Assembly: GCA_003676145.1 (NCBI GenBank)
Contig: NAUB01000021.1
Span: 124,001-188,000, forward strand
From: a gamma proteobacterium symbiont of Stewartia floridana
Lineage (GTDB): Bacteria > Pseudomonadota > Gammaproteobacteria > Chromatiales > Chromatiaceae
Reading direction: 5' to 3'
DNA length: 64,000 nucleotides
The position numbers and the translations under genes were made by a program. How positions within the stretch are numbered: the first letter of the stretch is position 1; the number at the start of each line of letters is the position of its first letter. This document shows, piece after piece, positions 1-64,000 of the stretch. The notes below the pieces were generated by a model. The model was not told where the DNA came from. It made no database searches and saw nothing but the letters and a program-made list of their open reading frames with translations.

Positions 1-440
1 GGATGGCCTCGGTGTTTCGCGCCGGGTTTCGTGAGTTTGCCCGATTGAGAACCAAGGGTCACAAGGATCCGATGGCGATGGTGCAGGGGGCACAACGCTC
101 GATGCGGGTCTCTCTGAACCGGGAGGTCGATCGTCTTGAGAGTCATCTCTCAACCCTGGCAACCATCGGTTCCACCAGCCCTTATGTGGGGCTCTTCGGT
201 ACCGTTTGGGGCATCATGAACTCGTTTACCGCGCTGGGTAATGTCAAGCAGGCCACCCTGGCGCTGGTCGCACCGGGTATCGCCGAAGCCCTGATCGCCA
301 CGGCGATCGGGCTATTTGCGGCGATACCTGCGGTAATCGCCTACAACCGCTACTCCAACGATGTGGAACGACTGAATAACCGTTACGACGACTTCGTGGA
401 AGAGTTTGCAACCATCCTGCAACGGCAGGCTGTATCCTGA
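1..440 (+). CDS. tolQ: TolQ, proton-channel subunit of Tol-Pal (5' end cut by window)
   Basis: TolQ is the inner-membrane subunit that forms the proton channel with TolR and energises TolA for outer-membrane constriction at division. Only the last roughly 145 residues are present; the family is usually about 225-230, so the first membrane helix and part of the cytoplasmic loop lie outside the window. The two C-terminal helices are visible, one around [16 protein letters not shown] and one around [18 protein letters not shown], both typical of the MotA/TolQ/ExbB family. The ATG at position 3 is an internal Met, not the real start. tolR follows 16 bases after the stop. Assignment to TolQ rather than ExbB rests on the tolR-tolA-tolB-pal genes that follow. 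Confidence 0.95.
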
Positions 441-456
441 TCGGGTTTGAGAGCAG

Positions 457-882
457 ATGAGTCGCAGCAAAAATCGTCGTCGTCCGATGTCCGAGATCAA
501 TGTGGTCCCCTACATTGATGTTATGCTGGTGCTGCTGGTTATCTTCATGATCACGGCACCGCTGCTGACCCAGGGGGTCCAGGTGGAGCTGCCCCAGGCG
601 GATGCGGAACCCCTCTCCAGTGAAGTAGACGAGCCCCTGGTAGTGACAGTCAATCAGGCCGGGGATCTTTTTATCGACATTGGTGAAGATAAGGATCAGC
701 CGGTGGAAGAGGATGCCCTGGTCGAGCGGGTGCGGGCGGTACTCAAATACAAACCCAAGACTCCGATCATGGTACGTGGTGACAGAGGCGTACCCTATGG
801 TCGAGTGGTGGAAGCGATGGTGCTGCTTCAGGCAGGGGGCGCACCGAGTGTAGGTCTGATTACTGAATCACCGGAGAAGTAG
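457..882 (+). CDS. tolR: TolR, Tol-Pal proton channel subunit
   Basis: TolR is a small inner-membrane protein of the ExbD/TolR family that completes the proton channel with TolQ and TolA. It has 141 residues, the normal length. A short cytoplasmic N-terminus (SRSKNRRRPMSEINVVPYID) leads into one membrane helix (VMLVLLVIFMITAPLL). This contains the family's essential Asp in the VVPYIDVML motif, expected to carry the proton. The remaining ~100 residues form the periplasmic domain. It sits between tolQ and tolA, with only two bases before the tolA GTG, so it is certainly co-transcribed. Confidence 0.96.
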   Translation: MSRSKNRRRPMSEINVVPYIDVMLVLLVIFMITAPLLTQGVQVELPQADAEPLSSEVDEPLVVTVNQAGDLFIDIGEDKDQPVEEDALVERVRAVLKYKPKTPIMVRGDRGVPYGRVVEAMVLLQAGGAPSVGLITESPEK

Positions 883-884
883 TC

Positions 885-1751
885 GTGTTAGGGGTGCTCA
901 AACGCAATCCATTTTCGGTGATGCTGGCGCTGTTGCTGCATTTTGTGATCGTATTCTTTCTGGTGTTTGGCGTCGATTGGGAGAAGAAACCGAAACCGAT
1001 CGCCTCCCAGGCCAATGTGGTGCAGGCGCACACCATCGATCTGGACAAGATCAATGAGAAAAAGGCCGAGGAGAAAAAGGCTCAGCAGCTGAAGCAACAG
1101 CAGCTGGAGAAGAAGCGACGTCAGGCTGAAGAGAAGAAACGTCAGCAGGCGCTTGAAAAGAAGCGGGTCGCTGAGCAGAAAGCAAAACAGAAACGTGAGG
1201 CGGAAGCGAAAAAGAAAGCAGAGGCCAAGCGAAAAGCGGAAGCCAAGCGTAAGGCTGAGGCGAAGAAAAAAGCGGAAGCCAAACGCAAGGCGGAGGCGAA
1301 GCGTAAGGCGGAAGCGAAACGTAAAGCGGAGGCGAAACGCAAAGCCGAAGCTGAGGCAAAGCGTAAAGCCGAGGCCAAGCGCAAGGCGGAAGCGGAAGCA
1401 AAGCGTCGCGCGCAGGCTGAACGGGAAAGGGCGCTCCAGGCGCAGATTGAGGCTGAGCAGAACAGTCGTGAAATCGATCGTTATGGTGCGGTGATCAAGC
1501 AGCAGATTGAGCGCAACTGGTTGAAGCCGGCGCAAAACACGGAAGGACTCTCGTGTGTGGTGCAGGTCAGGCTGATACCCGGCGGGGATGTGGTTCCCGG
1601 TGGGGTCAGCATTATCCGCAGCAGCGGTAATGCGGCTTTTGATCGTTCGGTTGAAGCGGCGGTCTACAAGGCGGCACCGCTGCCGGTACCCAGTGGGGCT
1701 CTGTTTGAATCGTTCCGCTCATTAAGATTAAACTTTAAGCCGAATAAATAA
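885..1751 (+). CDS. tolA: TolA, envelope-spanning Tol-Pal protein
   Basis: TolA links the TolQR motor to TolB/Pal across the periplasm. The start is a GTG two bases after the tolR stop. Residues about 10-30 form one membrane anchor (VMLALLLHFVIVFFLVFG). Residues about 45-185 are an Ala/Lys/Glu/Arg-rich helical stalk built on AEAKRK and AEAKKK units, as in TolA domain II. The last ~90 residues are the globular domain III, with the YGAVIKQQIERNW motif near its beginning and the PLPVP segment near its end. The repetitive stalk creates long open frames on the opposite strand, which are artefacts. Length is 288 residues, shorter than the E. coli protein because the stalk is shorter. Confidence 0.95.
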   Translation: MLGVLKRNPFSVMLALLLHFVIVFFLVFGVDWEKKPKPIASQANVVQAHTIDLDKINEKKAEEKKAQQLKQQQLEKKRRQAEEKKRQQALEKKRVAEQKAKQKREAEAKKKAEAKRKAEAKRKAEAKKKAEAKRKAEAKRKAEAKRKAEAKRKAEAEAKRKAEAKRKAEAEAKRRAQAERERALQAQIEAEQNSREIDRYGAVIKQQIERNWLKPAQNTEGLSCVVQVRLIPGGDVVPGGVSIIRSSGNAAFDRSVEAAVYKAAPLPVPSGALFESFRSLRLNFKPNK

Positions 1752-1763
1752 CTAATTGTTAAT

Positions 1764-3056
1764 ATGAAAAAAATAGTTTTGATGTTGCTGGTATTTTTGG
1801 CTTGTCACTCCGCAGTGAAGGCTGAACTGACCATTGAGATAACCGAAGGCGTTGAAGGTGCGCTGCCAATTGCCGTGGTACCTTTCGGTACTCCGGGCAG
1901 AGGACAGCCGGCGGTGGATCTGTCTGAGGTGATCAATGCGGATCTGCAACGTAGCGGACGTTTCAAGACCATACCACGGGCCGATATGCTCTCCCGTCCC
2001 ACCTCAGATCGGGAGGTGGAATTCAAAGACTGGCGGGCGCTGGGTGTGGAGAATCTGGTGGTCGGTCAAGTGGAGTCGACCGGGGCGGGAACCTATCAGG
2101 TGCAGTTTCAATTGCTCGACGTCTATCGGGGACAGCAACTCACCGGCTACAGCATCCCCACCACCGCATCCAACCTGCGCAATACGGCCCACCGTATCGC
2201 CGATATCATCTATGAAAGTCTGTTGGGTATTCCCGGCGCATTTTCCACCCGGGTCGCCTACATCACCTCAACCCGGCTGGCTGACGGCAAGAGCCGGATC
2301 GGTCTGAATGTTGCCGATGCGGATGGTCACAACCCAGAGACCATCGTCACCTCCAGCGAGCCTCTGATGTCACCGGCCTGGTCCCCGGACGGGATGAAAA
2401 TTGCCTATGTCTCTTTCGAAGGCGGGCAGTCGGCGGTCTATGTTCAGGGTGTCTATACCGGCAAGCGTCAGAAAGTCACCTCTTTCAAAGGGATCAACGG
2501 GGCACCAGCCTGGTCTCCGGATGGACGCAAGCTGGCTCTTACCCTGTCGAAGGGGGGAAATCCGGATATCTATATCTACGATATGCGCAACCGCAAGCTG
2601 CAGCAGATCACCAACCACTACTCGATCGACACCGAACCTGCCTGGTCTCCCGACGGCAAGAGTCTGGTGTTTACCTCTGACCGCGGAGGCAGACCTCAGA
2701 TCTACCGGGTATCCGCTTTTGGCGGCAAGGCGCAACGTGTTACCTTTGAAAACCGTTACAATGCCCGGGCCTCATTCTCACCGGATGGAGAACTGCTGAC
2801 CTTTGTCACCCAGGACGAGGGTAACTATCGGATTGCGGTGCAGGATCTCAAAACCGGCGTGATGCAGGTATTGAGTCAGGGGAGACTGGATGAGTCACCC
2901 AGCTTTGCACCCAACGGCAGTATGATTATCTACGGCGCCAAGGCTGGACGGCGTGGCGTACTCGCGGCAGTCTCGACCGATGGGCGGGTCAGACAGCGTC
3001 TTGCCTTGCAGGAAGGGGATGTACGCGAACCGGATTGGTCACCTTTTAAGAAATAA
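1764..3056 (+). CDS. tolB: TolB, periplasmic beta-propeller of Tol-Pal
   Basis: TolB is the soluble periplasmic component that binds Pal and TolA. The 430-residue product matches the family length. A cleavable signal peptide is visible at the start (MKKIVLMLLVFLACHSAVKA). An N-terminal alpha/beta domain follows, then a C-terminal six-bladed propeller recognisable by repeated SPAWSPDG, APAWSPDG and EPAWSPDG motifs and the final DWSPFKK. It begins 12 bases after tolA and is followed by pal, the usual order. Confidence 0.97.
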   Translation: MKKIVLMLLVFLACHSAVKAELTIEITEGVEGALPIAVVPFGTPGRGQPAVDLSEVINADLQRSGRFKTIPRADMLSRPTSDREVEFKDWRALGVENLVVGQVESTGAGTYQVQFQLLDVYRGQQLTGYSIPTTASNLRNTAHRIADIIYESLLGIPGAFSTRVAYITSTRLADGKSRIGLNVADADGHNPETIVTSSEPLMSPAWSPDGMKIAYVSFEGGQSAVYVQGVYTGKRQKVTSFKGINGAPAWSPDGRKLALTLSKGGNPDIYIYDMRNRKLQQITNHYSIDTEPAWSPDGKSLVFTSDRGGRPQIYRVSAFGGKAQRVTFENRYNARASFSPDGELLTFVTQDEGNYRIAVQDLKTGVMQVLSQGRLDESPSFAPNGSMIIYGAKAGRRGVLAAVSTDGRVRQRLALQEGDVREPDWSPFKK

Positions 3057-3082
3057 TGCACGAGTGAATTAGGAGAACTTCC

Positions 3083-3628
3083 ATGAAAAAAGTGCTGTCA
3101 CTATCTGCCACCATCACACTCTCTCTGTTGTTGATGATCGGCTGTTCCTCAACCCCAACCACTGAAGGCGGGGCCGAGGTATCTGAACAATCCACCGGTG
3201 CTGGAAGCGAAATGGGTGCAGAAGGCAGTGAAGCGTCCACCTCTGCCGCTTCACAGGGTGAAGAGTGGTACGGCGATCCACTTGAGAATCCCAACAGCCT
3301 GCTGGCTACCCGGGTGATCTATTTCGACTACGACCAGAGTGTGGTGCGTTCCGACTATCTGGAAGTAATCCAGGCACATGCCGACTACCTTGCCGCTAAT
3401 CCACAGGCTGTGGTTCGATTGGAAGGTCATGCCGACGAGCGGGGTACCCGTGAGTACAATCTTGGTCTGGGTGAAAACCGTGCCAACTCCGTGCGCAGCC
3501 TGATGATGGCTCAGGGTGTGGCGGATAACCAGATGGTGGTTGTCAGTTATGGTGAAGAGAGACCATCCGCCTTCGATAACACCGATGAGGCGATGGCCCT
3601 CAATCGACGTGTTGAACTGGTCTACTGA
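3083..3628 (+). CDS. pal: Pal, peptidoglycan-associated lipoprotein
   Basis: Pal anchors the outer membrane to peptidoglycan and is the outer-membrane partner of TolB. The 181-residue product has a lipoprotein signal with lipobox LMIGC, so Cys21 should be lipidated. A Ser/Glu/Ala-rich flexible linker covers residues about 22-60. The OmpA-like peptidoglycan-binding domain follows, with VIYFDYDQS, the EGHADERGTREYN diaminopimelate-binding motif, and NRRVELVY at the end. A good ribosome-binding site (AGGAG) lies upstream. It lies between tolB and cpoB. Confidence 0.97.
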   Translation: MKKVLSLSATITLSLLLMIGCSSTPTTEGGAEVSEQSTGAGSEMGAEGSEASTSAASQGEEWYGDPLENPNSLLATRVIYFDYDQSVVRSDYLEVIQAHADYLAANPQAVVRLEGHADERGTREYNLGLGENRANSVRSLMMAQGVADNQMVVVSYGEERPSAFDNTDEAMALNRRVELVY

Positions 3629-3642
3629 TTGGAGAGAGGCTC

Positions 3643-4461
3643 ATGAACTCACGCATCAGACTGGTGATTATCGGCCTGGCGATCGGGCTGGGGACGAGTA
3701 CGCCGATGCTGGCGGCAGAAAATGGCCCCAATATGGAGCAGCGTCTGCAGCGGATTGAGCGGATGCTGCAAAATCAGAGTCTGGCGGATCTGGTGCTGCA
3801 ACTTCAGCAGTTGCAGAGAGAGGTACAGCAGTTGCGTGGCGATGTGGAGCTGCAGAAGCACACCATGGATGCCATGAGCCGCCGGCAGCGGGATCTCTAC
3901 CTGGACATCGATCAAAGATTGTCCCGCTTTCAGTCGGGTGGAGTGGTAACACCACCACCGGTCTCCCAGCCGGCTCCAGCACCTGCAGCAGCACCGATGC
4001 CCCAGCAGGGTGCTACAGCGCCGGTAGCATCGATGGATACGATGGCAAACGCAGTGGTAACGCCGCCGGATCCTCAACAGGAGGAGATGGTCTATCAGGA
4101 GGCCTTCAATCTGTTGAAGCAGGGGCGCTATCCGGAGTCGATTACCGCCTTTAGCGCATTTCTCAAGGATTACTCCGGTGGTACTTATGAGGACAATGCC
4201 CAGTACTGGCTGGCGGAAGCGAGTTATGTGAACCGGGATTTCGACACCGCCCTGGCGGAGTTCACCAAGGTGCGGGAGAGGTATAGCCAGAGCCCAAAGG
4301 TTCCGGGTGCCATGTTGAAGATGGGTTACATCCACTACGAAAAAAAGCAGTGGGATGAAGCGAAAAAGATCCTGCGTGAGCTTCAGCTCAACTATCCTGC
4401 CACCACCGAGGCCCGCCTCGCCGAGAAGCGGATTCAGCGGATCACCAAAGAGGGGCGCTGA
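3643..4461 (+). CDS. cpoB: CpoB (YbgF), Tol-Pal coordinator protein
   Basis: CpoB is a periplasmic protein that couples Tol-Pal action to PBP1b peptidoglycan synthesis during division. The 272-residue product has a signal peptide (residues 1-25, ending around TPMLAAE) and a coiled-coil trimerisation segment rich in Leu and Gln (LVLQLQQLQREVQQL, about 45-70). A Pro/Ala/Gln-rich linker (about 105-145) precedes C-terminal TPR repeats beginning near YQEAFNLLKQGRYPESITAF. It is the last gene of the tol-pal operon and is followed by a strong terminator at 4516-4540. Confidence 0.94.
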   Translation: MNSRIRLVIIGLAIGLGTSTPMLAAENGPNMEQRLQRIERMLQNQSLADLVLQLQQLQREVQQLRGDVELQKHTMDAMSRRQRDLYLDIDQRLSRFQSGGVVTPPPVSQPAPAPAAAPMPQQGATAPVASMDTMANAVVTPPDPQQEEMVYQEAFNLLKQGRYPESITAFSAFLKDYSGGTYEDNAQYWLAEASYVNRDFDTALAEFTKVRERYSQSPKVPGAMLKMGYIHYEKKQWDEAKKILRELQLNYPATTEARLAEKRIQRITKEGR

Positions 4462-4515
4462 AGCACAGCAGAACACTCTGCTTTGTTTATCCTGTGGTGC
4501 ATTGTTTGATCGATA

Positions 4516-4540
4516 GGGTGCGGTTATCCGCACCCTTTTT
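4516..4540 (+). terminator. Rho-independent terminator of the tol-pal operon
   Basis: A perfect 8-bp GC-rich stem (GGGTGCGG with CCGCACCC) closes a TTAT loop and is directly followed by five T residues. It lies 54 bases after the cpoB stop, so it should end the tolQRAB-pal-cpoB transcript before queE. Confidence 0.9.
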
Positions 4541-4621
4541 GCATTTCTCACCATCAGCTGTTAAATATCTATCCATCCTACCGCACGATAATCTCTCGTA
4601 CTCAATTGGCTCTACCTGGAA

Positions 4622-5263
4622 ATGTCACAACTACGCATCACTGAGATCTTTGTCTCTCTGCAGGGGGAGTCAAACACGGTCGGTCTGCCGACCGTTTTCA
4701 TCCGCTTGACCGGCTGTCCTCTGCGTTGTGTCTACTGTGATACTGAGTATGCTTTCAGTGGTGGTGAAAAAATGCCGATCGAGTCGATCCTGCAGCAGAT
4801 CTCTGAACTGCGCACCAGGCGGATCTGTGTCACCGGTGGCGAGCCGCTGGCCCAGGCGGCCTGTACGGAACTGTTGAGCCAGCTTTGTGATGCAGGATAT
4901 GAGGTCTCACTTGAGACCAGTGGTGCACTCGATATCAGTGGGGTTGACCCAAGAGTGGAGCGGGTCATCGATCTTAAGACGCCGGGTTCCGGTGAGGTGA
5001 AAAAAAACCGCCTGGCCAATCTGGGCTGTTTGAGAGTGAGTGACCAGCTCAAGTTTGTCATCAGTGACAGGGCTGACTATGAGTGGAGCAGGGCGATGCT
5101 GAAGGATCACGATCTGGAAAGCGCCTGTGAAATTCTCTTCTCTCCCGTACATGGCAAACAGAATCCAACCCAACTGGCCGAGTGGATTCTGCAGGATCGA
5201 TTGGATGTCAGGTTTCAAATGCAACTCCACAAACTGTTATGGGATGATCAACCCGGGCGATGA
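4622..5263 (+). CDS. queE: QueE, 7-carboxy-7-deazaguanine synthase
   Basis: QueE is a radical-SAM enzyme converting 6-carboxytetrahydropterin to 7-carboxy-7-deazaguanine in queuosine synthesis. The 213-residue product carries the iron-sulfur motif [10 protein letters not shown] (C-x3-C-x2-C) near residues 32-41 and the SAM-binding CVTGGEP motif near residue 72. The stop overlaps the start of queC by four bases (ATGA), so the two are translationally coupled. Position just after cpoB is the usual gammaproteobacterial arrangement, although the intervening terminator implies a separate promoter. Confidence 0.95.
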
Positions 5264-5937
5264 ATAAGAAAGCTGTAGTATTACTCTCAGGTGGTCTCGA
5301 CTCCGCCACGGTATTGGCAATTGCCAGAAGTCAGGGTTATGCGTGCTATGCATTGAGCATGTCCTACGGGCAACGCCATGTCGCTGAACTGAATGCCGCT
5401 GGCAAAATTGCCAAGTCACTCGGTGCGGTCGATCACAAGGTGATGTCCATCGGGCTCGACTCGATCGGTGGTTCAGCGCTGACCGATACCTCGATCGAGG
5501 TTCCGGAGCAACTCGCTGATGGCATCCCGGTGACCTATGTGCCGGCAAGAAATACCGTCTTTCTCTCACTGGCTCTGGGTTGGGCCGAGGTCCTTGAAGC
5601 CCAGGAGATCTTCATCGGCGTGAATGCGGTGGACTATTCCGGTTATCCCGATTGCCGCCCTGAGTTTATCCGTGCCTTTGAACAATTGGCCAACCTGGCA
5701 ACCAAGGCGGGAGTGGAAGGCAAGGATTTTCATATTCACACACCTTTGATCGATCTGACCAAAGGGGAGATCATTCAGCAGGGGATCAAGCTGGGGCTCG
5801 ACTACAGTCTGACCGTGTCCTGCTACCAGGCGAATGAGCAGGGAGAGGCTTGTGGCAGTTGCGACTCCTGCCGCTTGCGAGCGCGGGGGTTTGAGGAAGC
5901 CGGGGTTGTCGATCCTACCCGATACCGCAAAGCTTGA
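5260..5937 (+). CDS. queC: QueC, 7-cyano-7-deazaguanine synthase
   Basis: QueC converts the QueE product to preQ0 using ATP and ammonia. The 225-residue product has the ATP-pyrophosphatase loop [11 protein letters not shown] at its N-terminus, the conserved [11 protein letters not shown] segment, and a C-terminal zinc site with four Cys ([20 protein letters not shown]). Length and motifs are standard. It overlaps queE by four bases. No other queuosine gene is visible in the window. Confidence 0.96.
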
Positions 5938-6281
5938 ATTGTGGTTTCAATCACTCCGCAAAAGAATGCGAATAAACGCAAATGGTGTGACGTCAATTGG
6001 CACAGTTGAGGTCATGCAGTCATCCTCATTCGGCAGGAAGCTGGAATCCATCTGATGAGCTTGAATCAGCAATGCAGGATTGCTGATTAATAATCCGTGT
6101 TTAATTCTTCTTTATTGATGAAGTGGTCACAAGAGATGTGAATTGTTGATCACCTAGGGTAATCACTAGTGTTAATTGGTGATCTGCAGTTGCTATATTG
6201 AGCACACACAACAGTTGAGACTTTAAACAACTGAGCAAGATAACAGTGACTTGTGGCTGACAGTAAAGGGAGTTATTGGCT
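5938..6281. other. Intergenic region with two palindromic segments
   Basis: No gene is supported here. A perfect 10-bp stem with a five-base loop lies at 6064-6088 (AATCAGCAAT/ATTGCTGATT). It may end the queC transcript although no T-run follows immediately. A wider inverted repeat, GATCACC (6148-6154) with GGTGATC (6178-6184), lies about 100 bases before the next start codon and could be an operator. A TATATT hexamer at 6194-6199 could be a -10 box; no good -35 box is paired with it. Confidence 0.4.
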
Positions 6282-7391
6282 ATGACCGATTCAGCAGGTG
6301 GCGTAGGTGGTGGTGATTCAGCCGGTTCCATGGGGGGTGGTTCGGACATCGGCGGATCGGATTCCGGCACATCAATGGGCGGTGGCCTGTCGGGCGGTGC
6401 CTGCCTATCCGACTCCATGACGACCGGTGAGCAGCTTGCCGGCAGCCCGACCACGGAAGATGGTCTGAAGGGTTCTCAAACCGCGCTGGGTTCGGCTCTC
6501 AGTTCACCGACAACCGCAGAAGCGCTTGCCGAACAGCAGGCAGCACCGACTCAAGCCAATCCGGAAGCGGTAGACCAGAGCAAAATCGATAAGGCTGCAA
6601 GTATTGCCGGTACGGTGACAACTGTCAGCACTTCCGCCGTTACTGCAGTTGCCACTGGCGTACAACAAAATGCGATCCAGGGACCTGTGGAGCATGCGAT
6701 CGGCCGGCTGGAGGCGAGTAAAGATCCGGCGCAAATGGCCCAAGCCGAGGCACTGCGTGAAGCGAACAGGCCCGGTGGTCTGAAAGGGGCGCTCCACCCG
6801 GATGCGGTTGAGTACGATTTGGATAAAACCCTGGCCGCCAGAAATCGGGTGCTCAGTGACAAATCAGTCATCGGTAACAAGCTGGCCAACGATCTCAACA
6901 AAGCCTCAAAGACCATCGATATGGCAGAGTCGGTGGCTAAAAAGGCCGGTATTGTAGGTACAGTTGCCGGCCCTGTCATAGGTTCCATATCGGAAGTGGC
7001 CAAGCTGGATGAGAATGCAACGACTGCAGAGCAGATAACTGCAGGCATAGTTGGTGCTGTCAAAACTGTAGACAATGCAGTTGTTGGTGGTGTGTCCGGT
7101 ACCCTCGTGGGTGCGAGTACATCACTTACTGGTCCTGGTGCGATCGCTGCTGGTACAGCTGCTGGTATGCTGGCAGATGAAGTTTACAAAGAGATCGGTG
7201 CTGACAAACAGTTTGATGATTTTGTCGATAACTCCGTTGGGCCTGTTGTGCAGTCCGGGGTTGAGGTCGGTCTGGATATCGTCGATTCTGCTGTTGAAAT
7301 AGGATCGCAAGTGGTTAACGATATTCAGAAAACAGCAAGCGGATATTACAATGATCTGTTTGGTGAAAACAGTGGTAGCGTAAGGCCTTAA
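6282..7391 (+). CDS. Unrecognised glycine-rich protein with hydrophobic glycine-zipper C-terminal half
   Basis: I do not recognise this family. The ATG at 6282 is chosen over the TTG at 6276 because AAAGGGAG lies nine bases upstream, giving 369 residues. The first ~40 residues are Gly/Ser/Asp-rich with repeated GGG units and no signal peptide. Residues about 60-215 are Ala/Thr-rich and partly helical. From about 220 on there are several Gly/Ala/Val-rich stretches (AGIVGTVAGPVIGS, ITAGIVGAVKTVDNAVVGG, GPGAIAAGTAAGMLA) that resemble membrane-inserting glycine zippers. Two small paralogous membrane proteins follow 53 bases downstream on the same strand. A membrane-active effector with immunity proteins is one reading, but this is inference only. 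A structural or membrane-organising protein is an alternative. Confidence 0.75.
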   Translation: MTDSAGGVGGGDSAGSMGGGSDIGGSDSGTSMGGGLSGGACLSDSMTTGEQLAGSPTTEDGLKGSQTALGSALSSPTTAEALAEQQAAPTQANPEAVDQSKIDKAASIAGTVTTVSTSAVTAVATGVQQNAIQGPVEHAIGRLEASKDPAQMAQAEALREANRPGGLKGALHPDAVEYDLDKTLAARNRVLSDKSVIGNKLANDLNKASKTIDMAESVAKKAGIVGTVAGPVIGSISEVAKLDENATTAEQITAGIVGAVKTVDNAVVGGVSGTLVGASTSLTGPGAIAAGTAAGMLADEVYKEIGADKQFDDFVDNSVGPVVQSGVEVGLDIVDSAVEIGSQVVNDIQKTASGYYNDLFGENSGSVRP

Positions 7392-7444
7392 AAGGGCATT
7401 TTATTAAGGGATTAACTGTTTGCAAATGTTATGGGATACGTTGT

Positions 7445-7855
7445 ATGAGTCAGGTCATAAAAGACTATTATGAACGTTTCCGTCGATACCACTATTTAGG
7501 GTATCTCAGACACTACTACAACGCGGCAAGGCATCCCCATCCGTTTCGTTTTCTTGCTTTTCTTTTGTTTGGCTCCTTGGTCGTTTTCAGTCTGGCAATT
7601 TTTAGTACCCTGGCCATCATCAATAATACGTTTGAGGGTAATCCGATCTATTTTTATGGTCTGACTGCATTGATGTATCTGATGGGATTTGCTGTTGTTC
7701 CAACCATCGTACTGTGGATACAGGGCTATCGTAACCGGGAGAAGATACTCTCCTCGGAGATTCCGGACGATCTTCCTCAGAACTCGGGCAGTGAGATTTG
7801 GTACATACTACTTTTTCTATCGATCTATCAGATTGTAAGAATAATCATCGAGTGA
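7445..7855 (+). CDS. Small three-helix membrane protein, copy 1
   Basis: This is a 136-residue protein of unknown family. It starts with a basic, aromatic cytoplasmic-type segment (DYYERFRRYHYLGYLRHYYN), followed by a first membrane helix (FLAFLLFGSLVVFSLAIF), a second (FYGLTALMYLMGFAVVPTIVLWI), a charged loop (YRNREKILSSEIPDDLPQ) and a third C-terminal helix (IWYILLFLSIYQIVRIII). It is about three quarters identical to the next gene, so the pair is a tandem duplication. It follows the glycine-rich gene by 53 bases and may share its transcript. A role as immunity protein for that gene is possible but unproven. Confidence 0.8.
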   Translation: MSQVIKDYYERFRRYHYLGYLRHYYNAARHPHPFRFLAFLLFGSLVVFSLAIFSTLAIINNTFEGNPIYFYGLTALMYLMGFAVVPTIVLWIQGYRNREKILSSEIPDDLPQNSGSEIWYILLFLSIYQIVRIIIE

Positions 7856-7932
7856 TCGTTATCGGTGATTGAGCGTCTAAGAATGCGTCCAGTATCACTC
7901 CAGTCCCATAAATAGTCTCATTGGTCCGTAGT

Positions 7933-8346
7933 ATGGGGCAGATCATCAAAGACTATTTAGAACGTATCCGTCGATACCACTATTTAGGTTATATCCGACA
8001 CTACTATAATGCGGCAAGACACCCACATCCGTTTCGTTTTCTTGCATTTATCTTGCTCAGTTTGGTTGTGACTTTCAGTCTGGCGATCTTTAGTACCTTT
8101 GCCATCATAAATAATACGTTTCAAGGTAATCCGATCATATTTTATGGTCTGACCGTATTCATGTATTTCATCGGATTTGCATTTGTTCCAACCATCGTGC
8201 TCTGGATACAGGGCTATCGACACCGGGAGAAGATACTCTCCTCGGAGATCCCGGACAATCTGCCGCAAAACTCAGGTAAAGAAGTCTGGTATGTGTTGAT
8301 GCTTCTGTCTCTCTATCAGACAATCAATAAAATATTTGAGTGGTAG
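7933..8346 (+). CDS. Small three-helix membrane protein, copy 2 (paralogue of copy 1)
   Basis: This is a 137-residue paralogue of the preceding gene. The ATG at 7933 is chosen because MGQIIKDYLE then aligns exactly with the start MSQVIKDYYE of copy 1; a TTG at 7921 would add four residues. The segments RHYYNAARHPHPFRFLAF, NNTF-GNPI, PTIVLWIQGYR and REKILSSEIPD are identical or nearly so in both copies. Changes concentrate in the hydrophobic helices and the C-terminus. Three membrane helices are predicted as in copy 1. It is followed by a dispersed inverted-repeat element. Confidence 0.8.
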   Translation: MGQIIKDYLERIRRYHYLGYIRHYYNAARHPHPFRFLAFILLSLVVTFSLAIFSTFAIINNTFQGNPIIFYGLTVFMYFIGFAFVPTIVLWIQGYRHREKILSSEIPDNLPQNSGKEVWYVLMLLSLYQTINKIFEW

Positions 8347-8374
8347 TCAAAAGAAGATGCATGCATTGTTTTAT

Positions 8375-8443
8375 ACTAGGGCCTGTTAACACGAATCCAA
8401 TGCGCCCTGTTGCGCCTGAAAAAGCGCCAATCAAGGCCCTAGG
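8375..8443. repeat. Dispersed inverted-repeat element, copy A
   Basis: The segment is bounded by CTAGGGCC (8376-8383) and GGCCCTAG (8435-8442). Its left part reads AGGGCCTGTTAACACGAATC, which recurs in direct or inverted form near 17.3, 32.5 and 57.9 kb. Size, palindromic ends and lack of coding capacity fit a MITE-like or solo terminal-repeat remnant. It may also act as a transcript-end hairpin for the genes to its left. Confidence 0.6.
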
Positions 8444-8480
8444 GTGACACTATCAGTCTGAGAAAGTGGTTTGGAATAAC

Positions 8481-9044
8481 ATGGTAAATCCCATTGAGAT
8501 CTCCACTCAGCGTCTTTTGCTCAGGCCGTGGCGTAGCAGCGACCTGGAACCCTTTGCCCAGCTCAATGCTGATCCCGAGGTTATGTCCTATTTTCCGGAT
8601 ACGTTGAGTCGTGAGCAGAGCGATGATTTAGCCCAACGCTGCCAACAACTGATTCAACAGCGAGGTTGGGGGTTCTGGGCGGTGGAGCACAAGAGTAGTG
8701 ACACATTCATCGGTTTTCTCGGCCTTCATGTGCCGAGTGCCGATCTGCCATTCTCCCCCTGCGTCGAAATCGGTTGGCGACTGGCTAAAACCCACTGGGG
8801 AAGTGGCTATGCCACAGAGGGGGGCAGGGCCGCACTGCAGGTGGCTTTCGATCAATTGAACTTGGAGGAAGTGGTCTCTTTTACCGCTGTGGCAAATCGT
8901 CGATCACGGCGGGTCATGGAGCGGTTGGGGATGGGGGATAGCGCCGAGAATTTTGAGCATCCGGCGATACCCCCCGGGCATCATTTACGACAACATTGCC
9001 TCTACCGCATTACCCATGCGGCCTGGCAGGTCGCTCAGATATAG
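8481..9044 (+). CDS. GNAT-family N-acetyltransferase (RimJ/RimL type)
   Basis: The product has about 187 residues and the features of RimJ/RimL-like acetyltransferases, which transfer acetyl from acetyl-CoA to protein N-termini or small amines. Visible are ISTQRLLLRPWRSSDLEPF at the N-terminus, the EIGWRLAKTHWGSGYATEG acetyl-CoA loop region, and the FTAVANRRSRRVMERLGM motif near the C-terminus. The ATG at 8481 gives the usual family N-terminus; a GTG at 8466 would add five residues. The 3' end overlaps the 3' end of the convergent reductase gene by ten bases. The substrate cannot be told from sequence. Confidence 0.88.
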   Translation: MVNPIEISTQRLLLRPWRSSDLEPFAQLNADPEVMSYFPDTLSREQSDDLAQRCQQLIQQRGWGFWAVEHKSSDTFIGFLGLHVPSADLPFSPCVEIGWRLAKTHWGSGYATEGGRAALQVAFDQLNLEEVVSFTAVANRRSRRVMERLGMGDSAENFEHPAIPPGHHLRQHCLYRITHAAWQVAQI

Positions 9045-9907
9045 AGCAGTTCGGCCCAGCGGTCCTTCTCGATCAATGACTGCTTCTGCTGATTCCAGGC
9101 ATCCGCTGATCCAAAGGTCTCTTCCATCACCTTGTTGAAAACCTCCGCAGCTTTCTCCTGGCCACCCAGAAAGACATAGGTATTGGGATCGGTGATGAGT
9201 TTTTTACACTCTTCCGCATGGTCAGTCAGGCTGTCCTGCAGGCCTGCTTCCACACCGGCCATGGGTCTGTCGGTCAAAGCACTGAATGCCTTGAAGGTCT
9301 CGTCGTCATAGTATTGGCCGAGATCTTTTTTCTCATCATTCATGTAAAGCAGATTCATGCCACCGTTATCACCATAGAAGAGGCGTACCTGGCCATCCCA
9401 ACTGCCGTGCTTATCGTAGATCTGACGCACAAAAGCACGGAACGGGGCAATGCCGGTACCGGTCCCGATCATCAGCAGATTGCTGCTTTTGTTCGCCGGA
9501 ATCTTGAAGGGGCTGCGGAACGGTCCGGTAATCTTCAGTTTGTCACCGATTTTGGCGTCACAAAGGTAGTTGGAGGCAATACCCGGATACTGCTCACCGG
9601 AGATCTCATCCAGGTAGAAACAGCGTCTTACCAGGATTTCCAGCTCGATGGCTTCACTGTTACCGGTCTGGATCGGGTTGGCAATCGAGTAGCGGCGGTG
9701 GTGATATTCATTGCCGAAGGCATGAGGACCTGGGATCAGTACCCCGATGGATTGACCGGCGGCATAGCGAAAGGTCGGGTCGTCGATCTGCAATACCAGT
9801 TGGCGGACCTCGTCCGATGATTCGGGGCTGAATCTGGTGCTCGATTTGATGACAGCATCACAACTGCTTTCCAGATGCATATCGTCTGTGCTTTCAGGCA
9901 TTTTCAC
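9035..9907 (-). CDS. Plant-type ferredoxin--NADP(+) reductase
   Basis: The product is a 290-residue FAD flavoprotein expected to move electrons between NADP(H) and ferredoxin or flavodoxin. Visible are the FAD-binding RRYSIAN motif (about residues 70-76), the NADP-binding GTGTGIAPFRAF motif (about 148-159), the LFYGDNGGMNLLY segment and YVFLGGQEKAAEVF near the C-terminus. The spacing and the loop containing the RRCFYLDE segment fit the PetH-like rather than the short bacterial Fpr type. It stands alone, converging on the acetyltransferase gene. The physiological partner is not visible nearby. Confidence 0.85.
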   Translation of the reverse strand: MKMPESTDDMHLESSCDAVIKSSTRFSPESSDEVRQLVLQIDDPTFRYAAGQSIGVLIPGPHAFGNEYHHRRYSIANPIQTGNSEAIELEILVRRCFYLDEISGEQYPGIASNYLCDAKIGDKLKITGPFRSPFKIPANKSSNLLMIGTGTGIAPFRAFVRQIYDKHGSWDGQVRLFYGDNGGMNLLYMNDEKKDLGQYYDDETFKAFSALTDRPMAGVEAGLQDSLTDHAEECKKLITDPNTYVFLGGQEKAAEVFNKVMEETFGSADAWNQQKQSLIEKDRWAELLYI

Positions 9908-10050
9908 TCTCTCAGAATTCTAGGTTTATCAATGAATTAAGCTGGATTGGTATTGTCTCAAACTAGCATTATAGTTGTAATAATCGTCGCTCTCCAGTGC
10001 TTCAGCATTGGTTTTTTAAACTTCTTCTATTTATAAGCAAGGCGAGCAAA

Positions 10051-10076
10051 TCGGTAAGCAGATGCCTGCTAACCGA
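10051..10076 (+). other. Stem-loop in the leader of the glycosyltransferase gene
   Basis: TCGGTAAGCAG and CTGCTAACCGA pair with one internal mismatch around an ATGC loop, 28 bases before the GTG start at 10105. No T-run follows. It could affect translation of the downstream gene or be a REP-like remnant. Confidence 0.4.
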
Positions 10077-10104
10077 GTGAAATCCCAGCGACAGAAATTC
10101 CCAT

Positions 10105-11115
10105 GTGACTCAGCTTACCAAGATCAGCGATAATAGTCTGATGTCTGAATCTTCTGCTGCAAAAATAGTCGCTGTCACGGTCACCTACAATATCGATCAA
10201 AGCTTCGCAGTGTCACTGCAGAGTTACCTGCATCAGGTGGCTTTGGTGGTAATTGTCGATAACAGTACCGAGACGGAGGCACAAAGCCGGGTCAGTGCGA
10301 TTGCACAAGGCCACCCAGAGCAGATTGCTCTGATTCAGAATGGGCATAACCTGGGGCTGGCAAAAGCCCAGAACCTGGGCATAAGACGTGCGCTTGACGA
10401 GGGCGCTGAGTGGATTCTGCTGATGGACGATGACAGCAGTGCCGAGTCGCAAATGGTTGAGCAACTCGTTCAAGCCAACCAGATCTATCCAACCGAGCCT
10501 GGAACCGGGATTGTTGTTCCCAAATACCTGGAACAGAGTGTCAACAGAGAGGCCCTGTTTGTCACAGCTCCTGGCGGAGAATACCATCGGCCCAGGTTTG
10601 CCAAAGTCGGTTTTTCCGGCCAGCCGATTCTGCAGGATATCTTCATTGCCATCAGTTCCGGTAGCCTCATAAAAGCAGAGCTGTTCAATGAGATCGGTAT
10701 GATCCGGGAATCCTTCGACATCGACTATCTGGATGTGGATTTTTGTCTGAGAGCCATCGAGGCCGGATACCGGATCGTCGCCGTGCGGGATGCGGTCTTA
10801 CGCCACAATCTTGGTGAACAGACCAAACACCACTTTCTCGGCCGTCATTTTTTTGCCTGGAACCACCCGGCCAGGCGCCGTTTTACCATCTATCGTAACC
10901 GTACCCGTATCTGGCGGGAGCAGCTGTTTCGCTTCCCAGGTTTTGTCCTGTTCGACTTCCTGGCTGCGCTGATGGATCTGTTCAGGATCGTTATGTTCGA
11001 GCAACAGAAGTCAGCAAAACTCAAGTCTGTGTTGAAGGGCATTGGCTTGGGTCTGTTTGGCAGCGGATTGAGAAAACAGACGATCGACTCCACTGCCAAC
11101 ACCGCATCGGGGTAA
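10105..11115 (+). CDS. Family 2 glycosyltransferase (rhamnosyltransferase-like)
   Basis: The product has 336 residues with the GT-A fold signature of family 2 transferases: VAVTVTYN at the start of the fold, VVIVDNSTE, the NLGLAKAQNLGI segment, the DDDS metal/nucleotide-sugar motif near residue 110, and DIDYLDVDFCLRA. These resemble WbbL/RfbF-type rhamnosyltransferases acting on O-antigen or other surface glycans. A hydrophobic or amphipathic C-terminal region (FPGFVLFDFLAALMDLF) suggests membrane association. The start is a GTG; an ATG 36 bases downstream is an alternative. No other glycan genes adjoin, so the sugar and acceptor are unknown. Confidence 0.85.
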   Translation: MTQLTKISDNSLMSESSAAKIVAVTVTYNIDQSFAVSLQSYLHQVALVVIVDNSTETEAQSRVSAIAQGHPEQIALIQNGHNLGLAKAQNLGIRRALDEGAEWILLMDDDSSAESQMVEQLVQANQIYPTEPGTGIVVPKYLEQSVNREALFVTAPGGEYHRPRFAKVGFSGQPILQDIFIAISSGSLIKAELFNEIGMIRESFDIDYLDVDFCLRAIEAGYRIVAVRDAVLRHNLGEQTKHHFLGRHFFAWNHPARRRFTIYRNRTRIWREQLFRFPGFVLFDFLAALMDLFRIVMFEQQKSAKLKSVLKGIGLGLFGSGLRKQTIDSTANTASG

Positions 11116-11154
11116 TCAAGGTTAAAAAACTGCTCGTTTGATCATTGGACAGAG

Positions 11155-12405
11155 TTACAGTGACTCAATCCGGTAGTAGCCCGGCTCGCCACCAGACAGA
11201 TCAAAACGCTGCTGATGGGGCTTGACCCGGAAGCGCTGGATTTGCCGAAACGGCCCGATCGGTGTGGTTGAGTAACTCAGCCGATAGAGACCAGCGGTGA
11301 GATTTCGGGTAATCAGTCGGGTGCCTGTCGCACGCCTTTTGAAAACCACCTTATCGTATGGCGCAGCCAGGGGCTCACCGATGAACAGCCCTTCCCCGGG
11401 TTGCTCCACGCTGCGCCAATAGGCTTCCAACAGGGTCTGACCATGACTGTAGTGCTCCATCACCAGACGGGGATTGGGGAACTTAGCGAGATGATTGCAT
11501 GGCTCTACCACTGTGCCAAAACTGCCAGTGGCGCCGGCCTCCAGCCAGCGCAGGGCGCTCATCTGCTTACTGCCGCTGAGTACGCCGCCGCTGGAGGTGA
11601 GATGGTCGGCAATCGCCCCAGGTAGAAATTTCAAGGTCTCCAGTCCATCGATATGGGTTCGACCGGTAAAGTAGAACAGCACATCCTCGCGATCACGCAG
11701 GGCATTGCCTCTCAATACCTCGGTGTCGATCCAGTTGTGCATCAGACGTCTGGTCATCAGATAGTCCTTTGCCCTGACATTGCGCTGTTTATCCTGGGTA
11801 CTCATCAGATAGGCGGTCCCTTGTGGGAGCGTGCCGTCCGAAGCGATTCCTCGATCGATCAGGGCTTTGGCTTCTGCGAAGCTGTTTGCCGCAATGGTGA
11901 TACTGGGTCGGATCGAGAGGTCGTCGTAGGGGGTGACCCCTCGGTAGTCGTAGTAGGGGCTGTGTCGGGTTGAGGCGCAGGTGTGATCTGAGCACCAGGC
12001 CTTGTCATAGCCGAATGCGAGTGCGGATGTGATCGACATACAGCCGACCCGGAATGGAGCCACCCAGGTGATGGCGTAGGCCTGGATCGCCGGTGGTGTG
12101 ATTTCCAGCAGCTTTTGCCGGAGCTCGCGGAACTGCTGTGGTGCAAGCGTCTTCTTCCCAGGCTTGAAGCTGACCTGCAGCAGGTTGCTAGCGGGGATGC
12201 CCCGCGCCTCTGCATAGTAGTTACCGATTCGCTGGCTGAGGGGATCCTGATCGTTGACAACCACCGCCAGCTGATCTGCCGTGAGACGCTGTCTGGGCAG
12301 GTCAATCTGGAGTGTTTCCGCCACCAGCCTGGGGCATAGTGAGAGCAGCAGTAAAAACCCGACCAGTTTCCATGTTGAATGGTTTGCGTCAAAACGTGTA
12401 TCCAT
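11155..12405 (-). CDS. TIGR03790-family secreted protein
   Basis: The product has 416 residues with an N-terminal signal segment (LVGFLLLLSLCPRLVAE). The body carries features I associate with the TIGR03790 family: the VVVNDQDPLSQRIGNYYAEARGIP start, PAIQAYAITWVAPFRVGC, TAYLMSTQD, and the GATGSFGTVVEPCNHLAKFPNP segment near residue 310. The function of this family is unknown. The C-terminal ~80 residues look like a separate beta-rich domain. It is convergent with the glycosyltransferase gene and divergent from the ChaN-PDZ gene, so it is probably a single-gene unit. Confidence 0.75.
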   Translation of the reverse strand: MDTRFDANHSTWKLVGFLLLLSLCPRLVAETLQIDLPRQRLTADQLAVVVNDQDPLSQRIGNYYAEARGIPASNLLQVSFKPGKKTLAPQQFRELRQKLLEITPPAIQAYAITWVAPFRVGCMSITSALAFGYDKAWCSDHTCASTRHSPYYDYRGVTPYDDLSIRPSITIAANSFAEAKALIDRGIASDGTLPQGTAYLMSTQDKQRNVRAKDYLMTRRLMHNWIDTEVLRGNALRDREDVLFYFTGRTHIDGLETLKFLPGAIADHLTSSGGVLSGSKQMSALRWLEAGATGSFGTVVEPCNHLAKFPNPRLVMEHYSHGQTLLEAYWRSVEQPGEGLFIGEPLAAPYDKVVFKRRATGTRLITRNLTAGLYRLSYSTTPIGPFRQIQRFRVKPHQQRFDLSGGEPGYYRIESL

Positions 12406-12695
12406 AACAAACTGACTTTTTCCATTGATGAGTGTGACTTACATGAGCGTATCAGAGTTGGGTCAAAATCTCTGAGACGGCTTTTGCCGGCTGAGGGATA
12501 TGAAACGTATTGTCCATTTACTGGTCTTAACCCCCATATTTCGCGACTACTTTGCTATGATTGGGCGAATCGTCTGAACCGGGCACGAGTTGTACTGGAG
12601 CAGCAGTAGGATAGAATCCTCTGAGGCGTAACATTGTTCAACTGAAAAAGTGGTTTCACAACAATTTAAACAGCCTTCTGCTGCCGGAGATCATC

Positions 12696-13811
12696 GTGCT
12701 GCGTAACACTCTGTTTTTCATTCTTCTCACCGGCCTGATGACAGGATCCCTGGCTGAGGAGAAAACCCAGGATTCTGTTGTCGATATGTCCGCTTTGATC
12801 GATGTCTCCGGACTGATTGAGAAGGTCTCGGATAAACGCGTGGTTTATGTGGGCGAAACCCACGATCAGTACCAGCACCATCTCAACCAGCTGGCGATCA
12901 TCAAGGGTCTGCATGCCAAGCATCCGGACCTGGCGATCGGTCTGGAGTTCTTTTTTCAACCCTACCAGAATGTGCTTGACCAATATATTGCCGGTGAGAT
13001 CGATGAAGCCGATCTGATCCGTGGCACAGACTATTTCAATCGCTGGCGCTTCGACTATCGGCTCTACCGTCCGATTTTCAGTTTTGCCAGGGAGCATGGG
13101 ATTCCCATGATCGCACTCAATCTGGAGCGTGAGATCACCGATCAGGTGAGCCGGGAGGGGATCGAGAGCCTCAGCCCGGAACAGCAGGCCAGATTACCCT
13201 CTGAGATCGCCCGGGATAACGACAGCTATCATGAACGCCTGAAAACCATCTATGAGGCACACCCCCATCGGGAAGGGCGGGATTTCGAGCGTTTTCTCGA
13301 CGTCCAGTTGCTCTGGGATGAATCGATGGCGGAGCGTGCGGCGGAGTGGATCCAGGAGAATCCCCAGGGCCACCTGGTGATTCTGGCCGGGGCGGGTCAT
13401 CTGATCTATGGGGACGGGATTCCAAGCCGTCTGTCACGTCGGGTGGATGCGAGTCAGGCGATTGTGCTGAATGTGAATTCACTCCCCGAGCTGAATCCTG
13501 AACTGGCCGATTATCTGATCCTGGCCGATCAACAAAAGCTGCCACCCAGTGGTAAACTGGGGGTTTTCCTGGATGTGGAGAGTTCCCCGCCCAGTGTCAA
13601 TGGATTCGTTGAGAACAGCGGTGCCGCGGAAGCCGGCATCAAAGAGAAAGACCTTCTGGTATCCGTGGATGATCAACCGATTGAGAGCTATGCGGATCTG
13701 CGCATTGCCCTGATGGACCGGGAGGTCGGTGATGTGGTCAAGTTGTCAGTCAAAAGGGAGCGGCTGATTTTGGGCACCATTGTCGAGACCTATCAAGTCA
13801 CACTGCGCTGA
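12696..13811 (+). CDS. ChaN-like (DUF399) protein with C-terminal PDZ domain
   Basis: The 371-residue product has a signal peptide (LFFILLTGLMTGSLA). Residues about 35-265 match the ChaN/DUF399 haem-binding or Tiki-like fold, seen in VYVGETHDQYQHH, LAIGLEFFFQPYQ, the FNRWRFDYRLYRPI segment and LVILAGAGHLIYGDGIPSRL. Residues about 280-371 form a PDZ domain (SPPSVNGFVENSGAAEAGIKE, LLVSVDDQPIESYADLR). ChaN proteins of enteric bacteria are lipoproteins that bind haem, but here no lipobox Cys is seen. The start is a GTG preceded by GGAG at seven bases. A peptide-binding or protease-like periplasmic role is possible. Confidence 0.82.
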   Translation: MLRNTLFFILLTGLMTGSLAEEKTQDSVVDMSALIDVSGLIEKVSDKRVVYVGETHDQYQHHLNQLAIIKGLHAKHPDLAIGLEFFFQPYQNVLDQYIAGEIDEADLIRGTDYFNRWRFDYRLYRPIFSFAREHGIPMIALNLEREITDQVSREGIESLSPEQQARLPSEIARDNDSYHERLKTIYEAHPHREGRDFERFLDVQLLWDESMAERAAEWIQENPQGHLVILAGAGHLIYGDGIPSRLSRRVDASQAIVLNVNSLPELNPELADYLILADQQKLPPSGKLGVFLDVESSPPSVNGFVENSGAAEAGIKEKDLLVSVDDQPIESYADLRIALMDREVGDVVKLSVKRERLILGTIVETYQVTLR

Positions 13812-13948
13812 GGAGTCAATGAATCGGTCATGAGCCAACCTGTTGATGGCTGAATCTACCGCTCAAACAGGTTGAGTCGGCGCATTCAGATCGTCACACT
13901 GTTCGCCCCGGACCTATTCACAAGTTCCTTAGGCTGATCAAACCAATT

Positions 13949-15256
13949 ATGGCTAAACAAACAGAACTGCTGGCACCAGCCGGCACCCTTAAAAACGCCC
14001 GTTATGCTTTTGCGTATGGTGCCGATGCTGTCTATGCGGGATTGCCCCGTTACAGCCTGCGGGTCAGAAACAACGATTTTCTGGAGCAAAACCTGGCTAC
14101 CGGAATCGCCGAGGCACATGCATTGCAACGCCAATTCTATCTGGCCTGCAATGTGATGCCTCACAATGCCAAGCTGAAGACCTTCATCAAGGATCTTGAA
14201 CCGATCATTGCAATGGGACCGGATGCCCTGATCATGTCCGATCCCGGCTTGATCCTGATGGTCCGGGAGCGTTGGCCGGAGATGCCGATTCACCTTTCGG
14301 TGCAGGCGAACACGGTGAATGGGGAGGCGGTACGTTTTTGGCAACAGCAGGGGGTGAGCCGGGTAATACTCTCCCGTGAGCTGTCACTGGATGAAGTGGC
14401 GGAGGTTCGTCAGCACTGTCCGGATATGGAGCTGGAGGTGTTCATCCACGGCGCTCTCTGTATCGCCTATTCGGGACGCTGTCTGCTGTCGGGCTACTTC
14501 AATCATCGCGATGCCAATCAGGGAACCTGCACCAACAGTTGCCGTTGGGATTACAAACTCTCTCAGCCGGTTGCCGGGCCTGAGCTGAATACGGGGCCGG
14601 CCGATGTTGTCAGGCACAGTGCCGCGGATCAGGTCTACTACCTGGAAGAGGGGGGGCGTCCCGGGGAACAGATGCCGGTGTTCGAGGATGAGCACGGCAC
14701 CTATATCATGAACTCGAAGGATCTGCGTGCCGTTGAGCATGTAGCCAGGCTGGTGGAGATCGGTGTCGATTGTCTGAAGATCGAGGGTCGCACCAAATCC
14801 CACTACTACACGGCCCGTACCACTCAGGTCTATCGTAAAGCGATCGATGATGCGCTGGCCGGTCGCCCGTTCCAGCCCGCATTGATGGCGGACCTGGAGA
14901 GTCTGGCCAATCGGGGATATACCGATGGTTTCTACCAGAGACATGAGTCTGATGAACTGCAGAACTATCGGTTTGGCAGTTCCCAGACGGAGCGCCAGCA
15001 GTTTGTCGGCGAGATAACCGGTATCGATCCGGAGAGTGGTCTGGTGGAAATGGATGTTAAGAACAAAATCCGGGTCGGTGACCGGCTTGAGCTGATGACA
15101 CCCGATGGTAATCGGGATTTCGTGCTGGAGAGAATGGAAGACAGACATGGCAACCAGATGCATGAAGCGCCTGGTGGGGGTTATCAGGTACGGGTTGAAT
15201 TACCGGCCGAAACGGTGACCAACGGGCTGCTCTGCCGATACCTTGATTCCGCATGA
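13949..15256 (+). CDS. trhP: TrhP (YegQ), U32-family tRNA hydroxylation protein
   Basis: The product is a U32 peptidase-like protein of 435 residues matching YegQ/TrhP, which takes part in prephenate-dependent 5-hydroxyuridine formation at tRNA position 34. Visible are ELLAPAGTLKNARYAFAYGADAVYAG, the conserved HLSVQANTVN segment, the signature EVFIHGALCIAYSGRCLLS, and further Cys (GTCTNSCRWDY) that in this family coordinate an iron-sulfur cluster. The stop overlaps the next start by four bases (ATGA). Two U32 branches exist; length and the start fit TrhP rather than the UbiU/UbiV or RlhA branches. Confidence 0.9.
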   Translation: MAKQTELLAPAGTLKNARYAFAYGADAVYAGLPRYSLRVRNNDFLEQNLATGIAEAHALQRQFYLACNVMPHNAKLKTFIKDLEPIIAMGPDALIMSDPGLILMVRERWPEMPIHLSVQANTVNGEAVRFWQQQGVSRVILSRELSLDEVAEVRQHCPDMELEVFIHGALCIAYSGRCLLSGYFNHRDANQGTCTNSCRWDYKLSQPVAGPELNTGPADVVRHSAADQVYYLEEGGRPGEQMPVFEDEHGTYIMNSKDLRAVEHVARLVEIGVDCLKIEGRTKSHYYTARTTQVYRKAIDDALAGRPFQPALMADLESLANRGYTDGFYQRHESDELQNYRFGSSQTERQQFVGEITGIDPESGLVEMDVKNKIRVGDRLELMTPDGNRDFVLERMEDRHGNQMHEAPGGGYQVRVELPAETVTNGLLCRYLDSA

Positions 15257-16131
15257 AGCTTGGGCTGAGGATTGCGGTCAACACACTGGTTGGCGCAGTT
15301 CAGGGTGTGCCCGCACTGCTCGAGCTTTTTGACCAATACCAGATCAAGGCCAGTTTCTTCTTCGCCACAGGCCCGGATATCAGCGGTCGGCTGACCAATC
15401 GGAGTCAGCAGCCCTGGTACGCTCATCTGCCTTTGAGTTCCCGCCTCTACGGCCTGCTGATAAAACCACCATCGATCGTCGAAGAAGCCGGCAAGAGGCT
15501 GCTGGCAGTCGCTGCTGCCGGGCACGAGACAGGCATCCTTTGTCATGATCGTGGCCGTTGGCTCAAAGGGTTGGCCCATGCCGACGAAGCCTGGACTCGC
15601 AAGGAATTGCTGAAGGCTGTCGACAGCTACACTGACCTGTTTGGTAGTCGGCCAAACTGTATGGCATCCGCTGGCTGGCAAACCAATCCTCATCTGCTGT
15701 GTCTGCAACAGGAACTGGGCTTCGACTATGCCAGCGATGTCAGGGGTAAGAGTGCTTTTTTGCCGCTGTTACAGAACATCCAATCGAGCTGCCCGCAACT
15801 GCCGACCACTCTGCCCACGATCAGTGAGCTACTCAGACAGGGGGGAGAGATCAATCTACAGAATGTGCATGAGTATCTCTATGCGGAGAGCCAGCATATT
15901 CTGCCCCATGGACATATCTATGCCTGTGATGCGGAGGTGGAGGGGATCACCCATCTTGACGTTCTGGAGAAGCTGTTGGTGATGTGGCGCAATCTGGATG
16001 AGGGGATTCAGCCACTGCATGCGTTTCTGGATGAGCAAAACAGGGCACAATTGAAAAAACACCTGATCGGCTGGTCGAATGAGATGACGGGGGAGGTCTA
16101 TCAGGCAACCCAAAGCCTACAGCAAAATTAA
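15253..16131 (+). CDS. ArnD-like polysaccharide deacetylase homologue lacking catalytic residues
   Basis: The 292-residue product aligns along its length with ArnD, the deformylase of undecaprenyl-phosphate aminoarabinose synthesis. Shared segments include the N-terminal KLGLRI, the GVPALLELFDQYQIKASFFF region, ASAGWQTN, SDVRG and CDAEVEG. The catalytic Asp pair of the LRIDVDT motif is replaced (LRIAVNT, Ala8 and Asn10). The metal-binding His residues of the HAWDHH motif are absent (LCHDRGRW, about 96-103), and the His of IHAEVEG is Asp226. It overlaps trhP by four bases and no arn genes are nearby. It is therefore probably a pseudoenzyme with a binding or other role, or a highly diverged enzyme. 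Confidence 0.8.
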   Translation: MKLGLRIAVNTLVGAVQGVPALLELFDQYQIKASFFFATGPDISGRLTNRSQQPWYAHLPLSSRLYGLLIKPPSIVEEAGKRLLAVAAAGHETGILCHDRGRWLKGLAHADEAWTRKELLKAVDSYTDLFGSRPNCMASAGWQTNPHLLCLQQELGFDYASDVRGKSAFLPLLQNIQSSCPQLPTTLPTISELLRQGGEINLQNVHEYLYAESQHILPHGHIYACDAEVEGITHLDVLEKLLVMWRNLDEGIQPLHAFLDEQNRAQLKKHLIGWSNEMTGEVYQATQSLQQN

Positions 16132-16231
16132 GCGGATGGATTTCCAGGTCATTCTCACTGGTATTGAGTTATACATAAGCAACACGAATAAAAATAAATA
16201 TCACCGTACCGAGCACGAACAGTGTGTAACT

Positions 16232-16256
16232 CCCCTCTCCCCTTGCGGGAGAGGGG
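16232..16256. repeat. Perfect GC-rich hairpin (REP-like)
   Basis: CCCCTCTCCC and GGGAGAGGGG pair perfectly over 10 bp around a five-base loop. It lies about 100 bases after the ArnD-like gene. This CCCTCTCCC/GGGAGAGGG hairpin resembles REP-type repeats common in proteobacterial intergenic DNA. It may also help end the upstream transcript, although no T-run follows. Confidence 0.6.
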
Positions 16257-16407
16257 CTATAAGGCTTGGATTTGTTGGCTGATCGCGAGGTTGACCCAAA
16301 CACAGTCACTTCACCACAGGAGCACCTTCTGTGCATACTCATCGATCCACAAAACAGCAAACATTATCAGACCGGATTGATTAGGCTGAATCACAGGAGG
16401 TAACAAC

Positions 16408-17292
16408 ATGAAGAAGACAACAGCAGAGAATTACCGACAACGGGTTATCCGGGTGATCGAGTATATCCACGACCATCTGGATGACGACCTGAATATCAAC
16501 CTGCTGGCGGATGTCGCCTTCATGTCGCCCTACCATTTTCACCGCATCTATCGGGAAATGGCCAGGGAGACCCTGAATGCAACCATCCGACGTCTTCGCC
16601 TCCAACGGGCGGCTGTTTAACTGATCAGTTCAACCAAGCCGATTCTCCGCATAGCCACCTTGGCCACTTATGGCAGCCCAGAGGCTTTCACCCGTGCTTT
16701 TACCCATCAGTTCGGTGAATCACCCACCGAATACAGGGAGTCAAGGCATCACAGGAAAGTCAGCGAGCCCTTTGTGGCTATGCTACCGAGCGAGAGAGAG
16801 GAGTATCGTGACATGTACAATGTGGAAATTGTCGATTTCAAACCGGTCAATCTGATTGGCTATTCCCATCAGGGTGACTACATGGAGATTGGCAGAACTT
16901 TTGAAAAGCTCTTTGTCTATGCCTCCAGTCATAACCTGCTAAGTGACAAGACGCGTTCAATCGGTCTCTATTTTGATGATCCGAAAACTGTCGAGCAGAA
17001 CCGACTGAGGGCCTTCGCCGCCATTTCAGTGACCGATCAAACGGATCTGCCGGAAGGCGATGAAGTTCCGGATTCGAATCAGATTCCGGGGGGTACCTGT
17101 GTGAGTCTGTTGTTCAAAGGCTCCTATGCAGAGTTGGAGAAACCCTATGATTGGCTGTTCGGCCAGTGGTTGCCGCAAAGCGGTTATGAGGCAGCGGACT
17201 TTCCACCCTTCGAGGAGTATCTTAACGATCCAAAGGATACGCCACCCAGTGAGTTACTGACTCGTATCAACTGTTTTGTTACCAACGGTTGA
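16408..17292 (+). pseudogene. AraC-type regulator with GyrI-like domain, broken by one in-frame stop
   Basis: The frame encodes a Rob/SoxS-like helix-turn-helix domain (YRQRVIRVIEYIHDHLDDDLNINLLAD, MSPYHFHRIYREM) followed by YGSPEAFTRAFTHQFGESPTEYR. A GyrI-like effector-binding domain comes after it (VEIVDFKPVNLIGYSHQGDY to the end). A TAA at 16618-16620 interrupts it after RLQRAAV, and the same frame continues directly (LISSTKPILRIATLATYGS). The stop sits where related proteins commonly have Leu, so a single TTA-to-TAA change would explain it. As read, the first piece has 70 residues with half of the DNA-binding domain, so the regulator is probably inactive. A repeat element abuts the 3' end. 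Confidence 0.85.
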
Positions 17293-17294
17293 GG

Positions 17295-17329
17295 TTAGGG
17301 CCAATTGGATTCGTGTTGACAGGCCCTAG
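17295..17329. repeat. Dispersed inverted-repeat element, copy B (short)
   Basis: The segment is bounded by TAGGGCC and GGCCCTA. Its interior, read on the minus strand, gives AGGGCCTGTCAACACGAATC, which matches copy A at 8375-8400 with one difference. It lies two bases after the stop of the broken AraC gene, so insertion at or near that gene's end is likely. Confidence 0.6.
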
Positions 17330-17370
17330 TCTCTGGTCCTGCAATTTCAGTAGAGTGCAGAGTGAGTGCC

Positions 17371-17402
17371 AACATGGTGCGGTTTAACCGCGCCATGTTT
17401 TT
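17371..17402 (+). terminator. Probable rho-independent terminator
   Basis: AACATGGTGCGG pairs with CCGCGCCATGTT (one G-U type pair) around a TTTAA loop and runs into a T-rich tail. It lies about 80 bases after the AraC/GyrI pseudogene and 70 bases before the glutaredoxin gene. Confidence 0.75.
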
Positions 17403-17472
17403 AGGCTGATTCAAGCCCAATAGCCGATGGCCGCTACTTAGCCAGGACAGGGGTTAATTTCAGAAGATCATC

Positions 17473-17919
17473 ATGAATATGAAGTCAGCCAAGATAAACT
17501 GGATTTTGCTGCCCATTCTACTGTTATCAGCCGCAGTCGCTGAAGCAGAGATATTCAAGTGGACCGATGAGCATGGAAAGGTCCATTTCACCGACAAACC
17601 GCCAGCCGATGCTGATGCCAGCGAAGTCAAACTCAAGATCAATACCATCAAAAGTGTCAGCTTTGATCGATCAATCTTCAATTTCGGCAAGAAAGTGGTG
17701 ATCTACAGTACTGAGTGGTGTGGCTACTGTGAGAAAGCCAAACGCTATTTCAAACGGAAAAAGATTAAATATACCGAATACGATATTGAAAAGAGCAGCC
17801 GGGCAAAGCGGCAGTATAAGAAGATGGGGGCTACCGGAGTGCCTGTTATTCTGGTGGGTAACCGACGCATGAATGGCTTCAGTGAAGCAGGCTTTGAGAA
17901 GATCTATAACAATCCGTAA
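17473..17919 (+). CDS. Secreted DUF4124-glutaredoxin fusion protein
   Basis: This is a 148-residue protein with a signal peptide (INWILLPILLLSAAVAEAE). A short DUF4124 module follows (IFKWTDEHGKVHFTDKPP, about residues 27-45), then a glutaredoxin domain (KVVIYSTEWCGYCEKAKRYF, TGVPVILVGNRRMNGFSE). The CGYC pair is the expected redox site and VPV contains the cis-proline. Because of the signal peptide it should act in the periplasm, unlike ordinary cytosolic glutaredoxins. It stands alone between two hairpins. The partner protein is unknown. Confidence 0.88.
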   Translation: MNMKSAKINWILLPILLLSAAVAEAEIFKWTDEHGKVHFTDKPPADADASEVKLKINTIKSVSFDRSIFNFGKKVVIYSTEWCGYCEKAKRYFKRKKIKYTEYDIEKSSRAKRQYKKMGATGVPVILVGNRRMNGFSEAGFEKIYNNP

Positions 17920-18012
17920 TGGATGTCATCGGGTATATATCGACCCGGTGACCCAATAGTTCACTTTCAGGCTTCAAGCAGACCCTTGTTCTGCGTTATG
18001 GTTCTTTAATCA

Positions 18013-18043
18013 GGATGGGCTGGCTCGATTGAACCAACCCATC
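18013..18043. terminator. Possible bidirectional terminator hairpin
   Basis: GATGGGCTGG and CCAACCCATC pair with one mismatch between the convergent ends of the glutaredoxin gene and the nadE-like gene. Neither side has a long T-run, so termination is plausible but not certain. Confidence 0.35.
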
Positions 18044-18057
18044 GTGCTAAAAGGCTA

Positions 18058-19053
18058 CTACAGATTCAACTCAGCGATCGGATCGATCAAATAGGGTTTG
18101 GCATGCAGGTAGTGGGTGGTTTTGCGTTTGTTGTCGATATCCTGCTTGACGAATTTCGCCTGATCTTCACTGATGCCCAGCATTTCCGCCAGCTCTTCTG
18201 CAGTGGCGCCATGGTTATGTGCCCACAAAGCCTTGTCCATCTCCTGGTAGGGCAGGGCAAAGTAGAACTCATCCTGACCCTGGGGCAGGCTGTAGGTATC
18301 GGTGGTGGGAATGGCGTCGCAGATCGAGTCGGGCAGTCCCAGGTGTTTCGCCAGTGCATAGACCTGGGTTTTATAGAGATGGGCAATCGGTTTCACATCG
18401 GCGGAACCGTCGCCGTTCTTGACGAAAAAGCCCTGATCATATTCGAGCCGGTTGGGAGTGCCGACCACCGCATAGTTCAACCGGTCAGCATGATAGTACT
18501 CGATGGTTTTACGAATACGCTGTTTGTAGTTGGTAGCGGCAACGATCTGCAGATACTCCCGCAGGTCCAGGCGCTTCTCCTGGAGATTGCCTGACGGATC
18601 CTGCACCACCAGCATGAAATGGTTGACCTGGCCGTCGATACCGCCTTTGATCACGATCTTGTTTTTCCAACCATCGGTATATTCCGGAAAGGTCTTTTTG
18701 ATCGCTTCATCACGGGCATCGTAACAGCCGATCGCCTCAAGGGTGGAGGCGATGTTGTGCTGGGTGCTCTCAACACCGAGGTGCTGGATCAACTGGCTGC
18801 TTCTGGATTGGGTATCTTCCGCTGAATCCACTTCGGGAAGCTGCATGAAAAAACACTTCTTGGGTCCGATTGCCCGAACCGCAAGTGCCGCCGAGACCGA
18901 GCTGTCGATACCACCGGAAACCGCAACCACCAAACCACGCTTTCTGAGTTTGCTGCGCAACAGTTCACGCATGGTTTCACAGATATGTTCTGCGGCTTGT
19001 TCACGGTCGAAATTGAGAACTTCCGCTTCGTACCGTTCTGAAAAGGATTGCAT
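18058..19053 (-). CDS. NAD(+) synthase-family ATP-pyrophosphatase
   Basis: The 331-residue product belongs to the NadE family, which adenylates a carboxylate and amidates it with ammonia. It carries the PP-loop VVAVSGGIDSSVSAAL (about residues 42-57), TPNRLEYDQGFFVKNGDGSADVKPIAHLYKTQVYALAKHLG and the IPTTDTYSLPQGQDEFYF segment. There is no glutaminase domain, so ammonia must come from outside. It lies on the same strand as an AMP-ligase, an acyl carrier protein and an asparagine synthase. It could be the cell's ordinary NadE, or an amidating enzyme of that set. Homology is sure, substrate is not. Confidence 0.85.
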   Translation of the reverse strand: MQSFSERYEAEVLNFDREQAAEHICETMRELLRSKLRKRGLVVAVSGGIDSSVSAALAVRAIGPKKCFFMQLPEVDSAEDTQSRSSQLIQHLGVESTQHNIASTLEAIGCYDARDEAIKKTFPEYTDGWKNKIVIKGGIDGQVNHFMLVVQDPSGNLQEKRLDLREYLQIVAATNYKQRIRKTIEYYHADRLNYAVVGTPNRLEYDQGFFVKNGDGSADVKPIAHLYKTQVYALAKHLGLPDSICDAIPTTDTYSLPQGQDEFYFALPYQEMDKALWAHNHGATAEELAEMLGISEDQAKFVKQDIDNKRKTTHYLHAKPYLIDPIAELNL

Positions 19054-19213
19054 GCTGATTCTCCCCTTGATTCTGTTTATTACCCATCCGGTATGCGACT
19101 GACAGTGCTACAGGTTAGGTTATGCTAATTTCCAAATGCTTAAAAACTCAATAATTACCGACTGCCTGTATCGTTACCGGTCGCCATCCCAGGGTACTTC
19201 TACAACCTGTCCC

Positions 19214-20752
19214 TTAGTCCTGCTTCTTCTGCAGTTGAAACTTCTGGATCTTTCCCGATGCAGTTTTCGGTAGTTTCGATATGAATTCAATACTCTTCGG
19301 GATCTTGTAGATCGCCAGGTTCTGTTTACAGTGTCGCTGAATCACTTTTTTGTCTGTCTGCTGGGCGTCTTTGGGGACAATGAAAGCCTTGATGATTTCA
19401 CCCAGCATCTCGTCCGGTACCCCGACAACGGCAACTTCCAGGACTGAGTCGAGCTCCTGGATCACCTCTTCAATCTCTTTCGGGCTGATGCGGTTGGCGC
19501 CGCTTTTGATCATGTCCGATGAGCGGCCATCGATGTAGAGATAGCCATCCTCATCGGTATGCGCCAGATCGCCGGTATAGAGCCAGCCATCTTTCAATAC
19601 CTGGGCACTCTTCTGCGTATCCCGCCAATAACCCTGCATGATGTTTTCGCCAGAGGCACAGATCTCTCCGGTCACCCCAGGTGGGGCGACATTACCCTGT
19701 TTGTCCCTCACCTCGATTGTGGTATTGGGTATGGCAATTCCAATCGAACCCCGCTTTTCACGGATCTGTTCCGGCGGCAGATAGGTCAGCCGGGCAGTCG
19801 CTTCGGTCTGACCATACATGATGAAGATCTGGGTCTCGGGTAGAGCCGCCAGCAGTTTGTCGGCAAGTGCCGGGGCCATCGCGCCACCGGCCTGTGTCAG
19901 GTATCTCAGTTTGCTCAGATCGTAGTCGCTCAGGTTGACCCGCCCGAGCAGCAGGGCAAAGGTAGACGGTACCCCGGAAAATCCGCTCACGGCTTCGTTG
20001 GCGATACGTTCCACCACCCGGTGAGGATAGACCAGGTTGTTCTCCAGAATCAGCGATCCACCCACGGCAAGATGTGTATGCAGCACTGAGTTGCCATAGG
20101 AGTAGTAGAAGGGCAGTACATTGAGAATACTGTCCTCGCTGCTGAGTTGCAGATATTGCTGGATCGAATCCACATTGGCACTGAGATTGGCGTGACTGAG
20201 TGTCACCCCTTTGGGGCTGCCGGTGGTCCCTGAGGTGTAGATGATCGAGGCCAGGTCGCCTGGTGAGAGTGGCATCTCGGGCATCGAGCCCTGGTTCTGG
20301 GTTATTCTGCTCCAGGGGGTATGCGCCACTGTCGGCGGTTCCGACTTGGGCGCTGCAACACTGATCAGCTCAATGTCTTGATCCAGTCTGGCGGCGATCT
20401 CGGCAAACTCCCCATGCCCCTGATCGACAAACAGCCAGCCGGCATTGGCGTGGGTGGTCCAGTTGAGGATGTCCCGTGCTTTTGCCTGGGTATTGAGTGC
20501 CACGGTGACTCCGCCAGCTGCCCAGATGGCATAGAATACGGCCGCATAATTCGCCGAATTGGTGACCACCATGGCCACTCTGTCACCCTTTTTCAGGCCT
20601 GCTTCGGCGAGATAGCCGGCAACCTGGGCAATTTTTTCCTGTAGCTGGCGGTAGCTGTATTGGCCGGATGCATCCGCAATTGCGAGTTTGTCCGGGTAGC
20701 TGTCCGCGATCGTCGTGAAACGATCGATCAATGGCAACGCCTCAGCTGTCAC
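19214..20752 (-). CDS. AMP-forming acyl/aminoacyl ligase (ANL superfamily)
   Basis: The 512-residue product activates a carboxylic acid as acyl-AMP and passes it to CoA or a carrier protein. Visible are the P-loop IIYTSGTTGSPKGVTLSH (about 170-187), the A5-like FIMYGQTEATARLTYL, the hinge LYTGDLAHTDEDGYLYIDGR and the C-terminal Lys motif PKTASGKIQKFQL. It begins one base after the stop of the acyl carrier protein gene, which strongly suggests that it loads that carrier. The set resembles ligase/carrier pairs associated with surface-polymer or lipid-like product pathways. The acid is unknown. Confidence 0.9.
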   Translation of the reverse strand: MTAEALPLIDRFTTIADSYPDKLAIADASGQYSYRQLQEKIAQVAGYLAEAGLKKGDRVAMVVTNSANYAAVFYAIWAAGGVTVALNTQAKARDILNWTTHANAGWLFVDQGHGEFAEIAARLDQDIELISVAAPKSEPPTVAHTPWSRITQNQGSMPEMPLSPGDLASIIYTSGTTGSPKGVTLSHANLSANVDSIQQYLQLSSEDSILNVLPFYYSYGNSVLHTHLAVGGSLILENNLVYPHRVVERIANEAVSGFSGVPSTFALLLGRVNLSDYDLSKLRYLTQAGGAMAPALADKLLAALPETQIFIMYGQTEATARLTYLPPEQIREKRGSIGIAIPNTTIEVRDKQGNVAPPGVTGEICASGENIMQGYWRDTQKSAQVLKDGWLYTGDLAHTDEDGYLYIDGRSSDMIKSGANRISPKEIEEVIQELDSVLEVAVVGVPDEMLGEIIKAFIVPKDAQQTDKKVIQRHCKQNLAIYKIPKSIEFISKLPKTASGKIQKFQLQKKQD

Positions 20753-20753
20753 T

Positions 20754-20999
20754 CTATTGGCTCTTGCGTCCGATGAAAGCGACGATATTGTTTACGGAAT
20801 CAAGGTTTTCCGGGACCATCTCCGTATCCTCGACCTTGATGCTGAATTCATCTTCGAGAAAATAGATCACTTCCAGAATACCGGTTGAGTCGAGGATGCC
20901 CTTATCCAGGAAGGAGTCCCCACTATCCAGGGCTGATTGGTCGTCGGTGAACAAATAGTTTTCCAGGATATAGTTTCTGATCTGCGCTTCTGCTGACAT
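20754..20999 (-). CDS. Acyl carrier protein
   Basis: This is an 81-residue acidic four-helix carrier with the phosphopantetheine site DSTG; Ser38 should carry the arm. It has LDKGILDSTGILEVIYFLEDEF, typical of discrete carrier proteins of secondary pathways rather than the fatty-acid AcpP (DSLD). It is followed after one base by the AMP-ligase and lies downstream of the asparagine synthase. An inverted-repeat element occupies the spacer on its upstream side. Confidence 0.92.
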   Translation of the reverse strand: MSAEAQIRNYILENYLFTDDQSALDSGDSFLDKGILDSTGILEVIYFLEDEFSIKVEDTEMVPENLDSVNNIVAFIGRKSQ

Positions 21000-21093
21000 G
21001 GGTATTCCTAAAGGTCTGATAATTGTTTGATGTCGGAATGATACTTTATTAAAAAGCTCAAAAAAACGTTAAATAATCACACGCGACAGTACA

Positions 21094-21156
21094 CTAGTGG
21101 GCCGGCCCGAAGGGAGGCCATCTGATCGTTACATTATTTACCGCGTGGCCCACTAG
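21094..21156. repeat. Inverted repeat between acyl carrier and asparagine synthase genes
   Basis: CTAGTGGGCC (21094-21103) and GGCCCACTAG (21147-21156) form a perfect 10-bp inverted repeat with a 43-base centre. The same GGCCCACTAG end recurs at 57890-57899, next to a copy of the other dispersed repeat. It is non-coding and MITE-like in form, and separates two genes that otherwise look like one operon. Confidence 0.55.
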
Positions 21157-21191
21157 CTCTTATCGGACAATCTCGTGTTAACTGAAGCGAT

Positions 21192-23120
21192 CTACTCTGG
21201 ATTGCCGCGAATAAACTGATCATCAACCAGCATGGTTGAGAGGATACCGACAAAGGCCATATTGTCGCCGAATCCCAACGCCTTGCCTCTGGCGCACTTC
21301 TTCAGCAGCATATTGGTCGCTTTTGGATTGAAATAGCCTGCCTGCTTGATACGCGACTCACTGAACAGCTCTTCCACATAGTCCAGGGGTTTGCCATCCT
21401 TGAAAAATGATTGGCTGTCCGGGGCCCGATAGGGCTGCTTGCTGCGGCTTCGGATGCTCTCCGGTATCAGGCCCTTCATGGTCTTTTTGAGCATGTATTT
21501 CTCATTCAATCCCATGATTTTGTAGCGACTGGGCAGTTTTGCGGCAAACTCAATCACCCGGTGGTCGAGAAACGGGAAACGACCTTCGATGGAGTTGGCC
21601 ATCGCGACCCGGTCACCCTGGGAGCAGAGCAGATAGCCGGCCAGCAGGGTGTGAGCTTCGATATATTGATCCTGGTTAAGCGGTTTCCATTGTTCAATAC
21701 CTTCCGGCAGAATCCTTTCGATGTTGGAGAAACCCACCGCAGGCGCGGCTGCCCGGGCCTCCTCGGAGAAGAACTGCATGATACGCTGGGTCGTGGCCCA
21801 GCGGGGGATATGGGCAAAGAAGGGTTTTTTCAGATGTTCCAGACCCTGCTGAAAAAAGCGCTGGGTAAAGGCGCCACTGGCTGTTGGTGAGTGCTTCAGA
21901 TAGGGGTAGAGACGCTGCAGGATGAGTGGTCGCCACTCGGAGTCCGGGGCGTGGCTCCAGAAGCGCCGGACCTTGGCCTCTTTGAAGATATCGTAGCCGC
22001 CGAATACCTCATCCGCGCCTTCACCGGTCAAAACCACTTTATAGTCCGCTTCCCGCACAGCACCTGAGAGCAGCATCAACGGTGTCGGGGCAGTGCGTAC
22101 GATCGCTGTTTCGGCATGTCTTATGACTCTGGGAAAAGCCTCACCGATATCTGAGCGCTTGCACAATACATGGGTATGGTGTGTGCCCAGGTAATCCACC
22201 AGATCCCGCTGGAAACTGCTCTCATCGAACTCCTCATCCTCAAAGCCGATGGAGAAGGTACGCAGAGGTGTGTCGGTGTAGTTTTTGATCAGTGACGTCA
22301 GTACCGAAGAGTCGAGTCCGCCGCTCAGATAGGCTCCGACCGGCACATCGGAGCGCAGTTGCAGCCGCACCGAGTCGATCATCAGCGAGCGCAGCTCTTC
22401 AGCCCACTCATCGGCTGATTTGTCGTGATCGATCTGCTCGTTGGGGAAGTCCCAATCCCAATACCGATCGATGTGGATCTCACCCTGTTCGATGACCATC
22501 ATGCAGCCGGGCGGCAACACCTGTATGTTGTCGAACAGGGAGTTTGGCGGCAGGGCGCTCCAGAATGTGAAAACCTCCTGCAGAGCAGTGAGATTGACCT
22601 TTTTACTGATCGCGGGATGCGCGAAAAGGGATTTTACCTCTGAGGCGAAATAGAGCCTGCCAGCGGTTTCGGTGTAGAACAGGGGTCTGATACCGGCCCG
22701 GTCCCGGGCAATCACCAATCGTTGCTTGTTGTTGTCCCAAAGCGCGATGGCGAATTGGCCGTTGAGCGAATCGACGAACTTGTCGCCATACTGCTCATAG
22801 AGGTGGACGATAACCTCGGTATCCGAATGGGTATAGAACTGGTGACCCAGTTTCTCCAACTCCTCCCGCAACTCCAGGTAGTTGAAGATTTCACCGTTGA
22901 ATACAACCTGGATGGTCTGATCCTCGTTGTGGATCGGTTGATCACCCCCGGCCAGGTCGATGATACTGAGTCGCGCATGGGCCAATCCAACCCGGTTGTG
23001 GCTAAAGAAGCCATATCCGTCCGGCCCGCGGTGATGGACCGCATGGATCATACGCTCCAGTTCATCCCTGGAGGGTGATGCAGCGTCGGTGAGATTCAGA
23101 ATGCCAGCTATACCGCACAT
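21192..23120 (-). CDS. Asparagine synthase (glutamine-hydrolysing), AsnB type
   Basis: The product is a glutamine amidotransferase that makes an amide from a carboxylate with ATP. The start at 23120 is chosen because the mature enzyme needs Cys2 at its N-terminus (MCGIAGIL); the frame runs 31 codons further upstream. Residues 2 to about 210 are the class II glutaminase, with HHRGPDGYGFF and NGEIFNYLELREEL. Residues about 235-640 are the synthetase domain, with the PP-loop YLSGGLDSSVL and LTGEGADEVFGGYD. At 642 residues it is longer than E. coli AsnB and resembles AsnB-like enzymes of polysaccharide and exosortase-type loci. It begins a minus-strand set with the carrier protein, ligase and NadE-like genes. 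Confidence 0.92.
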   Translation of the reverse strand: MCGIAGILNLTDAASPSRDELERMIHAVHHRGPDGYGFFSHNRVGLAHARLSIIDLAGGDQPIHNEDQTIQVVFNGEIFNYLELREELEKLGHQFYTHSDTEVIVHLYEQYGDKFVDSLNGQFAIALWDNNKQRLVIARDRAGIRPLFYTETAGRLYFASEVKSLFAHPAISKKVNLTALQEVFTFWSALPPNSLFDNIQVLPPGCMMVIEQGEIHIDRYWDWDFPNEQIDHDKSADEWAEELRSLMIDSVRLQLRSDVPVGAYLSGGLDSSVLTSLIKNYTDTPLRTFSIGFEDEEFDESSFQRDLVDYLGTHHTHVLCKRSDIGEAFPRVIRHAETAIVRTAPTPLMLLSGAVREADYKVVLTGEGADEVFGGYDIFKEAKVRRFWSHAPDSEWRPLILQRLYPYLKHSPTASGAFTQRFFQQGLEHLKKPFFAHIPRWATTQRIMQFFSEEARAAAPAVGFSNIERILPEGIEQWKPLNQDQYIEAHTLLAGYLLCSQGDRVAMANSIEGRFPFLDHRVIEFAAKLPSRYKIMGLNEKYMLKKTMKGLIPESIRSRSKQPYRAPDSQSFFKDGKPLDYVEELFSESRIKQAGYFNPKATNMLLKKCARGKALGFGDNMAFVGILSTMLVDDQFIRGNPE

Positions 23121-23345
23121 TTTTTGTTTTTGGTCCTTTATCAATCGGATGTTACAGGGCGGTTGGTTTTGGATGCCTGAGCGCCCTGCGTCAGGGACTT
23201 TAACATGCTCCAAGGGGTGTTGCCGATAGGGTGAGTTGTTAAATCCGGTGTCGGCTGGACTACTTTTATAAAAACAGTGTTTTAGGGCAGATTAAGCGGC
23301 CCTGGAAGGCACTGCGGGTATGCACGACGAATAGTGATTGCCGTA

Positions 23346-25445
23346 TCAGGATGCACCATTGAGATTCATCGGCATGCGGGTTACCGGTTTTCCATGAGCG
23401 GAAAGCAAGGCATTGGCCAGTGCCGGAGCCAGTGGCGGTACCCCAGGTTCACCGACACCACCCGGATCCAGCCGGCTGCGGCTGATGATTACCTCGATGG
23501 GGGGTGTCTCCTTAAAACTCAGGATCGGCGTGTCATGAAAATTGTGCTGTTCGACGCGACCGTTTTTCAACATGATCGGCGGTTTAAGTGCAGCACCCAG
23601 CGCATAGATCACCGAACCCTCCAGCTGGGCTTTGACGGTATCCGGATTGATCGCAACACCGCAGTCGATCACACAGGTGATCTTGCCAAGTTTGAGCTTC
23701 TGCTCATCCAGCCTGATCAGTTCAACAATCTCAGCCACATGGCTGCCAAAACTGGAGTGTACCGCACAACCCAATATCCGCTGTTGATCCTGCTGGTGCC
23801 AGGCGGTGGCCTCCGCTGCCCTTTGCAGAACCGCTTTCAATCTGGCCTCTTTCAGCAGCTTCAGGCGCAGTTCCAGTGGGTTCTTCCCGCCAGCACGGGC
23901 AAGTTCATCAAAAAAGTGTTCAATGGCATAGGCGTTGTAGTGATTGGAGACAGATCGCCAGGGACCGATCGGTACTGGTGAGTCGAGTCGTAGCAACTCT
24001 ACCCGCACATGGGGGATATCGTAGGCCAGAGCGTCCGCGCCATATTTGCCCGACTGCAGACCGGTGATCAGGTGGTGCCAGGCTTGGGGGTTACCGGCCT
24101 CATCCAGGCTGCCCCTCAGTCGATGCTGGGTCAATGGATGATAGTGATCGTGTTGGACATCTTCCTCTCGCGGCCAGATCAGTTGTACCGGGCGTTTCAG
24201 ATGATGGGCGATTTTAACCGCCTGAGTCACATAGTCCTGTTTGATTCGACGTCCAAATCCACCGCCCAGCAGGGGGGTTACAATCTCAATCCTCGCTTCC
24301 AGTTCAGCCTCACTGAGCTCTGGCATCAACGCTTTCAGCGTCTTGACAGCAGTGGTCATGGCGCTGGTTGGGGATTGGGTCGGTGCCCAGATTCTGTATC
24401 GGCCATCTTCAACACCCACCGTGCAGTTCATCGGCTCAGGCGTCATATGAGCCTGGAAGGGGAGTCGATACTCGGTGTCAACGGATTTCAAAGCCGAAGC
24501 AAGCTGAGCGATGGGCTCTCCACGCTCCAGGATCAGAGTCGGTTTCTGTGCGGTTTCGTCACTCAGTCGTTGAATGATGTTGTCGCTGTTCAACTGGCCG
24601 GTTTTGCCTCCTTGCCAATCGATTTTCAGGGCTTTTCTGGCCTGGAAGGCCTGCCAGGTGCCCTGTGCCACAACGACCACACCCTCCTCAAGCGCAAAGC
24701 AGTCGATGATGCCGGGTCTCTGTTTGATCTCCGTGTCGTTGAAGCTTTTGACCCTTCCACCGAACACCGGGGACTGGGCGATTGTGGCATACACCATATT
24801 GGGCAGTTTGGTGTCGATACCATAACGCGCTTTACCATTCAGTTTGTCCGCCAGGTCCAAACGGGTGATCGGGGTGCCAATCAGTTTGAAGTCCTCGGGT
24901 TGTTTCAGTGTTACGCCTTTCGGTACCGGCATCTCGGCGGCCCGCCCCACCAGCTCTGCATAGCTGACTGATTTCGAGGATGGGCGGTGGGTGATGCGGG
25001 AGCGTTGCGCCTGACAGCTGTCGACCGGTGCCTTCAGATACTCGGCACCGGCCGCCAGCAGCATCTGCCTGGCAACGGCGCCGGCTTGCCTCAGGGTCTT
25101 CCAGTTTCTTCTGACACTGCGGCTTCCGCCGGTTCCCTGAAAGCCGTAAGCCGGGTCGAGGGGGGCATGCTCCACCTGAACCTTCTGCCAATCCACTTCC
25201 AGCTCTTCGGCAATCAGCATCGAGAGTGAGGTGAAGGGACCCTGGCCCATCTCCGACTCTGCGATGTAGAGTGTCACCAGGCCATGCGTATCGATTTTCA
25301 ACCAGGCGTTTGGTTTGAACTCTGGTGTGGCATCGGCTTCGGCTACGATTTCGCCACTCCAGGTGATACCCAGCACCAGGGCAGAGCCGGCCGACAGGGC
25401 ACTCTTTTTCAGAAAATCTCTTCTCTCCGGGTTGAACGGTTTCAT
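23346..25445 (-). CDS. Molybdopterin-binding subunit of a xanthine-oxidase-family dehydrogenase (IorB-like)
   Basis: This is the large catalytic subunit of a molybdenum hydroxylase, similar to isoquinoline 1-oxidoreductase beta subunits. The start at 25445 gives a Tat signal (PERRDFLKKSALSAGSALVLG), as expected for the periplasmic type; the frame runs 27 codons further upstream. Visible are the YIAESEMGQGPFTSL and GTGGSRSVRR motifs, PLLGGGFGRRIKQDYV, GPWRSVSNHYNAYAIEHFFDEL, and the C-terminal GVGEPGVPPLAPALANA segment containing the catalytic Glu. Length is 699 residues. It overlaps the iron-sulfur subunit by one base (TGATG). No FAD subunit is present, so electrons probably pass to a cytochrome. 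The substrate is unknown. Confidence 0.88.
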   Translation of the reverse strand: MKPFNPERRDFLKKSALSAGSALVLGITWSGEIVAEADATPEFKPNAWLKIDTHGLVTLYIAESEMGQGPFTSLSMLIAEELEVDWQKVQVEHAPLDPAYGFQGTGGSRSVRRNWKTLRQAGAVARQMLLAAGAEYLKAPVDSCQAQRSRITHRPSSKSVSYAELVGRAAEMPVPKGVTLKQPEDFKLIGTPITRLDLADKLNGKARYGIDTKLPNMVYATIAQSPVFGGRVKSFNDTEIKQRPGIIDCFALEEGVVVVAQGTWQAFQARKALKIDWQGGKTGQLNSDNIIQRLSDETAQKPTLILERGEPIAQLASALKSVDTEYRLPFQAHMTPEPMNCTVGVEDGRYRIWAPTQSPTSAMTTAVKTLKALMPELSEAELEARIEIVTPLLGGGFGRRIKQDYVTQAVKIAHHLKRPVQLIWPREEDVQHDHYHPLTQHRLRGSLDEAGNPQAWHHLITGLQSGKYGADALAYDIPHVRVELLRLDSPVPIGPWRSVSNHYNAYAIEHFFDELARAGGKNPLELRLKLLKEARLKAVLQRAAEATAWHQQDQQRILGCAVHSSFGSHVAEIVELIRLDEQKLKLGKITCVIDCGVAINPDTVKAQLEGSVIYALGAALKPPIMLKNGRVEQHNFHDTPILSFKETPPIEVIISRSRLDPGGVGEPGVPPLAPALANALLSAHGKPVTRMPMNLNGAS

Positions 25446-25927
25446 CAGGATGGTTCCTTCGCACGCATCATTTCGGACGCCTGTTGAATGGCCTGGCGTA
25501 TGCGCGGATAGGTGCCGCAACGGCATAAGATTTGAGACATGGCCTGATCAATCTCGTCCGCGCTCGGATCATGTTTCTCACTCAGCAGGGCATAGGCCAT
25601 GATGATTTGACCGGATTGGCAGTAACCACACTGGGGAACCTGTAACTCAAGCCAGCTCTTCAACAGTGGGTGGTCAGCCTGCTCAGCCAGCCCTTCGATG
25701 GTGGTGATTTTTTTGCCGGCACACTCTGCTGCTGTGATCCGGCAGGCTTTTGCCGGCATGCCATCGAGCAATACCATACAGGAGCCGCAAACGCCGATAC
25801 CGCAACTGTATTTGGTGCCGGTCAGGCCAAGCTGGTCCCGCAATACCCAGAGCAGGGGAATATCGCTTTCTGCCTCAACCCGGTTTGCTGAACCATTGAC
25901 GTGAAGTGTGACTGCCATCAGATCCAT
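25445..25927 (-). CDS. 2Fe-2S subunit of the molybdenum hydroxylase (IorA-like)
   Basis: The 160-residue product has the two [2Fe-2S] sites of the xanthine-oxidase family: a plant-ferredoxin-type N-terminal site (YSCGIGVCGSCMVLLDG) and a C-terminal helical site (PQCGYCQSGQIIMAYALL, LCRCGTYPRI). It should transfer electrons from the molybdenum centre of the following subunit. An in-frame ATG at 25918 is an alternative start. It has no signal of its own and is probably exported with the Tat-bearing partner. The guanine deaminase gene ends just upstream on the same strand. Confidence 0.92.
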   Translation of the reverse strand: MDLMAVTLHVNGSANRVEAESDIPLLWVLRDQLGLTGTKYSCGIGVCGSCMVLLDGMPAKACRITAAECAGKKITTIEGLAEQADHPLLKSWLELQVPQCGYCQSGQIIMAYALLSEKHDPSADEIDQAMSQILCRCGTYPRIRQAIQQASEMMRAKEPS

Positions 25928-25962
25928 TTCTCCCTGGTCGATTGTCAGTATTTATTATTGAT

Positions 25963-26436
25963 TCAGTAATCGGTGCGTTGATCACTGGTTTGCCAGGCTT
26001 TGAACAGCCGCAGGCTTGCCTCGCGCATGATCTGTCGGCTGGGCATCTGGCGTTCCCCGGATGGTTTGCACAGTTCCGCAGCGATCAGACTGTCGTCGAA
26101 TCCGCTGACTGCAGCATCTTCAGCATTGGCGGCGTAGACAAGTCGCTCTATTCTAGCCCAGTAGGCGGCACTGAGACACATCGGGCAGGGTTCACAGGTT
26201 GTGTAGAGTATCGCACCCGACAGATTGAAATTCTGCTGATGCTGGCAGGCTTTGCGGATTGCCTGCATCTCAGCATGGGCGGTGGGATCATTGAGATGTA
26301 CCACCTGATTCCAGCCCGCACCGATGATCTGATTCTCCAGCACGATGACGGCACCAAATGGACCGCCATGTCCCAGCGTCAGGCCCTGCTGCGCCTGTTT
26401 GAGCGCCTGTTCCATGAATCGTTGATCCTGGTCCAC
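25963..26436 (-). CDS. guaD: Guanine deaminase (cytidine deaminase-like fold)
   Basis: The 157-residue protein resembles Bacillus GuaD, which hydrolyses guanine to xanthine with a zinc-bound water. It carries the zinc motif HAEMQAIRKAC, the second part PCPMCLSAAYWARIERLVYAA, and the family-typical SGFDDSLIAAELCKPSGERQMPSRQIM near the C-terminus, which separates it from TadA. It starts eight bases after the ABC permease stop and lies before the molybdenum hydroxylase genes. That order suggests co-transcription and possibly a link to purine oxidation. Confidence 0.85.
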   Translation of the reverse strand: MDQDQRFMEQALKQAQQGLTLGHGGPFGAVIVLENQIIGAGWNQVVHLNDPTAHAEMQAIRKACQHQQNFNLSGAILYTTCEPCPMCLSAAYWARIERLVYAANAEDAAVSGFDDSLIAAELCKPSGERQMPSRQIMREASLRLFKAWQTSDQRTDY

Positions 26437-26443
26437 TGCCTGC

Positions 26444-27442
26444 CTACTCCCAGCGAAAGCTTTTAGAACCTATTGTGACAAAGCATAGAGTAAAAAGGCA
26501 GAGGGACAACAGGGGAGCGGCAACCTCTTTGATGCCGGCACCCTCAATCATGACGGCTCTGGCGGCATCCACCATATGAGTCAATGGCAGTGCCAGCGCC
26601 AAATTCTGAACCAGTGGATGGGAGCCCTCCAGGGAGAACCAGACGCCCGAGAGCAGCATCATCGGCCAGCTGATCAGGTTGAGTAAGCCATTCGCCGCCT
26701 CTTCACTGGTTATCCTGGCAGCCACCAGCAAGCCAACACTGATCATGCTCAGGGCTCCGACGATCAGGATCAGTAGCAGCAGCCAGTAGGAACCGACCAT
26801 ACGGAAATCCACCAGCAGATCGGTACCCAGATAGACCAGCGTGGTGACCGTAACGATCATCAGCAGACGGGATGCGATCTGTGCAGAGATAAACTCAAAT
26901 GCACTCAATGGCGTCGCTCTGAGCCGCTTGAGAACCCCGTTCTTGCGGTATCGGACGATCACATAGCCAACGCCGAAGAGGGCACTGAACATGATGTTCA
27001 TGCCGAGTACGCCGGGTACCACCCAATCCACATAGCGAATCTCCGAGCCGGACAGGGCAACCCGCTCAAACTGGTAGGGGGCAACGACTTTTTCAAGAAG
27101 ATATCCCTTCGGTGAGGTGCTGTTCACCCAATAGCGCTGGTTGTCCAGGTCGAGCAGTAGGTCGATCTGGTGCCGGTCCACCTTTTCGATGGTCTTGTCC
27201 AGCTCCTCGATCTCGATGAACTCCACATAACGGGTCTGCAGAAAGGCCTGGATCGGTTGCTCAGTATCGGTTTCGCCATACAGTCCCACCTTGTAGAGCT
27301 CCTCCTGACCGGTTGTGAAGGCAAAGGCAAACCCCATTACGATCAGTACCGGCATGATCAGATTCCAACCCAGGGCGGTGCGATCCCGCAGGAACTCCAG
27401 ATTGCGTGCTTGCAGGGCGGCGAGAAAACGGCGTATTGACAT
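26444..27442 (-). CDS. ABC-2 type transporter permease
   Basis: This is a 332-residue membrane protein of the ABC-2 export family. One helix near the N-terminus (LIMPVLIVMGFAFAFT) is followed by an extracytoplasmic domain of about 130 residues. Five C-terminal helices then follow (VLGMNIMFSALFGVGYVIV, LLLLILIVGALSMISVGLLVAA, and others) with the NGLLNLISWPMMLLSGVWFSLE segment typical of the family. The ATPase gene lies upstream but 250 bases away, with no gene between. Substrate unknown. Confidence 0.85.
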   Translation of the reverse strand: MSIRRFLAALQARNLEFLRDRTALGWNLIMPVLIVMGFAFAFTTGQEELYKVGLYGETDTEQPIQAFLQTRYVEFIEIEELDKTIEKVDRHQIDLLLDLDNQRYWVNSTSPKGYLLEKVVAPYQFERVALSGSEIRYVDWVVPGVLGMNIMFSALFGVGYVIVRYRKNGVLKRLRATPLSAFEFISAQIASRLLMIVTVTTLVYLGTDLLVDFRMVGSYWLLLLILIVGALSMISVGLLVAARITSEEAANGLLNLISWPMMLLSGVWFSLEGSHPLVQNLALALPLTHMVDAARAVMIEGAGIKEVAAPLLSLCLFTLCFVTIGSKSFRWE

Positions 27443-27695
27443 AGTATTCTGGGTTCGGTCGCAAACTGATTGGTTGGTTAACTGGCAGGGCAGGATTGGT
27501 TGGGTTGGCTAGTCCTGACCCCAAGGCCACGATAAGGCGTCACTATACCTTCAGACTCCTCTCTCATACTAATGCGTGATGACAACGCATGGCGTAAGCC
27601 CACACTCTTTTCTCGACAAATCCAAAAACCATCCGTTCACTTTGCTCTTGAAACCTTGAACACCAGATGTGGAGTCGCCGGGTTATTGAGAGACA

Positions 27696-28574
27696 CTAAC
27701 TGCGCAGATGGTGTCCTGTTAGCTCCAGGAACAGGTCTTCCAGGGTAGGGGAGCGCACCTGTAACTGCTTCAGGGGTATCTGATTGGCTGTCAGCAGACG
27801 GATGGTGCTATCCACATCCTTCGACATGATCTCCACCAGGTCTCCCTGTGGATGAATCGAAGCGCCATCATCGAGGCTGAAATTTTCAGGTAATGCCGTT
27901 CGTGGTAGTGAAATCACTGAGTTGTCGAAGTGGTCGGCGAGAAGTGCTTTCGGATTGCCCTGTGCGATAATCAACCCATGATCCATGATGATGATCTCAT
28001 CACATAGTTCGAAGGCCTCTTCCATATAGTGGGTGGTCAGTACCAGCGTCTTGTTTTCAGCCTTGATACGACGCACCTGACCCCACAGATTGCGTCGGGA
28101 CTGGGGGTCGAGTCCGGTTGTCGGCTCATCCAGAAACACCACTTCAGGATTGTTGATCAGCGCGATCGCCAACAGCAATCGTTGTTTCTGGCCACCGGAG
28201 AGTTTGCGGGTATCCCGGGTCAGAAACTCCTCCAGGGCGCAGGCCTCAACCAGATCATCCAGCGAGCGGGGATTTGGGTAGAAGCGCTGAAACATCCGCA
28301 AGGCTTCATCCACCTGAATGAACTCTTGCAACGCGGTGTGCTGAAACATGATCCCCGCCTCATTGCGAAATCTCTGTCCCAGGGGTTCGCCTTTATAGAG
28401 AATCTTTCCGGATGAGGGGGTGATGATCCCTTCAAGCATCTCCACGGTTGTGGTTTTCCCCGCTCCGTTCGGCCCAAGCAGTCCGAAACAGACTCCCCGG
28501 GGTATATGAAAACTCACCCCGTTGACCGCTTTCACACCAGGATAGTGTTTACAGAGGTTTTGTGCCTCAATCAT
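27696..28574 (-). CDS. ABC transporter ATP-binding protein
   Basis: This is a 292-residue ATPase of the drug/multidrug exporter type (CcmA/NodI-like). Visible are Walker A GPNGAGKTTTVEMLEG (about 34-49), the signature LSGGQKQRLLLAIAL, Walker B VVFLDEPTTGLDPQSR and the switch His in LTTHYMEEA. A C-terminal extension of ~70 residues follows, as in exporters that act with an ABC-2 permease. The probable partner is the downstream permease. It begins 24 bases after the HDOD gene on the same strand. Confidence 0.9.
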   Translation of the reverse strand: MIEAQNLCKHYPGVKAVNGVSFHIPRGVCFGLLGPNGAGKTTTVEMLEGIITPSSGKILYKGEPLGQRFRNEAGIMFQHTALQEFIQVDEALRMFQRFYPNPRSLDDLVEACALEEFLTRDTRKLSGGQKQRLLLAIALINNPEVVFLDEPTTGLDPQSRRNLWGQVRRIKAENKTLVLTTHYMEEAFELCDEIIIMDHGLIIAQGNPKALLADHFDNSVISLPRTALPENFSLDDGASIHPQGDLVEIMSKDVDSTIRLLTANQIPLKQLQVRSPTLEDLFLELTGHHLRS

Positions 28575-28598
28575 CTCGAATCAGCCGCTCGCCACGCA

Positions 28599-29429
28599 TC
28601 AGTTGTGGAACATGACTTCTATGTTCTGAATATCTTCGGCAACACCTTCGATCTCGATGATATTGACTTCAGGTTCCATCCCCAGTTTCTTCATGGCGGG
28701 TACATCCGGCATCTCAAAGTCCGTATTGTGGTTCAGATTGGCTTGCAGACGGGCAACCAGCACAATATCCGAGTAATCCCCATCTCCGTCGCTTTCGTAC
28801 TGAAGATTCAGAAAATTAGCCGGTACCGTGATCAGGCTTTCAGGAAAATCCCACATCTCAAGAATCCGTTGGCCGATCTGGGGGCTCAGGATATCGATCA
28901 CCCGATCGAGTTCTGCCGCATCCTGGACCAGTTCGTCCCGGGTCTCTGCCATCGCCAGCACAGGTAAGGCGCCGATGTTATGGATCAGACCGGCCAGCAT
29001 TGCCTGTTCCTTATCCAGGTGATCCAGATTGTAAGAGAGAACCCGGCTGATCGCGGCGATCTGTACGCTCTCTTCCCAGATCTGGTGGAATTTTGCATCC
29101 AGCAGGTCATTGGTGGCCTGAAAGATCTGTTGCATGATCAGACTGATCACCAGGCTGCGTACCAGGCGAACACCCAGACGGGCAACCGCCATCTGCAGGT
29201 TGTCGATCGGTACTCTTCCCCGGTAGAGCGGGCTGTTGGCCACCTGCAACAGACGCGCGGAGAGAGCCGCATCCGACGCGATGATGTCGGCAATTTCGTT
29301 GGCGCTGCTCATCTCCTGCTCTACCGCATCCCGCACTTTCAGTGCCACTTCAGGGAGTGTTGGCAGGGTGAGCTTGTTACTGTCGATGGCTTCGTTGAGG
29401 TCGCTTAAGAACTGTTTTTCGTCGATCAT
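28599..29429 (-). CDS. HDOD-domain protein
   Basis: The 276-residue product is made almost entirely of an HDOD domain, a non-catalytic relative of HD phosphohydrolases found in signalling proteins. Visible are LPTLPEVALKVRDAVE, ASDAALSARLLQVANSPLYRG, AVARLGVRLVRSLVIS and the LAGLIHNIGALPVLAM region that corresponds to the HD site. No kinase, receiver or cyclase domain is attached. Family members are tied to motility, stress and c-di-GMP signalling, but no specific target can be named. Confidence 0.88.
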   Translation of the reverse strand: MIDEKQFLSDLNEAIDSNKLTLPTLPEVALKVRDAVEQEMSSANEIADIIASDAALSARLLQVANSPLYRGRVPIDNLQMAVARLGVRLVRSLVISLIMQQIFQATNDLLDAKFHQIWEESVQIAAISRVLSYNLDHLDKEQAMLAGLIHNIGALPVLAMAETRDELVQDAAELDRVIDILSPQIGQRILEMWDFPESLITVPANFLNLQYESDGDGDYSDIVLVARLQANLNHNTDFEMPDVPAMKKLGMEPEVNIIEIEGVAEDIQNIEVMFHN

Positions 29430-29518
29430 ATTGCTGTCTTGTCCTGGACTGCAGGGTCTTTCACCGTTAGCGGTAGAATCTGCGATATCTTAATGCAGAT
29501 GGGGAGTGCTCCCCTGGA

Positions 29519-30517
29519 TCACGACTCGGCAAAAGGGTAGGGCAGATTGACGATCTCCAGGGGTGATCCCTGTTCACCCAGCAATACCTGATCCTCTTCC
29601 GCGCTGGCGATTTCGATCACTGCCAGGAGATCGTAGCCATCACCATTGGCCTGGGCCTCGACGACCTTACCCGTACCCTGTCCTGAGGTGCTGAGCCGGG
29701 CAAACAGTTCATCGCCAGGCTGGGGTGAGGTAGTGGACTCCACATGGGCCAGATACATCCTGCGCTTCAGTTTGCCCAGGTATTGCATGCGGGCGACAAC
29801 CTCCTGACCTGTGTAGCAGCCCTTGGTGAAGCTGACCCCATCGATCAACTGCATGTTGGTCATCTGCGGGACGAAGGCCTCTTTGGTTGCCTGGTAGATC
29901 GTCGGGATGCCTGCCTGGATCTCCTGCAGTGCCCAGAAATCGGCACTGGCGGATTGGGCCTGACCTTCAGCCGTCTGCCAGATCTCCTGCAGATGCTGGA
30001 TCGGTCCAACGATCTCGTATCTGGGCTTCTTCCCCGGAAGTCGGATCAGAGTCAATTGATCCTGTTGCTGAACATCATTTGGCTGTTCAGGCATTTCATC
30101 GAAAAAGGGCTGTAACAGGGCCTCTGAGCACTCACCGGTCAAGCCGATTTTGATCAGTTCGTCACTCACATCGCTCAGCGTTACTTTGGATCGCAGGATG
30201 TACATCCCCAACCGCTGCACCACGCCGGGAATGTTTTCCGCCGGGGTCTGCAGGTAGTAGTCGTCTGCACGGCGAAAACAGCGGAAGTTGGCCAACATGC
30301 GTCCTTTGGCGTTGCACCAACCCGCCAGATTGCTGTGAGACTCGGTAACTTCACGAATATCATTGGTCAGCTGGCCCTGCAGGTAGGCCTCCGCATCCTC
30401 ACCGGAGACCCGGATCAGTCCGAGATGGGAGAGGTCGTTTAGAGCACAGTTCAATTCTGCACCCTGCGGGTCATTCTCACTTCTTGATGCCAGAAATTTG
30501 GTCCATTCTTCATTCAT
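29519..30517 (-). CDS. ygfZ: YgfZ, folate-binding iron-sulfur cluster protein
   Basis: The 332-residue product belongs to the GcvT-like YgfZ/IBA57 family, which uses tetrahydrofolate in assembly or repair of iron-sulfur enzymes such as MiaB. The diagnostic signature GVSFTKGCYTGQEVVARMQYLGKLKRR is present near residue 230, with the conserved Cys of KGCYTGQE. The N-terminal LIRVSGEDAEAYLQGQLTNDIREV segment is also typical. It is divergent from the RNB gene. Confidence 0.94.
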   Translation of the reverse strand: MNEEWTKFLASRSENDPQGAELNCALNDLSHLGLIRVSGEDAEAYLQGQLTNDIREVTESHSNLAGWCNAKGRMLANFRCFRRADDYYLQTPAENIPGVVQRLGMYILRSKVTLSDVSDELIKIGLTGECSEALLQPFFDEMPEQPNDVQQQDQLTLIRLPGKKPRYEIVGPIQHLQEIWQTAEGQAQSASADFWALQEIQAGIPTIYQATKEAFVPQMTNMQLIDGVSFTKGCYTGQEVVARMQYLGKLKRRMYLAHVESTTSPQPGDELFARLSTSGQGTGKVVEAQANGDGYDLLAVIEIASAEEDQVLLGEQGSPLEIVNLPYPFAES

Positions 30518-30675
30518 ATCAGGAACAGCTCCTGGGTTTGGGGATCAACTCTGCGTATCATACCCGATCCCACGGGGTACGAAATCCCCCTGGTGACGTG
30601 TTTTTTAGGTTTGAATGAGAGGCCCAATGGGTTGCAGGCATCTCAATCAGCGAGTTGAATGATTCGGAAACAGTG

Positions 30676-32487
30676 ATGAGTAATTTGAAGGCAGGGGCTC
30701 TGGTGCTCTATAAGATCCGTCCAGCCAAGGTGACGGAAGTGGCGGATAAGATCACCATTGAGTTGGAAGGGGGAAAAAGCAAACGGGTTCGGGACAAGGA
30801 TGTGGTTCTGCTGCATCCAGGCCCCCTCGACAATCTGAAGAGCCTGCAGCCGATGTCAGGCGAGGTAGAGGAGAACTGGGAGCTGCTGGAGGGGGCTGAG
30901 ACTGACATCAAAGAGCTCAGTGAACTGGTCTTCGGGGACTATACCCCAGCCATGGCCTGGGCGACCTGGATGCTGGTATCCGAAGGCGTCTACTTTGAGG
31001 GGGAGCCGCAGGCGATCCGTCCCAGATCCGCCGAGGCGGTAACAAGCGAAATCGAGTCACGAGATAAAAAGGCGGCTGAAGAGGCGGCCTGGGACAGCTT
31101 CATGGACCGTGTCCGGCAGGGTGAGATCATTCAAGAGGACCGAAAAACACTCGGCGAGGTGGAAGCGCTGGCACTGCAGAAAAGGGATAAGAGCCGAATT
31201 CTGCAGGCATTGAAGCTGCAGGAAAACCCGGTCAGTGCCCACCGGCTACTGGTGAAAACCGGCTATTGGACACGGAACGAAAACCCCTATCCCCGACGAA
31301 TGGGGATTGACGAATCCATTCCAGACCACCCAGTCGCGGAGTTGATCGAGGAGGAGCGCCTGGATCTGACCCATCTGCAAGCCTTTGCGATCGATGACGA
31401 GGATAATCAGGACCCGGACGATGCGATCAGTATCGACGGGGACCGACTCTGGGTGCATGTGGCGGATGTGGCGGCACTGGTGAAACCGGATAGCGAGATG
31501 GACCTCGATGCCAGGAGCCGGGGCGCCAATCTCTATCTGCCCGATCGGATCGTTCCCATGCTGCCACCGAGAGTCACCGATCTGTTGGGTTTGGGCCTGC
31601 AGCAACGATCCCCATCACTCTCGATCGCCTTTCAGCTATCGGAGCAGGGGGAGGTCAGTGAGGTGGAGATCCACCCCAGTTGGCTGAAGGTGGAACGAAT
31701 CAGCTATGGCGAGGCGGAACGGCGCCTGGATGAGGCGCCTTTCAACACCCTGCTGGAGAAGTGCCAACGCTACAGATCGCGGCGCAAGGCGGCAGGTTCG
31801 GCCTCCATTCAACTGCCCGAAGTGAAGATCAAAGCGCACAACGATCAGGTGGAGATCATTCCTCTGGAGAAGCTCAAGAGCCGGGAAATGGTAACCGATT
31901 TGATGCTGATGGCCGGGGAGGGTATCGCAAACTATTGTCTGCAGCGTGATATCCCGATACCTTTTGCCACCCAGGCGCCACCGGATGATGCACAACAGCC
32001 AGAGGATCTTGCTGCTATGTATGCTTACCGGCGTCAGTTCAAACCGACTCAGGTCAAAACCGAAGCCGAACCGCACTCTGGATTGGGGTTGCCGGCCTAC
32101 AGTCGGGCGACCAGTCCATTGCGCCGCTATTCGGATCTGTTGACCCATCAGCAGCTGAGAGCCCATTTGAAAGGTGAGGATTTACTCGATCTGGCGGCGA
32201 TTTCCCAACGCATCGCTGAGTCGGAAATGGGCAGCATGGCGAACAGAAAGACCGAACGGGTGTCGAACAACCATTGGCGGCTGATCTATTTGAGAGACCG
32301 TCCGGAGTGGCAGGGTGAAGGTGTCATCGTTGCGCAGGAGGGCGAGCGGGCTACCGTCTTGATCCCATCCATCGCCTATGAAGCCAAGCTGCGGATCCGA
32401 GGTGATTTTTCACTCAATGACAGTGTCAAACTGAAACCCAGGGAGATCGATATTGCCGATCTCAGCTGCTATTTCAGAATTGTCTGA
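30676..32487 (+). CDS. RNB-domain exoribonuclease (RNase II family)
   Basis: The product is about 603 residues and degrades RNA 3' to 5'. The RNB catalytic motif is clear (AFAIDDEDNQDPDDAISIDG, then LWVHVADVAALV), with the metal-binding Asp cluster intact, followed by RGANLYLPDRIVPMLPP and the SRATSPLRRYSDLLTHQQL motif. A degenerate S1-like region ends the protein. The N-terminal ~200 residues carry a small beta domain rather than standard cold-shock domains, so it is not a classical RNase R or RNase II. The ATG at 30676 is preferred to the TTG at 30655 on codon grounds. Confidence 0.9.
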   Translation: MSNLKAGALVLYKIRPAKVTEVADKITIELEGGKSKRVRDKDVVLLHPGPLDNLKSLQPMSGEVEENWELLEGAETDIKELSELVFGDYTPAMAWATWMLVSEGVYFEGEPQAIRPRSAEAVTSEIESRDKKAAEEAAWDSFMDRVRQGEIIQEDRKTLGEVEALALQKRDKSRILQALKLQENPVSAHRLLVKTGYWTRNENPYPRRMGIDESIPDHPVAELIEEERLDLTHLQAFAIDDEDNQDPDDAISIDGDRLWVHVADVAALVKPDSEMDLDARSRGANLYLPDRIVPMLPPRVTDLLGLGLQQRSPSLSIAFQLSEQGEVSEVEIHPSWLKVERISYGEAERRLDEAPFNTLLEKCQRYRSRRKAAGSASIQLPEVKIKAHNDQVEIIPLEKLKSREMVTDLMLMAGEGIANYCLQRDIPIPFATQAPPDDAQQPEDLAAMYAYRRQFKPTQVKTEAEPHSGLGLPAYSRATSPLRRYSDLLTHQQLRAHLKGEDLLDLAAISQRIAESEMGSMANRKTERVSNNHWRLIYLRDRPEWQGEGVIVAQEGERATVLIPSIAYEAKLRIRGDFSLNDSVKLKPREIDIADLSCYFRIV

Positions 32488-32533
32488 AAACGGGTTGATA
32501 TCTGCCGGGTTTCTAAATCCTGCTGTCGTGTTC

Positions 32534-32596
32534 TAGGGCCTGTTAACACTAAACCAATACGCCCTGCTGGGTCTGGATTAGTGTTAACAGGTCCTA
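32534..32596. repeat. Dispersed inverted-repeat element, copy C (complete palindrome)
   Basis: TAGGGCCTGTTAACACTAA (32534-32552) and TTAGTGTTAACAGGTCCTA (32578-32596) are inverted repeats with one difference, around a 25-base centre. The arm is the same family as copies A, B and D. It lies between the RNB gene and a lipoprotein gene and may fold into a hairpin in the transcript. It looks like a MITE-like element or transposon-end pair. Confidence 0.7.
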
Positions 32597-32632
32597 AGGT
32601 GTTTCGATTCAACAACCTGAGGTGTTTCAACT

Positions 32633-33166
32633 ATGAGATGGGTCGTAATTGCACTCTGCCTGAGCGGCTGTAGCGCCAACTTTCAAACCAGCTTCAATCC
32701 TGCGAGCCCCTACCACCAGATACCGGTCGGTTCCAAAGTCGTACTGAAACAGCCACTGGAGGTCTCGGCCCATCGCACCCGCCTGTTTCTGCAACTGGGC
32801 GAGACGATGCAACTCGAAGATTTCGATCGATACAAGGCGAATTGCAATTTTGAACTCACGTCGCTGACCGATGGCGTACAGACCATACAGCCTCAAACGT
32901 TCACCATCAAAAGGGTAGAAGGATTGATGGTGCAAGTGGTCGATAGAAAACCGGAGTACAGATTTATTCCAGCTGGCCTGGATGATCAGGGTACACCGAT
33001 GGTTACTCAGGGCTACCATTTCTGGCTTGAATCCAGCCAGCAGCCCGAGGTTCGTCGTCTCTCCTGCAGGGGCGCTTTTGACGATATGTGGGCGACTCAA
33101 CCACCCTCGATTGAAGAGATTCAGCAGAGCATGGGTAATCTGGCAGAGTTGCAATTGGCGCTATAG
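32633..33166 (+). CDS. Hypothetical lipoprotein
   Basis: This is a 177-residue protein of unknown function. It has a very short lipoprotein signal with lipobox LSGC, so Cys13 should be lipidated. The mature part has alternating beta-like segments (GSKVVLKQPLEVSAHRTRLFLQLGE, QPQTFTIKRVEGLMVQVVDRKPEYRF, HFWLESSQQPEVRRLSCRGAF) and two further Cys that could pair. No membrane helix is present. It is preceded by repeat copy C and stands alone. Confidence 0.75.
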   Translation: MRWVVIALCLSGCSANFQTSFNPASPYHQIPVGSKVVLKQPLEVSAHRTRLFLQLGETMQLEDFDRYKANCNFELTSLTDGVQTIQPQTFTIKRVEGLMVQVVDRKPEYRFIPAGLDDQGTPMVTQGYHFWLESSQQPEVRRLSCRGAFDDMWATQPPSIEEIQQSMGNLAELQLAL

Positions 33167-33630
33167 CCTTTTTTGGTTACTACCTGGCCAATCAAACAAC
33201 CTGATACAACGCCAAAACACCTCTCTGCTTGTAAGCTCGCTGAAGGGTTTTAATTCCCTTTCATTACCCTTGTAACAATGTGGTTTAGCGCTATCAACTC
33301 TCTGATAGCGTATGCCTCTGTAACTGCCGTAAATCATTGATTTTTTATTTAAACAATGAGTTTTCCGGGATCATAGGGAATTTGCACAAAGCAGGTTGGT
33401 AGAGTGTGCTATAAAAACTAGATAACGGTAAGCAATTACAGCGGCTTGAGATAATCATTTTGAGCCATGGGGTTTTTAAAAATGGGTTTGAACACGGCTT
33501 ATTGCGACTTGTGCTTTAGGTTCTGTTTGAACGACAAGGGATCGTTCCTGAACGTTATTCATCAATAATCACTCTTTACGCCAAGGCGGGACAACAAATA
33601 TCATCTAAGAGCGTCACGACCAGAAGGACC
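33167..33630. other. Long leader before the GGDEF/EAL gene
   Basis: No gene is supported. A perfect 8-bp hairpin lies at 33289-33310 (CGCTATCA/TGATAGCG). A second palindrome lies at 33529-33547 (GAACGA/TCGTTC around CAAGGGA), about 85 bases before the start codon, and could be an operator. A TGC-TATAAA extended -10-like element is at 33407-33415 without a good -35 box. The sequence is AT-rich compared with the genes. Confidence 0.35.
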
Positions 33631-36066
33631 ATGTCCAAAACTAATAAAAGCGAACAATCAGAGCGTCTCGAAACATTAATTGCAGAAGAGCAGACCAGGA
33701 TTCTGTTTCAGCAGGCGCCGATCTCCAATGCAACGGTCTTTGCAGTCGCCACGCTTTTCTACTTCATTTTGATTCCTCATATCGATACGGGGATCGTGGA
33801 AATCTGGGTGGTTTCGCTGTTTGCTGCAGCCAGCTTTCGTTTGGCTCTCTGGTGGTTGAGAAAACGCGACGCGCAGAAAATGACCACGATTCAGTGGCGG
33901 CGGGCCTATCTGCTTGGATGTCTTCTGGTCGGGGTGGCATGGAGTTTGATCGTTCCCCATATCTATCTGACTGAGAATCTTACCATTGCAATCGGCTTGT
34001 GCATGCTGTTGTTCGGTATCGTTGCTTCTGCGGTTGTCATTCTCTCCTGTTATCTGCCGGCATTCGTGGGCTATGTCTATCCTCAACTGCTTACCCTGAT
34101 TGCGACTTTACTTTTTTACGGTGATTTTACTCACAACATTCTGGCCATTGCCACCTTTGCCTACTTGGTGATGACCACCTTGTTTACCCGCAACATACAT
34201 CGAAACCTAGTTGAAAACATAAACCTTGAGGTACAGAACAGACAACTCATTGATAATCTCAGCGAAGAGGTCAGAAATCGCGAAGCAACCATCAATTTGC
34301 GTACTTCTGAATTACAAGAGAAAAACAGTGCGCTAAGTAAAGAGATCAGTGAAAGGGAGTTAGCAGAAACGGCGCTGCGCAAAAGTGAGGAGCGATTCGA
34401 ACTGGCCATGCGCGGCGCCAATGACGGAGTTTTCGATTGGAACCTGAAGACCAACCAGATCTACTATTCACCCCGCTGGAAAAAAATGCTCGGCTATGAA
34501 GACGATGAGTTGGCGAACGATTTTTCAACCTGGGAGGATCTGGTAGAAGAGAAGGATCGGGAGAGATCCTGGGTCATGCTGACTGACTATATTGAAGGAA
34601 AAAGGGATAATTTCCATATTGAGTTCAAGATGCGGCACAAGGATGGTCATTGGGTGGATATTCTCTCTCGAGCTTTTCTGGTGCGTGATGCGGAGGGTAA
34701 CGCCATTCGCACGGTCGGAACCCATGTGGATATCTCCGAAAAGAAGAGGCAGGAAGCACACATACTCAAACAGGCCCATTACGATGGGCTGACCGGTCTG
34801 CCCAACCGGTTTCTGGCCATGGACCGACTGACTCAGCTGCTAAAAGAGACAGACCGGGATCATCAGATGATCGCCGTTCTGTTTCTCGATCTCGATGGAT
34901 TCAAACGGGTCAACGATACCCTGGGTCACGAAACCGGCGACCGCTTGCTCGTTCAGGCAGCGGAGCGTCTCAAATCAGCGGTGCGTGATGCGGACAGCGT
35001 CTGTCGTCTCGGTGGAGATGAATTTGTCGTCATGCTGCGCAATCTATCGGAACTGACCGATGCCAAAGCGGTGGCAGGTAATCTGATTGCACAGTTTCGC
35101 AGTCCATTCACCCTGGATGAAAGGGAGCTGGTGGTAACCACCAGTATCGGCATTTCCATCTATCCCAGTGATGGCGTTACCCCTACAGAACTGCTGCGTA
35201 ACGCAGACACCGCCATGTATCACTCCAAGGAGCAGGGGCGTAACACTTTCAATTTCTTCACCAGCGAGATGAATTTGAACATCTCCCGAAGTCTGGAAGT
35301 CGAAGAGCAGCTTCAGGGCGCTCATAAGCGGCAGGAGTTCTCAGTGCTTTACCAGCCGGTAATCGATATGCGGAGCAATCGGGTGGTTGCCGCTGAAGCT
35401 CTGTTACGCTGGAACAATCCCGCCCTTGGTATGGTTTCACCGAACGAGTTTATTCCGATTGCTGAACAGACCGGGGTGATTCTTGATATCGGTCGCTATG
35501 TCCTGCAGCAGGCGGTGATCAATGCCCTGCAGTGGCAGGAGATGATTGATTACGATTTCAGAATATCCATCAATCTGTCCCCCAGACAGTTCAGGGATAC
35601 CAAGCTTGTGGAGTTTATATCGGAACTACTGCAGCGCAGTGGACTTAAGCCTGAGGCGATGATTCTGGAGATTACCGAAGGTGTCCTGATGAGTGGGCAG
35701 CGGGAGATCGTTGAGTCCCTGGATCGGCTGCATAGCAAAGGCATCGGTCTGGCGATGGATGATTTTGGTACCGGCTACTCATCTTTGAGTCATTTGCGCA
35801 ATTATCCCTTTGATGTGCTGAAAATTGATCGCAGCTTTATCAGTGATCTGATGGTCGATGCAGCCGACTGGGAACTGGTCAATGCTTCTGTTTTGATGGC
35901 CCATGGAATGGGATTGGAGGTGATTGCCGAAGGTGTGGAGACAGAGGATCAGTTGAAGCAACTGCAGAGTATGCGGTGCGATCATGCCCAGGGATTTCTA
36001 TTCAACAAACCGATGACGGCAGAGGCTTTTACGAGCATGTTGCAGGATTCGGTCACTGTATCCTGA
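33631..36066 (+). CDS. Membrane GGDEF/EAL protein with PAS domain (c-di-GMP turnover)
   Basis: This 811-residue signalling protein is built as follows. A membrane sensor of about six helices spans residues 35-190, then a coiled coil runs to about 245. A PAS/PAC module follows at about 250-375 (FELAMRGANDGVFDWNLKTNQIYYSPRWKKMLGY). A GGDEF domain lies at about 385-540 with the active motif RLGGDEFVVML. An EAL domain covers 555-805 (AAEALLRWNNP, INLSPRQF, ITEGVL, MDDFGTGYSSLSHLRNYPFDVLKIDRSF, EGVET). Both catalytic motifs look intact, so synthesis, hydrolysis or both are possible. It stands alone on the plus strand. Confidence 0.93.
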   Translation: MSKTNKSEQSERLETLIAEEQTRILFQQAPISNATVFAVATLFYFILIPHIDTGIVEIWVVSLFAAASFRLALWWLRKRDAQKMTTIQWRRAYLLGCLLVGVAWSLIVPHIYLTENLTIAIGLCMLLFGIVASAVVILSCYLPAFVGYVYPQLLTLIATLLFYGDFTHNILAIATFAYLVMTTLFTRNIHRNLVENINLEVQNRQLIDNLSEEVRNREATINLRTSELQEKNSALSKEISERELAETALRKSEERFELAMRGANDGVFDWNLKTNQIYYSPRWKKMLGYEDDELANDFSTWEDLVEEKDRERSWVMLTDYIEGKRDNFHIEFKMRHKDGHWVDILSRAFLVRDAEGNAIRTVGTHVDISEKKRQEAHILKQAHYDGLTGLPNRFLAMDRLTQLLKETDRDHQMIAVLFLDLDGFKRVNDTLGHETGDRLLVQAAERLKSAVRDADSVCRLGGDEFVVMLRNLSELTDAKAVAGNLIAQFRSPFTLDERELVVTTSIGISIYPSDGVTPTELLRNADTAMYHSKEQGRNTFNFFTSEMNLNISRSLEVEEQLQGAHKRQEFSVLYQPVIDMRSNRVVAAEALLRWNNPALGMVSPNEFIPIAEQTGVILDIGRYVLQQAVINALQWQEMIDYDFRISINLSPRQFRDTKLVEFISELLQRSGLKPEAMILEITEGVLMSGQREIVESLDRLHSKGIGLAMDDFGTGYSSLSHLRNYPFDVLKIDRSFISDLMVDAADWELVNASVLMAHGMGLEVIAEGVETEDQLKQLQSMRCDHAQGFLFNKPMTAEAFTSMLQDSVTVS

Positions 36067-36138
36067 AACCGCTTTGCGGTGTGTAAAGGGGAATGGTTGT
36101 CTGACTAGAGATTCTGACTCGATCTGCTGCAGAGCGGG

Positions 36139-37296
36139 TCAGTCCAAAAACAGATTCGCCGTGGTCGGACCTGCAAAACCGGGAAAAACCTGAGCCAGAT
36201 CCGTACCACCCAGTCGTTTATTCAACAATTCTGCAAGCAGGGTGCGCAAATCGGTGGTAATCGCCAGGTCTTCCCCGAAGTGCAGATCCGCTGTAGAGAG
36301 ACCGGGCCAATCGGTAATCACCTGCCCGCCGTTCACTCCGCCACCCATGGCATAAGCCACTCCACCGGTACCATGGTCAGTTCCCACCGAGGCATTTTCC
36401 GCAACGCGTCGACCGAACTCGGTCATTACGAAGAGGCTGATTTGCTGCATCAAATCAGCCATATCCGTATGGAAAGCGCTCAATGAATCAGCCAGGTCAG
36501 TCAGGGATTGCTGCAGATTACCGGGAAGATTCTCATGGTGATCCCAGCCTCCTGCGTCGATACAGATGACTTCGACAGGTAGATTCGATTTGATCAACTG
36601 AGCTGTCTGCTGCATTTTTTTACCCAGCTCGGTGTCAGGGTAGCTTGCACCATGTTCCGGCAAGATGCTCTCCAACTCTGCGGCCTGCAGTTCTGTTAGC
36701 GCGGAGAGTGCTGCCTGCGCCGGTGCTGCAAAGGGTATTTGATCATCAAACAGGTTGCCTAAGACCTCGGTATAACCCGAGTCAATGATCTCCTGGCTAA
36801 AGCCGAATTCGCTCAGGTTGCTGATCGCAAGTGGTTCACTGGCGCCGTGCAGTGAGACCGGCACATTGCCACTGATCGATACGATACGAAAAGCGGAACC
36901 GTTACTGACAGGATCCAGACTGAGATGGCGACCAAGCCAACCGCTGCTCGGCAGTGGCTTGGCCGACACGCCACGTTCCACGATATCCTGGGCGACGAAA
37001 TGAGAGCGGGAGTTGTGGGGAATGCCTGTGGCGTGTATGAGGGCCAATTGGCCTGAGTCATAGATAGCTTTGAGTGGCGCTAAGGCTGGATGCAGTGCAA
37101 AGCGGCCATCCAGATCGATAGCACCACCCTGAGCACCAGGTTCAGGCACCGCAATGTTGGACCGCTGAGAGTAGTATTCAGAATCCGTGTAGGGGACCAG
37201 ACTGTTCAGGCCATCGGCTGCGCCTCGCTGGAACAGGCAGACAAGCAGGTCTTTGTCTGTGGGGAGTCTATTGGCGTAGTCGTTGTATCCGTTCAT
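36139..37296 (-). CDS. DUF1501 protein, pair 1
   Basis: The 385-residue product is of the DUF1501 family, distantly related to the alkaline phosphatase/sulfatase fold. Visible are LLVCLFQRGAADGLNSLVPY at the N-terminus, GIPHNSRSHFVAQD, DAGGWDHHENLPGNL and FVMTEFGRRVAENASVGTDHGTGGVAYAMGG near the C-terminus; the Asp/His residues here are the usual conserved ones. Unlike the second copy it has no clear Tat signal. It starts 11 bases after its DUF1800 partner, and family members commonly occur in such pairs. Function unknown. Confidence 0.88.
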   Translation of the reverse strand: MNGYNDYANRLPTDKDLLVCLFQRGAADGLNSLVPYTDSEYYSQRSNIAVPEPGAQGGAIDLDGRFALHPALAPLKAIYDSGQLALIHATGIPHNSRSHFVAQDIVERGVSAKPLPSSGWLGRHLSLDPVSNGSAFRIVSISGNVPVSLHGASEPLAISNLSEFGFSQEIIDSGYTEVLGNLFDDQIPFAAPAQAALSALTELQAAELESILPEHGASYPDTELGKKMQQTAQLIKSNLPVEVICIDAGGWDHHENLPGNLQQSLTDLADSLSAFHTDMADLMQQISLFVMTEFGRRVAENASVGTDHGTGGVAYAMGGGVNGGQVITDWPGLSTADLHFGEDLAITTDLRTLLAELLNKRLGGTDLAQVFPGFAGPTTANLFLD

Positions 37297-37307
37297 GGAG
37301 TCATCTC

Positions 37308-38969
37308 TTAACGAAGCTGAAAATAGACTGAACTGACCAATACAGCGGCCACCAATGGTGCAATCTGCTCAGGTATCCCATCCGGTAGTGTGGCATCTTC
37401 ATCATAACGGTATTCAGCCGTCAGCCAGTCGATAATGTGGCGTCGATCTGCCGAGGAGATTGGCCGCATAAGTATCGCATCGGTCAAGGCATCCGTGATG
37501 GCGGCCAGGCTCTCTGCGCCGTTCAACATCGGTAGATAGTCGATGAAGATGATGTCGTTGGAAAGGGAGATTGGAGCAAAGCTGAAAAAAGAGAGGCGCC
37601 AGCGATTCAATATCCCGCCGGTACTGGACCAGTAGGATTGAACATCCGGATAACCATCCGGTGTGGACCAGAAGTAGGGCAGCTGTCCAAGAATCGCCTG
37701 GGCAAAAAAGTACAACTCTCCATGGTCTGCCGGATAGCCGGTATCCGGCGCCAGTGCGCGTACCAAACCGGCCAGAAACTCGCTGGGTCGGGTCAACTTT
37801 TGATCCGCATTCGCTTGCATGGCATTGCTGGTGAACAGGGCTCGAAGAGTCTGCTTGATGTCGCCTTGGCTGTTGCTGAATGCTTCGGCCACCTGGTCAA
37901 TGATTGCCTGGTCCGGATCGTCACTGACAAATCTTCGGCACAACTTGGTGGCGATGAAATCTGCGGTTGAAGGGTGTGTCGCCAGCAGGTCCAGAATCTG
38001 CTCACCATCCTGCTGACCTCCACCAGCGGCAATCGTCTGATTCAATACCACTTTACTTTGCTGGTCGTGAATTGCGTCGTTGTATCTGAAGACGCCATAC
38101 TCAGCTGTCCCGCTGTTAGGAAACTCAATTGTCCATCCGGTAAAACATCTGGCCACCTCTTTGATATCGGTCTCCGTGTAACCGCCATCAACACCAAGGG
38201 TGTGTAGCTCCATCAACTCCCGGGCATAGTTTTCGTTTGGTGCGCTGGCGAGGTTGTTATAGTTGTCCAGGTAGAACAGCATCGCCGGGCTTTTGGCTGA
38301 GGCATGCAACAGATCACGAAAATTACCCAAAGCATGGGTGCGTATCACCTGCTGGTCATCTGTCGGTTTCAAGGTGGGCTCAAGACCATTGATCAGATGG
38401 ATATTGAAATGGTCTGTCCAGAACTCCACCATCACTTCATAGAGTTGGCGACGACTGAAGATCTGTCGATACTGGGTTGCCCCAATCATCTGCCTGACAA
38501 TAGTTTCAATATTCTCTGGGAACCCGGCATAGAGTTCGTTCGGTGATTCGAATATCAGTGGAAAGCGGGTTTGAATCTCGCTTTCCAAATTGGCGTCGTC
38601 GATATTGATATAGTCCAGTTGTTGCTCCAGGTATTGATCGATACCCAGATTGTTGATGCTCTCAAGCTGATCCCGATGCACCCCGAAACTTGTTCGCTTC
38701 AATACGCTATAGGCTGCGGAGGCTTGAGGAATCTCTGTTTCAACGGTTACGGGATCGTTCTCACTCTGTTCGTCATCCTCCTCCTCACTGCTTCCACAAC
38801 CCGGCAGGGTGAATGCAAGCGCCGAATAGCCGAGTCCATTGGCCATCAGACTGAGAAATTCCCGCCGGTTGTGCAGTTTTTCGATCGGCGCTGCCGTTAT
38901 CATGTCATCGAGGTGGGAATTTGATAAAGACTTGCGTCTGGACATGGAGCTATCTTTTTTTGCGGGCAT
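37308..38969 (-). CDS. DUF1800 protein, pair 1
   Basis: The product is a 553-residue DUF1800-family protein of unknown function. The N-terminus has a Tat-like motif (NRREFLSLMANGLGYSALAFTLPGCG); the LPGC also resembles a lipobox, so export as a lipoprotein is possible. Acidic residues follow (SSEEEDDEQSEND). The domain shows AYSVLKRTSFGVHRDQLESI, MVEFWTDHFNIH, ENYARELMELHTLGVDGGYTE, CFTGWTI and HPSTADFIATKLCRRFVSD, all typical. An ATG at 38945 is an alternative start. It is followed by the DUF1501 gene in the same transcript. Confidence 0.88.
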   Translation of the reverse strand: MPAKKDSSMSRRKSLSNSHLDDMITAAPIEKLHNRREFLSLMANGLGYSALAFTLPGCGSSEEEDDEQSENDPVTVETEIPQASAAYSVLKRTSFGVHRDQLESINNLGIDQYLEQQLDYINIDDANLESEIQTRFPLIFESPNELYAGFPENIETIVRQMIGATQYRQIFSRRQLYEVMVEFWTDHFNIHLINGLEPTLKPTDDQQVIRTHALGNFRDLLHASAKSPAMLFYLDNYNNLASAPNENYARELMELHTLGVDGGYTETDIKEVARCFTGWTIEFPNSGTAEYGVFRYNDAIHDQQSKVVLNQTIAAGGGQQDGEQILDLLATHPSTADFIATKLCRRFVSDDPDQAIIDQVAEAFSNSQGDIKQTLRALFTSNAMQANADQKLTRPSEFLAGLVRALAPDTGYPADHGELYFFAQAILGQLPYFWSTPDGYPDVQSYWSSTGGILNRWRLSFFSFAPISLSNDIIFIDYLPMLNGAESLAAITDALTDAILMRPISSADRRHIIDWLTAEYRYDEDATLPDGIPEQIAPLVAAVLVSSVYFQLR

Positions 38970-39088
38970 TAACGAATGATCTGATTCTTACAACTGTAAA
39001 AAACCGTTGTTGATGAATCAATCACACTTCTTGAATGGTGAAGAATTACAATAATCGATAGATTCCTCATCAAGGATTTAATCAATAG

Positions 39089-39196
39089 ATGCTGACCTCG
39101 GACAAAAATGCGGTTGGCTTCTATCAGGCGCTTGGGTTCAGTCGGCTGGTAACACCGAGTCAATGTGGGTCTACAAAGGGCAGGACCACTGATTAA
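39089..39196 (+). pseudogene. Remnant of a GNAT acetyltransferase C-terminus
   Basis: A 35-codon stretch reads LTSDKNAVGFYQALGFSRL, the typical C-terminal motif of GNAT acetyltransferases, and ends at TAA. No upstream part of such a gene is present, so this is best read as a decayed fragment. It lies in a 400-base gap between minus-strand genes, next to a large inverted repeat. Confidence 0.4.
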
Positions 39197-39261
39197 ATTA
39201 GTCCAAACAGTCTCTAAACGAATGGCACTTACTTAAGGCAGTTGGGTGACCCTAAGCGATT

Positions 39262-39362
39262 AACCGCCAATGAACGCTAATCACCGCAAATTGCCGCAAA
39301 AAAATCTCACATAGAGGAGTCTAATGGCGTAGATTCGCGGTGATTAGCGTTCATTGGCGGTT
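39262..39362. repeat. Perfect 26-bp inverted repeat
   Basis: AACCGCCAATGAACGCTAAT starts the left arm (39262-39287), and its exact complement forms the right arm (39337-39362), with a 49-base centre. The right arm ends nine bases before the stop codon end of the outer-membrane gene at 39371. The GCCAATGAACGC wording resembles short dispersed repeats common in gammaproteobacterial spacers. It may act as a terminator structure for that gene or be a mobile palindromic unit. Confidence 0.7.
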
Positions 39363-39370
39363 TATTCTCT

Positions 39371-40549
39371 TTAGAAAAAGCGTGTCAGGGTGAGCTCTGC
39401 ATAGTCATCCCGGCGCATGGAGTAGAGCGGGTCCTGTTCTGCGATATCCGACCATAAGCGGATTTGCGCACTGGTTTTCCAATCACTGCCAATGCGGCGG
39501 CTGGCTTCAAGATTGAACATCCAACTCGATTCATCCATGTCCTTGATCACACCTGCCAGCAATTCGCTGCCATCCACATCATTTGCGGTGAGTCGAAAGC
39601 CGACAAATATGTCGTTCTGAAATGGTGTGGTCGCCTCATCCCCGCGGTCGTCATACAGGTACTCACCGAGTAGACCAAGGTCCATATCGGTGTCAGCAAT
39701 GCCGACCAGGGTATACTCGAATCCACCGGTTGCGGCATTGTAACTGCCACTGTCGATTGATCGATGAATCGCCTCCAGCTTCCATAACCAATCCCCCTTG
39801 GTGGCCTGCAGATCGAGACTGGTTTGGCGCATCTGCTCATAATACGGCATCAGTTTGATCTCTCCCCGATTGCTGATTCTGGGGATAAACAGGGGATCCC
39901 GACTGGTGCCGTTAAAATGTGCCAGACCGATGTCCCAGTCACCGATATAGTGTGACCAGCGCAGTGCGAAATCCAGGTGTCTCTCTTCCCGGTCCGACTC
40001 ATACTCGGCATGATCCTGATCGACCGGTGGGTGGGATCTTAAGCGTCCCTCTTCGCCGGGAAAGGTTCGTTCACGAAATCCGATCAGGGTGTAGAAATCG
40101 AGGATACCCCAATCCCGCTCCAGAGAGAGCTTGATCAGAGGCTGGCCAAGCTTCTGTTCACCATCAGGGTTCTCCACCAGGTCGGTCTGGTTGATGGTGT
40201 CCACCAGATGCAGGGCTTCGGTCACCCCCCAAAAGACCTTGCCGATACCGGCCTGTGCCTCCCAACGGTTGCCGGCATAGGTCCAGATCAGCTCGCGGAT
40301 GTCAGCATGGGTCCGCTCCTTGTCTTCGCTGTCCCAGCGAAAGAAGGGTACTACCAGCAGACTCTGATTACCCTTGTCCCAGCGTTGATAGTATTCGGGC
40401 TGAAATGCCAGTGAAATGAGATGGTCCGATTGATTCTCGTAAGCGGCGTCCTGAGGGAAGTAACGCCCTTGCAATTCAGCATAGCCACTCCACTCACCTG
40501 CTGATAACAGGCCAGGCATCAGACAAACAATCCAGCGCCACAATCTCAC
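39371..40549 (-). CDS. Outer-membrane beta-barrel protein (DUF1302-like)
   Basis: The 392-residue product has an N-terminal signal peptide (IVCLMPGLLSAGEW) and a body of alternating amphipathic strands (GYAELQGRYF, LDFALRWSHYIGDWDIGLAHF, DIFVGFRLTAND, YAELTLTRFF). The last residue is Phe, the usual outer-membrane insertion signal. It starts 12 bases after the LolA-like gene, which itself overlaps the RND permease gene. This suggests it is the outer-membrane partner of that export or import route. I cannot name a substrate. Assignment to a particular barrel family is tentative. Confidence 0.75.
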   Translation of the reverse strand: MRLWRWIVCLMPGLLSAGEWSGYAELQGRYFPQDAAYENQSDHLISLAFQPEYYQRWDKGNQSLLVVPFFRWDSEDKERTHADIRELIWTYAGNRWEAQAGIGKVFWGVTEALHLVDTINQTDLVENPDGEQKLGQPLIKLSLERDWGILDFYTLIGFRERTFPGEEGRLRSHPPVDQDHAEYESDREERHLDFALRWSHYIGDWDIGLAHFNGTSRDPLFIPRISNRGEIKLMPYYEQMRQTSLDLQATKGDWLWKLEAIHRSIDSGSYNAATGGFEYTLVGIADTDMDLGLLGEYLYDDRGDEATTPFQNDIFVGFRLTANDVDGSELLAGVIKDMDESSWMFNLEASRRIGSDWKTSAQIRLWSDIAEQDPLYSMRRDDYAELTLTRFF

Positions 40550-40561
40550 GGTATCATACTC

Positions 40562-41341
40562 CTATCTGGCCCGCTTGAGGCTGTTCTTATTGAAATCGGC
40601 ATCTGTGAGACCACTGCGAAAGTCGTACTGTTTCCATGTCAGCAGAGTACTTTTGCCTGTTTGATGATTCTCCATAAACATCTCATCGGCACGCCAGTAT
40701 TGATCCAGATATTGTTGATAGCCACGAAACACCAGGGTCTTCAGCAAGACATTTTTCCGATCGTAGTAGTCGATCTTGATCGGAATGTAACGCGCCTTGT
40801 CAACCCACATCTGCTGGCGCGTATAGCCTGAATTGGGATCAACCGGATAACGTTCCACCAGATAGGAGGCGATGCCATCGTGCTCGCTCTCTTCGATAAA
40901 CTTATAGGTGTACTTCTCAACCTCCTGTGAAGAGATATCTTCATAGGCGAACTCGCTACCCATGAAGGGTCCGGACTTGTTTCTGGAGGCTATTCTTTTG
41001 ACCCGCTTGAGTGCCGGTAGATAGAGCCACTGATCATCATCGCCGACTTTATGCGAGAAGCTCAGCAGTGCAGTGCCTTTGACATCTCTGGGTTCATCGA
41101 AGACCACCAGGGTTTTGTCTCCGTCGCCTTCCACCTCAAGGGTCTGATTCCGCATGTCCCGCAGGCTCTCTTCACCATGCCGGTTTTTCAGCAGCATGGT
41201 CATACTGGCTTTGAAATCATGGAAACCGGTGTCTCTGCTATCGACCTCTTTGGCGATCTCAAGGCCCCGCTCTTCGGCTGTCATAGCCAGGGTCACTGCC
41301 GGTGTGAGTAAAAGCGTTGCTAATATCAAGCTGAGCTTCAT
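40562..41341 (-). CDS. Outer-membrane lipoprotein-sorting (LolA-like fold) protein
   Basis: The start at 41341 gives a proper signal peptide (KLSLILATLLLTPAVTLA) and a four-base ATGA overlap with the RND gene; the open frame continues 56 codons upstream but inside that gene. The 259-residue product resembles periplasmic proteins annotated as outer membrane lipoprotein-sorting, with DFKASMTMLLKNRHGEES, LVVFDEPRDVKGTALLSFSHK, WLYLPALKRVKRIASRNKSGPFMGSEFAYED and YPVDPNSGYTRQQMWVDK. Such proteins are often found with RND/MMPL permeases and may shuttle lipids between membranes. Confidence 0.88.
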   Translation of the reverse strand: MKLSLILATLLLTPAVTLAMTAEERGLEIAKEVDSRDTGFHDFKASMTMLLKNRHGEESLRDMRNQTLEVEGDGDKTLVVFDEPRDVKGTALLSFSHKVGDDDQWLYLPALKRVKRIASRNKSGPFMGSEFAYEDISSQEVEKYTYKFIEESEHDGIASYLVERYPVDPNSGYTRQQMWVDKARYIPIKIDYYDRKNVLLKTLVFRGYQQYLDQYWRADEMFMENHQTGKSTLLTWKQYDFRSGLTDADFNKNSLKRAR

Positions 41342-43620
41342 GGTTTTTTTCCTCCGAAATAGATCAGTAGCGGGGGTAGAAAAAGAAAATCCGCAACCAG
41401 CGCCAGGCCCAAAGTGATTGCAGTCAGCAATCCCATGCCGGCATTGAGTTGGAAGTGGGAGAAGGCGAGAATACCAAACCCGACCATCAGTACCAGGGAG
41501 GTTACCCAAAGCGCTGTTCCCACGGTAGAGAAGGCATAACGTACTGCATCTTCCCCCGGCAGATTCTTTTCACGCCTGGCCCTCAGGTACTTGCTGAGAA
41601 AATGGACCGTATCGTCGACAACGATACCAAGCGTCATGCCGCTGACGACGGAGAGCGCCAACCCCACTTCACCCACGGTCAATCCCCACAGTCCAAATGC
41701 CATGCCCATGGGCACCAGATTCGGGATCAGACTGATGCCACCGATTCTCAACGAGCGCAAGGCAACCACCAAAATCAGGGAGATGATGATCAGGGCGGTG
41801 GTGGTACCTTTCAGCATCGCAATGATGTTACGGCTGCCGATATGGGCGAACATCACTGAGGGACTGGCACCGTCAATTCGCATCTCAGGTGCATTTTCCA
41901 ACAGCCATTGCTGTGCATCATCTTCTATCTGAAGCAGCTGCTGGGTCGAAATGCTCTCCAGGGTGACAGTGAAGCGGGTGGCGGATTTCTTCACATTGAT
42001 CTGATTGTTGAGATCCAGGCCGAACGGTAGGGAGAATTCATACAGCAGCAGATACTGTGCCGAGAGATCCCTTTGATCCGGCAGGCGGTACCAACTGTCA
42101 TCGTCAGCGTGCATGTTGCGATTCAGGCGCTTCATGATATCGGTGATCGTATTGACATGAAGGACATGGGGTTGCTGCCGGTACCACTGGGCAAAGGCAT
42201 CAACTTTTTGCAGAAACCCGGGATCGCTGATGCCTCCTGTTTCACCGCTCTCCAGCGAATACTCTATCAGATAGATGCCGGTCAGATTCTCGGTGGCAAA
42301 ATCGGTATCCTGGCGAAAATCGATGGTTTCATCGAAATACTCCACAAATCGGTCATCCAGGCGATTGCTGGGTATCTGGGCGATCAGGAACAGTATCAGT
42401 ATGCCCATTCCCCACAGCAGCTGCTTTTTATTACGGATTACGAATTCAGCGAATCTCACCATGGCAAGACTGCCCATGGTATCGCCACTCAACGCTTTTA
42501 CCGGTAGCAGCATCATCATGGCTGGGAGAAAGGTGATCGATAACAGGAAAGCCAATACAACCCCCATGGCCGCCATATTACCCAGATCCCTAAATGGTGG
42601 TGCATCACTGAAGTTGAGACTGAGGAATCCGATGGCAGTGGTCAGGGTAGTGAGAAATATCGGCTGTAGGTTAATCCGCAGGCTTTCCATCATCGCCTGA
42701 TATTTAGCTTCACCTTCACGCATGAAATGGAGGAAGTTGACCAGTATGTGAACACAGTCTGCGATTGCCAGGGTCATGATGACGATCGGTACCGTGGTGG
42801 TTGGGGGCGACATCTTGATGCCTAACCAACCGGTCAGTCCCATGGTGGCGATAATCATCAGGACAATGATGATGAGAGTGGAAATGGTGCCAGGAATCGA
42901 CCTCAGCATCAGGACCAATACCAGGATTACCGCTCCGAACATAATCGGATAGAGACTCTTCATATCATCCTGGGAGGCGGTTGGAAATGCATTATTCATG
43001 ATCACCATGCCGGTCAGATGTACCTTGATGTCCGGGTAGCTGGCCTCCAGATTCTTCGCCATCTCTTGAACCTTCGCCGCGACCTCCGGCACTTCCGTCA
43101 ATTTCTTACCGGGAAGCTGTACGGTGACATTCACCCCGGTCGTGTGGGCAGAGGGAGAGATCAGTCGATTCCTCAGCAGAGGGTCATTAGTGGCGATTTG
43201 TTGTTTTGCGGCCAACTCCTCATCGCTCAAAGAGGTGGGGTCGAGTACCAGATCCTCTACGATCAGGTCATCCCCTTCGGCATAGGTGTGTTGAAAATTG
43301 GTGATCGAGTCCACTCGGATGGAGTAGGGGATCTGCCAGGCTTCCTTGGTCAACTCCGAGACCGCAGTCAGTGTTTTACGGGTGAATACTGTGCCATCCT
43401 GTGGTTCGATGACGAACAACACGTTGTCATTCTTGGTATAGGTGTTCTGTAACATTTCGAATGCTTTCAGCTGTGGGTTCTCTTCACTGAAAAACATCCG
43501 GTAGTCGTTATTGAAGCGTAGATGTTGTACGCCACTGCCCATCATCAGACTGACTGCAACAGTCAATAGGATCACTAGGATTTTGTGCTTTAGGACAAAC
43601 CTGAAAAAGGACTCACTCAT
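41338..43620 (-). CDS. RND/MMPL-family permease
   Basis: This 760-residue inner-membrane protein has the two-fold RND architecture: a first helix (VLKHKILVILLTVAVSLMMG), a periplasmic domain, and a five-helix block (PIMFGAVILVLVLML to FLPAMMMLLPV). A second half repeats this after about residue 390, ending LTAITLGLALVADFLFLPPLL. The GMTLGIVVDDTVHFLSKYLRARRE segment is typical of the MMPL/HpnN branch. The branch moves hydrophobic compounds such as lipids, sterols or hopanoids. It overlaps the LolA-like gene by four bases and lies 93 bases downstream of a TetR gene. Confidence 0.92.
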   Translation of the reverse strand: MSESFFRFVLKHKILVILLTVAVSLMMGSGVQHLRFNNDYRMFFSEENPQLKAFEMLQNTYTKNDNVLFVIEPQDGTVFTRKTLTAVSELTKEAWQIPYSIRVDSITNFQHTYAEGDDLIVEDLVLDPTSLSDEELAAKQQIATNDPLLRNRLISPSAHTTGVNVTVQLPGKKLTEVPEVAAKVQEMAKNLEASYPDIKVHLTGMVIMNNAFPTASQDDMKSLYPIMFGAVILVLVLMLRSIPGTISTLIIIVLMIIATMGLTGWLGIKMSPPTTTVPIVIMTLAIADCVHILVNFLHFMREGEAKYQAMMESLRINLQPIFLTTLTTAIGFLSLNFSDAPPFRDLGNMAAMGVVLAFLLSITFLPAMMMLLPVKALSGDTMGSLAMVRFAEFVIRNKKQLLWGMGILILFLIAQIPSNRLDDRFVEYFDETIDFRQDTDFATENLTGIYLIEYSLESGETGGISDPGFLQKVDAFAQWYRQQPHVLHVNTITDIMKRLNRNMHADDDSWYRLPDQRDLSAQYLLLYEFSLPFGLDLNNQINVKKSATRFTVTLESISTQQLLQIEDDAQQWLLENAPEMRIDGASPSVMFAHIGSRNIIAMLKGTTTALIIISLILVVALRSLRIGGISLIPNLVPMGMAFGLWGLTVGEVGLALSVVSGMTLGIVVDDTVHFLSKYLRARREKNLPGEDAVRYAFSTVGTALWVTSLVLMVGFGILAFSHFQLNAGMGLLTAITLGLALVADFLFLPPLLIYFGGKKP

Positions 43621-43713
43621 GATCTACACCCTGTTGAAGAAATCTTGTTGATATTATGACGTTCAATCCATGATTACTTTTGCTAATGTTTGCCGAGTCC
43701 AGCTGTATGGTTC

Positions 43714-44307
43714 TCAGCAACGCAGGCTGTCGAGATAGCCAAACAGACCCTGCGCACAGCGTTTCAACTCATCGATGCTTTGCGCATTCTTTGCGATACC
43801 CATGCACCCCTCTAGCGATGCCAGAATAAACAGCGCCGCATCGGCAGGATTGATGGACGGTTTAACCGTACCGCCCTGTTGTCCATCGCGAAGTATTTTC
43901 TCAATACTCTCCTGCCATTTTTGATAGAGGTGATCGATCCGCTGGCGAAACCCCGCATCGATCGGTGACATCTCCTGCGCCAGATTGTTGAGAGGGCACC
44001 CCTGATCGATCTGCTGGCTGGTGATCTGTTGCCCGGCCTGCTGAATCACTTCGATCATGACGTCGATCGGGTGTCCTGCCTGCTGTATGGGAGTGAGCCA
44101 CTCCCGATCCAGTTTTTGACTGATTATCTCGTCGATTACCGCATATCCCAGCTTCTGCTTGCTGCCGAAGTGGTGATAGAGCGCGCCTTTGGTCACGCCG
44201 GTTCTCTCCAGTATGGTGTTCAGGCTGGCCGCCTGAAATCCATGTCGGTAGATCTCTTCGTAGGCCGCTTCGAGAAGCGCTTGGCGGGTTTTATCGGCAT
44301 CTGCCAT
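43714..44307 (-). CDS. TetR/AcrR-family transcriptional regulator
   Basis: This is a 197-residue repressor-type protein. The N-terminal helix-turn-helix is clear (ALLEAAYEEIYRHGFQAASLNTILERTGVTKGALYHHFGSKQKLGYAV). The C-terminal ligand domain resembles the AcrR/NemR-like branch (GCPLNNLAQEMSPID, LFILASLEGCMGIAKNAQS). A palindrome overlaps its own -10 box at 44334-44351, so it probably represses itself. The RND, LolA-like and barrel genes that follow on the same strand are likely co-controlled. Confidence 0.92.
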   Translation of the reverse strand: MADADKTRQALLEAAYEEIYRHGFQAASLNTILERTGVTKGALYHHFGSKQKLGYAVIDEIISQKLDREWLTPIQQAGHPIDVMIEVIQQAGQQITSQQIDQGCPLNNLAQEMSPIDAGFRQRIDHLYQKWQESIEKILRDGQQGGTVKPSINPADAALFILASLEGCMGIAKNAQSIDELKRCAQGLFGYLDSLRC

Positions 44308-44333
44308 GGTTTTTCACAGCTCGCTGATAATGA

Positions 44334-44351
44334 ACATACCAACCAGTATGT
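44334..44351. promoter_or_regulatory. Probable TetR operator
   Basis: ACATAC and GTATGT form a perfect palindrome with a six-base centre (CAACCA), 27 bases before the tetR start. Spacing and sequence are typical of AcrR/NemR-type operators. It covers the -10 box of the promoter at 44345-44373, which fits autorepression. Confidence 0.7.
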
Positions 44352-44373
44352 ATGTACCCTTCAAATTTGTCAA
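44345..44373 (-). promoter_or_regulatory. Sigma-70-type promoter for the tetR operon
   Basis: On the minus strand TTGACA (44373-44368) is a perfect -35 box. After 17 bases comes CATACT (44350-44345), an acceptable -10 box. Transcription would start about 30 bases before the tetR ATG. Confidence 0.7.
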
Positions 44374-44588
44374 ACCTACGGAATGTAGTGTTGTTGACCC
44401 GCCTGAATCACCATCTTGAGGGAATTGTGGAGGCTTAATGGGGAAAAATCTTTTCTCAGCTGTATCCCGGTGTAACAAGTTGTAACGCCTGAATGATGAC
44501 CTCTCGCCCAGAACTCCCTATACTTGGCAGGGTCGCTGCTATCAGGATGTGGTGGGGCTGACGGTATACAACAAGAAAGGGGGATCGT

Positions 44589-44786
44589 ATGTCGACGTCT
44601 GAACAGGCAACCCAGGATGAAATGATGCAAATAGGCCCATCTGCGAAAGAGTTTATGGACTATTGCAATGCTGAGCGGGAACGTCGCTTGAATTCAGGGG
44701 AGTCATTTGACGAACAGACCTTTGATCAGGCCATTGAGATGGTGTTGAACAAGCTTCGGGTTCTGGCTGACGAGGGCTGGTCATGA
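44589..44786 (+). CDS. Small acidic protein coupled to the SMC-like ATPase gene
   Basis: This is a 65-residue protein with no recognised family. It is mostly helical and acidic (KEFMDYCNAERERRLNSGESFDEQTFDQAIEMVLNKLRVL), with no signal or membrane segment. A strong purine-rich ribosome site (AAAGGGGG) precedes the ATG. Its stop overlaps the start of the next gene by four bases (ATGA). The coupling suggests that it acts with the ATPase, perhaps as a regulatory or assembly subunit; this is inference. Confidence 0.75.
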   Translation: MSTSEQATQDEMMQIGPSAKEFMDYCNAERERRLNSGESFDEQTFDQAIEMVLNKLRVLADEGWS

Positions 44787-46684
44787 TCATACATTCAGTC
44801 AATGCCAGTAATGTTCTGAAATACAGCAGTCTGAAATTGCCGGATATCCCTGAGCAGGGATTGATAGCCATCTCCGGCGCCAATGAATCAGGCAAAAGCT
44901 CGATCGGAGAGACCGTCTGTTTTGCACTCTTCGGCAGAACCTTTTCATTGGGACCTGAAGAGTTGACCAAAGTCATCCGTTGGGGTGAAACCCATTGCGA
45001 GGCGCAGCTTGAATTCACCTGCGGAGATGGGGTGCGCTACAGATTGGAGCGCTTTCTCGATGATAGCGGAAATCACAGTGCCCGCCTGGCCCCTGCCGGT
45101 GTCAACGATGAGGATCAGGTGGTACGCGGAATTGAGCAGGTGGCTGACAGAATCTATCAGCTTATCGGCTTCGAATACGAAGAGTTTGTCGAATCCTTCT
45201 ATCTTGCACAGCGGGAGATCACGACCCCCCATCCACACAGTTATGCCGTCAAGACCATGGCTGGTCTGGTGACCCTGGAGTATTGTGATGCGGCTTGTCA
45301 GGAGGATCGGGATGATGCGGAAGATGAGTTGAGCCAACGACAGCAGGAGCTGGATGGATTACAACAACAGATGGTTGAGCTGGATATCGATCCGGCACTG
45401 ATGCCAGGCCTCGAGAGTGAGCGTCAGACGATTGCCCAGCGACTCGATCATACGCAACAACTGATGGAAGAGCTGGATACGGCATCCTCGGCCTATCAGG
45501 ATGCCATGCCGATTCGTGCCAAATCGACTTCCAAGGCTGGCAGCGCAGGATTTTTCAGCCTGCTCTTTTTCTTGCTCGCCGCCGTTGCCGGTGGTGCCTG
45601 GTACATGTTGACCAATATGCCGGAGCATGAGTTGTCAGGCCGTTTAAGTGAGTGGCTTGTACAGATGGTCCCGGACTGGGGTGAGGCAACACTGCCCTGG
45701 TTGTTATATGCAGCGGCTGGATCCGGCCTGCTGTTTTTGATCTTTCTGATTCGTCGCGGGGCATTGAAGAGTCGAGTCGCAGCCTATTCAGAGACCGCTG
45801 CAAACCTGGCTGACGTTCTCAATCGGTTGGATGAGGTGCCATCAGCAGTTGTGCCTGATGAGGCGCCGGATGCGGATTCGTCTGCTGTTGAAACCGATCA
45901 GGAAGAGACCGCTGCCGATAGCGCTGAGGTTGAAGAGACTCAGGCTCCTGCAATTGTTGATCGGGCCGCGCGTAGCCGGTTAGTCTCCCGGGTCACTGAT
46001 TGGTCAGCTTCGGTTGCGGAAGTCCGGGATAGTGTTGCCGGTGAGCTGGACCAGCTGAATGGCAACCTGGAGCAATTCCGATTACGTGCCGATGAGCTCA
46101 ATCAGTCGATTGGCATAGAACAGGAACGATTGGATCGGGCGGCAAGACTCAAAGAGATGATGGCGAGTCTGAATGAGAAGATCGATGAGCGAAAGCAGTA
46201 TATTCAGACCTGCGATCTGGCTGATGAGTTGATTCGGGGAACCACCCGGGAAGTCTCACACCAGTTCAATCGTAAACTGCGGGGATTGGTCAGCAAGACG
46301 TTACCGTTGTTTACCGAAAATCGATATGAGCATCTGCAGATCGATGATGACCTGACAGTGCGAGCCTTCTCCAGCGAGAAGCGGGATTTCATGGATCTGG
46401 ATGAGATTTCCAGTGGAACACAGCGGCAGATTATGTTGGCAGTTCGATTGGCACTCTCCCAGGAGCTGGTCGCTCGTGCCGTCAAAGGGGGACAGTTTCT
46501 GTTTCTTGATGAGCCTTTTGCCTTCTTTGATGAAAAACGTACCCGCAGTTCACTTACTGTGCTGCCGACTCTGAGTGAAGAGCTGAATCAGATCTGGATC
46601 GTCGCACAGGATTTTGCCGATGATCTGAAATTCGATCTGCATATTCAATGCGACCGGGATACTGACCAGTTGCCGGTGGCATAG
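44783..46684 (+). CDS. Rad50/SbcC/YhaN-like ATPase with central membrane helices
   Basis: This 633-residue protein has an SMC-type split ATPase. Walker A (SGANESGKSSIGE, about residues 32-44) and the QREITTP segment are N-terminal. The ABC signature (DEISSGTQRQIMLAVRLAL) and Walker B (QFLFLDEPFAFFDE) are C-terminal. Short coiled coils flank the middle, but instead of a zinc hook there are two membrane helices at about 254-273 (FFSLLFFLLAAVAGGAWYML) and 305-325 (LPWLLYAAAGSGLLFLIFLI), then an acidic linker. Central membrane segments also occur in YhaN-type (COG4717) proteins. No SbcD/Mre11-like nuclease is adjacent; the only coupled partner is the 65-residue protein. Role in DNA handling at the membrane is a guess. 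Confidence 0.82.
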   Translation: MIIHSVNASNVLKYSSLKLPDIPEQGLIAISGANESGKSSIGETVCFALFGRTFSLGPEELTKVIRWGETHCEAQLEFTCGDGVRYRLERFLDDSGNHSARLAPAGVNDEDQVVRGIEQVADRIYQLIGFEYEEFVESFYLAQREITTPHPHSYAVKTMAGLVTLEYCDAACQEDRDDAEDELSQRQQELDGLQQQMVELDIDPALMPGLESERQTIAQRLDHTQQLMEELDTASSAYQDAMPIRAKSTSKAGSAGFFSLLFFLLAAVAGGAWYMLTNMPEHELSGRLSEWLVQMVPDWGEATLPWLLYAAAGSGLLFLIFLIRRGALKSRVAAYSETAANLADVLNRLDEVPSAVVPDEAPDADSSAVETDQEETAADSAEVEETQAPAIVDRAARSRLVSRVTDWSASVAEVRDSVAGELDQLNGNLEQFRLRADELNQSIGIEQERLDRAARLKEMMASLNEKIDERKQYIQTCDLADELIRGTTREVSHQFNRKLRGLVSKTLPLFTENRYEHLQIDDDLTVRAFSSEKRDFMDLDEISSGTQRQIMLAVRLALSQELVARAVKGGQFLFLDEPFAFFDEKRTRSSLTVLPTLSEELNQIWIVAQDFADDLKFDLHIQCDRDTDQLPVA

Positions 46685-46690
46685 AGTTGA

Positions 46691-49207
46691 GTGTCAGAAC
46701 TACCAGTAAAACAGGTTATCACCGAACTTTCTGATACCCTGGCGACTCAGGGCCGGGCTGTGCTAAGTGCACCGCCCGGCTCCGGCAAGACAACCCTGGT
46801 ACCCCTTGAACTGCTGAACAGTCCCTGGCTGGACGGAAACACGATTCTGTTACTTGAACCAAGGCGTCTCGCCGCTCGGGCGGCTGCCGCCAGAATGGCC
46901 AGTCTGCTGGGTGAACCGATTGGTGAACGAGTCGGTTATTCAATCCGTCTAGAGCGAAAAGTTTCCCGCAACACACGTATCGAGGTGGTGACCGAGGGAA
47001 TTTTGACCCGCCGACTGCAACAGGACCCGGAACTGCCTGGGGTAGGGCTGGTGATCTTCGATGAATTTCATGAACGCAATCTACACAGCGACCTGTCACT
47101 TGCTCTGACGTTGGATACACAGCAGGGCTTGCGTGAAGACCTGCGTCTGTTGGTCATGTCGGCCACCCTCGATCAGCAAGCTGTGAGTAGATTGCTGCAT
47201 GATGCTGCTGTGATTCAGGCGCAGGGGAGGCAATATCCGGTAACCCATCATTACCTTGACCAAACAGCAGACAAACGCAACATCGCCGAACAGGTTGTCA
47301 GGGCAATTATCAGGGCGTGGCAGGATCAGCAGGGCGATATACTGGTATTTCTTCCTGGAGTCGGTGAAATCCGCCGTGCTCAAAAGCTGCTCGAAACAGA
47401 GATGAAAAACCAAACCCAGCCTGTTGTTATCTCTCCCCTGTATGGAGATCTTGCAAAGGAGGATCAGGATCGCGCCATACTCCCCGATCCACACAACAGA
47501 CGCCGTATTGTACTGACCACTTCGATTGCGGAAACCAGCCTGACCATCGAGGGTATCACTGTCGTGGTCGATGGTGGTTGGTCCCGTATGCCGCGGTTTT
47601 TACCGGCGCTCGGGTTGACTCGGTTGGAGACAGTTGCGGTCTCAAAAGCCGCTGCAGACCAACGTGCCGGTAGGGCGGGTCGCTTGGCTCCCGGGGTCTG
47701 TTATCGGATCTGCAGTGAGTCTGCCCATAATCAGTCGTTACCCCATCACCCGGCGGAGATTTTGCAGACCGACCTGGCGCCAGTGGCACTGCAACTGGCC
47801 AGCTGGGGTATTGCGGAACCAGCTCAGTTACGGTGGCTTGATCCGCCTCCAAAGGGAGCCTTCTCACAGGCTGTGACTCTGCTACAGAGACTCGGTGCGG
47901 TCGATCAGCAGGGAATGATCACAAAACTGGGCAGGCGCTTGGCTGAGTTACCTACCCATCCGCGTCTGGCGCATATGTTGATTCATGCTGCGGAAGATCA
48001 GTTTCAACTGGTGAGCGATCTGGTGGCTCTGATTACCGAGCGGGACCCGTTATCGAGCCGAGAGGATGGTAGTGATTTAGCCTTGAGAATCGCTCTGTTG
48101 CAGCAGTGGCGGGAGAAGAACCTCATAGAATCCCGCTATAAAAGTGCCTGCCGCCAGCTTGATCGGATCAGTAGGGATTGGATGAGACGACTACGCCGTA
48201 GCGGGGAAGCCAGGTCCCATGGTCTGCTATCGGTAGGGGAGCTGCTGGCGCTGGCATTTCCTGATCGGATCGCGCAACGAACCGCACATGGTCGTTACAA
48301 GTTGGTCACCGGTCGCGCGGTGCGACTGGCGGAAGATGATCCACTTGCCGGGGAAGCGTATTTGGTCGCCGTTCAATTAGATGCCGGGCAAAATGAAGGG
48401 CGTATCCGACTGGCTGCATCCATCGACTTGAAGGCGTTGCATGGCCTGCCCGAAATCCCACTCGAAGAGAGGTCGGTTACTTGCTGGGATCGTAAGGAAG
48501 AGCGGGTAAGAGCCTCATCTGAGACCTGTCTGGGTGCTTTGGTATTGAGTCAGAGAAAACTCACCAATCCCGATCCGGAAGCCGTCAGGAACGCCATGTT
48601 AGAAGGGATACGGACTATGGGAATCGAGGTGTTACCCTGGTCCAGGAGCGTGCGCCAATGGCAACTCAGAGTGACATGGCTGGCGGCCCGTCTGGATGAC
48701 CCGGAGTGGCCGGATCTATCGGATCAGTGGCTCTATGAAAATCTTGAGAACTGGTTAACACCATGGCTTGAAACGATTCAGAGCAAACAGCAGTTGCAGC
48801 GTCTGGATCTGCAAGCAATTCTGCTGGCCCGGCTCTCCTGGGATCAGCAACAAACCCTGAAGTCACTGGTGCCAACGCATCTTACCGTTCCCAGTGGTTC
48901 AAAAATCCCGTTACGATATAGCGCCGATGAAGCACCGGTGTTGGCAGTAAGACTGCAAGAGCTGTTTGGGCTGAATGACACCCCAAGGATCTGCCAGGGC
49001 AGGGTACCGGTGATGCTGCACCTACTCTCTCCGGCACAGCGGCCGATACAGATTACTGATGATCTTGCCGGGTTTTGGCAAAGAACCTATGCTGAGGTAA
49101 AAAAAGAGCTGAAAGGTCGATATCCTAAGCACTATTGGCCAGATAATCCTCTGCTTGCTGAAGCAACTCACAGGGCGAAGCCCCGTAAGTCGGGCGGTGG
49201 CGGTTGA
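46691..49207 (+). CDS. hrpB: HrpB, DEAH-box ATP-dependent helicase
   Basis: The product is an 838-residue DEAH/RHA helicase of the HrpB type. Visible are motif I SAPPGSGKTTLVPLELL, Ia LLEPRRLAARAAAARMA, motif II as DEFHERNLHSD, motif III SATLD, motif V TSIAETSLTIEGI and motif VI QRAGRAGRLAPGVCYR, followed by HA2/OB regions and the HrpB-specific C-terminal domain (YPKHYWPDNPLLAEATHRAKPR). The start is GTG, seven bases after the ATPase stop. Its cellular task is poorly defined in most species. Confidence 0.93.
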   Translation: MSELPVKQVITELSDTLATQGRAVLSAPPGSGKTTLVPLELLNSPWLDGNTILLLEPRRLAARAAAARMASLLGEPIGERVGYSIRLERKVSRNTRIEVVTEGILTRRLQQDPELPGVGLVIFDEFHERNLHSDLSLALTLDTQQGLREDLRLLVMSATLDQQAVSRLLHDAAVIQAQGRQYPVTHHYLDQTADKRNIAEQVVRAIIRAWQDQQGDILVFLPGVGEIRRAQKLLETEMKNQTQPVVISPLYGDLAKEDQDRAILPDPHNRRRIVLTTSIAETSLTIEGITVVVDGGWSRMPRFLPALGLTRLETVAVSKAAADQRAGRAGRLAPGVCYRICSESAHNQSLPHHPAEILQTDLAPVALQLASWGIAEPAQLRWLDPPPKGAFSQAVTLLQRLGAVDQQGMITKLGRRLAELPTHPRLAHMLIHAAEDQFQLVSDLVALITERDPLSSREDGSDLALRIALLQQWREKNLIESRYKSACRQLDRISRDWMRRLRRSGEARSHGLLSVGELLALAFPDRIAQRTAHGRYKLVTGRAVRLAEDDPLAGEAYLVAVQLDAGQNEGRIRLAASIDLKALHGLPEIPLEERSVTCWDRKEERVRASSETCLGALVLSQRKLTNPDPEAVRNAMLEGIRTMGIEVLPWSRSVRQWQLRVTWLAARLDDPEWPDLSDQWLYENLENWLTPWLETIQSKQQLQRLDLQAILLARLSWDQQQTLKSLVPTHLTVPSGSKIPLRYSADEAPVLAVRLQELFGLNDTPRICQGRVPVMLHLLSPAQRPIQITDDLAGFWQRTYAEVKKELKGRYPKHYWPDNPLLAEATHRAKPRKSGGGG

Positions 49208-49256
49208 ATGTCAAGCGAAGCTTGGTTTAAGGGTTAAGATATCGGAATAGCACAAG

Positions 49257-51782
49257 ATGTGGTCAAAATTTTGGAATAGATATAGAGACCAGTTCAATCA
49301 GGCGCCCGACCGGGAGTCTGAGCAGTCGATTGTCAGATTGATCGTCGCTCTGGTGATGTGTCTGTATTTTCTCTACATCTATCTGTTCATGCCCTCAGAG
49401 AGAGCGACGTCACTGCTGCTTTTTGTACTGTTCTGCACCTTCTGCAGCTTGATTGTCATCATGGTCATCGCCTGGAAGCCCCAGGCCTATCGTATTCGCC
49501 GCACAGTCACGATGTCGTTTGATGTCAGCATGATAACTCTGGCTATGTGGATTGGTGGTGAGAGCACCTCCATGCTTTATGTTCTCTATCTGTGGATCAG
49601 TCTGGGAAATGGGTTCCGCTTTGGTACTCCATCCCTCTATTTTACAAGTGCGCTTTCCACATTAGGATTTGCTTCAGTGCTGTTGATCAGCGACTTTTGG
49701 AAACAGCAACCTGTTCTGGGTATTGGACTGTTACTCGGGTTGTTGATTACAACACTCTATGTTGCGCTATTACTGTTGCGGATAGAGCGTGAAAAAAAGC
49801 GTGCTGAAGCATCGAGCAAGGCAAAGAGTCGTTTCCTGGCCAACATGAGTCACGAAATACGCACCCCCCTGAATGGTGTGGTCGGGATGACCGACCTGCT
49901 TGCGAGAACACCGATGGGATTGGAGCAACGAGAGATCATGTCGACCATCCAGGCATCTGCGGAGACACTGCTCAATCTAATCGAGGAGATTCTCGATTTT
50001 TCCAAGATTGAGGCAGGCAAGGTTGAAGTAAGGCTTGCTGACCAGGACCTGTCCGAGTTGACGGATAGTGTGATATCGATGATGAAGCCGACAGCCGATA
50101 CCAAAGGTATCGAGCTGAACTGCTGGATAGACCTGGATATCTCTCCGGTAATCAAAACCGACCCCAAGCTACTTCGGCAGATACTGATCAATCTGCTGAA
50201 CAACGCGATCAAATTCACCGACCAGGGCGGTATCGTGCTGAAGGTGACGCCTTACACCTCAGGGGAAGGCGAAGATCGCGTTCCTAGATTGATGTTTGAA
50301 GTCATAGACACAGGTATCGGTATTTCTGAGACTCAGCAAAAACGAATTTTCGAATGGTTTGAACAAGGGGATGATTCCGCAACCCGTCGCTACACTGGCA
50401 GCGGCCTCGGTACAACGATTACCAAACAGTTGGTCGAGTTATTGGACGGGACCATCGGGCTGGAGAGCCGTTTGGGGGAAGGCAGTCGGTTCTGGTTTCA
50501 GATACCAGCCATTACCAGTGACAACCCCATTGACGTAGAACGCTTTCAGGACGCCAGGGTGTTATTGTTCACCGACCTCCTGTCAGAAAAGCAGGATCTA
50601 TTGGACGGATTGCAGGAGTGGCAGTTGGATGTAAACGTCTACACAAACCTTTCGGAAGGGTTTCTGGAGTTGCTCAATGCCGTTAAGGTTAAGGAACCCT
50701 ATGACATTGCAATACTGGATGAGACTCATAGTGATCTCCCGGATGAGGAGTTGGTGCATACCATTCGTGCTGAACAAAGCCTGGATGATCTTGAGTTGGT
50801 TTGTGTTACCGATTACTCGGCAAATCTTCAGAATGAGAACCGATTGTGTCATGAAGGCTTCAGTGCGGTGGTCACCACGCCGATTACACCGGAGAAGGTA
50901 CGCCATGTTCTACAATATGCCTTAAAGCGCAAATCCAGCTCTAATTTACCACCCAGGATTTTCACCTCTGCTGAACATAGCATTGCCAAACATGCCCGTA
51001 TCCTGCTTGCAGAGGATAATCCGATCAATCAAAAGGTAGTGAAAAAAATCCTTGAGCTACAAGGGCACCAGATTGAGGTGGTCAGTCATGGACAGGATGC
51101 CATTGATTTACTGAAAAAAGAGACCTTTGATCTGGCAATACTTGACCTGCAAATGCCCGATATTGGGGGGATCGATATTATTAAAGCCTATCGCTTGATG
51201 GAAAAGCAGGAGCCCGCCATACCCTTCATCATTCTTACCGCAAATGCCACTCGGGAAGCGGCGGAAGAGTGCGAGGCGGTCGGTGTCGAAGCCTATCTCA
51301 CCAAACCTGTCAGGTCTGCGCATCTGTTGGATGTGGTTAAAGAGATCCTGGGAGGGGACGCCACTGAAGTGATAACCGACACCGTCATCGATCTTCCGAT
51401 TCGTGCAGCCAATCAGGAAAAGAGTGGAAGAATTCTGGATGTGGACACACTGAAAGGTCTCGAGTCGTTGAGTAAGGATCCACATTTCATGTCGCACTTG
51501 GCAGATAGTTTTCTGCATGATTCTGAAGCGTTAATGGGCACAATGCGTGATGCAATCGAGTTGCATGACGCAAGAAGATTTAAGGATTGTGCCCATGCCT
51601 TGGCCGACAACGCCTCAGGTATCGGGGCCTACTCCTTGATGACGATTTGTGCTTCAGCTTCGCGCATTGAACCGTCCGGGCTGAAACAGCAAGGTATTAA
51701 GCAGATGACTCAGATCTCTACAACCTATAGCTTAACCTGTCAGGCGTTGCGTCACTATCTGAATACCAAGAACCCTCAATAG
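49257..51782 (+). CDS. RpfC-like hybrid sensor histidine kinase
   Basis: This is an 841-residue hybrid kinase. The N-terminal membrane domain (about 22-175) resembles the DSF sensor RpfC, especially YVLYLWISLGNGFRFG. It is followed by HisKA with the phospho-site His199 (FLANMSHEIRTPLNG) and an HATPase domain (NLLNNAIKFTDQGG, DTGIGI, GSGLGTTI). A degenerate receiver-like domain (Asp488 in AILDE) precedes a canonical receiver (ILLAEDNP, acceptor Asp630 in AILDLQMPD). A C-terminal HPt domain has His780 (CAHALADNASGIGA). It differs from classical RpfC by the extra receiver. A convergent RpfG-like gene is likely its partner; no rpfF is in the window. Confidence 0.9.
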   Translation: MWSKFWNRYRDQFNQAPDRESEQSIVRLIVALVMCLYFLYIYLFMPSERATSLLLFVLFCTFCSLIVIMVIAWKPQAYRIRRTVTMSFDVSMITLAMWIGGESTSMLYVLYLWISLGNGFRFGTPSLYFTSALSTLGFASVLLISDFWKQQPVLGIGLLLGLLITTLYVALLLLRIEREKKRAEASSKAKSRFLANMSHEIRTPLNGVVGMTDLLARTPMGLEQREIMSTIQASAETLLNLIEEILDFSKIEAGKVEVRLADQDLSELTDSVISMMKPTADTKGIELNCWIDLDISPVIKTDPKLLRQILINLLNNAIKFTDQGGIVLKVTPYTSGEGEDRVPRLMFEVIDTGIGISETQQKRIFEWFEQGDDSATRRYTGSGLGTTITKQLVELLDGTIGLESRLGEGSRFWFQIPAITSDNPIDVERFQDARVLLFTDLLSEKQDLLDGLQEWQLDVNVYTNLSEGFLELLNAVKVKEPYDIAILDETHSDLPDEELVHTIRAEQSLDDLELVCVTDYSANLQNENRLCHEGFSAVVTTPITPEKVRHVLQYALKRKSSSNLPPRIFTSAEHSIAKHARILLAEDNPINQKVVKKILELQGHQIEVVSHGQDAIDLLKKETFDLAILDLQMPDIGGIDIIKAYRLMEKQEPAIPFIILTANATREAAEECEAVGVEAYLTKPVRSAHLLDVVKEILGGDATEVITDTVIDLPIRAANQEKSGRILDVDTLKGLESLSKDPHFMSHLADSFLHDSEALMGTMRDAIELHDARRFKDCAHALADNASGIGAYSLMTICASASRIEPSGLKQQGIKQMTQISTTYSLTCQALRHYLNTKNPQ

Positions 51783-51862
51783 ATTGGTCTTTTCATGGAC
51801 CTCATAACCAACAACATAACACTCAATAGGTAGCCCTAGCTGCAGAGTGGATGATCTATCGG

Positions 51863-53782
51863 CTATTTGGAGGGGTTGCTGCTTGGTTCTGATTGAATGG
51901 CTGATGCTCTTTGCGATAGATAGTGCGCATAAGCATGCAAGGTCAGATTGAAGGTCTGCTGCAATTCACTGAGCAGGTCTGATCCCTTATATTCAAATTC
52001 CCGGGCGGAGAGCTTTGAGGCCTGTTGACTGAGTTCGTAGAGTAGTACGGCTCCCAGTTGACCTGCACTATCCAGGAGTATTTGGGCCTGATCAAGAAAA
52101 TTACCGAGCTGACGCTGGGCTACAGCGCGCTCCATCTCACGCAAAATAGAGCGGCCTTCGGATTCGAATATCTTGAACAGTTCATTGATGAATGAGATGC
52201 CGCTGTCCAGTTTTTCCAGTCTCAGCAGGGTCATGTGATCAAGCAGCATGGCATCCTGAATTTTGTTGTTTTTAAACTGTATAGGATCCGTTTTGCGTGA
52301 GACATAGGTCAAATTCTGCAAATCACCCTTATCGAGTGCGGCAAGAATGGAGAGGAGCACCTCTTGTGGTGTGACCGGTTTAAACAGGCAGATATCCACC
52401 CCGATGCTTTGGCAAAGATTGAGGGTTTCCGGGTTCTCTTCATCTTCCACAAAGATAAAGGGAACCCACTGTTTGTACGGGGTGGTAAATCGATGTAGCT
52501 TGACTACCTGAGTACCGCTCATGACAGGCAGTTGCAGATTGATTATGGCTAAATCAAAAAAGTGCTCTTCAAGGGCGTCCAGCGCTTGATCGCCGTTATC
52601 AACCAAATGAATGTTATAGCCCGCCTGAGTCAAGGCGTGGCTGAGGGAATCCCGCTCATGTGAAGGTGTATCTGCCAGTAAAATCTCTTTTTGGCGGGTG
52701 TAGGCCTGCTTGGTGGTACGATGCTTAACCAGGCTTACAACATTGTCACAGGAGGCGTATGTCTTGTTGTCGTAACTGATGATGCTGAACAGTTGCTCTT
52801 TGGTCCATGGGGATTCGAGTAGCGTGTGGTAGCCCGCCCGCAACAATCTGTGCGCATACTTTTCATTGTAAAAAGATGTTTGAATGCAGATCAGTCTCAC
52901 ATCATCAAGTAGTGATTCATTCTTGATCAGGCGTGCCAATGAGAGAGGCTCAATATCCAGATTTTCACCATCGACAATGAGGGATGAGTAGGGGGTGAAG
53001 ACCTCTCCCTGACTGCGAGAGAGCATGTGCTTGAATGCCTGCAGGCTGTTGTTGCAGGTTGTTGTTTCATGCCCCCAATCGAACAGTTGGCGGGAGAGAA
53101 GGGCTGTAGTGCTCTTGTTACGGGACAATATCAATATGCGCTGAATATCGGGTTTTGCAGGCTGAGCGGTAAACCGTTGTGCCACTGCAGGTGATTCAGC
53201 CTGTTTTGCGGGCTCTTCTTCCAGTTGAGGCAGTATGGGTAGTTTCTCTGTGTCCTGCTTATCCTGTTTCGATGCGCCATATCTGTGAATGGATACAAGG
53301 GCAGGGGGTAACAGCGCAAGAACACTCAGTAGCAACGCTTGCAGCAACTCCATTTGCTGTGCCAGATGCAGTGTGGTGGTCAGCATCGTAAACGCTGATC
53401 CAATTCCCAGCCAGAGATAGGATCTGCCAAAAAAACGTGATGCAAAAATCAATACACTGCTGAGAGGCAACAGTAGAAGCGCCGAACCGCCCGCAAAGGT
53501 GATCAGACCGAGAAAGAGCTGATCGAGAATGATTGATGAACTGCGTTTAATTGAGCTGAAGGAGTAGAGACTTTTATAGTGTTCAATAAAACGCAGCAGC
53601 AGGAATTGACAGGCCAATACCAGTGTCATGAGGACAACCTGCGTCGATGCAGACCACAGATAGGTCAGAGTCAGGCCAATAAATGCGACAAAACTGACGA
53701 ATAAGCTCAGGCTGTAATAGACCTGATCACTCTCATGTGAGGTGGTATCAGGTCTCTGCGGCGTTTCTGTTTGCTCGTTCAA
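51863..53782 (-). CDS. RpfC-like membrane protein without kinase core or phosphotransfer residues
   Basis: This 639-residue protein has an N-terminal membrane domain of about five or six helices (about 22-165). Two receiver-like domains and an HPt-like domain follow, but there is no HisKA or HATPase. In the second receiver the acceptor Asp is Asn415 (LAIINLQLPVMSG), while the Lys of the LFKPVTP motif is kept. In the HPt region the phospho-His is replaced by Gln567 (FLDQAQILLDSAGQLGA, compare the neighbouring kinase's CAHALADNASGIGA). The first receiver (ILILSRNKS) lacks the acidic pocket. It starts with TTG, overlapping the HD-GYP gene by four bases (TTGA). It is probably a non-enzymatic regulator or scaffold of the RpfC/RpfG pathway. 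Confidence 0.82.
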   Translation of the reverse strand: MNEQTETPQRPDTTSHESDQVYYSLSLFVSFVAFIGLTLTYLWSASTQVVLMTLVLACQFLLLRFIEHYKSLYSFSSIKRSSSIILDQLFLGLITFAGGSALLLLPLSSVLIFASRFFGRSYLWLGIGSAFTMLTTTLHLAQQMELLQALLLSVLALLPPALVSIHRYGASKQDKQDTEKLPILPQLEEEPAKQAESPAVAQRFTAQPAKPDIQRILILSRNKSTTALLSRQLFDWGHETTTCNNSLQAFKHMLSRSQGEVFTPYSSLIVDGENLDIEPLSLARLIKNESLLDDVRLICIQTSFYNEKYAHRLLRAGYHTLLESPWTKEQLFSIISYDNKTYASCDNVVSLVKHRTTKQAYTRQKEILLADTPSHERDSLSHALTQAGYNIHLVDNGDQALDALEEHFFDLAIINLQLPVMSGTQVVKLHRFTTPYKQWVPFIFVEDEENPETLNLCQSIGVDICLFKPVTPQEVLLSILAALDKGDLQNLTYVSRKTDPIQFKNNKIQDAMLLDHMTLLRLEKLDSGISFINELFKIFESEGRSILREMERAVAQRQLGNFLDQAQILLDSAGQLGAVLLYELSQQASKLSAREFEYKGSDLLSELQQTFNLTLHAYAHYLSQRASAIQSEPSSNPSK

Positions 53783-54837
53783 GAATGCGTTCCTTCGAGG
53801 TTTCCACGCAGGGCATAGTGAATCGCCTCCACTTCCTGCATTTCACTGAGAAATGCATCTGCGCAGTCTGGATCAAAATGGGATCCTCTCTCTTGGCTAA
53901 TATAGTCAATCGCCTTTTCGATTGACCAGCTTTTTTTATAGGGTCTATCTGATACCAAGGCATCAAAAACATCAGCAACTGCCACAATTCTGGCTTCCAG
54001 CGGTATTTCATCGCCGTTCAAATTGTTTGGATAGCCCTTACCGTTGTATTTTTCATGATGGTTCAGCGCAATGATCGCACCCGTCTGTATATACTTCGAT
54101 AAGCTGTCTTTGAGTATTTCATATCCGAGTAGTGTGTGTCGTTGCATGATGTTGTACTCTTCCGCGGTCAATTTACCGGGCTTGAGCAGGATTGCGTCAG
54201 GTATACCGATTTTGCCTATATCATGCATAGGAGCTGACTGTGCAATCAAATCGCAGCGTTCTTGAGATAATCCCAGTTTTTTGGCGATCAGTAGAGAATA
54301 TCTGGAGATTCTTAAAATATGATTACCGGTATCCTCATCCCGGTATTCGCCAGCCTTTGCCAGACGCATCAGGGTTTCCTGTTCCCGATCGTGAAGCTCC
54401 TGGGTGGTTTTGCGAATCTCCTGTTCCAGCAGAAGCGCTCGATCTTTGATCATTTTTCGCTGATGACTCATGGTCAACATGTTGTTGCAGCGGGCCTTGC
54501 ACTCTGTATGATCGATCGGTTTGGTGATGAAGTCGTTGGCACCGGATTCGAGGGCGGAGTAGCGAACCGACTGGTCCTCCACGCAGGTTACAATCATCAC
54601 GGGTACATCGCTGCAACCAGGTATACGCCTTAACCACTTGATGAACTTTATGCCATCCATCTGAGGCATCTTGTAATCGGTGATCACGAGGTCTATTTCA
54701 TGGGTTTTAGCCCAATCCAACGCTTCAGTGGGATCAGCAAAACAGGTCGATGAGACATCAGCATCAATTGAACCGACCAATTCTTGAAGAATCATGCGGG
54801 TTATTGATTGGTCATCAATAATAAGTACATGGGGCAT
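53779..54837 (-). CDS. RpfG-like response regulator with HD-GYP domain
   Basis: The 352-residue product has a receiver domain at 1-125 (HVLIIDDQS, acceptor Asp in LVITDYKMPQMDG, TKPIDHTE). A helical linker leads to an HD-GYP phosphodiesterase domain at about 170-340. HD is seen at His205-Asp206 (MHDIGKIGIPD) and GYP in HHEKYNGKGYP, with DVFDALVSDRPYK downstream. All metal ligands appear present, so it should hydrolyse c-di-GMP when phosphorylated. It resembles RpfG of the DSF system. It is coupled to the kinase-dead RpfC-like gene and converges with the active RpfC-like kinase 2 kb away. Confidence 0.92.
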   Translation of the reverse strand: MPHVLIIDDQSITRMILQELVGSIDADVSSTCFADPTEALDWAKTHEIDLVITDYKMPQMDGIKFIKWLRRIPGCSDVPVMIVTCVEDQSVRYSALESGANDFITKPIDHTECKARCNNMLTMSHQRKMIKDRALLLEQEIRKTTQELHDREQETLMRLAKAGEYRDEDTGNHILRISRYSLLIAKKLGLSQERCDLIAQSAPMHDIGKIGIPDAILLKPGKLTAEEYNIMQRHTLLGYEILKDSLSKYIQTGAIIALNHHEKYNGKGYPNNLNGDEIPLEARIVAVADVFDALVSDRPYKKSWSIEKAIDYISQERGSHFDPDCADAFLSEMQEVEAIHYALRGNLEGTHS

Positions 54838-55957
54838 AGTGATAGATGTTTGCAGTCTTTAGGTGGTTTCAGTGCTCGCTCGTCCCTGTCTGCTTCAATA
54901 ACGGCTAACAGTCTCAATGCTTGATCGTTTGTTGAAGTCCATTCAGAAATTCAACAGCCAATTGAAATTGGCGCTCCATCCGCCATGGTTGTTGACTCAT
55001 ACGGTCTTCGTGTCCGATACATCGAACTAAAGTGCCATACAGTGATAATGAATTAACTTCCCGAAATGTTAACTTATTTTACAATTTAACACGACTGTGA
55101 TCAGTGATACAGATCCGCCTTAGGCCTCCTCTCTGTTTGGCCGGTCGAGTGGAATTGGATCAATCGATACAGGGTAGTTGGCAAATCATCGCTTCAAGCA
55201 TCAACGTTCCCCTTGAATAGATCCTGACTCACGAGAACGATCCCTCAACTGCAAAACGAGAGTTGGTGGCGTCACTCCGTTACCAGATGGAAACTGCATC
55301 AGTGAAGAGATAGTTCAGGATGATACTGACAGTGGCCCGGTCCGAACGCTCTTCGAGGCGATACCCAGTCATGAGCTGATATTTAGTAAAAACAGTTGGT
55401 TGACAGTGATGTTTGATGTAAATCTTATGCCTGATACTGGCTTAACTCAGAGACCGCTGTTTAATGGACTACTGGAATAGTGCGATATTGATAGACCCAA
55501 CAAGAGGTGATGAAGGGTGATCATGACGATATCGCCCCGAAGCCATTCAGGCCACAACCGGCTTGTTTTGATCTCACGCCCTGATCGGGCTGCGAAGTGG
55601 TGTATGAATCTTCGTTCAGAGTCATTTTTGCCAGGAAGAAAAGCCTATCGTCACGCGGACGTTCCATAACCATGGCGTGAACCACTCTTGGTTAAGCGAA
55701 TTATTCTGACTATGCCTATTAACACCATGAAAAATAATAAGAAATAGGTTGTTTGCCTATCAGTGGAAGCAGATGATTCTGCACTGCTTCCTTCAAACAC
55801 ACTTTCGATTGGAGGCTGTTCTGATAAAACCCGGGAAAATCAAAAACGCGAGAGCGTTTTGAAAATGATTCTCATTATCTCGATTTTCCCTGTATGACTT
55901 TCATCCAACCTGGCTTCTCCGTAGAATGTGCGCCTCTTGCGATAGGAGAAACTGGCA
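54838..55957. other. 1.1-kb region without a supported gene
   Basis: No open frame longer than about 60 codons or recognisable protein motif was seen on either strand, and no tRNA or known ncRNA was recognised. The right end holds a Fur-box-like palindrome (55861-55879). The region may contain decayed genes, long promoters, or an unannotated small RNA. It is the longest non-coding stretch in the window. Confidence 0.5.
55861..55879. promoter_or_regulatory. Fur-box-like operator
   Basis: GAAAATGATTCTCATTATC matches 16 of 19 positions of the classical Fur consensus GATAATGATAATCATTATC and keeps its palindromic form. It lies 79 bases before the NTPase start, close enough for control of the NTPase-metA transcript. 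A TTGAAA hexamer (55859-55864) overlaps its left end. Confidence 0.65.
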
Positions 55958-56803
55958 GTGAGATTGAGTCCGGAACAATTCCGTAAGTGGGATAGAAAAA
56001 GCGTCACTCTGATGGGTATGTCTGGTGTGGGGAAGACACGGCTCTCCAATCTGTTGCGACGCAGTAATTGGTTTCACTACTCCGGAGACTATCGTATCGG
56101 TACCCGCTATCTCGATGAACCCATTCTGGATACCATCAAAGAGCAGGCCATGAGTGTGCCTTTGCTTAGAGATCTGCTCCACTCGGATTCGATCTTTATC
56201 CGCAGCAATGTCACATTTCATAATCTGAATCCTGTCTCCACCTTTCTTGGTATGTTGGGCGATCCGGAGCTTGGCGGATTGTCCTTGACCGAATTCAAGA
56301 GGCGTCAGAATCTGCACAGACAGGCAGAGATTGCTGCCATGTACGATGTGCCTGCGTTTATGCGGAAGGCAAAACTGATTTATGGCTATAACCACTTCAT
56401 CAACGATGTGGGAGGCAGTCTTTGTGAGTTGGATGAACCGGGACTGTTAGAGTTTCTTGATGAACATTCACTGATACTCTATATCAGAGCCAGTGAGGAT
56501 GATGAGCAGTCGCTGATTGCTCGCTCAGTATCCCATCCGAAGCCCCTGTACTATAGAGAAGCCTTTCTTGATCAACAGTTGGCTGAGTACATGGAAAGCA
56601 AAGGTGTGGACTATGTTTCTCTGATCGAACCGAATGATTTTATCCGCTGGGTATTCCCAAAACTGTTCAGAGCCAGAATACCACGCTATGAATCGATAGC
56701 GGCAAAATATGGATACACGGTAACGACCCATGAGCTGTCACAAGTTAAAAGCGAAGCCGATTTTCTCACGCTTCTGGAACAAGTAATCGAGCGGGAGTCC
56801 TGA
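55958..56803 (+). CDS. P-loop NTPase of unknown function, coupled to metA
   Basis: This 281-residue protein has one clear motif, Walker A (LMGMSGVGKTRLSNLLR, about residues 19-35), and a kinase-like alpha/beta layout with FHYSGDYRIGTRYL, NHFINDVGGSLCELD and a LILYIRASEDDE strand. It is soluble, with no signal. The start is GTG with GGAG nine bases upstream. Only one base separates its stop from metA, so both are one transcript, possibly under Fur control. A nucleotide-dependent kinase or regulator role is plausible, but I do not recognise the family by name. Confidence 0.8.
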   Translation: MRLSPEQFRKWDRKSVTLMGMSGVGKTRLSNLLRRSNWFHYSGDYRIGTRYLDEPILDTIKEQAMSVPLLRDLLHSDSIFIRSNVTFHNLNPVSTFLGMLGDPELGGLSLTEFKRRQNLHRQAEIAAMYDVPAFMRKAKLIYGYNHFINDVGGSLCELDEPGLLEFLDEHSLILYIRASEDDEQSLIARSVSHPKPLYYREAFLDQQLAEYMESKGVDYVSLIEPNDFIRWVFPKLFRARIPRYESIAAKYGYTVTTHELSQVKSEADFLTLLEQVIERES

Positions 56804-56804
56804 A

Positions 56805-57878
56805 ATGCCATTGGTAGCACATACAAAATTGCCGACTTTTGATCGTCTGCGGGAAGAGGGTCAGAACGTTCTATCACCTGACAGGGCGACTCACCAGCAT
56901 ATCAGGGAGTTGCACATCGGTCTGTTGAACATGATGCCCGACGCGGCAATCGAAGCCACAGAGAGACAGTTTTTTCGTCTGGTGGGTGAGGCGAATCCGA
57001 TCGCCCAGTTCTTTATCCACCCATTTACCTTGGATGTGCTGCCTCGTGGTGAAAAAGCAAAAGCCCATATCGATGCTTTCTATGAATCCTTCGAACAGAT
57101 CAAACAGGATGGGCTGGATGCATTGATCATTACCGGCGCCAATGTTACCCATCCGGATCTGGCTCAGGAGGGTTTCTGGAAACCGCTGACCGAGGTCGTC
57201 GACTGGGCCCATGAGAACGTAACCTCTGTGCTATGTTCCTGTCTTGCGACCCACGCCGTGGTGCAGTCCCATCATGGTAAGCAACGAACTCATATGGGTG
57301 ATAAGCTGTGGGGTGTTTTCAGTCATCGGGTCAAGGATACATCGCACCCTCTGGTGAATGATGTCAATACCCGATTTGATGTGCCACATTCACGCTATAA
57401 CCAAATATCAAGAGAACAGTTCGACCAGGCCGGGCTGAAGGTGTTGGCCGAGAGTGAAGAGGCCGGGGTACATCTGGCCGTCAGTGGGGACGGACTTCGA
57501 GTGGTCTATTTTCAGGGGCATCCTGAATATGACACAATCAGTCTGCTCAAAGAGTACAAGCGTGAGGTCAATCTCTATATTTCAGGTGTTCGTAGCGATT
57601 ATCCTCCATTCCCTGAAAACTACTTCAGCCTGAGAAGTCAGGCAATCTTCGATGAGTATCATGAGAGGATCGATGAGGCAAAAAAACTGGCTAAGGAGAT
57701 ACCTGAGTTTCCCGAGTCACTGGTCATCGAGAGTTTGGATAATACCTGGCACGATACGGCAGAAGCGGTAATCGGTAACTGGATAGGTCTGGTTTACCAG
57801 GTCACTCATCGGTTACGAAATCAGCCGTTTATGGAGGGGATCGATCCGGACAATCCCCTCGGATTGGATTCGTGTTAA
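56805..57878 (+). CDS. metA: Homoserine O-acyltransferase (MetA family)
   Basis: The product activates homoserine with succinyl- or acetyl-CoA in methionine synthesis. The 357-residue product has ELHIGLLNMMPDAAIEATERQF, LIITGANVTHPDL, the nucleophile region SVLCSCLATHAVVQ, SHRVKDTSHPLV, VPHSRYNQ and YFQGHPEYDT with its catalytic His/Glu. Whether the acyl group is succinyl or acetyl cannot be read reliably from sequence. The last four codons and stop (Leu-Asp-Ser-Cys-stop) lie inside a dispersed repeat, so the C-terminus may have been altered by its insertion. Confidence 0.92.
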   Translation: MPLVAHTKLPTFDRLREEGQNVLSPDRATHQHIRELHIGLLNMMPDAAIEATERQFFRLVGEANPIAQFFIHPFTLDVLPRGEKAKAHIDAFYESFEQIKQDGLDALIITGANVTHPDLAQEGFWKPLTEVVDWAHENVTSVLCSCLATHAVVQSHHGKQRTHMGDKLWGVFSHRVKDTSHPLVNDVNTRFDVPHSRYNQISREQFDQAGLKVLAESEEAGVHLAVSGDGLRVVYFQGHPEYDTISLLKEYKREVNLYISGVRSDYPPFPENYFSLRSQAIFDEYHERIDEAKKLAKEIPEFPESLVIESLDNTWHDTAEAVIGNWIGLVYQVTHRLRNQPFMEGIDPDNPLGLDSC

Positions 57879-57900
57879 CGGGCCCTTGTGGCCCACTAGT
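57861..57900. repeat. Dispersed repeat, copy D, overlapping the 3' end of metA
   Basis: ATTGGATTCGTGTTAACGGG (from 57863) is the inverted-orientation arm seen at 17304-17320 and, reversed, at 8375-8400. It is followed by GGCCCACTAGT (57890-57900), the end found at 21147-21157. The two repeat types are thus joined here. The TAA in GTGTTAAC serves as the stop codon of metA. Confidence 0.65.
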
Positions 57901-57903
57901 ACT

Positions 57904-59535
57904 CTACGCAAAGATTGGCGCAAAAGCCGTTTCGATACCAGCTCCGGTTTGGAAATTCCTGATGTTAGGAAACAGATCTGAAATCAGGCTCTGATCGACA
58001 CCGAACCATTGTGTGAGAGGTGCATTGACCTGATCCTGGGAGAGGGTAGGAATCATCCGTCCTTTGTTACTGTAGTCATCATTGCCTGACAATAACATCT
58101 CCGGTAATTCGCCGATCATCTGTCCACCTATGAGTGTTCCGGAATCACCACTGCCGTATCCACCCATAACCAGCTGATGTGATCCCCAGGCATGGTCAGT
58201 TCCATCACCGTTGAAACTCAAGGTGCGCCCAAAGTCGGACATGGTAAAACTGGTGACACTGTCAGCATATCCGAGTTCCTCCATCGCTTTCTGGAATTTC
58301 CAAAGACCGAGGCTTAACTCCCTGAGAAGCAGAGGGTGTTGCGATGCCTGGGTGGCATGGGTATCAAATCCACCGAGTTCAACAAAAAAGACCTGTCGAT
58401 TGAACTCACCACCCAGATTCCCTGATGCGCCGAGATGAACCATTTTTGCCACAGCTTCCAGTTGACGTATCAGATTGCCACGAATTGACTGGTTAAAGCC
58501 AAGTTGTTGCGCAGTAGGAATATCGAACAGAGCTTCTCCATAGGATCCAGTGGTTGCATAGTTGATCTCCAAGCTGTCCCAACTCTGCTTCAATTGATCG
58601 AAGGTCGCGACTGTATTCATCTCCTTGTTGTTATAGAGCGTCCTGAATGGATCTGTCACGCTATCCGTCCTGTCTGCTCCGAATTGGAGTCTTGTTGTGG
58701 AGCCTTCGATACCCGCCAAGGCATTGAAAAGCGCTCGCCGATCGGTGTTGGTGTTGCTGTCTCCGCTCAAATGATTGATTTTTGGGACATTGCCGGGATT
58801 AAGAACCAGTGGGGATGAGTTGTTGCCAATCAACATGCGGTCATTGCCGGCGTAGGAGATATTCAAGCCCAGCGGGCTGTTGTGATTGATGTCGTGCCAT
58901 TGATCCGCAATCTTTCCCGCCCAGCCGATATCATTCAGATTATTCGCCTGCCCGGTTTGCAGAATGCGCTGTTGGTGATTGTGGGCGAAAAGATAGACAG
59001 GCAGTTCCGCACTCTTATCAATAATTTCATCACGGGTAACACGCCTGACAAGCGTACCGCTGTTTGCCAAAATTGAGGTTCTGTTATCAATGATCAACTG
59101 AGCCAGTTCCGGCATGACACCGTTGACACCCAGGTCTATACCTTTACCACTCAATGGGTAGATGCCCCGAGTATAGGCCGTGTTCTGGTTGAGATTTTGA
59201 TTGTAGGGATTCTGTTGTCCTGCGCCAAGTACACCTTGGTTCAGATTGCCCCCGTTGGTGTTTACCTGGGCTATACCGAGATCACTGTTATTGACCGCCA
59301 GGTTTCCTCGAACCTCGGCATAAGGATCGTAGCCTTTGTTGGCATCTGTTGAGGTGGGAATCAGCATATTGAAAGCATCATTGCCACCATACAGAAAGAT
59401 GCAAACCAGAGCTTTGTAGTCATTGAAATTGGGTGCAGCGGCGGTGGCCTGTCTGGGGAGTGTCAGGCTGCCCATACTGCTGACACAAGCAAGACTGGCC
59501 AGTGATTTCAAAAACTCACGACGATGCATTGTCAT
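57904..59535 (-). CDS. DUF1501 protein, pair 2 (Tat-exported)
   Basis: The 543-residue product is of the DUF1501 family. It has a Tat signal (HRREFLKSLASLACVSSMGSL), then YKALVCIFLYGGNDAFNMLIP, ANSGTLVRRVTRDE, FAHNHQQRILQTG, ELGGFDTHATQASQHP and FTMSDFGRTLSFNGDGTDHAWGSHQLVMGG, which are characteristic. Asn/Gly-rich inserts (residues about 85-125) make it longer than the first copy. It begins 24 bases after its DUF1800 partner. A start at 59529 (MHRREF) is equally possible. Function unknown; export to the periplasm or surface is likely. Confidence 0.9.
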   Translation of the reverse strand: MTMHRREFLKSLASLACVSSMGSLTLPRQATAAAPNFNDYKALVCIFLYGGNDAFNMLIPTSTDANKGYDPYAEVRGNLAVNNSDLGIAQVNTNGGNLNQGVLGAGQQNPYNQNLNQNTAYTRGIYPLSGKGIDLGVNGVMPELAQLIIDNRTSILANSGTLVRRVTRDEIIDKSAELPVYLFAHNHQQRILQTGQANNLNDIGWAGKIADQWHDINHNSPLGLNISYAGNDRMLIGNNSSPLVLNPGNVPKINHLSGDSNTNTDRRALFNALAGIEGSTTRLQFGADRTDSVTDPFRTLYNNKEMNTVATFDQLKQSWDSLEINYATTGSYGEALFDIPTAQQLGFNQSIRGNLIRQLEAVAKMVHLGASGNLGGEFNRQVFFVELGGFDTHATQASQHPLLLRELSLGLWKFQKAMEELGYADSVTSFTMSDFGRTLSFNGDGTDHAWGSHQLVMGGYGSGDSGTLIGGQMIGELPEMLLSGNDDYSNKGRMIPTLSQDQVNAPLTQWFGVDQSLISDLFPNIRNFQTGAGIETAFAPIFA

Positions 59536-59559
59536 TTTTTTTACTTCCTTTCTGGGTGC

Positions 59560-62409
59560 CTATTTTTGAATCATGTAGGCGCTGGAGGTAGTGATGAAAA
59601 TAAAAGCTTCCTGAACGATTCGCCTGGCCATTTCGAAATTACTGCCTGAATTGGTATAGCTACTGCTCATCAGATAGTGTTTTAGGGCATCACGATATTC
59701 GTCGCTCATCTTCCTGCCCAGCAGTTGCAGATTCAAATGATCGATCAGCGCATTGATCCCCCTGGATTTTGGCGTATTGCCGCTATTGTCCGTGGTGTCA
59801 TCTTTAATGCTTGAAAAATCACCATTCGAATCGTTCTCAAGTGCTTGTTCGAACAGGCGGAGTTCAGTGTCGAAGTTGGTCAGCAGAGAGAGGCTGTAGT
59901 ATCTTCGCGAGTTGGCAAACTCGCTCAGAGACTCTCCACTGTTATTGATGATCCTGTTTTTTTCAAGATTTGATATCAGGGTCACGACCAGATTGTTGTA
60001 GTCCACAAGCATTTGTGAGGTCTGGATCTGAAACTCCGGGCCAACCAGTTGATGGCTGGTAAAGTAGGGATCACTCGGGACATGGCCGGGACTGTAAAAG
60101 TTGAATACGGATGGTGAACGCATCGCGGCCTGATTGATCTGTTTTTCAGGCTCCCGGTACCAATAGACATGATCCATGGCAACATTTTGCTTGCTCAACC
60201 AACCATTCAATGGTGTGACATGGGCTGTACGGAGTAACTGTGTTACCGCTAGCAGAGGCTCTTTGGCTTTGCCATAGGCCGGGTTTGATTGATAACTCTC
60301 ATCACGTGCCTCCGGATCGAGCAGGATGCCACGTACGACCGCCTTCAGGTCTCCTTTTACGCCCTGTCCGTTATCGTTGAAGATCCGGGCAATTCGAGCC
60401 ACATAGTGTGCCGATGGATTTGAGGTTACCAATCTCTGGATCAGGTGCTTACTCACATAGGGGGCAACGTTGGGATGGGCAAACAGCCTGTCCAGGGCGC
60501 TGTCCAGACCGCTCTGATCCGAACCTGAATTGAGTGACAGGGTTTGTCCCATCAGGGTAATCCTGCCATCGCCACCTTCCGCTGCCTCATCCTCATGCAT
60601 CAAGGGATTGAAAACCATCGGTACGGTATAGTTGCCACTGCTGGCGTAAAGTCGTCCGAATCCACTATTATCAGCGAGATCCCAACCCGTCATCACCTTT
60701 GCCAGCTCTTCGATATCACTCTGTGTATAAGTGGCAACGGTATGACTGCCCTGGTCAGGATAAGTTGTATGATTGCCATCCCTGTTTGGTGAACCGTCCA
60801 GATTCAGCTCATACAGTCCGATGGTGAAGAGTTGTATGATCTCCCTGGCAAAGTTCTCGTCGGGGCGTGAACCCGTATCCGGATCGGCTTTACGATTGCC
60901 CTGGTGGGAGAGATAGACTCCCATGGCGGGACTGATGGAGATCTCTTTCAGCAGTTGTCGATAATTACCGAAAGCGTGTTTCGCCAGCAGATCGTAATAG
61001 ACAGCCAGGGATTCACCTCGAGATACCATCGTCGGGCTGCTGGTGGAAACAACAAGCAGCTGACTCAAAGCATAAGCGACGCGTTGGCGTAGCTGGTCAC
61101 TACCGATCTGTTGACGGTTCGGTGCTGTAGCACCCAAGGCGTTCTCCCACCAGGCGGCCATCTGGTAATCCTTGACAGAGCTGCTGTGAGGCTGTTGATT
61201 GAAAATCTGATTGCTCTCATACCAATCAACACCGGGCTCTGCCTGCGCTGCAATCTCTTGGGTACGTTCCAGTTGGGTTTTCCAACCGTCTGCTGGGCTG
61301 CTATAGGCTGAATTCATATTCAGTTGATGGTCGACCCAACCACTGATGCCGAGGCTCTTAACCCGTTCCATATCACTCTGTACCGGGCCGAAGGTGCTTT
61401 GAAGCAACAAGCGATGCGCCATTTCATCTGTCACGGTTTCTGTCTGCTCTACGTTCAGGGTGAACTGATTTTCAGTGACGTTGAGTCCGTCAGAAGCCGA
61501 TAGGACAATCTGATATCGCTGACCCAGCTCCTGCCAGGAAGGGGAGCCCGAGATGGTTCTTGTCTCTGCGGTGTAGACCAGCCAGTAGGGAAGACCCGTG
61601 ACAGCATAGGTTATCTCGTCACCATCCGGGTCGACTGCCTGGAAAACCAAAGAATAGAGTTCATCGATGGCAATCGAACGACTCTGCCCTGACTGGGTGA
61701 ATTGGGGGGCTTGGTTTGTGCTGTTGACTCGAATGGTAACTTGAGCCGGTTGAGACTGGTTTCTGCCATCCGAAATAATGTAGCTGAACTGATCTCGCTC
61801 AGCATCCGAGTCATTGTGACGATAGGTCACAATCGTGCCATCGACAGAGAGTTGCAGAGAGCCATATTGTGGATCGGTCAGGTGTGTGATCTGCAGTGGA
61901 TCGCCATCAGGGTCCTGATCGTTCTGTAGCAGGTTCAGCGAGGTCTGTGCTCCCGACTCGAGTTGAAACTGATCATCAGCGGCTATCGGGCGTTGATTGA
62001 CAGTGGTTGGGGATGGGGTGACCTCTGCATCCCCATTCGGGTTGGTTTCACTGCTTTGAATGATCAGAGTGACTGTCGCTGGTGCAGAGTCTGCCGCACC
62101 GTCAAAGGCGGTATAGGTAAACTGGTCCTCGGCTGTATCGCTTCCATCGTGCTGGTAGAGTACCGAGCCATCAGCCTGAAGCGTTACTCTTCCTTTTTCC
62201 GCTGAGGAGAGATTGGTAACCTCCAGGGGGTCGCTGTTGGCATCGCTGTCGTTGTCCAATACTTTGATGAGAATGCTATCCCCCTGTGACAGGGTGGCAC
62301 GATCATTTTCTGCTTCAGGGGCGGTATTCTCTTCTATACAACCGGTCAACAACAGAGAGAGAAGAAGATACAGGAGATTGTTGGGTGAGATCTTTTTTAA
62401 CGCATCCAT
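59560..62409 (-). CDS. DUF1800 lipoprotein with cadherin/Ig-like repeats, pair 2
   Basis: The 949-residue product has a lipoprotein signal with lipobox LLTGC, so Cys24 should be lipidated. Residues about 30-320 hold three beta-sandwich repeats of the cadherin/Ig type, two with DNDSDANSDPLEVTNLS or DQDPDGDPLQITHLTDPQYG wording and a third with AVDPDGDEITYAVTGLP. Such modules often bind calcium. From about 325 the DUF1800 domain follows (HRLLLQSTFGPVQSDMERV, MVFNPLMH, NFAREIIQLFTIGLYELN, HPNVAPYVSKHLIQRLVTSNPS, SPSVFNFYSPGHVP). It is nearly twice as long as the first DUF1800 protein because of the repeats. Probably surface or periplasm-facing. Confidence 0.9.
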   Translation of the reverse strand: MDALKKISPNNLLYLLLSLLLTGCIEENTAPEAENDRATLSQGDSILIKVLDNDSDANSDPLEVTNLSSAEKGRVTLQADGSVLYQHDGSDTAEDQFTYTAFDGAADSAPATVTLIIQSSETNPNGDAEVTPSPTTVNQRPIAADDQFQLESGAQTSLNLLQNDQDPDGDPLQITHLTDPQYGSLQLSVDGTIVTYRHNDSDAERDQFSYIISDGRNQSQPAQVTIRVNSTNQAPQFTQSGQSRSIAIDELYSLVFQAVDPDGDEITYAVTGLPYWLVYTAETRTISGSPSWQELGQRYQIVLSASDGLNVTENQFTLNVEQTETVTDEMAHRLLLQSTFGPVQSDMERVKSLGISGWVDHQLNMNSAYSSPADGWKTQLERTQEIAAQAEPGVDWYESNQIFNQQPHSSSVKDYQMAAWWENALGATAPNRQQIGSDQLRQRVAYALSQLLVVSTSSPTMVSRGESLAVYYDLLAKHAFGNYRQLLKEISISPAMGVYLSHQGNRKADPDTGSRPDENFAREIIQLFTIGLYELNLDGSPNRDGNHTTYPDQGSHTVATYTQSDIEELAKVMTGWDLADNSGFGRLYASSGNYTVPMVFNPLMHEDEAAEGGDGRITLMGQTLSLNSGSDQSGLDSALDRLFAHPNVAPYVSKHLIQRLVTSNPSAHYVARIARIFNDNGQGVKGDLKAVVRGILLDPEARDESYQSNPAYGKAKEPLLAVTQLLRTAHVTPLNGWLSKQNVAMDHVYWYREPEKQINQAAMRSPSVFNFYSPGHVPSDPYFTSHQLVGPEFQIQTSQMLVDYNNLVVTLISNLEKNRIINNSGESLSEFANSRRYYSLSLLTNFDTELRLFEQALENDSNGDFSSIKDDTTDNSGNTPKSRGINALIDHLNLQLLGRKMSDEYRDALKHYLMSSSYTNSGSNFEMARRIVQEAFIFITTSSAYMIQK

Positions 62410-62882
62410 ATTGCTGTGCTGGTCCCTAATGTCATGATGACAGATGGAGGATGATTATGAGATTGCAAAGAAGGGTAGGTAGTTCTTCCCCGCAATACTG
62501 TGGTTTGTATCAAAAAACATGATCAAGAAGTTCACAGGAACAGGGTCTTACAACAAAAATTCGAGCAGATGACAGATTTAGAATCTGATCGAACTAGAGC
62601 AATCTTATAGAACAAGGAAATAAATGCCTACTAGGGATACTATATATATGCAAGCTGCGTGGAGTTGTTGCTCGAAGGCCATGCCTTTCGGGAATTTGAC
62701 CAATACAAGGGCCAATCTGGGTTTGTGCTGGACGATCCTATCCAGGTCTTCGCAGCGCTGATAGCGACCACTCAATTGGTTTGTCAGAGGCGCTTTGCGA
62801 TTTGCTCAATGAGTATCAGGAGATGAGGACGTTTATCGATCGGGGTAGCTATTGCTGACGATTGGAAAAGTCAGGGGGATAG
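62410..62882. other. Intergenic region with a possible gene fragment
   Basis: No complete gene is supported. Around 62655-62820 one plus-strand frame reads ELLLEGHAFREFDQYKGQSG and continues LDDPIQVFAALIATTQ before losing character. It looks protein-like but has no recognisable start, ribosome site or family. It may be a decayed fragment. Confidence 0.25.
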
Positions 62883-62959
62883 TGGCGGAGCGGACGGGAC
62901 TCGAACCCGCGACCCCCGGCGTGACAGGCCGGTATTCTAACCAACTGAACTACCGCTCC
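62883..62959 (-). tRNA. tRNA-Asp (anticodon GTC)
   Basis: On the minus strand the 77-base sequence begins GGAGCGGTAGTTCAGTTGGT and ends with an encoded CCA. The anticodon loop reads CTGTCAC with GTC, and the T-loop GGTTCGAGTCC is canonical. The acceptor stem GGAGCGG pairs with CCGCTCC. It is nearly identical to the E. coli Asp tRNA. Confidence 0.97.
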
Positions 62960-63484
62960 GAAGACAAGAGCGCGATAGTGTAAGGGAAAAATCTCCCAGG
63001 TCAACCAAAAATTAAGAAAAAATGTCAGTTCGGGTTTAAAACCATTAGCAAGGGTCTGTTAAGAGGATTCCAGACAATCTGGTTGTGTCTGCTCTGCAGC
63101 CAACCATACCGCGTGAAAGTGGCTCCTCTCTTGTAACCAGGGGCTGATCATGTGTGGAGTGAAATGGTTGCTGTGGTGCTTTGTCCAAGCTAACAGGGAC
63201 GGCAGGAATAGGAGCGATTGAGCCAAATTGCCTGCATCAAAAGATTGTTTTCAGCAAATAACCTGATATGCCTAAACTGAAACAGATCGAATGGCTTTCT
63301 CTCCGTTGCGTAATATCAAGGATGGAGAGGTGGCATCTGTGTCATATTTAATAGGTATCCTGGCGTGGTGATTAGGTACTTTACCTGAGCCAAATAAATC
63401 AGGATTAGTATATAATTCAAATGGTTGTAGGTGATATCGGTCCGTTCGGCATTGGCTTTTGTCGGGCCCGCAGAGATTAAGATT
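62960..63484. other. Intergenic region upstream of the last gene
   Basis: No gene is supported. A TATAAT hexamer at 63411-63416, preceded by TAGTA, may be a -10 box 68 bases before the final start codon. No good -35 box is 16-18 bases upstream. The rest is unremarkable AT-rich spacer. Confidence 0.35.
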
Positions 63485-64000
63485 ATGCAATTTGATGTAG
63501 ATGAAGCAATTCGCAAACGTGCCAAAACCCCACATGAGCTGTCGATGCTGAATTTAGTGGGATGTCATCTGATTGCCGCACCGGCCTCAATCGTACTCGA
63601 TGTGGGATTGATGGGGTTTCTGATACCCCTGGCACTCTCACTTCTGGTAATCAGCTTCATCTGGTTCAAAGCTGGGCAGACCCGACAGCAAGGTCCCTGG
63701 TTTGTGGCCGCACACTGGCGATTGTCGGCCAACCGCACCCGGATACTGATGGTTGGCTACACGATCAGTGCCGTGATTCTCGGTATGGCCATGATGGCCA
63801 CATCCGGCAGTTCCAAAGGGGAGATCATGATGGTGGCGATCTCGCGGGTTGCGGTAGTACCGACTCTGCTGACGGTCATGATCTGCTTCGTGCTTGAGTC
63901 AGGATCCATATATCAGGCAGGTCGAGGTGAGGTACCTGATGGAATTGTGAAACGTATGCCGCCTCCCGATGACCTGCCGGTTCTGCAGGATGCGAAACCT
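63485..64000 (+). CDS. Unknown membrane protein (3' end cut by window)
   Basis: An ATG-started frame stays open for 172 codons to the window end. The product begins MQFDVDEAIRKRAKTPHELS. It then has an amphipathic or helical stretch (MLNLVGCHLIAAPASIVLDV), a first strong membrane segment (LIPLALSLLVISFIWF), a second (ILMVGYTISAVILGMAMMAT), and a third (VAVVPTLLTVMICFVL), followed by an acidic, proline-rich tail (MPPPDDLPVLQDAKP). I do not recognise the family. It follows tRNA-Asp after a long spacer, so it probably has its own promoter. Confidence 0.75.
   Translation, partial: MQFDVDEAIRKRAKTPHELSMLNLVGCHLIAAPASIVLDVGLMGFLIPLALSLLVISFIWFKAGQTRQQGPWFVAAHWRLSANRTRILMVGYTISAVILGMAMMATSGSSKGEIMMVAISRVAVVPTLLTVMICFVLESGSIYQAGRGEVPDGIVKRMPPPDDLPVLQDAKP

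Follow-up and report, generated by a model that had tools for sequence, protein, structure and literature searches.

RpfC, the hybrid kinase that senses DSF in Xanthomonas, represses DSF synthesis through binding of its receiver (REC) to the DSF synthase RpfF, independently of the phosphorelay, as set out in excerpts of two reviews (PMC3749722, PMC4504480). RpfH, encoded in the same rpfGHC operon, resembles only the sensory input domain of RpfC and has no apparent regulatory role in the excerpts of PMC3749722 and PMC3744752. The chemistry of the HPt domain is informed by work on Ypd1: in the accessible sections of PMC6341664, the residue four positions after the phosphorylatable histidine (H+4) is Gly, Ser or Ala in approximately 98% of HPt sequences, and the H+4 Gly-to-Glu variant G68E of Ypd1 has a phospho-acceptance of 0.3% of wild type and a relay of 0.08%. 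This variant folds and binds its receiver without substantial change (excerpts of PMC6341664).

Here we describe a kinase-less RpfC-like protein (KL) encoded directly after an rpfG-like gene in a 64,000-nucleotide stretch of DNA (the window) from a symbiont of Stewartia floridana, the genus being Candidatus Thiodiazotropha. The sequence evidence leads us to give about an even chance to the reading that KL is an ancient derivative of an RpfC-type kinase, which would work by binding rather than by phosphotransfer and would hold RpfG at the membrane. No description of a KL-type protein was found in the accessible text of the literature on RpfC, RpfG, RpfH or Thiodiazotropha, including PMC3749722, PMC4504480, PMC3744752, PMC5651002, PMC8895600 and PMC6341664.

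Gene order of the rpfG-KL locus

An initial sequence-only reading had proposed an intact 639-codon frame opening at a TTG that overlaps the stop of the RpfG-like gene. Both points are borne out on the minus strand (Table 1), and Candidatus Thiodiazotropha records, including L009 and L010, hold full-length copies of KL that are 98% and 91% identical as well as a partial copy that is 94% identical. That reading had also called for a search for the same overlap in other genomes. In the family sample, rpfG lies directly upstream of KL on the same strand in 49 of the 51 loci, the other two being cut by contig ends, and the 4-nt overlap is seen in 14 of these 49, all within the window's genus. The receiver Asp and the HHE..GYP motifs are present in 48 of the 49 RpfG neighbours; the one exception is a fragment, and eight further RpfG neighbours do not match a strict HDIGKIG pattern. 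KL stays next to rpfG even in loci from which the kinase and the RpfF-like gene have moved away. The window genome encodes one more full-length protein of the REC-HD-GYP type, at 38% identity.

Table 1. Features of the rpfG-KL locus in window coordinates
Feature	Position	Strand	Basis or remark
KL, kinase-less RpfC-like protein, 639 aa, TTG start	51863..53782	minus	intact frame; full-length copies in relatives
Overlap (TTGA) between the rpfG-like stop and the KL start	53779..53782	minus	4 bp
RpfG-like REC (Asp54) and HD-GYP regulator, 352 aa	53779..54837	minus	Pfam Response_reg, HD_5; motifs
Full-length RpfC-like hybrid kinase, 841 aa, convergent to KL	49257..51782	plus	HisKA, HATPase, receiver, weak Hpt (Pfam)
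KL N-terminal membrane domain, residues 1-170	53273..53782	minus	4 hydrophobic segments, crude hydropathy count
KL REC1 pseudo-receiver, residues 213-345; Asp271 at 52970-52972	52748..53146	minus	AF2 (beta-alpha)5 and alignment
KL REC2 receiver fold, residues 362-485; Asn415 at 52538-52540; incomplete catalytic set	52328..52699	minus	Pfam, PDB matches
KL HPt-like domain, residues 513-625; Gln567 at 52082-52084; Asp571 (H+4) at 52070-52072	51908..52246	minus	alignment, relatives' Pfam, AF2

The cluster is often longer in relatives, where further genes encode a methyltransferase of the CMAS type or a radical SAM protein, as well as a ketoacyl synthase, a full-length kinase and a crotonase resembling RpfF. 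Six loci (L051, L059, L062, L064, L069 and L076) show the order rpfG-KL-(methyltransferase or radical SAM)-ketoacyl synthase-kinase-RpfF-like, with parts that vary. The ketoacyl synthase and the CMAS-type enzyme hint at a modified fatty-acid signal, and RpfF structures are among the best PDB matches of the crotonase. Upstream of rpfG, a protein of approximately 265 residues with two receiver domains (Pfam on L045) is encoded at L045:10560-11351 and at 24 other loci; such an ORF is listed, one per locus, in 26 loci, including a contig-end kinase piece (L154). The idea that this gene is a lost part of the window locus was rejected, as tblastn of three copies (E<=1) matched only the known receivers of the window and one 30-residue stretch at chance level. 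We note that in genus g10 the slot after rpfG holds KL in one genome (L090, G064) and a full kinase in another (L092, G010), with the same two-receiver gene upstream.

Domains of KL

The absence of HisKA and HATPase from KL, as first read from the sequence, is confirmed: the window protein has no match to either in Pfam at E<=1, whereas the neighbouring kinase has both, and the family listings of 15 KL members (E<=0.1) contain neither. The sole domain above the Pfam cut-off is a receiver (Response_reg, E 2.7e-16). The region corresponds to REC2, the best PDB match of which is the REC of RpfC (3m6m_D; profile E 5.3e-25, TM-score 0.90). An AF2 model of residues 205-639, calculated from three KL and three kinase rows (window, L009 and L010), consists of two (beta-alpha)5 folds, as expected for receivers, followed by five helices; with a mean pLDDT of 65.7 and a pTM of 0.38, the domain arrangement is not fixed by the model. 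A full-length AF2 model from four near-identical rows was set aside (mean pLDDT 37.1).

The first reading would have fallen had the C-terminal domain proved unlike an HPt. The five-helix secondary structure of the model fits an HPt, and the structure-library rows shown (VIA-align) span model residues 159-283 only, none of them covering the HPt part. Pfam Hpt matches are found in 10 of 15 KL homologues and not in the window KL alone, and a collinear BLASTP alignment relates KL to the neighbouring kinase with 26% identity over 438 columns. Similarly, a profile of eight KL N-termini matches ten kinase sensor domains (prob 99.1, E 5.6e-19), whereas the window N-terminus alone gives no match (prob 1.2). 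Both assignments are therefore made because the relatives match, with the collinear kinase alignment in addition for the HPt. The two receiver-like folds of the initial reading gain support from the model, its HPt-like fold gains support from the model and from relatives, but not from Pfam in the window protein, and its RpfC-style membrane domain is supported by the KL profile, but not by the window sequence alone. The membrane part itself is variable: many genera have just two predicted helices there, and four loci have none, one of them (L096) being cut by a contig end.

Phospho-site residues of KL and its kinase neighbours

The proposed replacements are confirmed by alignment, in which Asn415 and Gln567 of KL lie opposite Asp630 and His780 of the neighbouring kinase, itself found to have His199, Asp630 and His780 as described. 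The broader statement that every phosphotransfer residue has been lost goes too far, because Asp271 of REC1 and Lys468 of REC2 are kept. In REC2 of the window KL, the set comprises D371, T372, N415 and K468, the first two occupying positions that are E-D in the kinases, and a complete catalytic set is found in 0 of 32 KL rows versus 55 of 55 kinase rows. Conservation in 90% or more of the kinases but in fewer than 70% of the KLs is seen in 16 columns; 13 of these fall in REC2, among them the positions of the acidic pair, of the acceptor and of the lysine. The acceptor position of REC1 is Asp in 48 of the 51 KLs; the N-terminal acidic pair is absent in KLs and in most aligned kinases, so REC1 looks like an old pseudo-receiver in both.

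Residue counts at REC1, the HPt His and H+4 cover all 51 KL and 79 kinase ORFs, with gaps counted apart. The H+4 residue of the HPt is Asp in all 48 readable KLs, the remaining three of 51 having a gap, and the HPt His is kept in 24 of the 48. His together with a small H+4 residue occurs in 0 of 32 KL rows versus 48 of 55 kinase rows. Among 49 kinases outside the genus, H+4 is Gly in 47, Ser in one and a gap in one, and second-locus kinases of the genus have Gly in 10 of 12 (gap in the other two). The window-type kinases of the genus carry Asp in 15 of 18 rows; the three with Gly (L057, L058 and L149) come from the very genomes in which Gly replaces the HPt His of KL. In the window, the neighbouring kinase unexpectedly has Asp784 at H+4 (51606-51608) and no Lys at H+3, with H780 kept, and its HPt may therefore be non-relaying though annotated as intact. 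Neither this Asp nor Asp571 of KL figured in the initial reading. A second RpfC-like kinase of the same genome (G000:C6:79574-83270, L103) has the normal motif of His and Gly at H+4 and adjoins an RpfF-like crotonase that is 39% identical to the RpfF-like protein of the family; no HD-GYP gene is found in the 14-kb stretch around it.

Since a charged H+4 residue abolishes transfer by Ypd1 but not binding, KLs appear incapable of relay, including those that retain the His, yet they can probably still dock. That Asp in particular blocks relay is inferred by analogy, the available substitution table for Ypd1 (PMC6341664) containing no Asp. These residues bear directly on a role for KL as an RcsD-like intermediate, the HPt of which would carry phosphate from the kinase receiver to RpfG. 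RcsD is a membrane protein that carries an HPt but no kinase (excerpt of PMC5651002), and retention of the His in half of the readable KLs would suit such a role, but in the window it is excluded by Gln567, and the invariant H+4 Asp is a change of the class that abolished Ypd1 relay in the excerpted PMC6341664. We regard an RcsD-like function as highly improbable. The retained His also counts against a pure binding role, which need not predict it.

Distribution and descent

ORFs were taken from stretches around matches and then sorted into KLs and kinases. Matches at E<=1e-15, full kinases included, occur in 83 of 194 family genomes, and kinase-less ORFs are found in 51 of 210 family genomes and 12 of 61 genera, with genus g47 represented by a frame that a contig end truncates. 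The window's genus contributes 21 genomes with KL; one member (G197) has no match at E<=1e-40. In a class sample of 369 genomes, the best match outside the family scores 395.6 bits, within the 382-680 bits of uncut KL rows, so score alone cannot separate all KLs. The out-of-family matches inspected are full kinases, kinase fragments or contig-end pieces, and four short frames among them (G499, G563, G506 and G257) have kinase-core matches or lie at a contig edge; G401, G265 and G419 fell outside this inspection. Loss of the kinase core is family-wide rather than local. The three out-of-family loci inspected (L158-L160) each group rpfG with a full kinase and an RpfF-like gene; at L158:2992-4137, a 381-residue protein matching only the kinase membrane domain is encoded between rpfG and the full kinase, as is RpfH in Xanthomonas.

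Disrupted frames in related strains had been named as evidence that would count against a maintained function. They are found in only two of the 51 loci, L056 (G099) and L144 (G200). G200 also has a fragmentary rpfG frame and a split kinase, such that decay and assembly error are indistinguishable.

On the REC1-REC2-HPt region, KLs form one clade with an SH-aLRT of 99 in a quick tree (87 rows, 32 KL; 19 named rows omitted, being near-copies and the short KLs L068 and L090) and a UFBoot/SH-aLRT of 100/99 in a careful tree (72 rows, 25 KL), which drops 15 more rows: four long-branched ones, including the KLs L096 and L086, and 11 near-copies. A 97/86 branch of the careful tree places KLs, rpfG-adjacent kinases and the window kinase on one side and, on the other, 21 kinases linked to the RpfF-like genes of relatives together with the second-locus kinases; the sister of the KL clade is weakly placed (84/35). 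A single KL clade on the rpfG-adjacent side of the tree suggests that loss of the kinase core probably happened a single time, well before the genus Thiodiazotropha arose. On the quick tree, three changes within the KL rows are needed to explain the receiver Asp, and likewise three for the HPt His.

Selection on KL

Whole-gene dN/dS of KL lies between 0.086 and 0.311 in 15 of 16 pairs, one pair being undefined. The comparison with the active kinase, proposed at the outset as a check, places KL above the kinase in 9 of the 13 pairs with both values; RpfG is lower, at 0.014-0.088 in 15 of 16 pairs. Within the gene, REC1, REC2 and HPt of the six Thiodiazotropha pairs with Gln for the HPt His yield 18 dN/dS values, of which 15 fall below 0.1. 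The pooled pN/pS of these pairs is 0.105 for REC1, 0.057 for REC2 and 0.058 for HPt, compared with 0.25 for the N-terminus and 0.51 for the linker; nine pairs that keep His give 0.18, 0.12 and 0.17 for the three domains. By these ratios, REC1, REC2 and HPt of the Thiodiazotropha KL are under purifying selection, and the low values of the Gln pairs indicate that loss of the His generally did not relax the HPt, the exception being the single pair with Gly at this position (HPt pN/pS 0.25). Outside the genus, mean HPt identity is 0.351 for KLs versus 0.384 for kinases (KL higher in 33 of 153 pairs), and REC2 identity is 0.399 versus 0.612.

The suggestion of selection for a role outside the phosphorelay is supported by this purifying selection, the single clade, the rpfG adjacency and the rarity of broken frames. 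A decaying gene kept by chance could account for the two interrupted loci, for the repeated loss of catalytic residues and for dN/dS values somewhat above those of the kinase, but hardly for one clade across 12 genera with the low ratios given above; we disfavour decay and hold it to be extremely improbable.

Candidate partners of KL

As read from its sequence, KL is without a kinase core, has a broken REC2 set and an HPt that lacks the His and bears Asp at H+4, and is predicted to be translated immediately after rpfG. We suggest that the dead HPt binds the receiver of RpfG, the HD-GYP regulator made together with KL. In this way KL would hold or occupy RpfG at the membrane, thereby competing with or replacing phosphotransfer from full RpfC kinases. 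Occupancy by KL would then set the c-di-GMP phosphodiesterase output of RpfG, and the N-terminal membrane part would serve mainly as a tether, perhaps with residual sensing. We infer RpfG as the target because rpfG is the partner that stays beside KL. Two non-enzymatic roles had been offered initially, ligand binding and sequestering of the HD-GYP regulator; the latter fits better, given that the C-terminal domains are under tighter constraint than the membrane part, which in other genera is reduced to two predicted helices or none. Several observations speak against docking: the HPt of KLs outside the genus is less conserved than that of kinases, the HPt of the Gly pair has an elevated pN/pS, whole-gene dN/dS mostly exceeds that of the kinase, and the pTM of the AF2 model is low; in addition, genes that lie side by side need not encode binding partners.

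The closest structural precedent of REC2, an RpfF-binding receiver, hints at a different partner. In the main rival explanation, REC2 of KL would bind RpfF and hold back signal synthesis, in the manner described for the Xanthomonas RpfC receiver, which acts independently of the phosphorelay in the excerpted reviews (PMC3749722, PMC4504480). The best PDB relative of REC2 was crystallised with RpfF, and an RpfF-like gene is present in 37 of 42 KL genomes, often in the same cluster. However, the RpfF-like gene of the window genome lies at C6 beside another kinase, away from KL, and REC2 of KLs outside the genus diverges faster than kinase REC2. In addition, no RpfF-like protein (E<=1e-25) is found in five of the 42 genomes, of which G173, G184 and G188 are 98-99% complete and G025 and G047 are 84% and 81% complete; the persistence of KL in these genomes favours docking on RpfG. 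We consider RpfF an unlikely partner.

Alternatively, KL could join the full kinase in a heterodimer or heterocomplex, as a sensor subunit without catalytic activity that adjusts kinase activity in response to a membrane ligand. The relationship of the KL N-terminus, via relatives, to the RpfC-type sensor domain is compatible with such pairing, as is the finding that the kinase is the convergent neighbour of KL in g1 loci long enough to show it, except in G136, where the two lie on separate contigs (L044, L089). Such pairing would have to do without the HisKA dimerisation domain and through a weakly constrained membrane part that is missing in some loci, and the kinase lineage beside KL varies between genera in the careful tree. 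This makes a sensor subunit quite improbable.

A wider version of the docking model, tentative and rather doubtful, is that the whole lineage turned the RpfC-RpfG phosphorelay into a binding switch. The H+4 Asp of KL would lock onto the RpfG receiver, the change would have spread to the neighbouring kinase of Thiodiazotropha, where most copies carry it (15/18), and the locus would control RpfG mainly by occupancy, with separate kinases elsewhere keeping a normal HPt.

Comparison with known systems

If KL holds RpfG by means of a dead HPt, parts of a phosphorelay can be retained in evolution for docking alone. The breakdown of c-di-GMP in these sulfur-oxidising symbionts would then depend on protein occupancy and not on phosphate flow. 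The kinase next to KL carries a related warning, namely that an annotated HPt with its His may not relay. KL further provides, across many natural sequences, a counterpart to the H+4 laboratory mutants of Ypd1. Both have a non-small H+4 residue, which in the case of G68E leaves folding and receiver binding in place and removes transfer (excerpts of PMC6341664); the Ypd1 variants were engineered, whereas the charged H+4 of KL is natural in every readable copy.

KL shares with RpfC the membrane-(kinase)-REC-HPt order, minus the kinase core, a REC2 that has the REC of RpfC as its best PDB relative, and the linkage to rpfG, here upstream. In contrast to RpfC, it has no HisKA or HATPase, its REC2 and HPt chemistry is lost, neither an intact receiver set nor a phosphorylatable HPt His being present, and it has an extra REC1, as do the kinases of the family. 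RpfH is similar in being a kinase-less RpfC relative that occurs with rpfG and has no phosphorylatable His (excerpts of PMC3749722, PMC4504480). KL differs from this sensor-domain-only protein in keeping REC1-REC2-HPt, which are its most constrained parts. RcsD of the Rcs phosphorelay is likewise a kinase-inactive membrane protein with an HPt that works alongside a separate hybrid kinase and response regulator, but RcsD-HPt accepts and relays phosphate (excerpts of PMC5651002), whereas in the HPt of KL the His is absent and H+4 is Asp. KL is therefore distinct in defining features from RpfC, RpfH and RcsD, and appears to act as a pseudo-phosphorelay protein.
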